From: Pseudomonadota bacterium | Lineage (GTDB): Bacteria > Pseudomonadota > Gammaproteobacteria > Burkholderiales > Sulfuricellaceae | Direction of reading: 5' to 3' | DNA length: 53,989 nucleotides | Assembly (NCBI GenBank): GCA_021801705.1 | Contig: JAJYXP010000017.1 | Location: 1 to 53,989, forward strand | In this document: one piece after another, positions 1 through 53,989 of the stretch | How positions within the stretch are numbered: position 1 is the stretch's first letter | Layout of the letters: each line of letters begins with the position of its first letter | Translations under genes and position numbers: made by a program | Notes under the pieces: generated by a model | The model's database searches: none | What the model saw: only the letters and a program-made list of their open reading frames with translations | What the model was told of the DNA's origin: nothing

Positions 1-280
1 GAATCAGGCAATTGTTCGCTCAGCCGGCAAAGCATACTCTTTTATCCTGAATCGTCTACCTGTCAAAACTGACAGGTAGCCGGATAATTTACTGTTTGAT
101 AGGATGTGGCGGGGAGGTCCGCTTTGGGGGATACGGTGTTTGGGGCGGTTAAGCGAGCGTACCGGGGCATCATGGCGGATGGCTGTTTCTTGCTGATGAA
201 GGGACGTTGTCCGACCGTCCGTAGCGGGTCGGGTTGACCTCTGTTCGGAGGCCGATTTGGGGTGTTTCCGGCCCTTTTTC

Positions 281-1465
281 TTATCTTGCGTCAAGCGCGT
301 TGGCGATGCGCTGGAGCGCATCGGCGATGACGCGGCGGGGCGAACCGATATTGAGGCGCATGAATCCGCTGCCGCCTTCACCGAAGACCGTGCCGGGATT
401 CATCCCCACCCTGGCATGATGGACGAAAAAATCCTTCAGTTGCCTGTCGCTCATGCCCAGGTCGCGGCAATCGAGCCAGAGCAGATACGTTCCCTCGGGC
501 TGGATGAGCCGGATGGCGGGCAGATGTTGGCCGAGATAAGCGCTGACGAAGTCCCTGTTGTCACGCAGGTAAACCAGCAGACTGTCCAGCCATGACTCGC
601 CTTCGCGGTAGGCGGCTTCAAACGCGGTGATGCTGAAGGGGTTGGAATTGCCCAGGTGCAGGGTGTTGAAAACCTGTTTGATCGCGGCGCGGTGCGCGGG
701 ATCGGGCACGACCAGGCTGGACAGTCCGAGGCCGGGGATATTGAAGGTCTTGCTGGGCGCCACGGCGGTGATGAGCTGGTCTGTGTCATCTGCAAGAGAG
801 GCCAGCACCGTGTGCTGGCGGCCGGGGTAGACCAGGTCGGCGTGTATGTCGTCCGACAGCACCAGCAGATGATATTGGCGCGCGATGCGCAGGATTTCCG
901 TCAGCTCTTCCCGGTTCCACACGCGTCCGACCGGGTTGTGCGGCGAACACAGCAGCAGCAGACGCGCACCGTCTGCGGCACATTGTTCGAGACGCGGAAA
1001 GTCGATGGTGTAGCGGCCGTTTTCCAGGCGCAGAGGATTCAGGATCAGGCGCCGCCCGGTGCTGGTGGCTGCCGAAAAGAATGGAAAATAGACCGGCGGC
1101 TGGGCGATGACACCTTCGCCGGGCCGGGCGAAAGCCATCACCACCGCATGCAGCGAGGGCACCACGCCGGGCGCCATGAGTATCCACTCCCGTTCGACCT
1201 CCCAGCCGTGGCGTTTTTTCAGCCAGGTGATCAGCGCATCAAACAGGCTATCCGGGTAGAACGTGTAGCCGTATACCGGGTGGGCGGCGCGCGCCGCAAG
1301 GGCGCGGGTGACGGCCTCCGGGGCGGCAAAATCCATGTCTGCCACCCACAGCGGGAGCACGTCGGCAGTGCCGAAATACGCCGCACGGCCGTCATGCTTG
1401 ACGCTGGAGGTACCCGTGCGCGGAATCTCGCGGTCGAAATCGAAACTCAAGCTGTCCGTTCCCAA
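281..1465 (-). CDS. PatB/MalY-type PLP-dependent C-S lyase (class I/II aminotransferase)
   Basis: Fold-type I PLP enzyme of 394 residues, the usual length for the PatB/MalY family, which cleaves C-S bonds of cystathionine or cysteine conjugates in the cytoplasm. The N-terminal LPLWVADMDF motif (about residues 37-46) is a family hallmark, SPHNPVGRVW is the cofactor-contacting loop, SDDIHADL holds the Asp that contacts the pyridine nitrogen, and SKTFNIPGL carries the PLP lysine (K239). The start is TTG, preceded by GGAAG at a good distance; no better ATG is seen. It stands alone, divergent from msrP, so the natural substrate cannot be told from context. A plain aminotransferase role is possible, but the WVADMDF signature favours beta-C-S lyase. 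Confidence 0.88.
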   Translation of the reverse strand: MGTDSLSFDFDREIPRTGTSSVKHDGRAAYFGTADVLPLWVADMDFAAPEAVTRALAARAAHPVYGYTFYPDSLFDALITWLKKRHGWEVEREWILMAPGVVPSLHAVVMAFARPGEGVIAQPPVYFPFFSAATSTGRRLILNPLRLENGRYTIDFPRLEQCAADGARLLLLCSPHNPVGRVWNREELTEILRIARQYHLLVLSDDIHADLVYPGRQHTVLASLADDTDQLITAVAPSKTFNIPGLGLSSLVVPDPAHRAAIKQVFNTLHLGNSNPFSITAFEAAYREGESWLDSLLVYLRDNRDFVSAYLGQHLPAIRLIQPEGTYLLWLDCRDLGMSDRQLKDFFVHHARVGMNPGTVFGEGGSGFMRLNIGSPRRVIADALQRIANALDAR

Positions 1466-1719
1466 TTGCTCACTTCCGACAGAATATGCTGAAATTTGCG
1501 CCGGGTCTCGGCATCTCCGCCGCTCAGCGCGGGCGTTCGTTCACATAGGCTGCGCCGCATACTGTTTGCTCGTTGAGTGTATGCTTGAAATTTTAGCAGG
1601 GAATAACTTTCCGGCTTGCGCTAATTTGCCAGACCGGCCAAGGGTTCGCTGCTTTCGTTGATGCTGGCGTGTAAGGAATCGCCCCGAAGGACGACTAATA
1701 AACAACCAGGAGATCCTTA

Positions 1720-2682
1720 ATGCTTATCAAAAAACCCGGCGACATCAAGCCCTCGGAAATTACAGACCAGCAGGTTTATCTGGAACGGCGGCGTTTCATG
1801 GGCGTCGCGTCGCGCTCGCTGGCCGCTCTCGCCGCAGGCATGACAGCCCCCGCGCTGCTGGCGGGCTCCGCTGACGCGGAAGCGGCGGCAAAATTGAGCG
1901 GCATCAGAAAAAGCGCCTTGAGTACCGGTGAAAAACCAACCTCTTACAAGGACGTCACAAGCTACAATAACTTTTACGAATTCGGCACCGACAAGTTTTC
2001 TCCCGCACAACAGGCCGGCAGCCTGATCACCCGGCCCTGGACGGTTTCGGTCGAGGGCGAAATCAAGCGCCCCAAGGTCTACGATATCGACGAACTCTTC
2101 AAACTAAGTCCGCTGGAAGAACGCATCTACCGTCTGCGCTGTGTGGAAGGCTGGTCGATGGTTATCCCGTGGGTGGGGTTCCCGCTCAACGAGCTCATCA
2201 AACGGGCGGAACCGACAGGCAATGCAAAATATGTCGAGTTCACCACGCTTCACGATCCGAGGCAAATGCCCGGCCAGCGCTCCGGCGTGCTCGACTGGCC
2301 TTACGTGGAAGCCCTGCGCCTGGATGAAGCCATGCACCCGCTTACCCTTATGGCGGTCGGCCTGTACGGGGAAGAGCTGCCCAAACAGAATGGCGCGCCG
2401 ATTCGATTGGTCGTGCCCTGGAAATACGGCTTTAAAAGCGCCAAGTCCATCGTCAGGATACGCTTCGTTTCGAACCCCCCGACAAGTGCGTGGATGAAAG
2501 CCGGTCCCGGTGAATATGGCTTTTTTGCCAACGTCAACCCGACCGTGGACCATCCGCGCTGGAGCCAGGCCAAGGAGCGCCGTATAGGCGAAATCTTTAA
2601 ACGGGACACCCTCATGTTCAACGGTTATGGCGATCAGGTGGCGCAGCTTTACAGCGGAATTGATCTGAAGAAATACTTCTGA
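1720..2682 (+). CDS. msrP: Protein-methionine-sulfoxide reductase, catalytic molybdopterin subunit
   Basis: Periplasmic Mo-molybdopterin enzyme (YedY family) that reduces methionine sulfoxide in oxidised envelope proteins. A twin-arginine signal is visible: RRRFMG at residues 23-28 followed by an Ala-rich hydrophobic stretch, so the folded cofactor-loaded protein should leave by Tat. C141, in the LRCVEGW motif, is the expected molybdenum ligand. Length (320 aa) is normal. The ATG has a good ribosome site (CAGGAG). Its TGA overlaps the msrQ ATG by one base (TGATG), which fits tight co-translation with its heme-containing electron donor. Confidence 0.95.
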
Positions 2683-3287
2683 TGGCTCGATTTCCTTTGC
2701 TCAAGGCCCTCATCTTTCCTGTTTGCCTGATCCCGCTGGCAAGGCTGGGCTGGTATGGCTATACGGACCAGCTTGGCGCCAACCCCATCGAGTTCGTCAC
2801 CCGCTCGACCGGAACCTGGACGCTGATATTTTTGCTCGTTACCCTGTGCGTCACGCCGCTACGCAAAATCTCGGGTTGGCAAGCGCTCATCAAACTGCGC
2901 CGCATGCTGGGCCTGTTTGCCTTTTTTTACGCCAGCCTGCACTTCGCCACTTACATTTGGCTCGATCAGTTCTTCGACCTGCAGTCCATATACAAGGATG
3001 TGTTCAAGCGGCCTTTCATCACCATCGGCTTCATTGGATTCATGATGTTGATTCCGCTGGCGCTTACTTCGACCAATGCCATGATAAAACGGCTGGGCGG
3101 CAAGCGCTGGCGGCGACTGCATCAACTGGTTTATTTCATCGCCATTTGCGCTGTAGTGCATTACTGGTGGCTGGTGAAGAAGGACATTACCCAACCGGCG
3201 ATTTACGCGGGGGCCTTGGCGGTACTGCTGGGATATCGGCTAATGGCCATGTTGCCGAAATCCGGGGCCCTCTTATCCAAAATATGA
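2682..3287 (+). CDS. msrQ: MsrQ heme-binding membrane subunit of the methionine sulfoxide reductase
   Basis: Integral membrane b-type cytochrome (YedZ, ferric reductase-like fold) that passes electrons from the quinone pool to MsrP. Several hydrophobic segments are evident across 201 residues. Candidate heme-ligand histidines lie in YASLHFATY, in WRRLHQLVYF and in AVVHYWWLVKKD, the typical family positions. It starts on the overlapping TGATG of msrP, so the two are surely one operon. Nothing is missing compared with the family. Confidence 0.94.
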   Translation: MARFPLLKALIFPVCLIPLARLGWYGYTDQLGANPIEFVTRSTGTWTLIFLLVTLCVTPLRKISGWQALIKLRRMLGLFAFFYASLHFATYIWLDQFFDLQSIYKDVFKRPFITIGFIGFMMLIPLALTSTNAMIKRLGGKRWRRLHQLVYFIAICAVVHYWWLVKKDITQPAIYAGALAVLLGYRLMAMLPKSGALLSKI

Positions 3288-3388
3288 TCGCTCGTCGCAC
3301 GAGCGCTGCGCCCCATGTTGCTCCACGAACAAACGCTTCGTAGAAGTGAATGCTATCATTACAGGATACGCTATCACCGGACCCCATC

Positions 3389-4231
3389 ATGACATCCTCC
3401 CAAAATATCCGCAGCATGGCGCTGTTTTGCGATTTCGAGAACATCGCCCTGGGGGTGCGCGACGCCAAGTACGCCCAATTTGATATCAGCAAGGTTTTGG
3501 AAAAGCTGCTGCTCAAGGGCAGCATCGTGGTGAAAAAAGCCTATTGCGACTGGGACCGCTACAAGGAATTCAAGGCCCCCATGCACGAGGCCTCGTTCGA
3601 GCTGATCGAGATTCCCCATGTGCGCCAATCGGGCAAGAACTCCGCCGACATCCGCATGGTGGTGGACGCCCTTGATCTCTGCTATACCAAATCCCATGTG
3701 GACACTTTCGTGATCATCAGTGGTGACTCCGATTTCTCCCCCCTGGTAAGTAAACTGCGCGAAAATAACAAGATCGTGATCGGCGTCGGGGTAAAAAACT
3801 CCACCTCAGACCTGCTGATCGCCAACTGTGACGAGTTTATCTACTACGACGACCTGGCGCGGGAAAAAGCGGAAAAAGCAGAAAAAGCGAAGAAACGCAC
3901 CGGCAGCAAGAAAAAACCCGCCAAGGATGTCGCTGAAGCGGTCCCCAAAACGCCGCCACAACCCGAGGGAGACAAAACCCTGGAGGCGCTGGTCCTGGTG
4001 ATGGAGACGGTGGAGGCACTATTTGCGGAACGGGGCGAAGAGGACAAAATTTGGGGCTCGATGGTCAAGCAGGCGCTCAAGCGCCGCCGGCCGGGCTTCA
4101 ACGAGAGCTACTATGGTTTTCGCACCTTCAGCAAGCTGCTGGAGGAGGCCGCTGCACGCAAACTTCTTGACGTGGCGCACGACGAAAAGTCGGGCCAGAT
4201 CATCATCAAGAACTTCAACCCCGATTATTAG
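3389..4231 (+). CDS. NYN-domain (LabA/DUF88-like) protein with C-terminal OST-HTH/LOTUS domain
   Basis: Two-domain protein of about 280 residues. The N-terminal 155 residues form a NYN (PIN-like) nuclease domain with the acidic motifs expected for metal-dependent RNA cleavage: ALFCDFENI near the start, SADIRMVVDAL in the middle and ISGDSDFSPLV. A charged Lys/Glu/Ala linker (EKAEKAEKAKK onward) leads to a C-terminal OST-HTH/LOTUS-like region ending in GQIIIKNF, a fold linked to RNA binding. An earlier in-frame ATG at 3350 would add 13 residues; I prefer 3389 because family similarity begins just after it. Neighbours do not reveal a target. RNase activity is a family inference, not shown here. 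Confidence 0.85.
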   Translation: MTSSQNIRSMALFCDFENIALGVRDAKYAQFDISKVLEKLLLKGSIVVKKAYCDWDRYKEFKAPMHEASFELIEIPHVRQSGKNSADIRMVVDALDLCYTKSHVDTFVIISGDSDFSPLVSKLRENNKIVIGVGVKNSTSDLLIANCDEFIYYDDLAREKAEKAEKAKKRTGSKKKPAKDVAEAVPKTPPQPEGDKTLEALVLVMETVEALFAERGEEDKIWGSMVKQALKRRRPGFNESYYGFRTFSKLLEEAAARKLLDVAHDEKSGQIIIKNFNPDY

Positions 4232-4261
4232 TAGTCAGTCATGTTGAATTTGCGTGATTTT

Positions 4262-4316
4262 CTTGTAGGGCCGAATTCATTCGGCCAAATGTGCGAATGA
4301 ATTCGCACCTACAAAG
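4262..4316. repeat. Palindromic intergenic repeat with two nested hairpins (TTGTAGG family)
   Basis: The arms TTGTAGG and CCTACAA enclose two perfect hairpins: GGCCGAAT/ATTCGGCC (4269-4286) and GTGCGAAT/ATTCGCAC (4291-4308), each with a two-base loop. It lies between the convergent NYN gene and kup. A related element with the same arms and a GCGAATTCGGCC core sits at 53766-53824, so this looks like a mobile REP-like family rather than a gene-specific terminator. Confidence 0.8.
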
Positions 4317-4392
4317 AACGTACAGTCGCTTTAAGTTGACTGACAACTAGGCCATTCTGACAACAGAATCGCGGGCCTTGCCGGCGCGGGCC

Positions 4393-6306
4393 TCACAGCT
4401 CGATCTGCGTCCCGAGCTCCACCACCCGGTTGGTGGGAATCCTGAAGTAGGCGGTGACGCTGCCCGCATTGCGCGCCATGCTGATAAACAATTTTTCGCG
4501 CCACAACGCCATGCCCGGCGCTATTGTCGCAATCAGGGTTTCCCGGCTGATGAAAAAGGAGGTTTCCATCATCTGGAAGGGCAGCCCATACTCCTCGCAT
4601 TGGGCCAGCGTCTTGGGAATGTCCGGCTCATCCTTGAAACCGTAGCGCACAATGATCCGGTAGAACTCGTTCCCCAGCGGCTGTACCTCGACGTGATCGA
4701 TTTCCGGCACATGGGGAACATCCTCGGTGATGACCGTCAACAGTGCCACCCGCTCATGCAGCACCTTGTTGTGTATGAGGTTGTGCAACATCGCATGAGG
4801 CACCCCGTCGAGGTTGGCGGTGAGGAATACCGCAGTACCCGGAACACGTAGCGGCGGATGGGCGGCAATGCTGGCCAAAAAGGGCTCAAGTGCGATGGCG
4901 CCGGTCTGCAGCCGTTCGAACAGCAGCGCCCGTCCCCGCTTCCAAGTAGAGAGCAGGGTAAATACCGCAATAGCGACAACCAGCGGAAACCACCCCCCCA
5001 GAGGAATCTTCATGGCGTTCGCGCTGAAGAATGACAAGTCTATGATCAGGAAAAAGATGGCCACCACCCCGCCCGTCAGCCAGCTCCAGCCCCACAATGC
5101 GCGCGCCACCACCACCGCCAGAATGGTGTCGATCGCCATGGTGCCGGTCACCGCAATGCCATAAGCGGCGGCGAGGTTGCTGGAGGTGCGGAACCCCAGC
5201 ACCAGAGCGATGATTGCCGCAAGCAGGGCCCAGTTGATAGCCGGGAGATAAACCTGGCCGATTTCCTTTTCCGAGGTGTGCTGCACTTCCAGCCGGGGGC
5301 AGTAGCCCAGTTGCATCGCCTGGCGGGTGACGGAAAAGGCGCCCGAAATCACCGCCTGCGAAGCGATCACCGTGGCCAGGGTGGCGAGGGCTACCATGGG
5401 ATAAAGAGCCCAGGAGGGGACAAGCAGGTAAAACGGGTTCTCCACCGCGACGGGATTGTGGATCAGCAGCGCGCCCTGGCCGAAGTAATTGAGCAGCAGC
5501 GCCGGCAGCACCAGAAAGAACCACGCGGTCCTGATCGGCATGCGGCCAAAATGGCCCATGTCGGCGTAAAGCGCCTCCCCCCCCGTAACAGCCAGCACCA
5601 CCGCCCCCAAGGCGAGAAAGCCGTACCACTTGTGCTCCGCGAAGAACTGGATGCCGTAGAGCGGGTTCACCGCCAGCAATACCGCCGGTTCGTCAAGGAT
5701 GTTGATGATGCCGAGCAATGCCAGGGCGGCAAACCAAACGCACATCACCGGCCCGAACAATGCGCCCACGCTGGCGGTGCCCTTGCGCTGGAAGACAAAC
5801 AGCGCCACCAGCACGATCAGGGTGATCGGAATGACATAGGATTCAAGCGCGGGGGTGGCGATTTTCAGTCCCTCCACCGCCGACAGGACCGAAATCGCCG
5901 GGGTGATCAGGCTGTCGCCGTAGAACAGTGCGGCGCCAAATATCCCCATCGACATGAGCAGCCAGCGGCTGCGTGTGTCGCCCGGCGAATGTTTCAAAGT
6001 CAGCGCCAGCAGGGCCATGATGCCGCCCTCGCCGTTGTTGTTGGCGCGCATGATAAAGATCACGTACTTGAGCGATACCACGATCAGTAGCGCCCACAGC
6101 ACCAGTGACAGCGCCCCCAGCACGTTGTCATGACTGGTCGGAATGCCGTGGCCGGCGTGGAATACCTCTTTCAGGGTGTACAGCGGGCTGGTGCCGATGT
6201 CGCCAAACACCACGCCGATGGCCGCGAGCATCAGGCCGGATGGCTTGCCCTTGCCGCCTGGTTCCTCGGGGGTATGCGCATCAGGCCTTTTTTCGTTTGT
6301 ACTCAT
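4393..6306 (-). CDS. kup: Kup-type low-affinity potassium transporter
   Basis: Inner-membrane K+/H+ symporter of the Kup/HAK family. From the ATG at 6306 it is 637 residues, normal for the family. Residues after about 25 begin the typical IGVVFGDIGTSPLYTLKE segment, followed by about 12 membrane spans and a roughly 150-residue cytoplasmic tail. I chose 6306 over the longer in-frame start at 6354 because AAAGGAA lies at proper spacing before it and the extra 16 residues look unlike the family. It faces the ntrYX pair, so sensing and K+ uptake genes are adjacent but kup is transcribed on its own. Confidence 0.95.
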   Translation of the reverse strand: MSTNEKRPDAHTPEEPGGKGKPSGLMLAAIGVVFGDIGTSPLYTLKEVFHAGHGIPTSHDNVLGALSLVLWALLIVVSLKYVIFIMRANNNGEGGIMALLALTLKHSPGDTRSRWLLMSMGIFGAALFYGDSLITPAISVLSAVEGLKIATPALESYVIPITLIVLVALFVFQRKGTASVGALFGPVMCVWFAALALLGIINILDEPAVLLAVNPLYGIQFFAEHKWYGFLALGAVVLAVTGGEALYADMGHFGRMPIRTAWFFLVLPALLLNYFGQGALLIHNPVAVENPFYLLVPSWALYPMVALATLATVIASQAVISGAFSVTRQAMQLGYCPRLEVQHTSEKEIGQVYLPAINWALLAAIIALVLGFRTSSNLAAAYGIAVTGTMAIDTILAVVVARALWGWSWLTGGVVAIFFLIIDLSFFSANAMKIPLGGWFPLVVAIAVFTLLSTWKRGRALLFERLQTGAIALEPFLASIAAHPPLRVPGTAVFLTANLDGVPHAMLHNLIHNKVLHERVALLTVITEDVPHVPEIDHVEVQPLGNEFYRIIVRYGFKDEPDIPKTLAQCEEYGLPFQMMETSFFISRETLIATIAPGMALWREKLFISMARNAGSVTAYFRIPTNRVVELGTQIEL

Positions 6307-6407
6307 CGCTTGAGATTCCTTTACCGCCGGCATTGGCCGAGGGAAGGAGCGCAATTCTATTCCTTTTCCTGGCGGGCTAAAACAGTTTTATTGCCGGGGA
6401 GGGCGGA

Positions 6408-7679
6408 TCAATTCCCCGTTTCGCTCTTGCCCACAACGATGCCGAGCTGCTTCAGCTTGCGGTATAAATGGGTGCGCTCCAGCCCGACGCTTTCCGCGAG
6501 GCGGGTCATGTTGCCGCCGACTTTCTTGATCTGGTGCTCAAAATAAATCCGCTCAAATTCGTCTCGCGCCTCGCGCAGAGGTTGGTCCAGTCTCAAGGAA
6601 AAACCGGGGGACGGAAGGGCTGACGGGGCAAACTGCGCCCACACACGATTTACGTCGTCCGCCGTGATTTCTTCGGCCAGCGCCGTGAGTGCCAGCGTTT
6701 TCACCACGTTATGAAGCTGCGGCAGGTTGCCGGGCCAGCTCTCATTGCACAGCGCATTGAGCGCGGCCACGCTGAAATGGCGCGGCGGCGACTGCCTGGT
6801 TTCGATCAGCCGGGCCAGCGCCAAATTGGCAAGCGCCGGGATATCCTCGCGGTGCTCGCGCAAACCGGGCACCGTCAAGGTCAGGCTGCTGATCGCCTGG
6901 AAGAGTTTTGCGTCGAACGCCCCCTCCTCGACCAGAACCGGGAGCACCTTGGACGTCGCGCATACCAGGCGCACGTTGTATTTCTCATGCTTGTTCAGGA
7001 TCAGCAACAGGCCTTTTTGCTCCAGCCGGCTCAATTCTCCGATTTCTTCCAGATAAAGCAGACCGTTGCGCGCCTGCTCCAGCAGGTTGAGCGGGTTATC
7101 CGCCAGAACGGCAAAGCTTTCCGGCGCAACCCAGGGCGTATCTGGCCGGTGCAGGAAGCGGGCGCACGATTCCTGGCCCGAACCGGGCTCGCCGATCAGC
7201 AATAGCGGGGCCGCCTGACTCGCGGCTTGCTCAAGCCGCGCCTTCAACTCGGCGATCGCGGCCCCCGTCCCCAAGCCAGCCAATGCCGCGGCGTTGTGGG
7301 GACGCGGCTCGCCGGCCTTGAGCGCACGCCCCACGGTGCCCAGCAGTTTTTGCAGGGATATCGGCTTTTCCAGAAAATCGGTGGCACCGATGCGCGTTGC
7401 CTCCACCGCGGTATCAATCGTGCCGTGGCCGGACATCATGATCACCGGCATGGTCAACAAGCCCGCGCTTTCCCATTCCTTCAGCAGCGTGATCCCGTCG
7501 GTGTCCGGCATCCAGATATCCAGGAGCACCAGGTCGGGGCGTTTCTGGCTGCGGAAAGCCCGCGCCGCGCCGGCATTTTCCGCCAGCGCGACCGTGTAGC
7601 CCTCATCGTGCAGGATTTCCTTCAGCAACTCCCGTATGCCAACTTCATCGTCCACCACCAATATCTGGTTCGCTGCCAT
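6408..7679 (-). CDS. ntrX: NtrX-like response regulator with degenerate sigma-54 ATPase domain
   Basis: Receiver-AAA-Fis-type regulator (423 aa) paired with the NtrY-like kinase directly upstream. The receiver has D10/D11, phospho-acceptor D54 and K105. The central domain is damaged as an ATPase: Walker A reads GEPGSGQE (163-170), with Gln169 in place of the essential Lys. The segment that should carry the GAFTGA sigma-54 contact loop is absent, going straight to a Walker B-like GLLYLEEIGELS. The C-terminal helix-turn-helix (GGNMTRLAESVGLERTHLYR) is intact. It should therefore bind DNA under phosphorylation control without driving sigma-54 promoters. Its ATG follows the ntrY stop directly, indicating one operon. 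Confidence 0.9.
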   Translation of the reverse strand: MAANQILVVDDEVGIRELLKEILHDEGYTVALAENAGAARAFRSQKRPDLVLLDIWMPDTDGITLLKEWESAGLLTMPVIMMSGHGTIDTAVEATRIGATDFLEKPISLQKLLGTVGRALKAGEPRPHNAAALAGLGTGAAIAELKARLEQAASQAAPLLLIGEPGSGQESCARFLHRPDTPWVAPESFAVLADNPLNLLEQARNGLLYLEEIGELSRLEQKGLLLILNKHEKYNVRLVCATSKVLPVLVEEGAFDAKLFQAISSLTLTVPGLREHREDIPALANLALARLIETRQSPPRHFSVAALNALCNESWPGNLPQLHNVVKTLALTALAEEITADDVNRVWAQFAPSALPSPGFSLRLDQPLREARDEFERIYFEHQIKKVGGNMTRLAESVGLERTHLYRKLKQLGIVVGKSETGN

Positions 7680-9812
7680 TTACGTACCCTCCAGGCACGG
7701 CAAGTACACGCTCACGCTGGCGCCGCAGGGCTGAATATTTTCGATTTTCATTCTGCCGTGATGCTCCTCGATAATTTTCTTGACGATCGCCAATCCCAAC
7801 CCTGTTCCCTTCGGCTTGGTCGTGACATAAGGCTCAAACAACCGCGCCATGAGCATATCGGGAAAGCCGGCGCCGTTGTCCCGGATGGTCAGCCTGACGA
7901 AATTTTGCTCCACAGCCGTTTCCACCACAATCTGCGGGTTTTCCGCTTCAATAAGCGCGTCCTGGGCGTTTTTCAACAGGTTGTGTACAACCTGGCGCAG
8001 CAGAGTAGGGTCTCCCGCTATCTGGGGCAGCACCGGCGCAAGACGGGTGGCAATTTGCGCGCCGGTATGTTCGTACAGCGTCAGGATCTCGCGCACCAGA
8101 AGATTGAGATCCAGCGTTTCCGGGTTCAGGCTGGGAGCGCGTGCGTACTCGCTGAAAGAGTTCACCATGCTCTTCAGCGCCGTCACCTGGTTGACGATAG
8201 TCTGGGTCGCCCGCCTCAGCACCTCGGCATCCGGTTCGGCAAGCTTGTCGGCAAGCTTGTGCTCGAGCCGCTCGGCCGAGAGCTGAATCGGCGTCAGCGG
8301 ATTCTTGATTTCATGCGCCAGCCGGCGTGCCACCTCGCCCCACGCGGCATCACGCTGGGCCTGGAGCAAATGGGTAATGTCGTCGAACACCACGATGAAA
8401 TCCTCGCCCACTGCGGCTGGCAGGCGAGCGCCCCGCACCAGCAGGACCTGATTCCCATTCCTGCCGGCATATTCCATCTGCTTTATCCATTCTTTCGCCC
8501 CATTCTGGCGGAACAGCTCCTCGACTTCCATCGCCAGGGTTTTTAGTGCTTCATCGTTGAGCGCCCACTTGTAGAGCCGCCGCTTGCCCAGAGAAGACAA
8601 ATCCACGCCGAGAATCTCCGCTGCGGCGGGATTCATGGCCGTGAGGCTGAGGTTTTCGTCGAAGGCCAACACCCCGCTGGACAGGTGCGCCAGGATGCTT
8701 TCCAAATAGGCTTTTGCCGTTTCCAACTGGCGCTGGTTGAGCTCGACCACGCCTCGCGCCTCAGCCAGTTGCCGCGTCATGTCGTTGAAGGACTGCATCA
8801 GCGACCCCAGTTCGTCGCGATTGCTCACCGCCGGCATGGCGCTGAAATCACCCGAAGCGACGGCCTGCGTGCCCTTCGCCAGCAGCCCGAGGGGCGCGGA
8901 CAGGCGCGCACTGAGAAGGAATGCCAGCGCAATGGCGGAAAGCAGCGCCAACAGCAGCGCCAGCGTCAATGTCAGGCCGTAGATCCGTTTCAGCCCCAGC
9001 CGTGAAACCGAAAGCTCCTGATAGTCGCGGTACACTGCCTGCACCGTTTCCGCATCCTTGGCCAGCCGCGTCGGAACAGGCTGGAACAGTTGCAGGACGC
9101 GTACGCTTTCGTTCAGGTCAAACACATTGACCGGAACGATAACCCGCAGATACAGACCCTTTTCCGGGACCGCCTCAATCGCGGAGTAGGGTTGCTGCTG
9201 GCGCACCTGGCGCAGCAGGGAAGGGGAAGGGCGGTCGGGCAGCAGACTGAACCGATCGCTCCCCGAGAAGGCGATGACCGCCCCGCGCGAACTGAACAAG
9301 GTCGCTTCTTGCACGCCGGCCTGTTCGCGCAGGCTGTTGAGTAGTGTCAAATGGTCGGCGATCGGCCTGTCCTCCAGCGACAGTGCCATGTACTCCGCCT
9401 TTTTATTAAGCTCTCGCAGCAGGTTGTCGAGCGCGCTGCGCCCCAGACTCAAGCCTCCTTCCAGCGCATTGTCCACACGCACGTCGAACCAGGATTCGAT
9501 GCTCTTGCTTAAAAACTGCACTGAAACTCCATATACCAGCACACCGGGCACCACCGCCATCAGCGCAAACATCAAGAGCAGGCGCAGCGTCAGCTTCGCG
9601 CCGAACACCCGCGCCTTGAGCTTGCGCCGCAGGTTCCATAACTGGTAGCCGATCAATGCCAGCAAGCATGTCGCCAACACGCCGTTCAGACCAAGCAACA
9701 GCGTGTAGTTCTGGGAAAAAGCGGCGGTATTGGCACTGGCCTTGGAGAGTAAATAGAGCGCCACACCGCCGAGGGCAACGCACAGATAGAGGATGTATTT
9801 CATCGTTCTCAT
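7680..9812 (-). CDS. ntrY: NtrY-like membrane sensor histidine kinase
   Basis: Sensor kinase of about 710 residues. Near the N-terminus are two hydrophobic spans, then RRKLKARVFGAKLTLRLLL and a third span, a periplasmic loop, another span and a HAMP linker. A PAS domain (VLAFDENLSLTAMNPAAAEI) and a HisKA domain with the phospho-histidine in RRLAHEIKNPLTPIQ follow, then an HATPase with NLLKNAQDAL (N box), DNGAGFP and GTGLGLAIVKK. It phosphorylates the adjacent NtrX. The start is uncertain: MRTMKY offers ATGs at 9812 and 9803, and a longer reading to 9896 would run into the DUF4390 gene. In related bacteria NtrYX responds to nitrogen or redox/respiratory state; the sequence does not say which here. 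Confidence 0.92.
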   Translation of the reverse strand: MRTMKYILYLCVALGGVALYLLSKASANTAAFSQNYTLLLGLNGVLATCLLALIGYQLWNLRRKLKARVFGAKLTLRLLLMFALMAVVPGVLVYGVSVQFLSKSIESWFDVRVDNALEGGLSLGRSALDNLLRELNKKAEYMALSLEDRPIADHLTLLNSLREQAGVQEATLFSSRGAVIAFSGSDRFSLLPDRPSPSLLRQVRQQQPYSAIEAVPEKGLYLRVIVPVNVFDLNESVRVLQLFQPVPTRLAKDAETVQAVYRDYQELSVSRLGLKRIYGLTLTLALLLALLSAIALAFLLSARLSAPLGLLAKGTQAVASGDFSAMPAVSNRDELGSLMQSFNDMTRQLAEARGVVELNQRQLETAKAYLESILAHLSSGVLAFDENLSLTAMNPAAAEILGVDLSSLGKRRLYKWALNDEALKTLAMEVEELFRQNGAKEWIKQMEYAGRNGNQVLLVRGARLPAAVGEDFIVVFDDITHLLQAQRDAAWGEVARRLAHEIKNPLTPIQLSAERLEHKLADKLAEPDAEVLRRATQTIVNQVTALKSMVNSFSEYARAPSLNPETLDLNLLVREILTLYEHTGAQIATRLAPVLPQIAGDPTLLRQVVHNLLKNAQDALIEAENPQIVVETAVEQNFVRLTIRDNGAGFPDMLMARLFEPYVTTKPKGTGLGLAIVKKIIEEHHGRMKIENIQPCGASVSVYLPCLEGT

Positions 9813-9831
9813 CGGCTGCCGGCGGGGAAAA

Positions 9832-10404
9832 TCAGGGGGCAATGTTCCAGCGATGCCATTCCGAATCCAGGTTCCACTCTTTGGACGCCAGCGCATTTAC
9901 TTGCAGGGGCTTGGGAAGTTGCGTCATATCCAGCTTCATGCGCAATCCGGCTACATATGCGGTATGTTTCTTTACCCGGCCCTTTTCCACCACAGTCCAG
10001 CCATGCAACCGGCCCAACTCGCGCCGGGCTTCGCTTAAAGAGGAGAAGTTCTGGTATTGGCCATTCAAACTGAGTTGATATTGCCGCGTCAGGGCATGAT
10101 AGTTTAAACGGATGTGCTGCTGCACAGCGGCAATGGTTTCGTCCAGCCAGTACCAGCGCGGCTTCTTGAGCTCGAAGTCGACAATGAAATTGAGCGGCAC
10201 CCCTTTGTTCAGCACGTCCTCGATCGCCGGACTGAGGCTGATTTCCAGCTCGGCGTTCAGCACCAAGGTTTCTTCCACCGGCTCCAGCTCGGCGGATCTG
10301 ATCTCGATGCCCTCGGCTTTCGCCGCCACGGGCAGGATCAGGAGCAGCGCCAGAAAGCAGGCCCAGGTAAATTTGAAAAGCCTAGGCTTTATACAGTAGC
10401 GCAT
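9832..10404 (-). CDS. DUF4390 domain-containing exported protein
   Basis: A 190-residue protein with an N-terminal signal or anchor (hydrophobic FTWACFLALLLILPVAAKAEG) and a mostly beta, charged remainder that matches the DUF4390 family typically found between rsmB and ntrY in betaproteobacteria. The ATG overlaps the end of rsmB by 23 bases, and ntrY follows after about 20 bases, so it is co-transcribed with the kinase. An extracytoplasmic role connected with NtrY is a contextual guess. No catalytic motif is visible. Confidence 0.85.
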   Translation of the reverse strand: MRYCIKPRLFKFTWACFLALLLILPVAAKAEGIEIRSAELEPVEETLVLNAELEISLSPAIEDVLNKGVPLNFIVDFELKKPRWYWLDETIAAVQQHIRLNYHALTRQYQLSLNGQYQNFSSLSEARRELGRLHGWTVVEKGRVKKHTAYVAGLRMKLDMTQLPKPLQVNALASKEWNLDSEWHRWNIAP

Positions 10405-11653
10405 AGTAAAACCCGTCGTGCTGGTGGTTGGGTATCAACTGTCCCTTTCCGGCTTCCGCCAGGGAAAGGGGCAAGACTTGGGCATCCTCATGCCGGGACA
10501 GAAAGCGGGCGATCTGCTCCTGGTTTTCCTCGGCGAACACCGAACAAGTGGCATACAGCAATTTACCACCACTAACCAGCACGCGCCACAATGCATCCAG
10601 GATTTGAGCCTGCTGCCGGGCAAATGCAGCGATGTCCGCCTCGCGCCGCAACCACTTGATGTCCGGATGACGCCTTACCACGCCCGACGCGCTGCATGGC
10701 ACATCGGCCAGGATGCGCTGGAATGGCTTGCCGTCCCACCAGTCTTCAGGCTTGGCGGCATCCCCCGCCACACAAAGCGCTTTAAGCTTGATCCGGCGCA
10801 GATTCTGTTCGATTTTTTTCAGCCGCTCGGGATCATGATCCAGGGCGGTCAATTCGATCCCGGCCAATTCCAGCAGGTGGGCGGCTTTTCCGCCGGGCGC
10901 GGCGCAGGCGTCCAGCACCCGCATGCCGTCTGCCACATCGAGCAACCGGGCCGCCCATTGCGCGCCGGCGTCCTGCACCGAGACCATGCCCGCGCCAAAG
11001 CCCGGCAGCCGGTCCACGGCCAACGGCTGATCCAGCAAAATGGCGTTTTCCCCCGTCTGACGGCCTGCGATGCCATGCCGGCGCAACAGCGCGAGATAAT
11101 CTTCGGTTGTGCTTTCCCGGCAATTCACGCGCAGCGTCATCGGCGGATGCTGGTTGTTGGTTTCCAGCATGCCCTGCCAGTTTTCCGGATACTGCCGCCG
11201 CAGCTTGTCTATCCACCATTGCGGGTGGGAGTAGCGGCCTTCCTCGCCCGACGCGGCCTGTTCGAGCAAGGCGGGCCGCTGACGCAGGAAGTTGCGCAAA
11301 ACGGCGTTGACCAGCCCCTTGGCCCAGGCCTTTTTGATCGCCTGCACCGTTTTTACCGCGTGATCCACCACCGCGTGATCGGCCGCCTTGCTGTATTGCA
11401 ACTGATAGAGCGCTACCAGCAGGAGCGCGCGCACGGCTTCGTCCTGCAGCGGCTTTTGCAACAGAAGATCGAGAATGGCGCTCAGCGTGCCGTAAAACCG
11501 CAGCGTGCCGTAGCTCATATCCTGGGCGGCGGCGCGCTGCTGCGGCGTCAGCGGCGGGCGGCGAGAAAACAGGCCCAGCAGGACCTGGTTGAGATTGCGT
11601 CCGGCCAGAACCTGGGCGACAGCGGTGCTGGCAAGACGCTGCGCTTCGATCAA
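10382..11653 (-). CDS. rsmB: 16S rRNA (cytosine(967)-C(5))-methyltransferase
   Basis: SAM-dependent RNA m5C methyltransferase (423 aa). The N-terminal third is a NusB-like RNA-binding domain. The catalytic part has LDACAAPGGKAAHLLEL (SAM loop), ADVPCSASGVVRRHPDIKW with one catalytic cysteine, and YATCSVF with the other. These two cysteines are the signature of Sun/RsmB enzymes acting on C967 of 16S rRNA. No in-frame ATG is available and the likely start is TTG at 11653, five bases after the htpX stop, without a clear ribosome site; translation is probably coupled to htpX. Confidence 0.94.
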   Translation of the reverse strand: MIEAQRLASTAVAQVLAGRNLNQVLLGLFSRRPPLTPQQRAAAQDMSYGTLRFYGTLSAILDLLLQKPLQDEAVRALLLVALYQLQYSKAADHAVVDHAVKTVQAIKKAWAKGLVNAVLRNFLRQRPALLEQAASGEEGRYSHPQWWIDKLRRQYPENWQGMLETNNQHPPMTLRVNCRESTTEDYLALLRRHGIAGRQTGENAILLDQPLAVDRLPGFGAGMVSVQDAGAQWAARLLDVADGMRVLDACAAPGGKAAHLLELAGIELTALDHDPERLKKIEQNLRRIKLKALCVAGDAAKPEDWWDGKPFQRILADVPCSASGVVRRHPDIKWLRREADIAAFARQQAQILDALWRVLVSGGKLLYATCSVFAEENQEQIARFLSRHEDAQVLPLSLAEAGKGQLIPNHQHDGFYYALLYKA

Positions 11654-11657
11654 GATA

Positions 11658-12500
11658 TCATCTTGCCTGGGCCATCGCCATCAGGCGGGCAATCCGCTCC
11701 TCGGTGGCCGGGTGGGTGCGGAACAGTCCGCTCAGGCCGCTGCCGGAGAGCGGGTTGATGATCATCATCTGTGCTGTTTCAGGGTGCGCTTCTGCCGTTG
11801 AGAGCGGCAACCCCTGTGCAAAACGCTCGATCTTGGCCAGGGCATCGGCCAAGGCGCGCGGGTCGCCGCCGATTTCCGCGCCGCCCCGGTCCGCCTCGAA
11901 TTCGCGCGAACGGGAGATGGCCATCTGGATCAACATCGCCGCCAAGGGCGCAACGATCATGACGACCAAACCGACGATCGGATTGCGGTTCTCGCGGTCA
12001 CCGCCGAAAAACACACCAAACTGCGCCAAGGCGGAGATGGCGCCGGCAACCGTCGCCGAAATTGTCGATATCAGGATATCGCGGTGCTGGACATGCGCGA
12101 GCTCGTGCGCCATGACGCCGCGCAGTTCGCGTTCGGACAGCATTTGCAGAATGCCGGTCGTTGCCGCGACGGCGGCATGCTCCGGGTTGCGTCCGGTGGC
12201 GAAGGCGTTGGGTTGCGCTTCGTCGATGATGTAGACGCGCGGCATGGGAAGGCCGGCGCGCTGCGCCAGGTCGCGGATCATGCGATAGAAGTGCGGCGCG
12301 CTGCTTTCGTCCACCTCCTGGGCATTGTACATACGCAGCACCATGTCAGCGGAATTCCAGTATGCCCATACGTTCATCGCCGCGGCGAATGCCAGGGCCA
12401 GCAACATCCCGGTCAAACCGCCCAGCATCAGGCCTATCGCGCCGAACAGGGCGACGATCGCCGCCATCAAAATCGTGGTTTTCAGCCAGTTCCCCAACAT
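11658..12500 (-). CDS. htpX: HtpX-family membrane zinc metalloprotease
   Basis: M48 membrane protease (280 aa) for quality control of inner-membrane proteins. Two N-terminal membrane spans (residues 9-47), then AHELAHVQH with zinc ligands H132 and H136 and catalytic E133, two more spans, and [12 protein letters not shown] supplying the third ligand. Length and order are standard. It lies between fmt and rsmB on the same strand with short gaps, as in related betaproteobacteria. Confidence 0.95.
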
Positions 12501-12559
12501 TTCAGCCTCTCGTGTTCATGCAAAACTGCAAGCCTAGAATGGGTATGCTCCAGAAAAAT

Positions 12560-13489
12560 TCAAGCGTCAAACCGATCCCCCGGCTTTACCGGATTTCCCG
12601 CCAGGAAGCTTGCGGCTGGCAGCCGTTTTCCGCCCGCCTTCTGAACTTCGGTCAGCCGCAACGCGCCTTCGCCGCAAGCCACCAGGATGCCGTCCTTGTC
12701 TGCCTGGAGGATTTCGCCTGGCCGTCCATCGTTTCGGTTCACTGTTCTTGCCTGCCAGACACGCCAGATTTCGCCTCCGAAGCGGGCCTGCGCCACCGGA
12801 AAGGGATTGAAGGCGCGCACCGCGCGGGCCAACTCGGCGGCGCTTTTGTGCCAGTCGATCAGGCCTTCCGCCTTGGACAGCTTTGCCGCGTAAGTGGCGT
12901 CCCGCTCGTCTTGCGGCTCCGCAGTCAAGAGGCCCCGGTCGAGTTGCTGCAGGGCCGAAACGATGGCCGAAGCGCCCTGGGCCGCCAATTTGTCATGCAG
13001 GGTTTGCGCCGTATCGTTGTCCGCTATCGGCAGCGGCAAACGCATCAGCATGGCGCCGGTGTCCAGTCCCGGATCCATCTGCATGATGGTAATCCCGGTT
13101 TCAGGATCGCCCGCCAGCAGCGCGCGCTGGATCGGCGCCGCACCGCGCCAGCGCGGCAGGAGTGAGGCGTGGATATTCAGGCAGCCGAAACGGGGAATGG
13201 CAAGCACCGCCGGGGGCAGCAGCAGTCCGTAGGCGGCAACGACCATCGCCTCGGCATTGACGGCCGCAAGCTGCGCCTGCACCTCGGCGTCTTTCAAAGT
13301 CGATGGCTGCAGCACGGTCAGTCCATGCCGCCGCGCCAACTGCTTGACCGGACTGGCCGCCAGCTTCATGCCTCTCCCGGCGGGGCGGTCCGGCTGGGTC
13401 AGCACCAAAGCGACCTCATGTCCGGCCTTGATTAACGTCGCCAGGGCAGCAGCAGCAAACTCCGGCGTGCCGGCGAAAATTATCCGCAT
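12560..13489 (-). CDS. fmt: Methionyl-tRNA formyltransferase
   Basis: Transfers a formyl group from 10-formyl-THF to initiator Met-tRNA. The N-terminal Rossmann domain opens with [13 protein letters not shown]. The catalytic region has [19 protein letters not shown] and [10 protein letters not shown], and the C-terminal OB-like domain begins near [11 protein letters not shown]. Length (309 aa) is normal. The ATG overlaps the def stop by one base (TGATG); a GTG three bases earlier is possible but adds only one residue. With def it forms the classic pair that adds and removes the N-terminal formyl group. Confidence 0.97.
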
Positions 13490-13992
13490 CACATGGTTTC
13501 CTGCAACCGCTTTTTCTGCTTCTGCCGGATGCGCGCCTGCTTCAGCCGAGACAGGTATTCCACGAAAACCTTGCCTTTCAGATGGTCGATTTCATGCTGG
13601 ATGCAGATCGCCAGCAAGCCTTCGGCTTCCAGCGTGAAAGGTTTGCCCTCCTTGTCCAGCGCCCTCACTGTAACTTTCTCTGCACGGGTGACTTTTTCGT
13701 AAATGCCCGGCACGGAAAGACAGCCTTCCTCGTGCTCTTCTTTCCCCTCGCTGGTCACGATTTCCGGGTTGATGAAAACCTGCAGGCTGTCGCGTTCCTC
13801 GGAAATATCAATCACGACCAGTTGCTTGTGTACGTTCACCTGGGTTGCAGCGAGCCCAATTCCAGGTGCGGCATACATGGTTTCTGCCATATCGGCCACC
13901 AACTGCCGGATTTCCGCATTCACCCCGGCTACGGGGGTAGCCACGGTATGCAGCCGCTCGTCAGGGTAATGCAGGATGTTTAAAATGGCCAT
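13489..13992 (-). CDS. def: Peptide deformylase
   Basis: Iron-type peptide deformylase (167 aa) that removes the formyl group from nascent proteins. All three family motifs are present: GIGLAATQ (44-51), EGCLS with metal ligand C91, and QHEIDHLKG with metal ligands H133 and H137 and catalytic E134. It overlaps fmt by one base and is divergent from the LysM gene; the 117 bp between them must hold both promoters. Confidence 0.97.
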
Positions 13993-14109
13993 AAAAGCTT
14001 GCTTGTTTAATTAATTACATGCAAAATTCAATCCAACCCCTGAATTAGTCAAGGATTGTATGCGTTTCGTTGATGCCGCTCAGGGACAATTCACCCGTCG
14101 AGGCCTTCC

Positions 14110-15147
14110 ATGAAAAAGCCTATTTTAGCTCTGATTTTGCTTTTCGGCTTAAGTTCGCTGTCCGCCGCTGCCAATATTGAGATGCAGGACCATCATCCCG
14201 ATCATTATGTGGTGGTCAAGGGCGACACCCTCTGGGGAATTGCCGGTAAATTCCTCAAGGATCCCTGGCGCTGGCCCGAAATCTGGAAAATGAACAAACA
14301 GCAAATCAAGAACCCGCACTGGATTTATCCGGGCGACCTGATCGTGCTCGACATGGCCGGCGGCACACCCGTGTTACGGCTGGTCAAGGGGGGCGCCGAT
14401 ACCGTGAAGCTGAGCCCACGCGTCCGGGCAGAGCCGATTGAAGCAAGGGCGATTCCGAGCATCCCGCCGGCGGAAATCGGTCCATTCCTCAGCAGGCCGC
14501 TGGTCATAGCAAAGGACGAACTCGATAAATCCCCTTACATTATCGGGACAGATGATGGCCGGGTTATTCTCGGTTCCGGCAATCCCGCCTATGTGCAGGC
14601 TATCAGGGAGGGCGGCGGACGGCGCTGGCACATCTACCGGCCCGGCAAGGCTCTGAAAGAGCCAGATTCCGATGAAACCCTGGGATACGAAGCGGTTTAT
14701 CTGGGCGACGCGAAAGTCACCCGTTACGGAGAGCCGGCCACCGTCGAAATCACCAAAGCCGTCCGCGAAATCAATATCGGCGACCGGCTCGTGGAGGCGA
14801 AGGAAGAAGTGGTCAACGCTTATGCCCCTCACGCACCGGAAAAAGACATCAGTGGCAGAGTCATCTCCGCCTACGGCGGTGTCGCCGAAGTCGGAAAAGG
14901 CTCGACAATTACCCTCAACAAGGGTACACGAGACGGCCTCGAAATCGGCCACGTGCTGGCTCTATACCGTCACGGGCGTAGCATTGCGCCATCCGATCAC
15001 GACACTAGCTCGCCTGACACCGTCAAGCTGCCGGACGAACGTTACGGCCTGGTCTTTGTCTTTCGCGTCTTCGACAAGCTATCCTACGCGCTCGTAATGC
15101 AAAGCACCCGGCCGGTGCAGTTGCTGGATGACGTGCGTACCCCCTGA
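14110..15147 (+). CDS. LysM peptidoglycan-binding exported protein
   Basis: Exported protein (345 aa) with an N-terminal signal peptide (residues 1-21, cleavage likely near SSLSAAA) and one LysM domain at about residues 32-80 (HYVVVKGDTLWGIAGKFL through IYPGDLIVL). The remaining 250 residues contain beta-rich segments conserved in the LysM protein found next to dprA in betaproteobacteria. It probably binds peptidoglycan in the periplasm; no enzymatic motif is seen. The next gene, dprA, begins within about 30 bp of its stop. Confidence 0.9.
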   Translation: MKKPILALILLFGLSSLSAAANIEMQDHHPDHYVVVKGDTLWGIAGKFLKDPWRWPEIWKMNKQQIKNPHWIYPGDLIVLDMAGGTPVLRLVKGGADTVKLSPRVRAEPIEARAIPSIPPAEIGPFLSRPLVIAKDELDKSPYIIGTDDGRVILGSGNPAYVQAIREGGGRRWHIYRPGKALKEPDSDETLGYEAVYLGDAKVTRYGEPATVEITKAVREINIGDRLVEAKEEVVNAYAPHAPEKDISGRVISAYGGVAEVGKGSTITLNKGTRDGLEIGHVLALYRHGRSIAPSDHDTSSPDTVKLPDERYGLVFVFRVFDKLSYALVMQSTRPVQLLDDVRTP

Positions 15148-15178
15148 AAAACGCATTCTCCCGGTTTCTGCGCCTGCG

Positions 15179-16279
15179 ATGAATACCTCCGGCGACGATA
15201 TTGCTTACTGGGTGGGTTTAAGTCTGGTTCCCGGACTAGGGGGGGAATCGTACCGCAAGCTTCTGCGTGCCTTTGGGGCGCCGGAAAACATTTATAGCGC
15301 CCCTCACGCCGCCCTGAAAGACGTCGTTGGCTCTGCCGTGGCGGATGGCATCCGCAGCGGCGTAGACATGGCCGATCTCGGCCCTCTCTTCGGCTGGCTC
15401 GAAAACGAACAAAATCATATCGTCACGCTCGCCGATGCCGATTATCCGCAAGCCTTGCTGCAAATCGCCGATCCGCCCCCCCTGCTGTACGTCAAGGGGC
15501 GGCTTGATCTTCTGAACCAGCCTGCGCTAGCGGTTGTTGGCAGCCGCAACGCCACGCCTCAAGGTCAAATGAATGCCGAATCGTTTTCGCTAAGTTTGAG
15601 CCAAAGTGGGCTGAGCATTGTCAGCGGGCTGGCCTTGGGCATTGATGCCGCCGCCCATCGTGGCGGGCTGGGTGGCGCCGCCAGCAGTATCGCCGTGGTC
15701 GGAACCGGGCTTGATATCGTTTACCCATCGCGCAACCACGCCCTGGCCCACGAGCTGGCACACTGCGGCGCGCTGGTTTCCGAGTTTCCTTTGGGGACAC
15801 CTGCCCGGGCTAACCACTTTCCTCGCCGCAACCGCATTATCTGCGGCCTTTCCCTTGGTTGTCTGGTGGTTGAAGCCGCACGCCAAAGCGGATCACTGAT
15901 CACCGCTCGACTGGCAGCCGAGCAGGGAAGGGAGGTTTTCGCCATTCCCGGGTCGATACATTCCCCTCTTTCCAAGGGCTGTCACACCCTGATCAAGCAG
16001 GGCGCCAAACTGGTCGAATGCGCGCACGATATTCTCGATGAACTGGAGTGGCAGGCCACCCCGATTCCTGCTCCAAGGAGTCGTGCCCAAGGCGCCGAAT
16101 TGACGGAGGGCGCGCTGCTCGACTCGTTTGGATTTGACCCCGTGAGCATCGATGCGCTGGTCAAACTCAGCGGCTTGACGAGTGATGCAGTTTGCGCCAT
16201 GCTGTTGCAACTGGAACTGGCCGGGCGTGTAGCCAGCCTGCCCGGCGGGCTATATCAGCGGATCTCCCGGCCCGGCTAA
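15179..16279 (+). CDS. dprA: DNA-processing protein A (RecA loader in natural transformation)
   Basis: DprA binds incoming single-stranded DNA and loads RecA during transformation. The Rossmann-like domain is clear: VVGSRNATPQGQMNAE, GLSIVSGLALGIDAAAHRGGL, GTGLDIVYPSRNH, FPRRNRIICGLSLG, and GREVFAIPGSIHSPLSKGC. A winged-helix DML1-like C-terminus (about the last 70 residues) ends the protein. A longer start at 15128 would overlap the LysM gene; I prefer the ATG at 15179, where family similarity begins. No other competence gene lies in the window. Confidence 0.95.
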   Translation: MNTSGDDIAYWVGLSLVPGLGGESYRKLLRAFGAPENIYSAPHAALKDVVGSAVADGIRSGVDMADLGPLFGWLENEQNHIVTLADADYPQALLQIADPPPLLYVKGRLDLLNQPALAVVGSRNATPQGQMNAESFSLSLSQSGLSIVSGLALGIDAAAHRGGLGGAASSIAVVGTGLDIVYPSRNHALAHELAHCGALVSEFPLGTPARANHFPRRNRIICGLSLGCLVVEAARQSGSLITARLAAEQGREVFAIPGSIHSPLSKGCHTLIKQGAKLVECAHDILDELEWQATPIPAPRSRAQGAELTEGALLDSFGFDPVSIDALVKLSGLTSDAVCAMLLQLELAGRVASLPGGLYQRISRPG

Positions 16280-16312
16280 CTCCCGCGCGGATTTAATACT
16301 GAAGCAATAAGC

Positions 16313-16771
16313 ATGTTTGATATTCTGGTCTACCTGTTTGAAAACTATTATGAGGCGGACGTTTACCCCGACGAGGGAACGTTGACGCGCGAACTCAGCG
16401 CAGCAGGATTCGGCCGCGATGAAATCAGCCAGGCCATGGCCTGGATCAATGGCCTGGAAAAACTCGCCCAACAGAGCTATCTTCCCGGCTTGGCGGATTC
16501 CCGCGCGCATCGTCACTATTCCGATGCCGAGGAAAAAAAGATCGGCACCGAAGGTCGCGGCTTCATGCAATTCCTGGAAACATCGGCCATCCTTAACCCG
16601 GTGCAGCGGGAATGGGTAATCGATAGAATCATGGCGCTCAACGAACACGAGGTGTCGTTAGAACAGGTTAAATGGACCGTTCTGATCGTACTCTGGAGTC
16701 AAGACCAGGCCGGGGATTACATGTTCATTGAAGACCTGCTGTTCGGGGATATCCAGCCCACGATGCACTAG
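16313..16771 (+). CDS. smg: Smg family protein (DUF494)
   Basis: Small acidic protein (152 aa), all helical in appearance, beginning MFDILVYLFENYYEADVYPD, which is the unmistakable start of the DUF494/Smg family. Its molecular role is not established. The position between dprA and topA is the conserved one in beta- and gammaproteobacteria. It is 33 bp after dprA and 81 bp before topA on the same strand. Confidence 0.93.
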   Translation: MFDILVYLFENYYEADVYPDEGTLTRELSAAGFGRDEISQAMAWINGLEKLAQQSYLPGLADSRAHRHYSDAEEKKIGTEGRGFMQFLETSAILNPVQREWVIDRIMALNEHEVSLEQVKWTVLIVLWSQDQAGDYMFIEDLLFGDIQPTMH

Positions 16772-16852
16772 AAGGTAACAAGAAACCTTGTCATTCCATA
16801 CGGTTCTTCATTATCATCCGCGCTCCAACCCTTTTAATCTTTGCGAGAGCGC

Positions 16853-19135
16853 ATGTCCTCCAGCCTCCTGATAGTCGAATCCCCCTCCAAAGCAAAAACG
16901 CTGAAAAAATACCTCGGCGCCGATTTCGATATTCTCGCTTCCTATGGCCATGTACGTGACCTGGTTCCCAAGCAGGGTGCCGTGGATACCGAAAACGGTT
17001 TCAAGATGAAGTACCAGTTGATAGAGCGCAACGCTAAACACGTTGACGCGATCGCCAAGGCGGTGAAGCAAGCCGACAGCATTTATCTGGCAACTGATCC
17101 GGACCGTGAAGGCGAGGCAATCGCGTGGCATCTCTTTGAGATTCTTAAATCAAAGAAGCTGCTCGCCAAAAAGACGGTGAAACGTGTGGCTTTTCATGAA
17201 ATCACCCAATCCGCCGTGCAGGCTGCCGTTGCCGAGCCGCGCGACATTCTCATGCCCCTGGTCAACGCTCAGCAAGCGAGGCGTGCGCTTGATTATCTGG
17301 TCGGGTTTAATCTTTCACCGCTGCTGTGGCGCAAGATTCGCCGTGGCCTTTCTGCCGGCCGTGTGCAAAGCCCGGCGCTGCGCCTGATCGTCGAACGCGA
17401 AACCGAAATCGCAGCATTCAAGACGCAGGAATACTGGAGCATTCACCTTGATTCCCACAAGGGGAAGCAGAAATTTTCCGCCAAGCTGTTCCAATACAAG
17501 GGCGAAAAGCTTAACCAGTTCAGTATAGGCACAGAATCCGCACATCTTGAAATCACCGAATACCTGTCCCAACATGGCGGCAACAAGGCGACGGTGGTCC
17601 AGGTCGACAAGAAACGCAAGCAACGCCAACCAGCCGCACCTTTTACCACCTCCACCCTACAGCAGGAAGCCGTACGCAAGCTCGGCTTTACAACCGACCG
17701 CGCCATGCGAGTGGCACAGCAGCTTTATGAAGGAATAGATATCGGCGGAGGTGCGGTCGGCTTGATTTCTTACATGCGCACCGACTCGGTCAACCTCGCC
17801 AACGAGGCGGTGGCAGAGATAAGAGAATACATAAGCAGTAAATTCGATTCAGACTACTTACCGAAGGCGCCAATACAGTATAAAAGCAAGTCAAAAAACG
17901 CCCAGGAGGCGCACGAAGCCATACGGCCCACGTCCATTTTGCGCACCCCGGATAATGTGCGAGCCCATCTGACGGCGGATCAGGCGAAACTCTACGAGAT
18001 GATCTGGAAGCGCGCTTTGGCATGTCAGATGAGCCCGGCCAAGTTCGACACCGTCAGTCTTGATCTGTCCGTCGCAGACGATGGCACTTTGTTTCGCGCA
18101 ACGGGACAGACGCTGGTATTCCCCGGCTTTATCGCGGTCTATCAAGAGGGCGAAGACGACCATGAAGAAGAGGGCGAAAACAAGCTTCCCCCCATGGAAG
18201 CTGGCGAGCAGATGCCCATCGACAAGCTGTATGGAGAACAGCACTTCACCCAGCCGCCGCCACGCTTTACTGAAGCCAGTCTGGTCAAGGCGCTGGAGGA
18301 GTTCGGCATCGGTCGGCCCTCGACCTACGCCAGCATCATCTCTACCCTTCAGGCACGAGAGTATGTAACCCTCGATAAAAAAAGATTTTTCCCGACCGAT
18401 GTCGGCACGGTGGTCAACAAGTTTCTGACCGAGCACTTCACACGCTACGTCGATTATGCTTTTACCGCCAAGTTAGAGGATCAGCTCGACGCTATCTCCA
18501 ACGGAAAAAAGGAATGGCTGCCGGTTCTTGAGGATTTCTGGAAAGGTTTCAGCGCGCAGATAGAGGAAAAAAAGAATATTGCCCGCAAGGACCTTACCCA
18601 CGAACAACTCGACGAAGCCTGCCCGAAATGCGGCAAACCGTTGTCCGTTAGACTGGGGAAACGCGGGAAATTTGTCGGCTGCAGCGCTTATCCCGAATGC
18701 GACTTCACCCGCAGCATGGATGGCGAAGTTAGGCCGGACGAGCCGGTAGTCGTTCAGGACCGGCTATGTCCAAAGTGCGACAGTCCCCTTCACGTGAAAT
18801 CCGGCCCGTACGGTAAATTCATCGGCTGTTCCGCATATCCTAAATGCCGCTTCATCGAGCCCTTGGAAAAGCCCAAGGATACCGGGGTAACATGTCCGGA
18901 ATGCAAGAAGGGCTCTCTGATCGAGAGGAAAAGCCGCTACGGCAAGCTATTTTATTCCTGCAACACGTATCCTGATTGCAAATACGCAGTCTGGAATCCC
19001 CCTGTTGCCGAGCCTTGCCCTAAATGCGGCTGGCCAGTGCTGACCATCAAAATCACGAAACGGCGCGGCACCGAGAAAGTCTGCCCGCAAAAGGAATGTG
19101 GTTTTACCGAGCAAATTTCCCCTCCTGGAGATTAA
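16853..19135 (+). CDS. topA: DNA topoisomerase I (type IA)
   Basis: Relaxes negative supercoils. From the ATG at 16853 it is 760 residues. The Toprim domain has LLIVESPSKAKTL and TDPDREGEAIAWH; the active-site tyrosine is near residue 307 in GLISYMRTDS; GIGRPSTYASII follows. The tail carries a series of C4 zinc-ribbon modules beginning CPKCGKPL, CPKCDSPL, CPECKKGSL and CPKCGWPV. A TTG four codons upstream is possible, but ATG with GAGAG before it is more likely. The gene ends at an intrinsic terminator shared with the convergent efp. Confidence 0.97.
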   Translation: MSSSLLIVESPSKAKTLKKYLGADFDILASYGHVRDLVPKQGAVDTENGFKMKYQLIERNAKHVDAIAKAVKQADSIYLATDPDREGEAIAWHLFEILKSKKLLAKKTVKRVAFHEITQSAVQAAVAEPRDILMPLVNAQQARRALDYLVGFNLSPLLWRKIRRGLSAGRVQSPALRLIVERETEIAAFKTQEYWSIHLDSHKGKQKFSAKLFQYKGEKLNQFSIGTESAHLEITEYLSQHGGNKATVVQVDKKRKQRQPAAPFTTSTLQQEAVRKLGFTTDRAMRVAQQLYEGIDIGGGAVGLISYMRTDSVNLANEAVAEIREYISSKFDSDYLPKAPIQYKSKSKNAQEAHEAIRPTSILRTPDNVRAHLTADQAKLYEMIWKRALACQMSPAKFDTVSLDLSVADDGTLFRATGQTLVFPGFIAVYQEGEDDHEEEGENKLPPMEAGEQMPIDKLYGEQHFTQPPPRFTEASLVKALEEFGIGRPSTYASIISTLQAREYVTLDKKRFFPTDVGTVVNKFLTEHFTRYVDYAFTAKLEDQLDAISNGKKEWLPVLEDFWKGFSAQIEEKKNIARKDLTHEQLDEACPKCGKPLSVRLGKRGKFVGCSAYPECDFTRSMDGEVRPDEPVVVQDRLCPKCDSPLHVKSGPYGKFIGCSAYPKCRFIEPLEKPKDTGVTCPECKKGSLIERKSRYGKLFYSCNTYPDCKYAVWNPPVAEPCPKCGWPVLTIKITKRRGTEKVCPQKECGFTEQISPPGD

Positions 19136-19148
19136 TGCCTTTTAATGA

Positions 19149-19174
19149 AAAAAGGGGCGATTAAGCCCCTTTTT
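19149..19174. terminator. Bidirectional intrinsic terminator between topA and efp
   Basis: A perfect 10-bp stem AAAAAGGGGC / GCCCCTTTTT with the loop GATTAA. It has T-runs in both directions and sits between convergent genes, so it should stop transcripts from either side. Confidence 0.9.
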
Positions 19175-19200
19175 CATGTGCAGCATTACGCCTGCTGATA

Positions 19201-19761
19201 TCAGGCAGCGACTCGGCGCTTGAACTCGGCGGTGCGGGTGTCGATTTCTATTTTATCCCCGATATCGCAGAACAACGCGACCGGCAGTTCAAAGCCGGTG
19301 GAAATCTTGGCGGTTTTCATTACCTTGCCGGAGGAATCCCCGCGAACGGCCGGCTCCGTGTAGATGATCTCACGCACCACGGTGGTGGGTAATTCTACGG
19401 AAATAGCCTTGCCCTGATAGAAAACCACTTCGCACGGCATCCCATCCTCGATATAGTTGATGGCATCGCCAAGGTTTTCCTGCTCAACCTCGTGCTGGTT
19501 ATATTCAGCGTCCATGAAGACATACATCGGGTCTGCGAAGTACGAATAGTTGACTTCCTTGCGTTCCAGGATCACCACTTCGAATTTGTCATCCGCCTTG
19601 TAAACTGACTCGGAGCCAGAACCGGTAAGGAGGTTCTTCATTTTCATTTTTACTACCGATGCATTGCGGCCGGATTTGTTGTATTCGGCCTTCAGGACGA
19701 CCATGGGGTCGTTGCCGATCATAATTACGTTGCCTGGGCGTACTTCTTGTGCGGTTTTCAT
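19201..19761 (-). CDS. efp: Elongation factor P, Arg32 (rhamnosylated) type
   Basis: EF-P (186 aa) rescues ribosomes stalled at polyproline. The three OB-like domains are complete, ending [17 protein letters not shown]. The loop tip reads [10 protein letters not shown], placing arginine at position 32 where the enterobacterial protein has lysine; the Arg form is modified by EarP, whose gene lies immediately upstream. The ribosome site GCAGGAAA is visible. No epmA/epmB lysine-modification genes are present in the window, consistent with the rhamnose branch. Confidence 0.98.
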
Positions 19762-19805
19762 GGTTTTTCCTGCGAAACGGTTAAGATTGTGCGGTAAAAA
19801 GTCGG

Positions 19806-23373
<3,568 letters not shown>

Positions 23374-24495
23374 TTATATGCGCATTGGCATAACAACATA
23401 TTTGAAATATTCATTGCCGGGTACGGTGAATAATCCACTACTGTTGGCATCGCCAAAAGAAATAACAATTGAATCGTTGTTTACATTCATGAGTACGTCT
23501 AGCAAGTAGTTAACATTAAATCCTATATCCAGAGGATCCCCAAGATAGCTGACCTCAATGTCTTCCTGCGCTTCTTCCTGCTCGTTATTGTTGCAAATAA
23601 CGCGCAAGCTGTTTTGCGTCAATACAAGCCGTACACCACGGAATTTTTCATTGGATAGTATTGCGGCCCGCTGAAGTGCTTGCAACAAGATCATACGGTC
23701 TATTTGCATTTGGTTCTGGTAGTTGGAAGGAACCACCCGGTTGTAATCAGGAAATTTACCCTCGATAATTTTTGAAACCAGTACAATGTTTGAAAAAGAA
23801 AGTCTCGTATGATTTTGCCCGATTTCCAGGCTTATCTCATCTTCGCTATCGCCCAGTAGTTTGATTAATTCGATCACTGTCTTACGTGGCAGTATTACTT
23901 CCTGAGTCGAATTATTTGTGGCTAGTGTTTCTTCTTCTAGCGGATGGCTTACCATGCTTAACCGATGACCGTCCGTGGCCACAACTCTGAACAGTGTTGG
24001 CTCAATAACCAACAACAGCCCGTTTAGGTAATAACGAATATCCTGCTGTGCCATAGCATATTGAACCTGATTCAATAAATTTTTTAAGGTCTTTTGCCCT
24101 ATTTTAACGATTGAACGATTTTCAGTAGAGGAAACCATTGTTGGGAAATCCGCTGCTGGAAGTGTTTGCAGATTGAAACGACTTTTTCCTACTTTGATCT
24201 GTAATCGGCTTTCTTCGATTTTTAAGGATATTTGGGCGCTTTCAGGAAATGCTTTGCAAATATCCTGCAATTTTTTCGCTGCGACTGTAACGGAAAAATC
24301 CGGGAATTCATCTGAACATGTAGAAGTTGCCGTTATTTGAATTTCTAGATCTGTAGCCAATACAGAAAGGGTATTTCCGTTCTTTTCAAGAAGCACATTT
24401 GCCAGTATTGGTAATGTATGCCTTCTTTCAACAATGCCAATAACGCATTGCAAAGGTTTTAGAAGTGCATCCCTGTTTGTTTGTATTAATAACAT
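23374..24495 (-). CDS. dnaN: DNA polymerase III beta subunit (sliding clamp)
   Basis: Ring-forming clamp (373 aa) that tethers DNA polymerase III. The start MLLIQTNRDALLKPLQCVIG and the ending YFKYVVMPMRI are typical, as are RRHTLPILANVLLE and VVATDGHRLSM. Three clamp repeats fit the length. It lies 186 bp after dnaA on the same strand; that gap has DnaA-box-like sites. Codon use is AT-richer than in genes outside the dnaA-earP block. Confidence 0.98.
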   Translation of the reverse strand: MLLIQTNRDALLKPLQCVIGIVERRHTLPILANVLLEKNGNTLSVLATDLEIQITATSTCSDEFPDFSVTVAAKKLQDICKAFPESAQISLKIEESRLQIKVGKSRFNLQTLPAADFPTMVSSTENRSIVKIGQKTLKNLLNQVQYAMAQQDIRYYLNGLLLVIEPTLFRVVATDGHRLSMVSHPLEEETLATNNSTQEVILPRKTVIELIKLLGDSEDEISLEIGQNHTRLSFSNIVLVSKIIEGKFPDYNRVVPSNYQNQMQIDRMILLQALQRAAILSNEKFRGVRLVLTQNSLRVICNNNEQEEAQEDIEVSYLGDPLDIGFNVNYLLDVLMNVNNDSIVISFGDANSSGLFTVPGNEYFKYVVMPMRI

Positions 24496-24681
24496 ATATA
24501 TATTCCTAAGAATAATAGTAAGCCAGGCAGTTTGTAGGGACAGTAAATAATTTTTGTTATTAAACAGTACCTTGATATATACAAAAGTTTGTGGATATAG
24601 TAAGTTTTAACTTGTGTACTAAAAGGGGATAATTTTCTCCCTGTGGAATAAAATCGATTTATTCACATTAAATCCCCTATG
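24496..24681. other. dnaA-dnaN intergenic region, candidate origin element
   Basis: A very AT-rich 186-bp gap. It contains a perfect DnaA box TTATTCACA (24659-24667), a one-mismatch box on the opposite strand TGTGGATAT (24590-24598), a weaker TGTGGAATA (24642-24650), and A/T tracts that could unwind. Many bacteria place oriC, or part of a bipartite oriC, here. The count of good boxes is low, so this is a candidate only; it must also hold the dnaN ribosome site and perhaps its promoter. Confidence 0.5.
24659..24667 (+). promoter_or_regulatory. DnaA box (perfect)
   Basis: TTATTCACA matches TTATNCACA. It lies just downstream of the dnaA stop codon in the dnaA-dnaN gap. Confidence 0.7.
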
Positions 24682-26013
24682 TTAGTTGCGTAGCATTTGT
24701 AGCAATATTTCAAAATCCCGGCTAATCGTATTGTCGGCGTTTTTTAGTTCGGCAATCTTGCGACAAGCATGAATTACAGTTGTATGATCACGGCCACCGA
24801 ATGATTCACCTAGCTCGGGATAGCTGAGTTGTGTTAATTCTTTTGCAAGAGCCATGGCGATTTGTCTCGGACGAGCGACGTTCCTCGTACGTTTTTGAGA
24901 GAACATCTCGGCGACCTTTATCTTGTAGTAATCCGCTACGGTCTTTTGTATATTATCCAGCGAAACCTGTCGATTTTGGACGGCAAGCAAATCCTTGAGG
25001 GCTTCTTTTGCCAATTCCAAGCTGATAGGTCGGCCAGTGAAACGAGAATAAGCTAAAACCCGTTTCAGGGCGCCTTCGAGTTCGCGCACATTGGAACGAA
25101 TTTGTTTGGCGATAAAAAAAGCGACTTCTTCTTGCAATCTTACTTCTTCAGCAAGCGCCTTTTTCAACAGTATTGCGACGCGCATTTCCAATTCTGGTGG
25201 TTCGACAGCGACAGTTAGCCCCCACCCGAACCGGGAGATTAGTCGATCCTCCATCCCGGAAATTTCTCTTGGATAAGAGTCACAGGTAATTATTACCTGT
25301 TTGTGGGCTTCGATAAGCGCATTGAATGCGTAGAAAAACTCCTCTTGAGTTCGGTTCTTGCCAGCGAAAAACTGTATATCGTCTATCAGTAGTAAATCCA
25401 AAGAGTGATAGTAGCGTTTGAAATCATCAAAGGCCTTGTGTTGGTAAGCGCGGACTACGTCCGAAACATAGCGTTCGGCATGCAGATAGCTGATTTTGGC
25501 GCTGCTATTTTGCTCCTGGACAAGATTGCCAATAGCTTGGATAAGATGGGTTTTACCAAGGCCAACACCACCATAGACAAATAATGGGTTATATGCGGTT
25601 CCGGGATTTTCAGCCACTTGTATAGCAGCAGCCCGGGCAAGTTGATTTGCCTTACCCGTAACGAAATTAGAAAAAGTGAACAAAGGGTTGAGGCGAGATT
25701 GATCAGATTTTGAATTCTGTCGGGCTGGTGCTTGTTGTATTTTGGTGGCAGCCGTGTTGGAGGTATTTTCAGGTTGGCTGTCCGGTTGCGAAAGAACAAG
25801 GGACAATGGTTGTGAAAAATGAGCTTCCGTCATTTCCTCTATTTGTGCCAGAAATTTCTCCTTGACCCATTGCAGGATGAATCGATTTGGAGCAATTAAA
25901 CGGGGCGCGCCATTCGAGTAATCGAATTTAAGGGGTTTGATCCAAGTGTTAAATTGTTGCGACGGCAATTCATCTTTGAATTTGTTTAAACAATCAGGCC
26001 AAAAACTTTCCAT
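24682..26013 (-). CDS. dnaA: Chromosomal replication initiator DnaA
   Basis: AAA+ initiator (443 aa from the ATG at 26013). Domain I begins [19 protein letters not shown]; domain III has the Walker [16 protein letters not shown], Walker [14 protein letters not shown] and [11 protein letters not shown]; domain IV ends with [16 protein letters not shown], the DnaA-box-binding signature. A TTG four codons upstream is open, but the ATG is the family start. It is divergent from rpmH across 208 bp containing a perfect DnaA box, so autoregulation is likely. Confidence 0.98.
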
Positions 26014-26125
26014 TGGGGAATCCAAAAAGCTTTCCAGAAATTATACGTTGGAGATGTTTCGATGAAGCTTAAGGGGTTGCAGAGTGCCCAATAATAAATA
26101 ACCATTTTAGACCCTTTGATGAAAC

Positions 26126-26134
26126 TTATCCACA
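26126..26134 (+). promoter_or_regulatory. DnaA box (perfect)
   Basis: TTATCCACA, identical to the high-affinity consensus, about 110 bp upstream of dnaA and 22 bp before the rpmH -35 element. It could serve in origin function, dnaA autoregulation, or both. Confidence 0.8.
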
Positions 26135-26155
26135 GGAAGGAAAGAGAAAATATAA

Positions 26156-26185
26156 TTGACAAAAGCAACTAATAAAGAGTTTAAT
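26156..26185 (+). promoter_or_regulatory. Sigma-70 promoter of rpmH
   Basis: TTGACA (26156-26161), an 18-bp spacer, then TTTAAT (26180-26185). The consensus -35 and good -10 are placed 36 bp before the rpmH ATG, as expected for a strongly expressed ribosomal protein gene. Confidence 0.75.
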
Positions 26186-26221
26186 TACACGTTTTGTTTA
26201 ACAAGATTCTGAGGTTAGAGA

Positions 26222-26356
26222 ATGAAACGTACCTATCAACCTTCCGTTGTCCGGCGCAAGCGCACCCACGGCTTTCGTGCGCGCATGAAAACCGTGGGCG
26301 GCCGTGCGGTTATCAATGCCCGTCGAGCTAAGGGTCGGGCAAAGCTCAGCGCCTAG
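26222..26356 (+). CDS. rpmH: Ribosomal protein L34
   Basis: A 44-residue, Arg/Lys-rich protein beginning [19 protein letters not shown] and ending in KLSA, the classic bacterial L34 of the 50S subunit. The ribosome site GAGGTTAGAG precedes the ATG. It has its own strong promoter and leads the rpmH-rnpA-yidD-yidC cluster, divergent from dnaA as in most bacteria. Confidence 0.98.
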
Positions 26357-26369
26357 TCGTACCGCAGGA

Positions 26370-26729
26370 GTGCCGGCCATACATGCTTTCCAGAAAAGCA
26401 AACGGCTAAGGAGAACGGATGAAATTTCATCCGTTTTTTCTTTTAAGTGCCAGGTATATGGTGAATATCTGCGCATATTGGTTAAACCGAATGGCCTGGT
26501 TCACCCACGGTTTACGGCGGTTGTCAGGAAAAAAACGGTGGTTCTCGCGGTAAACAGAAATTACATCAAGCGCAGTTTGCGAGAACTTTTCCGATTGCAC
26601 CAAAGTCTTTTCGATAGGCTTGATGTGGTGGTGTTGGCACATAAAGGTTTTAATAAATTAGCCTTTAAACGGGTAGAGCAGGAATTTTTGCTTCTTGTGC
26701 GAGAACTAATCACGCGGCGGGCCGGATAA
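26370..26729 (+). CDS. rnpA: Ribonuclease P protein component
   Basis: Protein subunit of RNase P, which matures tRNA 5' ends. [17 protein letters not shown] and [19 protein letters not shown] (the RNR-like RNA-binding motif) identify it; length from 26370 is 119 residues. The start is unclear: a GTG at 26370 fits family length but has poor spacing from AGGA, while ATGs at 26304/26316 lie inside rpmH and give an odd leader. A terminator-like palindrome lies inside the 5' coding part (26414-26435). The yidD ATG follows within 2 bases of the stop. Confidence 0.93.
26414..26444 (+). terminator. Terminator-like hairpin inside rnpA coding sequence
   Basis: AACGGATGAAA and TTTCATCCGTT form a perfect 22-bp palindrome (26414-26435) ending in and followed by a T-rich run (TTTTTTCTTTT). 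It lies about 60 bp after the rpmH stop but within the rnpA frame, so it could attenuate read-through from the strong rpmH promoter and keep RnpA far below L34. Confidence 0.6.
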
Positions 26730-26730
26730 A

Positions 26731-26940
26731 ATGTCTCGATTTTTAATCGGGATAATTCGGCTTTATCAATACCTGATCAGCCCGCTGCTTAAGCCAAGCT
26801 GTCGTTTTAGCCCGACCTGCTCGGAATACACATGCCAAGCGTTTGCTAAATTTGGTGCGTTGAAAGGCGGATGGCTTGGTATAAAAAGGGTTTGTCGCTG
26901 CCACCCCAGACATCCGGGCGGCTATGACCCGGTACCCTAA
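26731..26940 (+). CDS. yidD: Membrane protein insertion efficiency factor YidD
   Basis: Small protein (69 aa) thought to aid membrane protein insertion with YidC. The family core is complete: [25 protein letters not shown], then [24 protein letters not shown], with conserved cysteines. It follows rnpA by one base and precedes yidC by 15, an invariant order in proteobacteria. Confidence 0.97.
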
Positions 26941-26955
26941 TATATTTGAGGTCTT

Positions 26956-28596
26956 ATGGACAGCAAGCGACTGATTCTATTCATTGTATTTTCTTTTTCT
27001 GTTCTGATGCTATGGGATGCATGGCAGAAGCAACAACATCCTGTTCCGGCTCCCGGTCTTACACAGGGAAAAAGTGAACAAGCTCAAACACCCAAACCGA
27101 CGGTGCGATTGACAGGGGTTCACCCCACGGATGCGGGTGGACCGCTTCAAAAGGGGGATAAAATCAGAGTTCAAACCGACTTTCTTATTGCAGAAATCGA
27201 TACGCTGGGAGGGGATCTTCGGAGGATCGAACTCCTGAAGCACCATGATACCCGGGATAAAGGCAAAAACTTCGTATTATTAGAAGACGATCCGAAGCAT
27301 ATATACATAGCCCAATCGGGTTTGATAGGCAATGATTTGCCTACGCACAAATCGCTATTTTCTGCGGCGGCTACCCAGTACAAGCTTGCCGAAGGGGCGA
27401 ATGATTTGCAGGTTAAGCTGACGTGGCTTGGTGCAAATGGTGTCAAGGTAGACAAGATATTTACCTTCCACAAAAGCAGCTACGTGGTGGACGTAAGCTA
27501 CGAGATTACCAATGGCGGCGTTAACCAGTTGGAGCCACACGCCTATTATCAACTGGTCAGGAATAGTCAGTCCCCACTTGGAGACCCCAAGTTCATCTCG
27601 ACCTATACCGGCCCCGCGGTATATACCGACACGGAAAAATTCCAGAAGATCCCCTTTTCAGATATCGCCAAGGACAAGGCAAGCTATCCGAAACAAAGCA
27701 ATGATGGTTGGGTGGCCATGATCCAGCATTATTTCTTGAGTGCCTGGCTTCCCGCCAATAATCAGCCGCGCGAATATTACGCTAAAAAGCTGGGGGAAGA
27801 TCTTTACGATGTGGGCGTAATCCTGCCGGTGGGCGCAGTCGCGCCGGGGGAGGTAAAAAGAATATCCGTTCCCTTTTATGCGGGACCGCAGGAGCAGAGC
27901 CATCTTAGCAAGGTTGCGCCGGGGCTTGATCTGGTTGTTGACTATGGGGTATTGACGGTACTTTCGGCGCCGCTGTTCTGGGTCCTGGCTCTAATACACA
28001 AGGCCGTTCAAAACTGGGGGGTGGCCATCATTCTGCTTACCGTTCTTATCAAGCTGGCGTTCTTCCCCCTGTCCGCAAAAAGTTACCGCTCTATGGCGCA
28101 AATGCGAGTTCTTGGGCCAAAATTGCAAAAACTCAAGGAGCAATTCGGAGACGACCGCCAACGCTTGCACCAGGCCATGATGGAGCTCTACAAGACCGAG
28201 AAGGTCAATCCGCTGGGGGGCTGCCTTCCAATCGTAGTGCAAATCCCGGTGTTTATTGCGCTCTACTGGGCGTTGCTGAACAGCGTCGAAATGCGCCAGG
28301 CGCCCTTCATGCTGTGGATAAATGACCTGTCTGCGCCAGATCCTTTTTATATCCTTCCGATCGTGATGGGTATTACCATGCTCATTCAGACGAAGCTCAA
28401 CCCCACGCCACCGGATCCAATCCAGGCCAAAGTCATGATGATCATGCCGATCGCCTTCAGCGTTTTCTTCTTCTTCTTCCCCGCGGGGTTGGTGCTGTAC
28501 TGGGTGGTAAACAACATACTATCCATTTCCCAACAATGGTATATCACCCATAGCGTAGAGCAGGCCAAGGCCGCGAAAGGGCATGCCAAAAGTTGA
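26956..28596 (+). CDS. yidC: Membrane protein insertase YidC
   Basis: Oxa1/YidC insertase (546 aa). An N-terminal span ([19 protein letters not shown]) is followed by a large periplasmic beta domain (to about residue 335), then a conserved five-span core with [19 protein letters not shown], the [13 protein letters not shown] segment and [17 protein letters not shown] basic tail ends the protein. The ribosome site GAGGTC is seen. The mnmE ATG lies 14 bases inside its end, so translation of the two is coupled. Confidence 0.98.
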
Positions 28597-29923
28597 CATC
28601 ATTGCAGCCATCGCGACCGCTCCGGGGCGTGGTGGCATAGGAGTGGTTCGGGTTTCAGGCGAGAGCTTGCTCGATCTTGCTCGAGCAGTACTCGGAAAAG
28701 ATCCCGTTCCTCGCGTTGCTACTTTAAGTAACTTTCTTGCTTCCGATGGCAGCGTGATTGACCAAGGGCTGGCGCTGTATTTTCCTGCGCCCCATTCTTA
28801 TACTGGCGAAGACGTCCTGGAGCTGCAAGGGCATGGCGGCGATGCCGTATTGCGCTTATTGGTTTGCCGTTGCTTAGAGTTGGGCGCCCGTCCGGCGGAA
28901 CCGGGCGAGTTCACTCGCCGCGCATTTCTCAATGACAAAATGGACTTGGCCCAAGCCGAAAGCGTTGTGGACCTGATTGACGCGGCGACAACGGAAGCCG
29001 CAAAAACCGCGATGCGTTCCTTGCGAGGCGAGTTTTCGCATGCCATCCATCAATTGGTTGATGCACTGGTCAATCTTCGTATGCTGGTGGAGGCGACGCT
29101 GGATTTCCCGGAAGAAAAAATCGACTTTCTCGCCGAATCAGACGCAATGGGCCAGCTCGCGGGCATAAAAACCCGCCTGGAAGACATCTTTCGTCGCGCG
29201 AAACAGGGCAGCTTGCTGCGCGAAGGCATGCACATCGTATTGATTGGCCAGCCCAACGTGGGTAAATCCAGTCTTCTCAACCAGTTGGCAGGGGAAGAGG
29301 TTGCGATCGTTACCCCTGTGGCGGGAACCACTCGTGATGCGATCCGCCAGCATATTGAGATCGATGGGGTGGCGCTTCACTTTATTGACACTGCCGGGCT
29401 GCGCGAGACAGAGGATGAGATCGAAAAGATGGGCATTGCTCGGGCCTGGCGTGCTATTGAGCATGCCAATGTGGCGCTGCTTCTTATCGATGCGGTGAAG
29501 GGTGTGGCGCCGGCAGATCTGGAGATAATTTCCAGGCTGCCGACCGGTTTGCCCTTGGTGCGTGTATTCAACAAGATTGACCTGGTCGGGCAAGGCCCTG
29601 CGGCGATCAGCTCCGGTGGTGTGACCGATATCCTTCTTTCCGCCAAAACGGGTGCTGGCATGGAGTTGCTCCATCGGCATCTGTTGCAAATAGTTGGCTG
29701 GCAACATAGCGGGGAAGGCCTGTTCATGGCGCGTGAGCGGCATTTGAGCGCATTGCGAGAGGCACGGGAACACCTCGATATGGCTGGGGCGGGCGACTGT
29801 CAGATCGAGTTGTTCGCTGAAGAGCTCAAGTTGGCACAGCGCGCGCTTTCGAGCATCACCGGCGAGTTTGGCTCAGACGATCTGCTTGGTGAGATTTTCT
29901 CCCGTTTTTGTATCGGCAAATAG
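28583..29923 (+). CDS. mnmE: tRNA modification GTPase MnmE
   Basis: With MnmG it adds the carboxymethylaminomethyl group to U34 of certain tRNAs. The N-terminal THF-binding domain starts [20 protein letters not shown]; the G domain (about residues 215-375) has [29 protein letters not shown] and NKID; the C-terminus ends FCIGK with the conserved cysteine. Length 446 aa is normal. Its partner mnmG follows 87 bp later, across a perfect parS site. Confidence 0.98.
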
Positions 29924-29943
29924 CCTGTAAACAATCTCCTTTT

Positions 29944-29959
29944 TGTTTCACGTGAAACA
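29944..29959. promoter_or_regulatory. parS ParB binding site (perfect)
   Basis: TGTTTCACGTGAAACA is a perfect 16-bp palindrome identical to the bacterial chromosomal parS consensus. It lies in the short mnmE-mnmG gap, 3.4 kb from parB, and is the likely main centromere site in this window. Confidence 0.95.
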
Positions 29960-30010
29960 GAGGTGATTTTGGGTTATGATTTGCCCTCATTTTCTGTCCC
30001 CGGTTAGCCC

Positions 30011-31909
30011 ATGCTTTTCCCAACCAAATTCGACGTCATTGTAATCGGTGGCGGCCACGCCGGTACTGAGGCCGCGCTAGCCAGCGCCCGTATGGGTGTC
30101 ACAACCCTGTTGCTGACGCACAACATCGAAACGCTCGGCCAGATGTCGTGCAACCCGTCCATTGGTGGTATAGGCAAGGGGCACCTGGTGAAAGAGGTGG
30201 ATGCCCTGGGCGGCGCCATGGCAACCGCGACGGACGAAGCGGGAATCCAGTTCCGTATCTTGAATTCGAGTAAAGGGCCGGCTGTACGGGCAACGCGCGC
30301 ACAGGCAGACCGCGTTCTTTATAAGCAGGCGATTCGCAACCGTCTGGAGAATCAACCCAATTTGTGGCTATTCCAGCAAGCCGTGGATGACCTGATTCTG
30401 GAAAATGATCGTGTTGCCGGGGTAAAAACGCAACTGGGTTTGCATTTCCGGGCCAAGACCGTAGTCTTGACGGCGGGTACGTTTCTGGCCGGCCTGGTCC
30501 ATGTCGGGCAGTCAAACTATCGGGCCGGGCGAGCGGGAGATCCGCCCTCGATTACCTTGGCGCTCCGTTTGCGTGAGCTCAGGCTGCCGGTGTTGCGGTT
30601 CAAGACCGGCACGCCGCCGCGAATAGACGGCCGCAGCCTGGATTATTCGGTGATGGTGGAGCAGCCCGGGGATGATCCTGTGCCGGTGTTTTCCTTTCTT
30701 GGGGATCCCGCCACGCACCCTCGCCAGATGCCGTGCTGGATAACCCAGACCAATCTTCGTACCCATGAAATAATCCGCGGCGGGCTGGACAGATCGCCGC
30801 TTTATACGGGGGTTATAGAGGGCGTGGGCCCGCGCTATTGCCCGTCCATTGAAGACAAGATCATGCGCTTTTCCGGCAAGGATTCGCACCAGATTTTCGT
30901 CGAGCCCGAAGGACTGAATACCCACGAAATTTACCCCAATGGCATTTCCACCAGTTTGCCGTTCGATGTGCAGGTAGAGTTGGTACGGTCTATACGAGGG
31001 TTCGAGAATGCGCACATCACCCGCCCGGGCTATGCCATCGAGTACGATTATTTCGACCCTTTGGGCCTGAAAAGCTCCCTGGAAACCAAGATGATCCACG
31101 GCTTGTTCTTCGCCGGCCAGATCAACGGCACCACCGGCTATGAAGAGGCTGCGGCACAGGGGCTTTTGGCGGGCATCAACGCGGGCCTGATGGCGCAGGA
31201 AAAGAGCGCCTGGCATCCGGGCCGGGATCAGGCATACATGGGCGTAATGGTGGATGACCTGATTACTCGTGGCGTGGTAGAGCCCTACCGCATGTTTACC
31301 AGTCGTGCCGAATACCGTCTGATGCTGCGCGAGGACAACGCCGACCTGCGGCTGACGGAAGCCGGGCGAAGCCTGGGTGTTGTGGATGATGAGCGCTGGC
31401 GGCATTTCGAGGAAAAGCGCGAGGCTATTGCTCGCGAACAGGAGCGCCTGAAAAGCACCTGGGTGAGCCCCAGGCTGTTACCCCAGGAGGAGGCGGTAAG
31501 GGTTCTTGGAAAGGGTATCGAACGTGAATATTCCCTATTGGATTTGCTGCGTCGGCCGGATATCAGCTACGCTGATTTGATGACCTTGCCAGGCGCGGGT
31601 GAAAGCGTCAAGGATGAGCGTGTCGCGGAGCAGGTAGAGATCCAGGCCAAGTATCAGGGCTACATAAGCCGCCAACTCGAGGAAATTGCCCGCCATCAGC
31701 ATTACGAAACCTTGCTTTTGCCGCTGGAACTGGATTACAGAGAAGTTCCAGGGTTGTCCATTGAAGTGCAGCAGAAGCTGAATCATCACAAACCGGAAAC
31801 ACTAGGGCAGGCTGCTCGAATTTCCGGAGTCACTCCGGCAGCAATATCAGTATTGCTGGTTCACTTGAAGCGGGGCTTCAGCATAAATAACGATAAGAAA
31901 ATCGCATGA
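30011..31909 (+). CDS. mnmG: tRNA uridine-5-carboxymethylaminomethyl modification enzyme MnmG
   Basis: FAD-dependent partner of MnmE (632 aa). The FAD site is [45 protein letters not shown] is the family signature, and [21 protein letters not shown] the second one. The helical C-terminal MnmE-binding domain is complete. The rsmG start overlaps its stop by four bases (ATGA), a conserved coupling. Confidence 0.98.
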
Positions 31910-32547
31910 TGCAGGAAAAAATATTGTCTTCCGGCTTGGAGCAGTTGGGCATAGCTCTGGACGTAATGACACAACAGCGTTTGCTCGATTATGTGGCGCT
32001 GCTGCAGAAATGGAACAAGGTCTACAATTTGACCGCGGTACGCGATCCGGAAAAGATGCTGACCCAGCATCTGCTCGACAGCTTGGCGGTCTTGCCCCAT
32101 CTTTGCGGAAAACGGGTTGTTGATGTTGGCAGCGGACCGGGGTTGCCCGGCATTCCTTTGGCGCTGGCAAATCCATCGCTGGACGTTACGCTGCTGGACA
32201 GTAACCATAAAAAAACCACCTTTCTTCGTCAGGCCTGCCTCGAGCTGGGGCTTGAAAACACAACCGTTGTATGCGGGCGGGTGGAGGCATGGCGGCCGGC
32301 GGAGTGCTTCGATACCGTGGTTTCCAGGGCCTTTTCCGATTTGGCGGAGTTTGCCGGTTTGGCATTGCACTTGTGCTGTGAAAATGGGGAGCTGCTGGCC
32401 ATGAAGGGAATCTATCCTCATGAAGAGCTGACCCGGCTGCCGGACGATGTCTTTCTGCAGCATGTGGTGCAACTCCAGGTTCCGGGCTTGGGGGCCGAGC
32501 GGCATTTGGTGGTTCTGCGACCGGCATCATCGAAAACGAAGGCTTAG
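31906..32547 (+). CDS. rsmG: 16S rRNA (guanine(527)-N(7))-methyltransferase
   Basis: SAM-dependent methyltransferase (213 aa) acting on G527 of 16S rRNA. The family blocks are present: [42 protein letters not shown] (SAM loop), [14 protein letters not shown] and [12 protein letters not shown]. It starts on the ATGA overlap with mnmG and is followed after 9 bp by parA, the conserved gid-par arrangement. Confidence 0.97.
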
Positions 32548-32556
32548 GGGAACCCG

Positions 32557-33315
32557 ATGGCGAAAATACTCGCAATTACCAACCAGAAGGGTGGTGTGGG
32601 GAAAACCACCACCAGCGTGAATCTTGCCGCAAGCCTTGCGGCAACCAAGCGCCGGGTTCTGCTGGTCGACCTGGACCCGCAAGGCAATGCCACAATGGGC
32701 AGCGGGGTCGACAAGATGGCCCTGGAGCGGACGGTTTACCATGTTCTGCTTGAGGAAAAAGATGTAGAAGAGGTGCTGATTGCGGAAACACAGGGAAAAT
32801 ATGGCCTGATTCCAGCCAACCGCGAACTGGCGGGGGCGGAAGTGGAGCTGGTGCAGGAAATGGCGCGTGAATGGCGCTTAAAAAAAGCGCTGAGCAAAAT
32901 CGAGAAAGAATACGATTACATCCTGATCGATTGCCCGCCGGCCCTGAACCTTCTTACGGTCAACGCTCTGTGCGCAGCCCATGCGGTCATGATCCCGATG
33001 CAGTGCGAATATTACGCCCTGGAGGGGCTGAGCGATTTAGTGCAAACCATCAAGCGGGTTCGGGCAAATCTTAACCCCCAACTGGAAATCGAGGGTTTGT
33101 TGCGTACCATGTTCGACCCGCGGAACACCTTGGCGCAGCAGGTATCGGAACAACTAAAGCGCCATTTTGGCAACAAGGTTTATCGCACGGTAATCCCGCG
33201 CAACGTGAGGTTGGCGGAGGCGCCTAGTTACGGCACGGCCGTTTTGTACCATGACAAGGCATCAAAGGGTGCGCAGGCCTATTTGGCGCTGGCCAGTGAA
33301 ATGGTAAGAAAGTGA
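32557..33315 (+). CDS. parA: Chromosome partitioning ATPase ParA (Soj)
   Basis: Deviant Walker ATPase (252 aa) that drives origin segregation along the nucleoid. Walker A NQKGGVGKTTTSVNLAASL, Walker A' DLDPQGNATMGSG and Walker B ILIDCPPALNLLT are intact. The lack of a long N-terminal helix-turn-helix marks it as the chromosomal type. Ribosome site AGGGGAA precedes the ATG. parB follows after 7 bp, and two parS sites lie within 10 kb. Confidence 0.97.
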   Translation: MAKILAITNQKGGVGKTTTSVNLAASLAATKRRVLLVDLDPQGNATMGSGVDKMALERTVYHVLLEEKDVEEVLIAETQGKYGLIPANRELAGAEVELVQEMAREWRLKKALSKIEKEYDYILIDCPPALNLLTVNALCAAHAVMIPMQCEYYALEGLSDLVQTIKRVRANLNPQLEIEGLLRTMFDPRNTLAQQVSEQLKRHFGNKVYRTVIPRNVRLAEAPSYGTAVLYHDKASKGAQAYLALASEMVRK

Positions 33316-33322
33316 GCAAGGG

Positions 33323-34168
33323 ATGGTAAAAATGAAAGGATTGGGGCGAGGACTGGATGCGTTGCTGGCGGGCGATAGTGCAGAAAGCAAGAAGGACGCC
33401 TTGCATACCCTAAGCATAGACCGGCTTCAGCCGGGGAAGTACCAGCCGCGCACTCAGATGGACAAGGCGTCACTGCTAGAGCTGTCCGAATCAATCAAAT
33501 CTCAGGGCATCATACAGCCAATTCTGGCGCGAGCATTGCCCCACGGCGATTATGAGATAATTGCCGGCGAACGCCGTTGGCGCGCGGCTCGTCTGGCCGG
33601 GTTGAGCGAAGTGCCGGTGCTGGTGCGCGAAGTGCCGGACGAAGCGGCGCTGGCGATGTCGCTGATCGAGAATATTCAGCGCGAAAATCTCAATCCACTG
33701 GAAGAGGCTGCGGGCATCCAGCGGCTGATCAACGAATTCAGCATGACCCACCAGTTAGCCGCGGAGGCTGTGGGGCGCTCGCGTAGCGCGGTCACCAACC
33801 TGCTGCGCTTGCTCAATCTGGTTGCACCCGTACAGGAAATGTTGATGCACAGTCAGATCGACATGGGACATGCACGGGCGCTCCTGGCTTTGCCAAACGC
33901 AACGCAGATAACCGCAGCCCGCGAGATTTCCAGCAAAAAGCTTTCCGTGCGCGAAGCTGAGAAAATGGTTCAGCGCATGCAGCAGCCGGAGCAAAAAACA
34001 AAGCCGAGGCCCGATCCGGATATCGTGCGCTTACAGGAAGACCTTGCACAACACCTCGGCACCACAGTCTCGCTGAAAGCCCAGAAAAAAGGCAGCGGCA
34101 AGCTGATCATCAGCTATGACAGTCTGGACCGTCTGGATGCAATACTGGCTAGGCTGGGCTTAAAATAA
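33323..34168 (+). CDS. parB: Chromosome partitioning protein ParB (Spo0J)
   Basis: parS-binding CTP switch (281 aa). It opens KGLGRGLDALLAG; the CTP-binding GERRWRAARLAGL and the MSLIENIQRENLNPLEEA segment are intact. The helix-turn-helix covers LAAEAVGRSRSAVTNLLRLLNL, and the C-terminal dimerisation domain ends LDAILARLGLK. Starts at 33323 or 33332 differ by three residues. With ParA and the two parS sites it forms a complete partition system. Confidence 0.97.
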   Translation: MVKMKGLGRGLDALLAGDSAESKKDALHTLSIDRLQPGKYQPRTQMDKASLLELSESIKSQGIIQPILARALPHGDYEIIAGERRWRAARLAGLSEVPVLVREVPDEAALAMSLIENIQRENLNPLEEAAGIQRLINEFSMTHQLAAEAVGRSRSAVTNLLRLLNLVAPVQEMLMHSQIDMGHARALLALPNATQITAAREISSKKLSVREAEKMVQRMQQPEQKTKPRPDPDIVRLQEDLAQHLGTTVSLKAQKKGSGKLIISYDSLDRLDAILARLGLK

Positions 34169-34178
34169 CCCTCAGGAA

Positions 34179-34246
34179 AACGCTGATTAGCGCCCTCTCC
34201 CCAGCCCCCATCAAGGGGGAGGGAGCGTTGGAATAAATCAGCGCTT
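34179..34246. repeat. Palindromic intergenic element downstream of parB
   Basis: Outer arms AACGCTGATTA and AAATCAGCGCTT pair nearly completely; an inner hairpin CCCCC-ATCAA-GGGGG lies in a pyrimidine/purine-rich core (CCCTCTCC ... GGAGGGAG). The core resembles the CCTCTCCC/GGGAGAGG element between atpG and atpD, suggesting a shared REP-like family. It could also act in transcript end formation. Confidence 0.6.
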
Positions 34247-34336
34247 CCTTAGAATTTTTGATAAAGCGATTAAAACAATTTGGGAGAAAACCGCGGGAAG
34301 CTGGGTTAAGATCAACGCTCAATACAAGATATCGGC

Positions 34337-34447
34337 ATGTCCATGTCCCAATATTGTGGGCAACCCGAAGGCGGTTTTTGCCGGCAATGCCCGGGTGTAC
34401 GGACAGGGCTTAAATGGTTCTGCGAAGAGCATAATTATTCAATTTGA
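34337..34447 (+). CDS. Possible 36-residue Cys4 mini-protein (unverified)
   Basis: Open frame from ATG to TGA beginning MSMSQYCGQPEGGFCRQC. The four cysteines are spaced C-x7-C-x2-C-x10-C and are followed by EEHNYS, a layout reminiscent of a small zinc-binding fold. No good ribosome site precedes it and I recognise no family. Such frames arise by chance, so this is offered as a candidate, not a firm gene. Confidence 0.2.
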   Translation: MSMSQYCGQPEGGFCRQCPGVRTGLKWFCEEHNYSI

Positions 34448-34530
34448 TAAGACTATGGTGCTGCCGGGGCGTTGCATAGATTGCGCTAAATCGGGTAGCA
34501 TCTAGCACATTTTCGGTTGGGCGCGGATTT

Positions 34531-34908
34531 GTGAGGCCAAGGGCTCTGATGGGGCAAGGCTTGATAGTGCTGGCGGGGACGATGCTTGCCTACCTGTATG
34601 GCGGGCTCATCGCAGCCGGTGCGGCAATGTTTGGGGGCCTGGTGGCCGTGGCAAACGGCGGTTTGTTGATGTGGCGCATGCGCTCGGCAGGTCCGGGCGA
34701 GTACGGAAGTGCGCAACGGGTGTTGTGGCGTGTTTACCGCACGGGGCTGGAGCGCTTCGCGCTGGCAGGAGCGTTACTGGCGCTGGGCATGGTTTTATTC
34801 GAGCAAGACCGGTCTGCCGTAGTGGCGGGACTGGTTCTGGGGCAGTTGGCTTGGCTTGTCGTCGCGCCGGCAAGCGGGTTCAAGGGACCTGCGAGTTTTA
34901 AAGACTAA
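34531..34908 (+). CDS. atpI: ATP synthase subunit I
   Basis: Small membrane protein (125 aa) with four hydrophobic segments, leading the ATP synthase operon and thought to assist c-ring assembly. GTG at 34531 gives the length above; an ATG at 34549 with AAGGG at good spacing may be the true start (119 aa). Sequence conservation in this family is low; the call rests on position and membrane pattern. Confidence 0.85.
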   Translation: MRPRALMGQGLIVLAGTMLAYLYGGLIAAGAAMFGGLVAVANGGLLMWRMRSAGPGEYGSAQRVLWRVYRTGLERFALAGALLALGMVLFEQDRSAVVAGLVLGQLAWLVVAPASGFKGPASFKD

Positions 34909-34921
34909 ATCTTAATTATAG

Positions 34922-35773
<852 letters not shown>

Positions 35774-35791
35774 ATTCAAATCAACCTTTAG

Positions 35792-36055
<264 letters not shown>

Positions 36056-36087
36056 GCTGGACACTCTTCCCCTAGAAAGGTTTAGGC

Positions 36088-36558
36088 ATGAACATTAATG
36101 CTACCCTGCTCGGGCAAACCATAACGTTCTTCGTGTTTGTCTGGTTCTGCATGAAATATGTGTGGCCACCCATCATGCAGGCGCTGGGCGAGCGCAAGAA
36201 GCAAATCGCTGATGGTTTGGCTGCCGGTGAGCGCGGCAAGCACGAACTGGAATTGGCGTCAAAGCGCGGCGCCGGCATTCTCTACGAGACCAAGCAAAAA
36301 TCCTCCGAAATCATTGCGCAGGCAGAAAAGCGTGCGGAAGAAATCATAGAGGAAAGCAAGACCAACGCAAAAATCGAGGGTGAGCGCTTGCTGGCCGGTG
36401 CGAAAGCCGAGATCGAACAGGAAGTCAACCGCGCGAAAGAAGGCTTGCGTCAGCAAGTTGCCGACCTGGCTCTGGCTGGCGCCGAAAAGATTTTGCGCCG
36501 CGAAATCGATGCCAAGGCGCATGCCGAACTGCTGGCATCGATCAAGAACGAACTGTAA
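36088..36558 (+). CDS. atpF: F1Fo ATP synthase subunit b
   Basis: Peripheral stalk subunit (156 aa): one N-terminal membrane span ([20 protein letters not shown]) and a long charged coiled-coil helix rich in Lys, Glu and Ala. Standard length; located between c and delta as usual. Confidence 0.97.
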
Positions 36559-36573
36559 GACTATAGGGACATC

Positions 36574-37110
36574 ATGGCAGAAGTCACAACCATAGCCAGA
36601 CCCTACGCCGAAGCGGTTTACCGCATTGCCAAGCAGGGCGGGTCGCTGGACAAGTGGTCGCAAATGCTGGAATTCGCTGCGACGGCGGTGGCGGACCCGC
36701 AAATGCGGGCGGTAATCGGCAATCCTAAGTTGACGGCGGAGCAACAGAAAAAAGTGTTCCTCAGTATTTGCGGGCAGCAACTGGATGAGAGCGGCGTGAA
36801 TCTGATCAACCTGCTGCAGGAAAACCGTAGGTTGTCTGTTCTGCCGGCGATTCGCGAGCAGTTTGAAGCGCTCAAGGCACTTCATGGCGGTCTGCTCGAA
36901 GCCGAGATTTTCAGCGCTTTTGCGTTGACGGACGCGGAAAAGCAGGAGTTGGTGAGCCGTCTGGAAACCAAGTTTACCCGTAAGGTTGAGGCAACCGTAA
37001 CTATCGAACCCGAGCTCATCGGTGGCATCAGAATCGTGGCGGGTGATGTCGTGATAGATGCTTCAGTGCGCGGCCAATTGCAAAACATGGCGTTTACGCT
37101 CAAAAGTTAG
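36574..37110 (+). CDS. atpH: F1Fo ATP synthase subunit delta
   Basis: Stalk subunit (178 aa) linking F1 to subunit b. It begins [16 protein letters not shown] and ends with the conserved [22 protein letters not shown] segment. It starts 15 bp after atpF and stops 8 bp before atpA. Confidence 0.97.
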
Positions 37111-37118
37111 GAGAGATC

Positions 37119-38654
37119 ATGCAGTTGAATCCCTCGGAAATCAGTGAACTGATCAAGAGCAAAATCGAAAGCCTGGCCACCACGGCCGAGGCCCGCAACC
37201 AGGGCACGGTGGTGTCCGTGACGGACGGCATCGTCCGCGTTCATGGTCTGAGCGACGCGATGCAGGGCGAGATGCTGGAATTCCCCGGCAACACCTTCGG
37301 TCTCGCGCTCAATCTGGAGCGCGACTCCGTCGGCGCGGTGGTGCTGGGCGAGTACGAGCACATTACCGAAGGCGACACCGTCAAGTGCACCGGCCGCATC
37401 CTGGAAGTGCCTGTCGGCGAAGCCCTGATGGGCCGCGTGGTGAACTCGCTGGGCCAGCCTATCGACGGCAAGGGGCCGATCAATACCACCGAAAAATCCC
37501 CGATCGAGAAAATTGCTCCGGGCGTTATCGCTCGTCAATCGGTGTCACAGCCGGTGCAAACCGGCCTCAAGTCGATCGACGCCATGGTGCCGATTGGACG
37601 CGGCCAGCGCGAACTGATCATCGGCGATCGCCAGACCGGCAAAACCGCCGTGGCCGTGGATGCCATCATCAATCAGAAGGGCACCGGGGTAATTTGTATC
37701 TACGTCGCAATCGGCCAGAAGGCGTCGAGCATCATCAACGTCGTGCGCAAACTGGAAGAGCACGGCGCCATGGGCCACACCATCGTGGTGGCTGCAACAG
37801 CCTCCGATTCGGCTGCGATGCAGTACATCGCGCCCTATTCGGGCTGCTCGATGGGCGAATACTTCCGCGACCGCGGTCAGGACGCCCTGATCATTTACGA
37901 CGATCTCACCAAGCAGGCCTGGGCCTACCGCCAGATTTCCCTGCTGCTGCGCCGACCGCCTGGCCGCGAGGCTTACCCGGGCGACGTGTTCTATCTGCAC
38001 TCCCGCTTGCTCGAGCGCGCCGCACGGATCAATGCCGAGGACGTGGAAAAACGCTCCGGGGTGAAAGGCAAGACCGGCTCGCTCACCGCGCTGCCCATCA
38101 TCGAAACCCAGGCCGGAGACGTGTCGGCCTTCGTGCCGACCAACGTGATTTCGATTACCGACGGACAGATTTTCCTGGAGACCGACCTGTTCAACGCCGG
38201 TATCCGTCCCGCGATCAATGCCGGTCTTTCCGTGTCACGTGTCGGCGGCGCGGCTCAGACCAAAGTGATCAAGAAACTGGGGGGCGGTGTTCGTCTGGCT
38301 CTGGCGCAGTATCGCGAGCTGGCGGCATTCGCGCAGTTTGCTTCGGATCTCGATGAGGCAACCCGCAAGCAACTTGAGCGCGGAAAGATGGTGACAGAGC
38401 TGATGAAGCAGGCGCAATTCGCTCCGATGACAGTGCCGGAAATGGCGGTAACGCTGTTCGCCGTTAACAAGGGATTCCTCGACGACGTCGACGTGAAGAA
38501 GGCTCTTGCCTTCGAGGCGGGCCTGCAGGCATTCGTCAAGAGCAAATACAAGGCGCTGCTGGACAAGATCGAGGAAACCAAGGAGCTGGACGCTGAGGGA
38601 GAAAAAACGCTGAGCGCGGCCATTGAAGACTTCAAGGCCAGCTCCGTTTACTAG
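37119..38654 (+). CDS. atpA: F1Fo ATP synthase subunit alpha
   Basis: Non-catalytic nucleotide-binding subunit of F1 (511 aa). Walker A is GDRQTGKTA; the alpha signature [17 protein letters not shown] is present near residue 367. N-terminal beta-barrel and C-terminal helical domains complete the usual length. Ribosome site AGGAGAG lies just before the ATG. Confidence 0.99.
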
Positions 38655-38684
38655 GCGCGAATGAATTCAAGGCGGAGTTGAGCG

Positions 38685-39548
38685 ATGGCTGGTGGAAAAG
38701 AGATCCGGACAAAGATCAGAAGTGTCCAGAATACCCAGAAGATCACCCGTGCCATGGAAATGGTGGCGGCATCCAAAATGCGCAAGGCGCAGGAAAGGAT
38801 GCGCGCTGCCAGGCCCTATGCGGAAAAAATCCGTAATGTGGCGGCACACTTGAGCCACGGCCACCCGGAATACAAGCACCCGTTCCTGATTAAGCGAGAA
38901 AGCCCGAAGCGGTTTGGTGTCATCGTGGTGACCTCGGACAAGGGTTTGTGCGGCGGCCTGAATACCAACGTTCTGCGCATGGTTCTGGCCAAAATCAAGG
39001 AGTGGGAAGGCGACAAGATCGGCGTGGAGGTCTGTGCCTTGGGCAACAAAGGGCTGGGCTTCATGCAACGTATAGGCGCCAGCGTGTTGTCGCAAGCCAC
39101 CCATCTTGGCGACTCGCCCCACATGGAGAAGCTGATCGGCCCGGTGAAATTGATGCTCGATGCCTATAATGACGGACGCATCGATGCCTTGCAAATCTGT
39201 TACACCCGTTTCATCAACACCATGAAACAGGAACCGGTCATCGAGCAGTTGCTGCCGATCAGCGGCGAGGCACTGGGCAGCGCATCCGGACACTGGGATT
39301 ACATCTACGAGCCGGATGCGAAACAGGTGGTGGACGAGTTGCTGGTGCGCTATATCGAAACCCTGATTTATCAGGCGGTGGCGGAAAACATCGCTTCCGA
39401 GCAAAGCTCGCGCATGGTCGCGATGAAGGCCGCCTCCGACAATGCCGGCAATGTGATTGATGAGCTCAAGTTGATCTATAACAAATCCCGCCAGGCGGCG
39501 ATCACCAAGGAGCTGTCGGAAATCGTGGCAGGGGCGGCTGCGGTTTAA
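38685..39548 (+). CDS. atpG: F1Fo ATP synthase subunit gamma
   Basis: Central rotor shaft (287 aa): the N-terminal coiled coil opens [21 protein letters not shown], and the C-terminal helix holds the conserved [17 protein letters not shown] and [16 protein letters not shown] palindromic element follows before atpD. Confidence 0.98.
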
Positions 39549-39554
39549 GCGGCT

Positions 39555-39607
39555 GCCCTCACCTCAATCCTCTCCCGCAAGCGGGAGAGGAGGCAAACGT
39601 GAGGGGC
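39555..39607. repeat. Palindromic element between atpG and atpD
   Basis: The outer arms GCCCTCAC and GTGAGGGGC enclose a perfect 10-bp stem CCTCTCCCGC / GCGGGAGAGG with an AA loop (39569-39590). This is the classic REP-like CCTCTCCC...GGGAGAGG layout. It lies inside a single operon, so it may stabilise or partly terminate the transcript. Confidence 0.8.
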
Positions 39608-39618
39608 GCTGGTTTTGA

Positions 39619-41031
<1,413 letters not shown>

Positions 41032-41048
41032 GCTAAGGCGAACCAACC

Positions 41049-41471
41049 ATGGCAATGACTATACATGTGGATGTGGTGAGTGCGGAAAGCTCGCTTTTCT
41101 CCGGGCTGGCCGAATTCATCATTGTGCCTGCGGCAATGGGTGAAGTGGGCATTTACCCCCGCCACGCCCCCCTGCTTTCAAGGATCAAACCTGGCTCGGT
41201 ACGTCTTAAGCTGCCGGATCGTGAGGAGGAGGAACTGATTTACGTTTCCGGGGGGGTGCTCGAAGTGCAACCATCGGTAGTAACCATACTCGCCGATTCC
41301 GCCGTGCGCGGCCGTGACCTGGACGAGGTTAAGGCGCAGGAGGCAAAACAACGCGCGGAAGAAGCCATGCGCGACCGTACCGCTTCGATCGAATATGCCC
41401 AGGCGCAGGCCGAGCTGGCACAGTCGGTGGCACAATTGCAAGCGATACAAAAGCTGCGCAAGCGAAAATAG
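41049..41471 (+). CDS. atpC: F1Fo ATP synthase subunit epsilon
   Basis: Regulatory rotor subunit (140 aa): N-terminal beta sandwich ([38 protein letters not shown]) and a C-terminal helical hairpin rich in Glu/Ala/Arg. It is the last operon gene, followed by an intrinsic terminator 28 bp later. Confidence 0.98.
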
Positions 41472-41498
41472 CGGCATCAATAAGTTTTGGCAATCATG

Positions 41499-41524
41499 AA
41501 AAGGCAGCTAATGGCTGCCTTTTT
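41499..41524 (+). terminator. Intrinsic terminator of the atp operon
   Basis: AAAAGGCAGC / GCTGCCTTTT, a perfect 10-bp stem with loop TAATG and a T-run, lying between atpC and glmU. It shows that a longer glmU reading from 41487 would start inside the terminator. Confidence 0.9.
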
Positions 41525-41543
41525 GTTTAGAATGTCGGACATC

Positions 41544-42917
41544 ATGAAAAACGCATTAAATATCGTTATTCTTGCTGCCGGCAAGGGCACGCGGATGCGC
41601 TCGGATCAACCCAAAGTAATGCATCATCTGGCGGGCCGGCCATTGCTTCGCCACGTCCTGAACGCTGCGCGCGCTCAAGATCCGGACAAAATATTCGTGG
41701 TTTATGGGCATGGCGGTGAGGCAGTGCCGCAAGCATTCTCCGACAGCAAGGATATTCGCTGGATCGTTCAGGCGCAGCAACGGGGAACCGGCCATGCCGT
41801 GCAACAAGCCGCCCCGCACCTGGATGACGGCGGCGTTACCCTGATCCTGTATGGCGATGTGCCGTTGATTGCCGCGGAAACACTCGGAAAATTGCTCGGC
41901 ACGGTCCAAAATGAGACGCTGGGTCTGCTGACGGTGGATCTGCCCGACCCGGCCGGTTACGGACGCGTCGTGCGCGATGCCCAGGGCCATGTGCAAGCCA
42001 TCGTGGAACATAAGGACGCGAGCGATGCAGAGCGCGGCATTCGTGAAGTCAATACCGGCATCATGGCACTTCCAACCGCACGGCTAAAAAGCTGGCTGAA
42101 GGCGCTGCGCAACGACAACGCCCAGGGGGAATACTACCTGACCGATATCATAGCAATGGCCGTAAGGGATGGGCTGAGGGTAAGCACCAACAAACCGCGT
42201 CATCACTGGGAAGTTCTGGGAGTAAACAGCGCGTCACAACTGGCGCATCTGGAACGTTTGTATCAGCACGAAATGGCCATGAGTCTGCTGGAACAGGGCG
42301 TGCGCCTGCTTGATCCCAAGCGCACCGATGTGCGCGGGGAATTGATTTGCGGCAGGGATGTGACGATAGACGTCAACTGCGTTTTTGAAGGCCGGGTGGT
42401 TTTGGGTGATAATGTCACAGTGGGTGCCAACTGCATCCTGCGCGATGTCAGGGTGAGCGCAGGAACGCGGATCGCTCCGTTCAGCCTGATTGAAGAAGCG
42501 CAGATTGGCGAAAATGGCCGCATCGGGCCGTTTGCACGCATCCGGCCCGGAACCGATCTGGCGGAGGGGGTGCACATCGGCAATTTCGTCGAACTGAAGA
42601 ACACACGGGTCGACTGTGGAAGCAAAATCAATCACCTCAGCTACGTGGGTGATACTACCGTCGGAAAAAACGTGAACATCGGCGCAGGCACCATTACCTG
42701 CAACTATGATGGGGCCTACAAGCATCGCACGGTCATCGAGGATGATGCCTTCATCGGCTCCGACACCCAACTGGTGGCACCGGTTACGGTCGGCAGAGGG
42801 GCTACCATCGGCGCCGGCGCCACCATCACCAGGGACACGCCCGCCGGGCAGTTGACGCTGTCACGGGCGAAGCAAGTTTCAGTTCCCGGCTGGAAGCGGC
42901 CAAGCAAGGAGAAATAA
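41544..42917 (+). CDS. glmU: Bifunctional UDP-N-acetylglucosamine pyrophosphorylase / GlcN-1-P acetyltransferase
   Basis: Makes UDP-GlcNAc for peptidoglycan and LPS. The N-terminal uridylyltransferase has [20 protein letters not shown]; the C-terminal left-handed beta-helix shows repeated hexapeptides ([20 protein letters not shown]) and NYDGAYKH with the catalytic His region of the acetyltransferase. From ATG 41544 it is 457 residues; an ATG at 41532 adds four. No strong ribosome site is visible. glmS follows directly, so both steps of GlcNAc supply are together. Confidence 0.97.
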
Positions 42918-42924
42918 AAGCGGC

Positions 42925-44757
42925 ATGTGTGGAATTATTGGAGCGGTTGCGCAGCGCAATGTTGTACCGATCTTGCTGGAAGGTCTGAAGCGGATGGAAT
43001 ACCGCGGCTATGACTCGGCAGGCTTGGCGGTGGTGGTAGACGGCGTATTGACCCGCGTCCGCAGATCTGGGCGTGTGGCCGAGCTGGAAGCAGAAGTAAA
43101 GAAACAGAAATCCCACGGCCATCTCGGCATTGCACATACCCGCTGGGCGACGCACGGCGCGCCCAGCGAACGCAACGCCCACCCCCATGTCAGCAAAGAC
43201 TCACTTGCGGTGGTACACAACGGTATCATAGAGAATTACGAAGCATTGCGGGAACACCTGAGTTCACTGGGGTACAATTTTACTTCCGATACCGACACCG
43301 AAGTCATCGTTCACCTGATCCACCATTATTCCCGCCAGGAAAAAGACCTGTTCCGGGCCACCCGCAAGGCGGCAAGCGAGCTGAAGGGCGCCTATGCAAT
43401 CGGGGTGATCAGCGCCGATGCACCGAACACGTTGATCTGCGCGCGAGAAGGCAGCCCGCTGCTAATCGGGGTCGGCATCGAGGAGCATTTCCTCGCTTCC
43501 GACGTATCGGCCTTGCTGCCCGTAACGCAAAAAATCATTTATCTGGAAGAAGGGGATGTGGCAGAGATCGGCCTGCTCAACATCAGGATCATCGACCGGG
43601 ACGGCAGGCCGGCAACACGACCCATGCAAACCAGCCAGCTCAGCGCGGAGCGTGCGGAGTTGGGCAACTACCGCCACTACATGCAGAAGGAAATTTTCGA
43701 GCAGCCGCGCGCGCTGGCTGAAACCCTGGAGGAGGCGCTGAATTACGGAGGCTTTGACCCGAGGATCTTTGGTGAAAATGCCGAGCAAACGCTCCGGGCG
43801 GTAGACAGCATAACCATCATTGCCTGCGGCACCAGTTACCACGCTGCGTCGGTGGCGCGCTACTGGATCGAAAGTGTGGCAGGGATGCCATGCGTCGCCG
43901 AAGTGGCGAGTGAGTACCGTTATCGTGACAGCGTTCCCAATCCAAATGCCCTGATCGTGACGATTTCCCAGTCGGGTGAAACAGCGGACACGGTGGCGGC
44001 GCTGAAGCATGCCAAACTGCTGGGGCATGCGCACAGCCTGACCATTTGTAACGTGCCGGAAAGCGCGCTGGTGCGCGAATCGGGCATGCGTTTTCTGACC
44101 AGGGCCGGCCCTGAAATTGGTGTGGCTTCGACCAAGGCCTTTACTACCCAACTGGCCGCCCTGTTCCTGCTTGCCATGGTGCTGGGGAAGCTGCGCGGCC
44201 GGATCGGGAGCGGGCAGGAGAAGAAATTTATGGATGACTTGCGCCATCTCCCATCCATGGTCAACCAGATTCTGCAACTCGAGCCGCAGATCGAGCTGTG
44301 GGCCGAGCGCATGGCGTTCAAGCAACATGCTCTTTTCCTCGGCCGTGGCCTGCATTACCCGATTGCCATGGAGGGTGCGCTGAAGCTGAAGGAAATCTCC
44401 TATATTCATGCCGAAGCCTATCCTGCCGGAGAGCTTAAGCATGGCCCGCTGGCGTTGGTGGACAGCGATATGCCTGTGGTGGCCATTGCCCCCAACGATG
44501 CTTTGCTGGAAAAGCTCAAATCCAATTTGCAGGAGGTCCGCGCACGCGGTGGGGAACTGTACGTGCTGGCAGATCAGGACAGCCAGATGCAGGCTCAGGA
44601 TGGCATGCACCTGATCAAGCTGCCGGAACATGCCGGGCTGCTAAGCCCGATCCTGCATACCGTTCCGCTGCAGATGCTGGCCTATCATGCCGCTCTGCAT
44701 AAGGGCACGGATGTGGACAAGCCAAGAAATTTGGCAAAATCAGTCACCGTGGAGTAG
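42925..44757 (+). CDS. glmS: Glutamine-fructose-6-phosphate aminotransferase
   Basis: First committed step to UDP-GlcNAc (610 aa). The N-terminal glutaminase starts MCGIIGA with the catalytic Cys exposed after Met removal; HTRWATHG and NGIIENYE follow. Two SIS isomerase domains contain CGTSYHAA and SQSGETADT. The ending [13 protein letters not shown] is the universal GlmS C-terminus. AAGGAGA precedes the ATG. No glmS riboswitch-like structure is apparent in the 7-bp gap. Confidence 0.98.
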
Positions 44758-44763
44758 GGGCAG

Positions 44764-45528
44764 ATGACTATTATTGCGGTATTCAATCAAAAGGGAGGCG
44801 TGGGGAAAACCACCACCACTCTGAACATTGCCGCAGCCCTAGCCCGCCTGGAAAAGCGCCCTTTGGCGATCGACCTGGATCCACAAGCACATCTGACACT
44901 TTCATTCGGCCTCAAGGTGGACAACAGAGACGAGACCATAGCTGCTTTCTATAGTGAAGAGAAGCCACTGGCCCGTCTGGTTCGTGAGCTTCCCGATGAG
45001 GTACGGCTAATTCCCGGGCACATGGAGCTTGCGAAGATTGACGCGTTGTACGGAAAAAGCACCAGCATCGCCTCGCGCCTGCGCGAAGGCATGCAGGAAA
45101 GTCTTGCAAGTGAGGGCAACCCGATTTTAATCGATTGCTGCCCTATGCTAGGGGTGTTGTCGCTGAATGCGATCTTTGCCGCCGACCGGGTGCTGATCCC
45201 GGTATCGGCAGATTATCTTTCCATGCAGGGCGTGGAGCGGCTGGATGCGGCTCTAACGGTGCTGGAAAAAGCACTCAAGAGAAAAGTCGAACGAAAAGTC
45301 GTGATAACACGATTCGATTCCCGAAGAAAGTTCTCACATCATGTTTACGACAGGCTAAAAGAGCGCTACGGCCATGACTTATGTGAAACCCGCATCGCTG
45401 AAAATGTAAGCCTCGCTGAAAGCCCGGCGCATGGAAAAAGCATATTTGAGTTTGCCCCTCACAGCCACGGAGCAATGGACTATTTTGCGCTGACAGCGGA
45501 ATTGGTCGACACGGGGTTTATTCTGTAG
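44764..45528 (+). CDS. Orphan ParA/MinD-like ATPase
   Basis: A second ParA-type protein (254 aa), distinct from the parA at 32557. Walker A NQKGGVGKTTTTLNIAAAL, Walker A' DLDPQAHLTLSFG and Walker B-like ILIDCCPMLGVLS are intact, so it should bind ATP and cycle between dimer states. No parB-like partner gene or parS is adjacent. It lies 6 bp after glmS and is surely read from the same transcript. It may position a cell-surface or cytoplasmic cargo; the cargo cannot be told from here. Confidence 0.88.
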   Translation: MTIIAVFNQKGGVGKTTTTLNIAAALARLEKRPLAIDLDPQAHLTLSFGLKVDNRDETIAAFYSEEKPLARLVRELPDEVRLIPGHMELAKIDALYGKSTSIASRLREGMQESLASEGNPILIDCCPMLGVLSLNAIFAADRVLIPVSADYLSMQGVERLDAALTVLEKALKRKVERKVVITRFDSRRKFSHHVYDRLKERYGHDLCETRIAENVSLAESPAHGKSIFEFAPHSHGAMDYFALTAELVDTGFIL

Positions 45529-45573
45529 GGGAGGGGCGACGCCTTCTATCCCCCGATTTGGCGCCAGATCCGC

Positions 45574-45597
45574 AAAAACTCCGGTTTCGGCGTTTTT
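45574..45597. terminator. Bidirectional terminator between the orphan parA and the NarL-type regulator
   Basis: AAAAAC-T-CCG, loop GTTT, CGG-C-GTTTTT: a stem with one T/C mismatch and T-runs both ways, placed between convergent genes. Confidence 0.75.
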
Positions 45598-45600
45598 GGA

Positions 45601-46245
45601 TTATGGCGCTCCGCCGGGCTTTCCGGCAATGCCATGCTTCAAGGCAAAGGTGGCGACCTGCACGCGGTTGTCGAGCCCGAGCTTCTCCAGGATGCTGCGC
45701 AAGTGGTTGCGCACGGTGTTGTCGGAAAGGCCCAGCCGTACGCCAATCGCCTTATTGCTCATACCGAGAGCCACTAGACCGACGATTTCCATCTCGCGCG
45801 AAGAAAGCTTGCTGCTGGCATCCGGCGCCAACTTTCCCTGCATGCTTTCGTCCATGACCGGGAAACGGCGCAATCCAGTACCTAGCGTGACCGCGTAAAT
45901 TGCCTGGATGATCTGCTCCGGATCGCTGGTCTTCAAGACATAGCCGTCAACGCCAAGATCGACAGCCTCCCTGACTTCATGTGCTTCTTCGGCGACGGTC
46001 AGCATGATGACCTTGATCCCGCGGCGCTTCAGTTCGGGCACCAAGTCCAGCCCGTCCTCGTCACGCAAGTTGCGGTCGAGCAAGGCGACGTCCGTGCTGT
46101 TGCCATTATTAAGCCAGTCGAGCACGCTGCCGATCCCGGAGAACTGCCCAACAACGGAGATTCCTTCCCCATGGGCTCCAATCAGGTGCGACAAACCTGT
46201 TCGAAACAGCGGATGGTCGTCGACCAGTATAATTGAAATGCTCAT
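45601..46245 (-). CDS. NarL/FixJ-type response regulator
   Basis: Receiver plus LuxR-type helix-turn-helix (214 aa). Receiver residues D9, D10 and phospho-acceptor D57 (VALLDRNLRDEDG) are present, with a T-x-x-E switch region (LTVAEEAHEVREA) and the Lys in YVLKTSDP. The DNA-binding part is SSREMEIVGLVALGMSNKAIGVRLGLSDNTVRNHLRSI. No histidine kinase is nearby, so the partner is encoded elsewhere. It begins 22 bp after the dsbA stop and may be co-transcribed with it. Confidence 0.93.
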   Translation of the reverse strand: MSISIILVDDHPLFRTGLSHLIGAHGEGISVVGQFSGIGSVLDWLNNGNSTDVALLDRNLRDEDGLDLVPELKRRGIKVIMLTVAEEAHEVREAVDLGVDGYVLKTSDPEQIIQAIYAVTLGTGLRRFPVMDESMQGKLAPDASSKLSSREMEIVGLVALGMSNKAIGVRLGLSDNTVRNHLRSILEKLGLDNRVQVATFALKHGIAGKPGGAP

Positions 46246-46267
46246 GTCAGGAAGGGTTTAGGCTTTC

Positions 46268-46924
46268 TTACTTCCCTGTACGTTCCCGCCGCGCCTGCTT
46301 GATCAACTGATCTACCGTTGCCAACAAGGCGGCTTGCCCGCCAGTAGTAGAGACGTAGGCACGATATTTGCCATCAACGATGATGGCGGGGACGCCGGTT
46401 ATGCCATAGGCTTTGGTAAGCTGCTTGGCTCGCATTGCCTTGCTCTGTATGGCGAAGGAATAAAAGGTGCTGGCAAAGCTTTTCCGGTTGATGCCACGTT
46501 TCTCAACCCAGTCGAACAGGGCGTTGTCGTCGTCGAAACGTGCGTGCTGGGCATGGATGGCATTGAAAAACTCGCCATGAAGCCTGTCGGTCAGGCCCAT
46601 GGCTTCAAAGGTGTAGAACATTTTTGCAAAAGGGATCCAGGAGTCGCGGAAAATCCCCGGCAGACGGCGAAATTCGACATCCTTGGGCAACTGCTTTTCC
46701 CATTTATTGATATCCGGCTCGAGGTGGTAGCAGTGCGGGCAGAGATAGGAAAAAATCTCCAGCACTTCTATTTTTTTGCCGGTTTCAACCGCCTCTGGGG
46801 GAGAAACCAGCTCGTATTCCTTGCCAGCTTGGATGTCCGCATGGGCCAGGAACCCGGCCAGCGAAAAAGCAGCGGCAAGTAAAAACCGAAATGAAGCGGT
46901 CGGAAAGAAACCGGTAAAGCGCAT
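46268..46924 (-). CDS. dsbA: Periplasmic thiol:disulfide oxidoreductase DsbA
   Basis: Introduces disulfide bonds in exported proteins. A signal peptide (about residues 1-29) leads a thioredoxin-fold protein with the redox pair C62-P-H-C65 in LCPHCYHLEPD and the cis-Pro loop GVPAIIVDGKYR. Length 218 aa is typical. Gene order argS-SPOR-dsbA is common in betaproteobacteria. The DsbB partner is not in the window. Confidence 0.95.
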   Translation of the reverse strand: MRFTGFFPTASFRFLLAAAFSLAGFLAHADIQAGKEYELVSPPEAVETGKKIEVLEIFSYLCPHCYHLEPDINKWEKQLPKDVEFRRLPGIFRDSWIPFAKMFYTFEAMGLTDRLHGEFFNAIHAQHARFDDDNALFDWVEKRGINRKSFASTFYSFAIQSKAMRAKQLTKAYGITGVPAIIVDGKYRAYVSTTGGQAALLATVDQLIKQARRERTGK

Positions 46925-46960
46925 GATGTTTGCCCCAAAGAAAAAATATATGTTGATGAA

Positions 46961-47575
46961 TTATTGTGATCCAGTCTCGCGAACCTTGATCACAGTGGAT
47001 GAAAGGTCGTTTTGCGCAAGCAGCGAGCGAGCCCGATTCATGTCGTCCATATTGGTAAATGGACCGATACGCACCCGGTGCCAGATCCCCTTGTCTGGGA
47101 TATTGGCGGTCTGAATGATGGCCTCCTGGCCGAGAAGGGCGAGGCGCGCCTTCATGTTGTCAGCCTCTGCCGCAGCCTGAAATGCGCCAACCTGGAGATA
47201 ATAGCCGTCCTTCGTCGCCCCATCCTGTTTTTTTGCCTGTTTGATTTCCTGTGCTGAAACGGGCTCTTCACTACCAGGCAAGATGGTATAAAAATCAAAG
47301 CGCGGCTTTCCATTTTGTTTGTCGTTCTTGTCCTCCGTGTCAACGGACTTTGCATCAGCGGGTTTTTGCATCCCATCGTCGATTTTTTCCGGGATTTTTG
47401 CCGCTTCGCCCGGCTTGGCGCGGCTGACAAAAGGCTTGGGGCTGAAGTTGATGTAAAGGGCCACGCCGATTGCTACGGCAAGGCCGGCGACCAGTCCGAT
47501 CGCAATGCCTGTAAAAATGGGCTTGCCGCCCTTTTTAGAGGGCGGACGATCGCGTTTCTTATAATCTCGACTCAT
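46961..47575 (-). CDS. SPOR domain-containing inner-membrane protein
   Basis: FtsN-like layout (204 aa): a short basic cytoplasmic head (SRDYKKRDRPPSKKGGK), one membrane span (IFTGIAIGLVAGLAVAIGVA), a charged linker, and a C-terminal SPOR domain (GYYLQVGAFQAAAEADNMKARL to VIKVRE) that binds denuded septal glycan. The ATG at 47575 is preferred to a start 19 codons earlier that overlaps argS. A division role is inferred from the domain. Confidence 0.92.
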   Translation of the reverse strand: MSRDYKKRDRPPSKKGGKPIFTGIAIGLVAGLAVAIGVALYINFSPKPFVSRAKPGEAAKIPEKIDDGMQKPADAKSVDTEDKNDKQNGKPRFDFYTILPGSEEPVSAQEIKQAKKQDGATKDGYYLQVGAFQAAAEADNMKARLALLGQEAIIQTANIPDKGIWHRVRIGPFTNMDDMNRARSLLAQNDLSSTVIKVRETGSQ

Positions 47576-47606
47576 GGATTTTTGCCTTGCGGAGTTTCCG
47601 CCTATG

Positions 47607-49328
47607 CTACATTTTTTCCGGGCTGCCGACACCCAGCAGGGTCAGCCCGTTATGCAGAACTTGCCGGACGGCGCTGATCAGCATCAGGCGGGCATGGCGA
47701 AGTGCCTCGTCCGGAACCAGGAACTGTTCGGCATTATAATAACTATGGAATTCACCGGCCAGATCCCTAAGATAATACGCAATCAGATGGGGTGATAATT
47801 CCTTGGCAGCGCTTTCCACTATGCCCGGATAGTCGGCAAGCGAGCTCATCAGGGCCAGCTCGTGCTTGCCGGTGAGCGAGCCGGCGTCTGCATCTGCCAG
47901 CGCCTTCGGGCTTCCTCCCCACTGCGCCAGCACACTGCAAATTCTGGCGTGGGCATACTGAATGTAATACACCGGATTTTCGTTGCTTTGGGATTTTGCC
48001 AGTTCCAGGTCGAAGTCGAGGTGCTGGTCGCTTTTTCGCAACACGTAAAAAAACCGTGCCGCATCGTTGCCGACTTCCTCGCGCAGTTCGCGCAGGGTGA
48101 CGAAGTTGCCGCTGCGCGTGGACATCGGCAATTTTTCCTTGCCGCGCCAAAGTACGGCGAACTGTACCAGGGCGATGGTCAGTCGTTCGGCGTCCACACC
48201 CAGCGCGGTCAGGGCGCCTTTGACGCGGGGGATATAGCCGTGGTGGTCCGCGCCCCAGACGTTGATGACCCGGTCGAAACCGCGCTCGAATTTGTTCAGG
48301 TGGTAGGCGATGTCGGAGGCGAAATAGGTGTAGAGGCCGTTTTCACGCTGCACCACGCGGTCCTTCTCGTCGCCGAAGCGGGTGGAGCGAAACCATTTTG
48401 CCCCATCCTGCAGGTAGAGGTGGCCATGCTTTTCCAGTGTGGTTACCGCACGCTCCACCAGCCCGCTGTCGAACAGGGATTTCTCCGAGAACCAGGTGTC
48501 GAATAACACGCCGAACTCGGTCAGATCATTGCGCCCGTCGCCGAGCTGCTCGGTCAGGACGAAATTGTGAATATAGGCGTAGTCTTCGCCCAACAGCTTC
48601 TTGGCATTTGCGATCAGCGCGTCGAGATGGCCTTCGGCATCCTCCTCGTGGGCCGGGACGCTATCCAGGATGGCGGTGGGCTGGTGTACGTAACGGTCGC
48701 CGTGGGCTTCCTGAATCAGGCGAGCCATGTCCCGGACGTAAGCGCCCTGATAGGCATTGGCGGGAAGCGCGACGTGGATGCCGTTCAGGTCCAGGTAGCG
48801 CAGCCAGGTAGAGAGCGCCAGGATGTCCATCTGCCTGCCGGCATCATTGACGTAGAACTCTCGGGTAACGTGGTAACCGGCGGCGTCCAGCACATTCGAC
48901 AGACTCATGCCGAATGCCGCCCCTCGCCCGTGACCCACGTGCAGCGGGCCGGTCGGATTGGCGGAAACGAATTCCACCTGGATCTTTTTCCCTTGCCCCA
49001 GGGCGCTGCGGCCAAAATTAATGCCCAGACCCAGAATCTGCTTGGCCACCTGCTGTTTTGCTGCGGGCGTCAAAAACAGGTTAATGAAGCCGGCGCCGGC
49101 AATTTCGGCTTTTTCCACATAGGGAGAGGACGGCAATGCATTCAGCAGTTGTGCTGCAATTTCCCGTGGATTGCCGCGTAGTGGACGCGCCATCTGCATT
49201 GCCAGGTTACAGGAGAAATCGCCGTGTTGCGCCTGTTTGGGGCGGGAGATCTCAAAGGAAAGGCCGGTATGTTCCGGCGCGACTTGCTTGAGTGCGTGGG
49301 TAAAAAGCTCGGTCAGGTGGTGTTTCAA
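47607..49328 (-). CDS. argS: Arginyl-tRNA synthetase
   Basis: Class I synthetase (573 aa). The HIGH-like motif lies in SANPTGPLHVGHGRGAA; the KMSKS position reads LPMSTRSGNFVTL, as often in ArgRS. The N-terminal Arg-specific domain and the C-terminal anticodon domain (to ALRHARLMLISAVRQVLHNGL) are complete. It sits 63 bp downstream of priA. Confidence 0.98.
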   Translation of the reverse strand: MKHHLTELFTHALKQVAPEHTGLSFEISRPKQAQHGDFSCNLAMQMARPLRGNPREIAAQLLNALPSSPYVEKAEIAGAGFINLFLTPAAKQQVAKQILGLGINFGRSALGQGKKIQVEFVSANPTGPLHVGHGRGAAFGMSLSNVLDAAGYHVTREFYVNDAGRQMDILALSTWLRYLDLNGIHVALPANAYQGAYVRDMARLIQEAHGDRYVHQPTAILDSVPAHEEDAEGHLDALIANAKKLLGEDYAYIHNFVLTEQLGDGRNDLTEFGVLFDTWFSEKSLFDSGLVERAVTTLEKHGHLYLQDGAKWFRSTRFGDEKDRVVQRENGLYTYFASDIAYHLNKFERGFDRVINVWGADHHGYIPRVKGALTALGVDAERLTIALVQFAVLWRGKEKLPMSTRSGNFVTLRELREEVGNDAARFFYVLRKSDQHLDFDLELAKSQSNENPVYYIQYAHARICSVLAQWGGSPKALADADAGSLTGKHELALMSSLADYPGIVESAAKELSPHLIAYYLRDLAGEFHSYYNAEQFLVPDEALRHARLMLISAVRQVLHNGLTLLGVGSPEKM

Positions 49329-49391
49329 GGCGGTAACTCGTTCCTAAAGGCGGTATTTTAGCGGCTATTTCGCATCGCTGCACTAAAACAA

Positions 49392-51575
49392 CTAAAATTC
49401 CAGCGGGTCGACGTCCAGCGACCAGCGCACACGCCCGGCCAGCCTGGAAAGCTCTATGTTCCACGCGCTGATAAAAGCCTGTAAAGCGCCCCGGGATGCT
49501 GACTGAACCAGCAGGTGCGCGCGTTCCTTGCCGGCCAGCCGCGCCATCTGGGCGGGCACCGGGTCGAACAGGCTGACGCCGAATTGTTTGGGTGCGACCG
49601 CCTTTGCCTGGTGCAGAAATGCAAGCGCGGTTTCCATCTGCGCCGCTTCGGCACGCAGTAGCGCCTGGTGGCAATAGGGCGGGAATTCCGCCTGCTTGCG
49701 CTCCGCCAGCAGGCCTTCCGCAAAACCTTGGTAATCGTGCCGGATCAGGGACTGGAATAAAGGGTGGGTCGGAAACTGGGTCTGAATCAGGACTTCACCG
49801 GGGAGAACATCGCGGCCGGCGCGCCCCGCGATCTGCATCAACTGCGCGAACAGGCGTTCCGAGGCGCGAAAGTCACCGCTGTAGAGCGCGCCATCCGCGT
49901 TGACCACACCGACCAGGGTGAGTTTTTTGAAGTCATGGCCCTTCGCCAGAAGCTGGGTGCCGATTACGATATCCACCTCGGCCGCATGGATGCGTTCCAG
50001 CATTTCGGGCAAAGCATGCTTGCGCCGGGCGCTGTCACGGTCAACGCGCAGGATGCGGGCGGCGGGGAAAATGCGCGTCAGAGAGGCTTCCAGGCGCTGG
50101 GTGCCGTGGCCCAGAGGCGCCAGATCGGCGTTTCCGCAATCCGGGCAGCTTGGCGGAATGCGCGACTCGTGACCGCAGTGGTGGCAGCGCAGGCGTTTTT
50201 CGCGCAGGTGCACCACCAGCCGGCTGGAACAGCGGTGGCAGGTGGAGATCCAGCCGCATTGGCCGCAGCGCATCACCGGGGCATAGCCGCGGCGGTTGAT
50301 GAAAACCAGGCTTTGCTCGCCGCGTTCGAGGCGGGTTCGCAGCGCCGCGAGCAACGGCTCGGACAGGCCTTCGGTCAGCTCGGCCCGGCTGATGTCGATG
50401 CAGCGGATGGTCGGCAGCGCGGCTTCGGCCACCGCGCGCGCGGGCAGCTCCAGCAGGTGGTAGCGGCCGGTCAGCGCGTTGTAATACGTTTCCAGGGCCG
50501 GCGTGGCGGAACCGAGAATGGCCGGCACCCCGGCCTGCTTGGCGCGCGCGATGGCCATGTCGCGCGCGGAATAGCGCAGCCCGTCCTGCTGCTTGAACGA
50601 GCCGTCGTGTTCTTCGTCCACCACGATCAGCTTTAGTTGCGGCAGCGGCGTGAACAGGGCCAGGCGCGTGCCCAGCACGATGCGGGCGCGGCCGCACTGC
50701 GCCAGCCGCCAGTGGCGCAGGCGTTCCCCGGCGGAGAGGCGGCTGTGCAGGCTGACCTGGCATAGTGCCGGGAAACGGGCGCGGAAACGCTCTTCCAGTT
50801 GCGGGGTGAGATTGATTTCCGGCACCAGCACCAAAACCTGCCCGCCCCGCTCAAGAACCCGAGCGATGACCCGCAGGTAGACCTCGGTTTTGCCGCTGCC
50901 GGTAATGCCGTGCAGCAGCCACACCTTGAATTGCTCCGGGCCGGCAAGGATGGCGGCAACCGCCTGCTCCTGGGCCTGCGTCAATGACCGCAGCTTGTCA
51001 GCCCTGACCGGTGCGGGCGCCATGTCGAGCGTCTCGTCGCTTGCGGCGGCCCAGCCCAGTGCAACGAACTCCATGATGGCTCGCGGGCCGCTCGGCGACA
51101 GCGCCGCAACGTCGTCGCGCGTCAGCATGCCGGCCTGTTTCAGGCTTTGCAGCAGGCGGCGCTTGACGATTGCGCGGGCGGGCAGGGTATCGGCCTCGAC
51201 TGCGACCCCCGCCTCGGTCAGGCGGTAGGCGGTGGGTTTGGCGGGGGCAGGCGGCTTGGCCTGGCGCAGGGGGACGGGCAGGGCGTTGAGTATGACCTCG
51301 CCCAGGGGGTGGTGGTAGTAATCGGCGCAAAAGCGCAGCAGCCGGATGATTTCTTCGGACAGGGGTGGAGTGTCGCGGAAAACGCGCAGTACGGGTTTGA
51401 TGCGCTCCGGCGGCAGCTCGCTATGGTCGGCGATTGCGGCGACAATGCCAACCATTCTGCGGCGGCCGAAAGAAACCAGAACGCGGTCGCCGATGCCTAT
51501 TTCGCCATGGCCTTCGGCGGAGTAGTCAAACAGGCTGTCGAGCGGGACATCCAGGGCGATCTGTACGATTTTCAC
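49392..51575 (-). CDS. priA: Primosomal replication restart helicase PriA
   Basis: Reloads DnaB at collapsed forks (727 aa). It has the N-terminal DNA-binding domain (VQIALDVPLDSLFDYS), Walker A GITGSGKTEVYLR, the DEEHD motif II, paired zinc-binding cysteines (CGQCGWISTCHRC, CHHCGHES, CPDCGN), and the helicase C-terminal QIAGRAGRD. The ATG overlaps the upstream small ORF by four bases (ATGA). Confidence 0.98.
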   Translation of the reverse strand: MKIVQIALDVPLDSLFDYSAEGHGEIGIGDRVLVSFGRRRMVGIVAAIADHSELPPERIKPVLRVFRDTPPLSEEIIRLLRFCADYYHHPLGEVILNALPVPLRQAKPPAPAKPTAYRLTEAGVAVEADTLPARAIVKRRLLQSLKQAGMLTRDDVAALSPSGPRAIMEFVALGWAAASDETLDMAPAPVRADKLRSLTQAQEQAVAAILAGPEQFKVWLLHGITGSGKTEVYLRVIARVLERGGQVLVLVPEINLTPQLEERFRARFPALCQVSLHSRLSAGERLRHWRLAQCGRARIVLGTRLALFTPLPQLKLIVVDEEHDGSFKQQDGLRYSARDMAIARAKQAGVPAILGSATPALETYYNALTGRYHLLELPARAVAEAALPTIRCIDISRAELTEGLSEPLLAALRTRLERGEQSLVFINRRGYAPVMRCGQCGWISTCHRCSSRLVVHLREKRLRCHHCGHESRIPPSCPDCGNADLAPLGHGTQRLEASLTRIFPAARILRVDRDSARRKHALPEMLERIHAAEVDIVIGTQLLAKGHDFKKLTLVGVVNADGALYSGDFRASERLFAQLMQIAGRAGRDVLPGEVLIQTQFPTHPLFQSLIRHDYQGFAEGLLAERKQAEFPPYCHQALLRAEAAQMETALAFLHQAKAVAPKQFGVSLFDPVPAQMARLAGKERAHLLVQSASRGALQAFISAWNIELSRLAGRVRWSLDVDPLEF

Positions 51576-51856
51576 TTGTGCCCTTTTGGTTTGCGTGGTG
51601 TTGGGCGGGGATAAGCCGGGCGCTCATCGCTTCCCCTAAAACGACTTAAGAGGTAAAACAGGCTTTCCCAAGCGGTATCCAGGCGCTGCACTACCGTGGT
51701 TTGTTGCTCGCCCGTCAGGTCGGGACTGAGCCGAGGGGCATCTTCTGCAAAGAATCGGGTCACAAATTTCTCTTTATCCGGCTCAAGCGTGTTTTTGCGG
51801 GTATCCCACTTGATTCGCTCTTCTATGGACCGATGAACTTGTGCCGTCTGTGCCAA
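51572..51856 (-). CDS. Small hypothetical protein upstream of priA
   Basis: A 94-residue frame, charged, ending in a Pro/Arg/Lys-rich tail (RPAYPRPTPRKPKGHK). Its TGA overlaps the priA ATG (ATGA), which supports real translation. It lacks an ATG: the longest reading starts with TTG inside the end of the HNH gene, and a GTG at 51763 would give about 63 residues. No ribosome site is clear. I recognise no family. It may be the remaining end of a gene whose front was lost when the HNH/dnd segment arrived. Confidence 0.45.
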   Translation of the reverse strand: MAQTAQVHRSIEERIKWDTRKNTLEPDKEKFVTRFFAEDAPRLSPDLTGEQQTTVVQRLDTAWESLFYLLSRFRGSDERPAYPRPTPRKPKGHK

Positions 51857-52758
51857 TCCAGATTTTTCTGGCTCGGACGGTGTTTAGGTTGCAGCCAAGA
51901 AAAATCGAGCAGCTTTGACTGATATGACATCAGCCCCGTTTGATTGGGCGCCTGCTCTGCAAATTTACCGCAAGCAACCACTATCTTGAAGCTTGTGTCT
52001 ATCGACCAAAGCCCTTGGTCAAATGCCCAGTGATGATTACGACATAACGCCATACCATTTGTAATGTCATCGTTCTTACTTTGTGTAAACTGGTGAATAT
52101 GTGCTGCCTCGACCAAAGCAATCCCAGATGGCAGCAGCATCTTGATTCCACAAAGCGCGCAGGAGTAGTGATAAAGCGGTACGATTTGGAGTCGAAATTT
52201 GATATCCCTGCCCTGCTTGACATCTTCATCTCTTAATACAGTTGGCATCGATTCGCCGTCCAAGTCGAAATCGCTTGAACCCAAACCCAGCATGGCAAGT
52301 AGCTTGATTTTTTCTTCTGGAAAAAACCAGCTGCCTGCAATCAATATTTTTCGAGCCGCATCACGATGGTCAGTGTTTTGCATTAATACGAAAAATTCTT
52401 TGGGAAGTTCGGCGTGTGAAATAACTTTGTTTAATAGTTCCACCGATGTCGGGCGGATGCTGCCAAGTGCAGCCTCTAACCCTGGAATAGGAACGTGCCT
52501 GAGAAATCCATCGCTTTGAAGGTGAAAGAAAGGCAATTCGGCACGACCAACTGATCTGCCTCGGGAGCTAACAACTTCCCAATAACCCAAGAAGCGAAAA
52601 GCAAGTTCAGGTGTCAGTCTTACAATGTTTGAGGTGATGCTGCCTTCCTCTATTTGGTCAAGGATTGCAAGCAGAAGAAGAGGTTTGTGTGGTGCCGGAT
52701 TCTTTGAAGCCCGGTCAACTCGCAGCTTTGCGAGTCTATTAAGCCAATCATTAAGCAT
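51823..52758 (-). CDS. HNH endonuclease with SBD-like N-terminal domain (putative phosphorothioate-dependent restriction enzyme)
   Basis: A 311-residue two-domain nuclease. The N-terminal part carries NPAPHKPLLLLAILDQI (20-36) and ELPFFHLQSDGF (74-85), the layout I associate with sulfur-binding domains of ScoMcrA-like type IV enzymes that recognise phosphorothioate DNA. The C-terminal part is a complete HNH: C200-x2-C203, EAAHIH with H220, N234 in ITNGMALC, and NHHWAFDQG with H243. The tail LDWHRRHKFIGP also fits this family. It starts inside the end of a truncated dndC-like frame. The HNH fold is certain; specificity for sulfur-modified DNA is inferred. The aromatic residue I expect just before PF is a Leu here, which could alter recognition. 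Confidence 0.85.
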   Translation of the reverse strand: MLNDWLNRLAKLRVDRASKNPAPHKPLLLLAILDQIEEGSITSNIVRLTPELAFRFLGYWEVVSSRGRSVGRAELPFFHLQSDGFLRHVPIPGLEAALGSIRPTSVELLNKVISHAELPKEFFVLMQNTDHRDAARKILIAGSWFFPEEKIKLLAMLGLGSSDFDLDGESMPTVLRDEDVKQGRDIKFRLQIVPLYHYSCALCGIKMLLPSGIALVEAAHIHQFTQSKNDDITNGMALCRNHHWAFDQGLWSIDTSFKIVVACGKFAEQAPNQTGLMSYQSKLLDFSWLQPKHRPSQKNLDWHRRHKFIGP

Positions 52759-52966
52759 GCGCTACAGTACGGGAACGGTCGGAGGACGTCACCGCGAGCA
52801 TGGCTTCAAGAACGGCCTGGGCCACCAGCGTGCTGTCCTTGCCCCCGGAGAAACCAATAATCCAAGGGTAGCGCTGAGTATCGGACAGGTATTCCGCCTT
52901 AATGTCAGCCACTATGTTTTCCCATAGCGTCATCGGCTGAAATTGGTAGGCGGTGGTATTTTTCAT
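52751..52966 (-). pseudogene. dndC: Truncated dndC-like (PAPS reductase-type DNA phosphorothioation gene), N-terminal fragment
   Basis: A 71-residue frame with the DndC start: a helix LWENIVADIKAEYLSD, then PWIIGFSGGKDSTLVAQAVL with the PP-loop SGGKDST at residues 40-46, which activates the sulfur-transfer chemistry. Full DndC is several hundred residues; here similarity ends near residue 66 (SSDRSRTV) and the frame stops four codons later, overlapping the HNH start by eight bases. dndB, dndD and dndE are absent around it. It cannot be a working modification enzyme. Another PP-loop ATPase is possible but the flanking pattern fits DndC best. Confidence 0.75.
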
Positions 52967-53025
52967 GAAGTATTGTAACGGAATTTTATAAGTGGGCGCG
53001 CACGGAACAGGGGGGGCACGACTGT

Positions 53026-53199
53026 TTAAAGATAAATTTCGATACAGGCGCGTTCCTTGACAAAGGCCTTTTCGATCTCATCCTTGAAGGAGAGCAGCAC
53101 GTTTAGCGCGGCTGCCTTGGACTGATTGCCGATTTTCAGCCAGATGATTTTCGGTGGAGCGCCGTCGAAACAGCTCGGTTCTACGCGGTCTGCAACCAT
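53026..53199 (-). pseudogene. DUF5615 PIN-like toxin, C-terminal fragment
   Basis: A 57-residue frame whose core GAPPKIIWLKIGNQSKAA and acidic ending CIEIYL match the C-terminal half of DUF5615 (Mut7-C-like) toxins, which are normally about 110-120 residues. The N-terminal half, with the catalytic acidic residues, is missing. Its ATG overlaps the end of the DUF2442 gene by 19 bases. DUF433 antitoxins usually sit directly before DUF5615 toxins; here DUF2442 lies between, as if inserted at the break. Confidence 0.65.
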
Positions 53200-53447
53200 T
53201 CGATGACTTTTCCCGTTGCGCGCTCATACAAGGTTTCCGGGGATACATCGAAGCCGCAATCCCAAGTCAAAGTCGGCCATGCGTCAAGTTTGAATTGCTT
53301 GAATTTCTCGGCATCGCGCAGCGGTGCGGCAATGTTGTATTTGAATACCATATCGCGCAAATCAACCTCGCCTGATTCGCCGGTGTTGAACTTCAGCCAG
53401 ATGCGATAGCCGTCGAGATAGCGCGCGTCCTGGACGTTTACGATCAT
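53181..53447 (-). CDS. DUF2442 domain protein
   Basis: An 88-residue protein of the DUF2442 family, with WLKFNTGESGEVDLRDM and the ending ATGKVIEWLQ. GAGGAG lies before the ATG. Such genes are often the antitoxin-like partner of a DUF4160 gene, which is not present here. It lies between a DUF433 gene and a DUF5615 remnant, suggesting a rearranged toxin-antitoxin cluster. Confidence 0.8.
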   Translation of the reverse strand: MIVNVQDARYLDGYRIWLKFNTGESGEVDLRDMVFKYNIAAPLRDAEKFKQFKLDAWPTLTWDCGFDVSPETLYERATGKVIEWLQTA

Positions 53448-53466
53448 TGCGGTCTCCTCACGGCAC

Positions 53467-53694
53467 TCATGGGGTGGTGAGCGTGAATAGGTTGTGCTCG
53501 CGGTTGGCGGCGAAGCCCAGGCAGGCGGCGATGTCTTCCGGTTCCAGCTCAGGAAAATCTGCCAGAATTTCGGTCTGGCTCATGCCTTGAGCCAACATTT
53601 CCAGCACGTCGTAAACCGTGATTCTCAAGCCCCGAATGCAAGGCTTGCCACCCCGTTTGCCGGATTCGATGGTGATTCTTTGCCGATAATCCAT
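53467..53694 (-). CDS. DUF433 antitoxin-like HTH protein
   Basis: A 75-residue protein: RITIESGKRGGKPCIRGLRITVYDV then a helix-turn-helix-like MLAQGMSQTEILADFPELEPEDI. This is the DUF433 (VapB45-like) antitoxin family. GGGAGG eight bases ahead fixes the ATG at 53694; a longer reading to 53766 enters a repeat. Its expected DUF5615 partner survives only as the fragment at 53026-53199. Confidence 0.88.
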   Translation of the reverse strand: MDYRQRITIESGKRGGKPCIRGLRITVYDVLEMLAQGMSQTEILADFPELEPEDIAACLGFAANREHNLFTLTTP

Positions 53695-53765
53695 ATGCGC
53701 CTCCCGGGAGTTGCCGCGGTCTTGGCTAGCATTTAACCCAGATTGTCCATTGGAATGCTCGTGCA

Positions 53766-53824
53766 TGTAGGAGCGCCGCCCCCGGCGCGAATTCGGCCAT
53801 CGCGGCGAGGGCGTCGCTCCTACA
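53766..53824. repeat. Palindromic intergenic repeat (TGTAGG family)
   Basis: Arms TGTAGGAGCG-x-CGCCC and GGGCG-x-CGCTCCTACA with the core GCGAATTCGGCC. It resembles the element at 4262-4316 in its TGTAGG/CCTACA ends and its GAATTC centre, and lies between the DUF433 gene and an IS end. Confidence 0.8.
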
Positions 53825-53865
53825 GCGGTGTTTTGGTTCTAACGGAAAATCCGGGTTTAATTCTA

Positions 53866-53989
53866 GGTTCTGTTGACGTATTGCCGCCGGTAAAATTTGC
53901 CGTATTTTACCGCGATGAACAGACTGAAGCTAAGTGATGAAGAGTGGGAACGCCTGCTGGCGGAACTGAGGAAAATACCGGGCATTCGC
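53866..53989 (+). mobile_element. Left end of an IS5-type insertion sequence (runs off the window)
   Basis: GGTTCTGTTGAC at 53866 resembles an IS terminal repeat and is preceded by CTA; reading the duplication as CTAG would fit the YTAR target of IS5-group elements. A transposase start follows 49 bp in. The other end is outside the window, so boundaries are provisional. Confidence 0.6.
53915..53989 (+). CDS. IS5-type transposase, N-terminal part (cut by the window edge)
   Basis: Frame ATG to the window end (25 codons), reading LKLSDEEWERLLAELRKIPG. The LSDxxWERL pattern is the usual N-terminus of IS5/IS427-like DDE transposases. The catalytic part lies beyond the window, so integrity cannot be judged. 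Confidence 0.65.
   Translation, partial: MNRLKLSDEEWERLLAELRKIPGIR

Follow-up and report, generated by a model that had tools for sequence, protein, structure and literature searches.

The window, a stretch of 53,989 nucleotides from a bacterium of the Sulfuricellaceae, probably carries the late remains of a dnd operon for phosphorothioate (PT) modification of DNA that has been taken over by an HNH nuclease with a sulfur-binding domain (SBD), most likely PT-dependent; the nuclease would be harmless to its host and would restrict PT-DNA. On the minus strand, the order is DndC remnant, HNH gene, DndD remnant and priA, with the following parts:

52769..52966, minus strand: dndC remnant, the first 66 codons with the SGGKDS PP-loop motif (88% identity over 68 residues to L035 dndC; DndC models)
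52751..52768, minus strand: dndC end, 18 nt comprising five codons and the stop (two-block alignment to L035)
51823..52758, minus strand: intact SBD-HNH nuclease gene of 311 codons (SBD, HNH_2 and residue matches)
51650..51823, minus strand: dndD remnant, approximately codons 324-382, abutting the HNH stop (identity to G057 dndD; DndD profile)
49392..51575, minus strand: priA, the neighbour beyond the dndD remnant and outside the system (TIGR00595, 577 bits against a cut-off of 230)

The 71-codon DndC frame (52751-52966, minus strand) overlaps the start of the HNH gene by 8 nt. Past the dnd remnant, the flank at 53026-53766 contains short toxin-antitoxin-like pieces, with matches to DUF433 (53467-53766) and the DUF2442/DhiA antitoxin (53181-53447) and a weak match to DUF5615 (53026-53199). 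For the sequence on the far side of dndC (52967-53989), L033-L037 offer no match, which leaves this border without a comparison partner.

The N-terminus of the nuclease, which the sequence-only reading had taken to be sulfur-binding, matches SBDHga1 (structure 8h0l) in a single-sequence search (E = 7e-13), and a profile of 34 homologues matches three solved SBDs, namely SBDHga1 (3.2e-34), the ScoMcrA SBD 5zmo (1.7e-8) and the SprMcrA SBD 7cc9 (1.3e-4), bearing out that assignment. An HNH_2 domain (PF13391) is also matched (E = 1.9e-12), and a Pfam search at E 0.1 returned no SRA domain. Based on the cavity residues of the ScoMcrA SBD given in PMC6224610 (SBD structure is also treated in PMC7470945), the equivalents of H116, R117 and P165 in the window nuclease are H24, K25 and P76, with H conserved in 33 of the 34 homologues and K and P in all of them, while ScoMcrA Y164 and A168 correspond to L75 and H79, the same residues as in SBDHga1. 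The HNH triad is similarly conserved (H220 in 33/34, N234 and H243 in 34/34). By domain content and residues, the gene is a member of the SBD-HNH family, sharing the order of SBD then HNH, the cavity H, K and P, and the HNH triad with the type IV enzymes EcoWI and SprMcrA and with SBDHga1. It is related to NF045808 PT-DNA_restrict (121.3 bits over 305 residues, E = 4e-35) but is not filed under that model, its score lying below the curated 180-bit cut-off, and SBD-HNH members on E. coli plasmids, annotated as PT-DNA-binding restriction endonucleases, show about 28% identity to it. Because the SBD, the cavity residues and the HNH triad are all present, the protein is likely a PT-dependent SBD-HNH enzyme that cuts sulfur-marked DNA.

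The gene that gave way to the nuclease is dndD. The remnant behind the nuclease, which the sequence-only reading had overlooked, is 78% identical to codons 324-382 of the intact dndD of G057, a full-length relative that passes the TIGR03185 DndD cut-off (282.8 vs 245.85 bits), and it also matches the PADLOC PbeC/DndD-type model at residues 330-388 (E = 2.8e-8). Only positions 323-380 of the DndD profile are left in the window genome (E = 1.2e-15), the N-terminal ATPase part being absent. In the HNH-free clusters G057 and G213, dndC is followed by a small ORF (read in G057), dndD, and a gene for a DndE-like protein fused to an ATPase; in L034 and L035, dndC enters a short nuclease leader a few codons ahead of its usual end. 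Relative to these clusters, the nuclease stands in place of the very 3' end of dndC, the small ORF, and the half of dndD that encodes its N-terminus. The codon at which dndD resumes varies among related loci, from about 306 in L035 to 324 in the window, L033 and L034, 395 in L040, 418 in L042 and 535 in L043, whereas L038 and L041 lack dndD in the interval from dndC to the DndE-like gene. An assembly artefact or chance is an unlikely source of the HNH-dndD joint of the window, because the independent MAGs L033 and L034 have the same joint, and L036 retains approximately 20 nt of it. The earlier proposal that the nuclease replaced modification genes holds insofar as the displacement lies inside a dead dnd operon and recurs elsewhere, with the amendment that the displaced gene is dndD and that the break in dndC is a different matter.

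The 71-codon frame matches the PADLOC DndC model (E = 7e-12) and TIGR03183 (E = 2.9e-9), and it aligns to the uninterrupted 383-aa DndC of the nearest relative, L035 (a Sulfurimicrobium MAG, the same record as L024), in agreement with the original description of a DndC-like PP-loop gene start cut after about 66 codons. Models of other PP-loop families score lower than those of DndC, so a better fit to a non-Dnd PP-loop protein is not seen; a PF01507 search of the window's own genome gave no match, missing even the dndC fragment, and is therefore given no weight. Apart from a 936-bp in-frame deletion within dndC, the window and L035 are collinear; the deletion is visible as two main alignment blocks that touch in the window and lie 936 bp apart in L035. 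This deletion removes 312 of 383 codons relative to L035, leaving the dndC of the window incomplete, and its join lies between 52769 and 52768, 10 nt ahead of the HNH start codon. In L034 and L035, dndC is uninterrupted and stops at the TAA also used in the window, inside ATGCTTAA, so that it overlaps the nuclease by 8 nt. The nuclease therefore adjoins the dndC break because the two genes normally overlap, and its insertion into dndC at codon 66 is ruled out, since the intact dndC of L035 already overlaps the nuclease start. The sequence-only reading had placed an intact HNH gene beside the dndC break, and both the gene and its 8-nt overlap are confirmed; the break is nevertheless not the insertion point, and what truncated dndC was an in-frame deletion within the gene, not the nuclease. 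The deletion is seen in the window assembly only, and the alignments mark it as an event separate from, and later than, the arrival of the nuclease.

A scan of genome contigs matched 473 stretches, 272 of which encode relatives. Twelve of the best 80 of these 272 (L033-L044, 59-95% identity) form one nuclease clade with the window, with support of 100/100, within which the nucleases of L033-L037 are 88-94% identical to that of the window. The nuclease lies next to dnd genes or their remnants in 11 of the 13 clade loci (L036 having only the trace mentioned above), and on the same contig in 10 of 13; in L039, the dnd genes occupy a separate contig whose end equals the first 39 bases of L039's own contig. 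No dnd genes were recognised beside the nuclease in L037 and L044. Uninterrupted dndC adjoins the nuclease in L034, L035 and L038, and an uninterrupted DndE-like gene is found in L035, L038, L041 and L043, while both genes are also broken in several clade loci. A search that scored all candidates found no full dndD in the 13 clade genomes, with fragments in five and nothing in eight, the relatives being mostly MAGs that may be incomplete. The contigs of L035, L038 and L041 span the place of dndD, which is broken or absent there. Outside the clade, three distant loci have dndC beside an SBD-HNH gene: the genomes of Thiocapsa marina (L045) and L046 gave no dndD match, and Thiocapsa KS1 (L047) has a full dndD approximately 420 kb away from its dndC/SBD-HNH locus. 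The searched records of plasmids (34) and phages (3) contained only relatives with less than 60% identity and yielded no vehicle, and one scan of viral contigs gave a single relative at 36% identity, around which visual inspection revealed no dnd gene.

Among 399 genomes of the same order, dndC was matched at E 1e-15 in 24 (the window fragment included) and exceeded 300 bits in 18; a dndD reaching the N-terminal part was found in 17 of these 18 in a first look limited to two or fewer candidates per genome, in which misses weigh less. A full dndD was found in none of the six clade genomes with the nuclease and a dndC above 300 bits, and in one of nine when the three distant loci are added (Fisher p = 5e-5 and 3e-5, respectively, against 17/18, uncorrected for kinship). 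Mutual exclusion within these 399 genomes was not counted as evidence: the nine with SBD-HNH-like matches (E 1e-12) and the 17 with a dndD reaching the N-terminal part have an overlap of 0, but only about 0.4 shared genomes would be expected by chance.

The neighbouring dndC genes do not follow the nuclease phylogeny. In a dndC tree of 35 rows (the window row consisting of 68 residues only and the L039 row read in two pieces), the window, L034 and L035 group with G057 and G213, L041 and L039 with G016, and L042 falls inside G021 and G217, with L038 beside the L042/G021/G217 group. A single clade of the seven nuclease-side dndC rows is rejected (p-AU 6.6e-28), the nuclease label requiring four changes, and in the nuclease tree the pairing of L042 with L038 suggested by dndC is likewise rejected (p-AU 0.0004). 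The four changes are read as gains because the HNH-free relatives on the dndC tree carry dndD, and a lost dndD is unlikely to be regained. Since the nuclease forms one clade and the adjoining dndC genes are polyphyletic, the trees indicate that the nuclease entered dnd operons at least four times, provided that gains do not revert. One such entry can be followed between L042, whose closest clusters are nuclease-free, and G217: 1034 bp with the nuclease replace 1787 bp that run from the end of dndC into the first part of dndD, with flanks 84-93% identical. L042 additionally carries a further insertion in dndC and a deletion running from dndD into the next gene. The insertion (L042 2273-2485, approximately 213 bp) has a 16-bp duplication at its flanks relative to G217 and resembles a small mobile insertion.

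Purifying selection on the nuclease is strong within the clade, with Nei-Gojobori omega of 0.05-0.15 in pairs with dS <1, and omega is still 0.13 between L036 and L037, though at most a trace of dnd genes is left there. Values are also low for dndC pairs (0.08), DndE-like pairs (0.05) and broken dndD (0.04-0.06); because the last of these are low as well, the constraint on all three may mostly predate the nuclease, and in dndD it is mostly older than the breakage. Synonymous divergence between L034 and L035 (dS 0.52 for HNH, 1.08 for dndC) and between L035 and L043 (0.36 for HNH, 1.15 for the truncated dndD, 0.71 for dndE) gives a hint that the nuclease moved separately from its flanks. These values are not relied on, because the window-L035 pair points the other way (0.60 for HNH, 0.39 for the 68 dndC codons).

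Taken together, these comparisons show that in an ancestor the nuclease gene came to lie at the dndC-dndD junction, where it supplanted the last dndC codons, the small ORF, and the part of dndD for the N-terminal half; this lineage then lost 312 dndC codons in frame along with nearly all of the remaining dndD, whereas the nuclease stayed intact. With DndD gone, the cell would be unable to mark its DNA, so that the nuclease would do no harm to its host and would restrict incoming sulfur-marked DNA, and we infer a change from a marking to a restricting host. By landing in a dnd operon and destroying dndD, the nuclease would end the mark and self-cutting at once; dndC and the DndE-like gene would decay afterwards, with the nuclease persisting as a gene for type IV restriction. 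In this process, the window would represent a late stage, and L035 and L038 earlier ones. An SBD nuclease and an active dnd cluster are lethal in combination, and the same swap in at least four dnd lineages would be explained if surviving acquisitions disable the operon in the same event, and its occurrence in several unrelated bacteria suggests that cells can switch from sulfur marking to attacking such DNA.

It is also conceivable, albeit unlikely, that a working DndD-free defence system is made up of DndC, the DndE-like ATPase and the SBD-HNH protein, the last acting as effector, and that the window is a decayed copy in which only the nuclease is left. Such a partnership fits L035 and L038, where the nuclease is flanked by a dndC and a DndE-like gene that are both uninterrupted, as well as dndA, dndB, dndC, a second dndB and SBD-HNH in Thiocapsa marina, dndC, SBD-HNH, dndB and a cysteine desulfurase in L046, both genomes lacking a dndD match, and the view in PMC10853773 that SBD+SAD+HNH genes in dnd loci are restriction partners. 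In L035, L038 and Thiocapsa, DndC, the nuclease and the DndE-like protein might conceivably cooperate without DndD. However, the nuclease is intact in the window, L033, L036 and L037 with at most dnd fragments nearby, and PMC10853773 treats DndD and DndE as the obligate core of dnd modification. In the two Thiocapsa loci (L045 3622-9909, L047 3549-9909), a cysteine desulfurase, dndB, dndC, a second dndB-like gene and SBD-HNH stand together with dndD absent from the locus; omega is 0.15-0.33 for all five genes, and the locus is possibly a DndABC-SBD-HNH system. L046, a Deltaproteobacteria MAG, has dndC, SBD-HNH and the DndB-like gene in a row (2862-6389), with the cysteine desulfurase about 3 kb further on (9556-10692).

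Takeover of the operon by the nuclease also has to be weighed against mere coincidence, in which the nuclease arrived in a defence island and unrelated causes led to the decay of the dnd genes around it. The separate and later dndC deletion in the window, as well as the breakage of dndC and the DndE-like gene in several loci, would agree with coincidence, but the same slot is occupied in several dndC lineages with dndD broken or absent in each, whereas dndC or the DndE-like gene remains uninterrupted in L034, L035, L038, L041 and L043, making coincidence rather improbable. Misassembly as the origin of the joints is very improbable: the window is one of 79 contigs in its assembly and ends approximately 1 kb past the dndC remnant, and most relatives are MAGs, yet L033 and L034 share the HNH-dndD joint, and the close similarity of the nucleases of L033-L037 to that of the window likewise speaks against it. 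Free-standing homing endonuclease genes offer another comparison, as they place an HNH gene in one target slot across lineages. The position of the nuclease at one junction, dndC-dndD, in several dndC lineages would be reminiscent of them, but the dndD joints vary by locus. We regard it as distinctly unlikely, though worth stating, that the clade is a selfish gene specialised on dnd operons that cuts sulfur-marked chromosomes and is copied by repair or recombination into the dndC-dndD junction, erasing its own target. If true, an epigenetic mark rather than DNA sequence would guide homing, and the clade would be a natural eraser of phosphorothioation systems that could help explain their patchy distribution, a subject treated in PMC8569181.

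The takeover reading bears on two published views: SBD nucleases as enemies of phosphorothioation (PMC3009677, PMC7461809) and, for SBD+SAD+HNH genes, as the restriction arm in dnd loci (PMC10853773). According to PMC3009677, introducing ScoMcrA into dnd+ Streptomyces lividans lowered exconjugants 300-fold, with the dnd island lost in 10/10 examined, and an SBD nuclease and an active dnd cluster are incompatible in one cell. The window likewise associates nuclease gain with dnd gene loss, but the whole 93-kb island was lost in Streptomyces, whereas here the nuclease itself occupies the broken operon. In PMC7461809, less than 3.6% of SBD-HNH genes are near dnd genes and about 65 neighbourhoods are unresolved, a mutated dnd cluster being named as one possible reason; in contrast, the nearest clade of the window nuclease sits in dnd operons. 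The genes described in PMC10853773, with SBD(wHTH)+SAD+HNH (the ScoMcrA architecture), also place an SBD-type nuclease beside dnd genes; they differ in having a SAD/SRA domain and lying downstream of modification genes in 698 taxa, whereas the window nuclease has no SRA match and dndD is broken or absent. PMC10853773 attributes missing DndD/DndE to poor assemblies; the contigs of L035, L038 and L041 show true dndD loss, resembling a natural counterpart of the 2010 laboratory result. That a single SBD-HNH clade sits in the dnd operons of several lineages, where dndD is disrupted or missing, speaks for the enemy view as far as this clade is concerned, and strains representing different stages make the conflict testable. 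Searches of open-licence PMC papers turned up no description of dndD being displaced by an SBD-HNH gene; the approximately 65 cases of PMC7461809 are located in supplementary tables.

Related loci show further features. Of the best 80 SBD-HNH loci, 29 have a complete or fragmented HIT-family gene directly adjoining the HNH gene (L049, L050, L057, L059-L061, L064, L066, L067, L069-L071, L073-L077, L082, L084, L087-L091, L095, L097, L099, L101 and L107), and in L031, which has a complete dnd cluster and belongs to the same genus as the window, a HIT gene (11654-12016) lies after dndE; a HIT protein might act on an adenylated intermediate, although this is our guess. In addition, the gene after dndD occurs in two kinds with a similar N-terminus, a HerA/DndH-like or an FtsK/SspH-like ATPase, behind related dndC and dndD, as seen in the comparison of L026 7725-9266 with L025 11908-13443, and also in L041 9377-10903.
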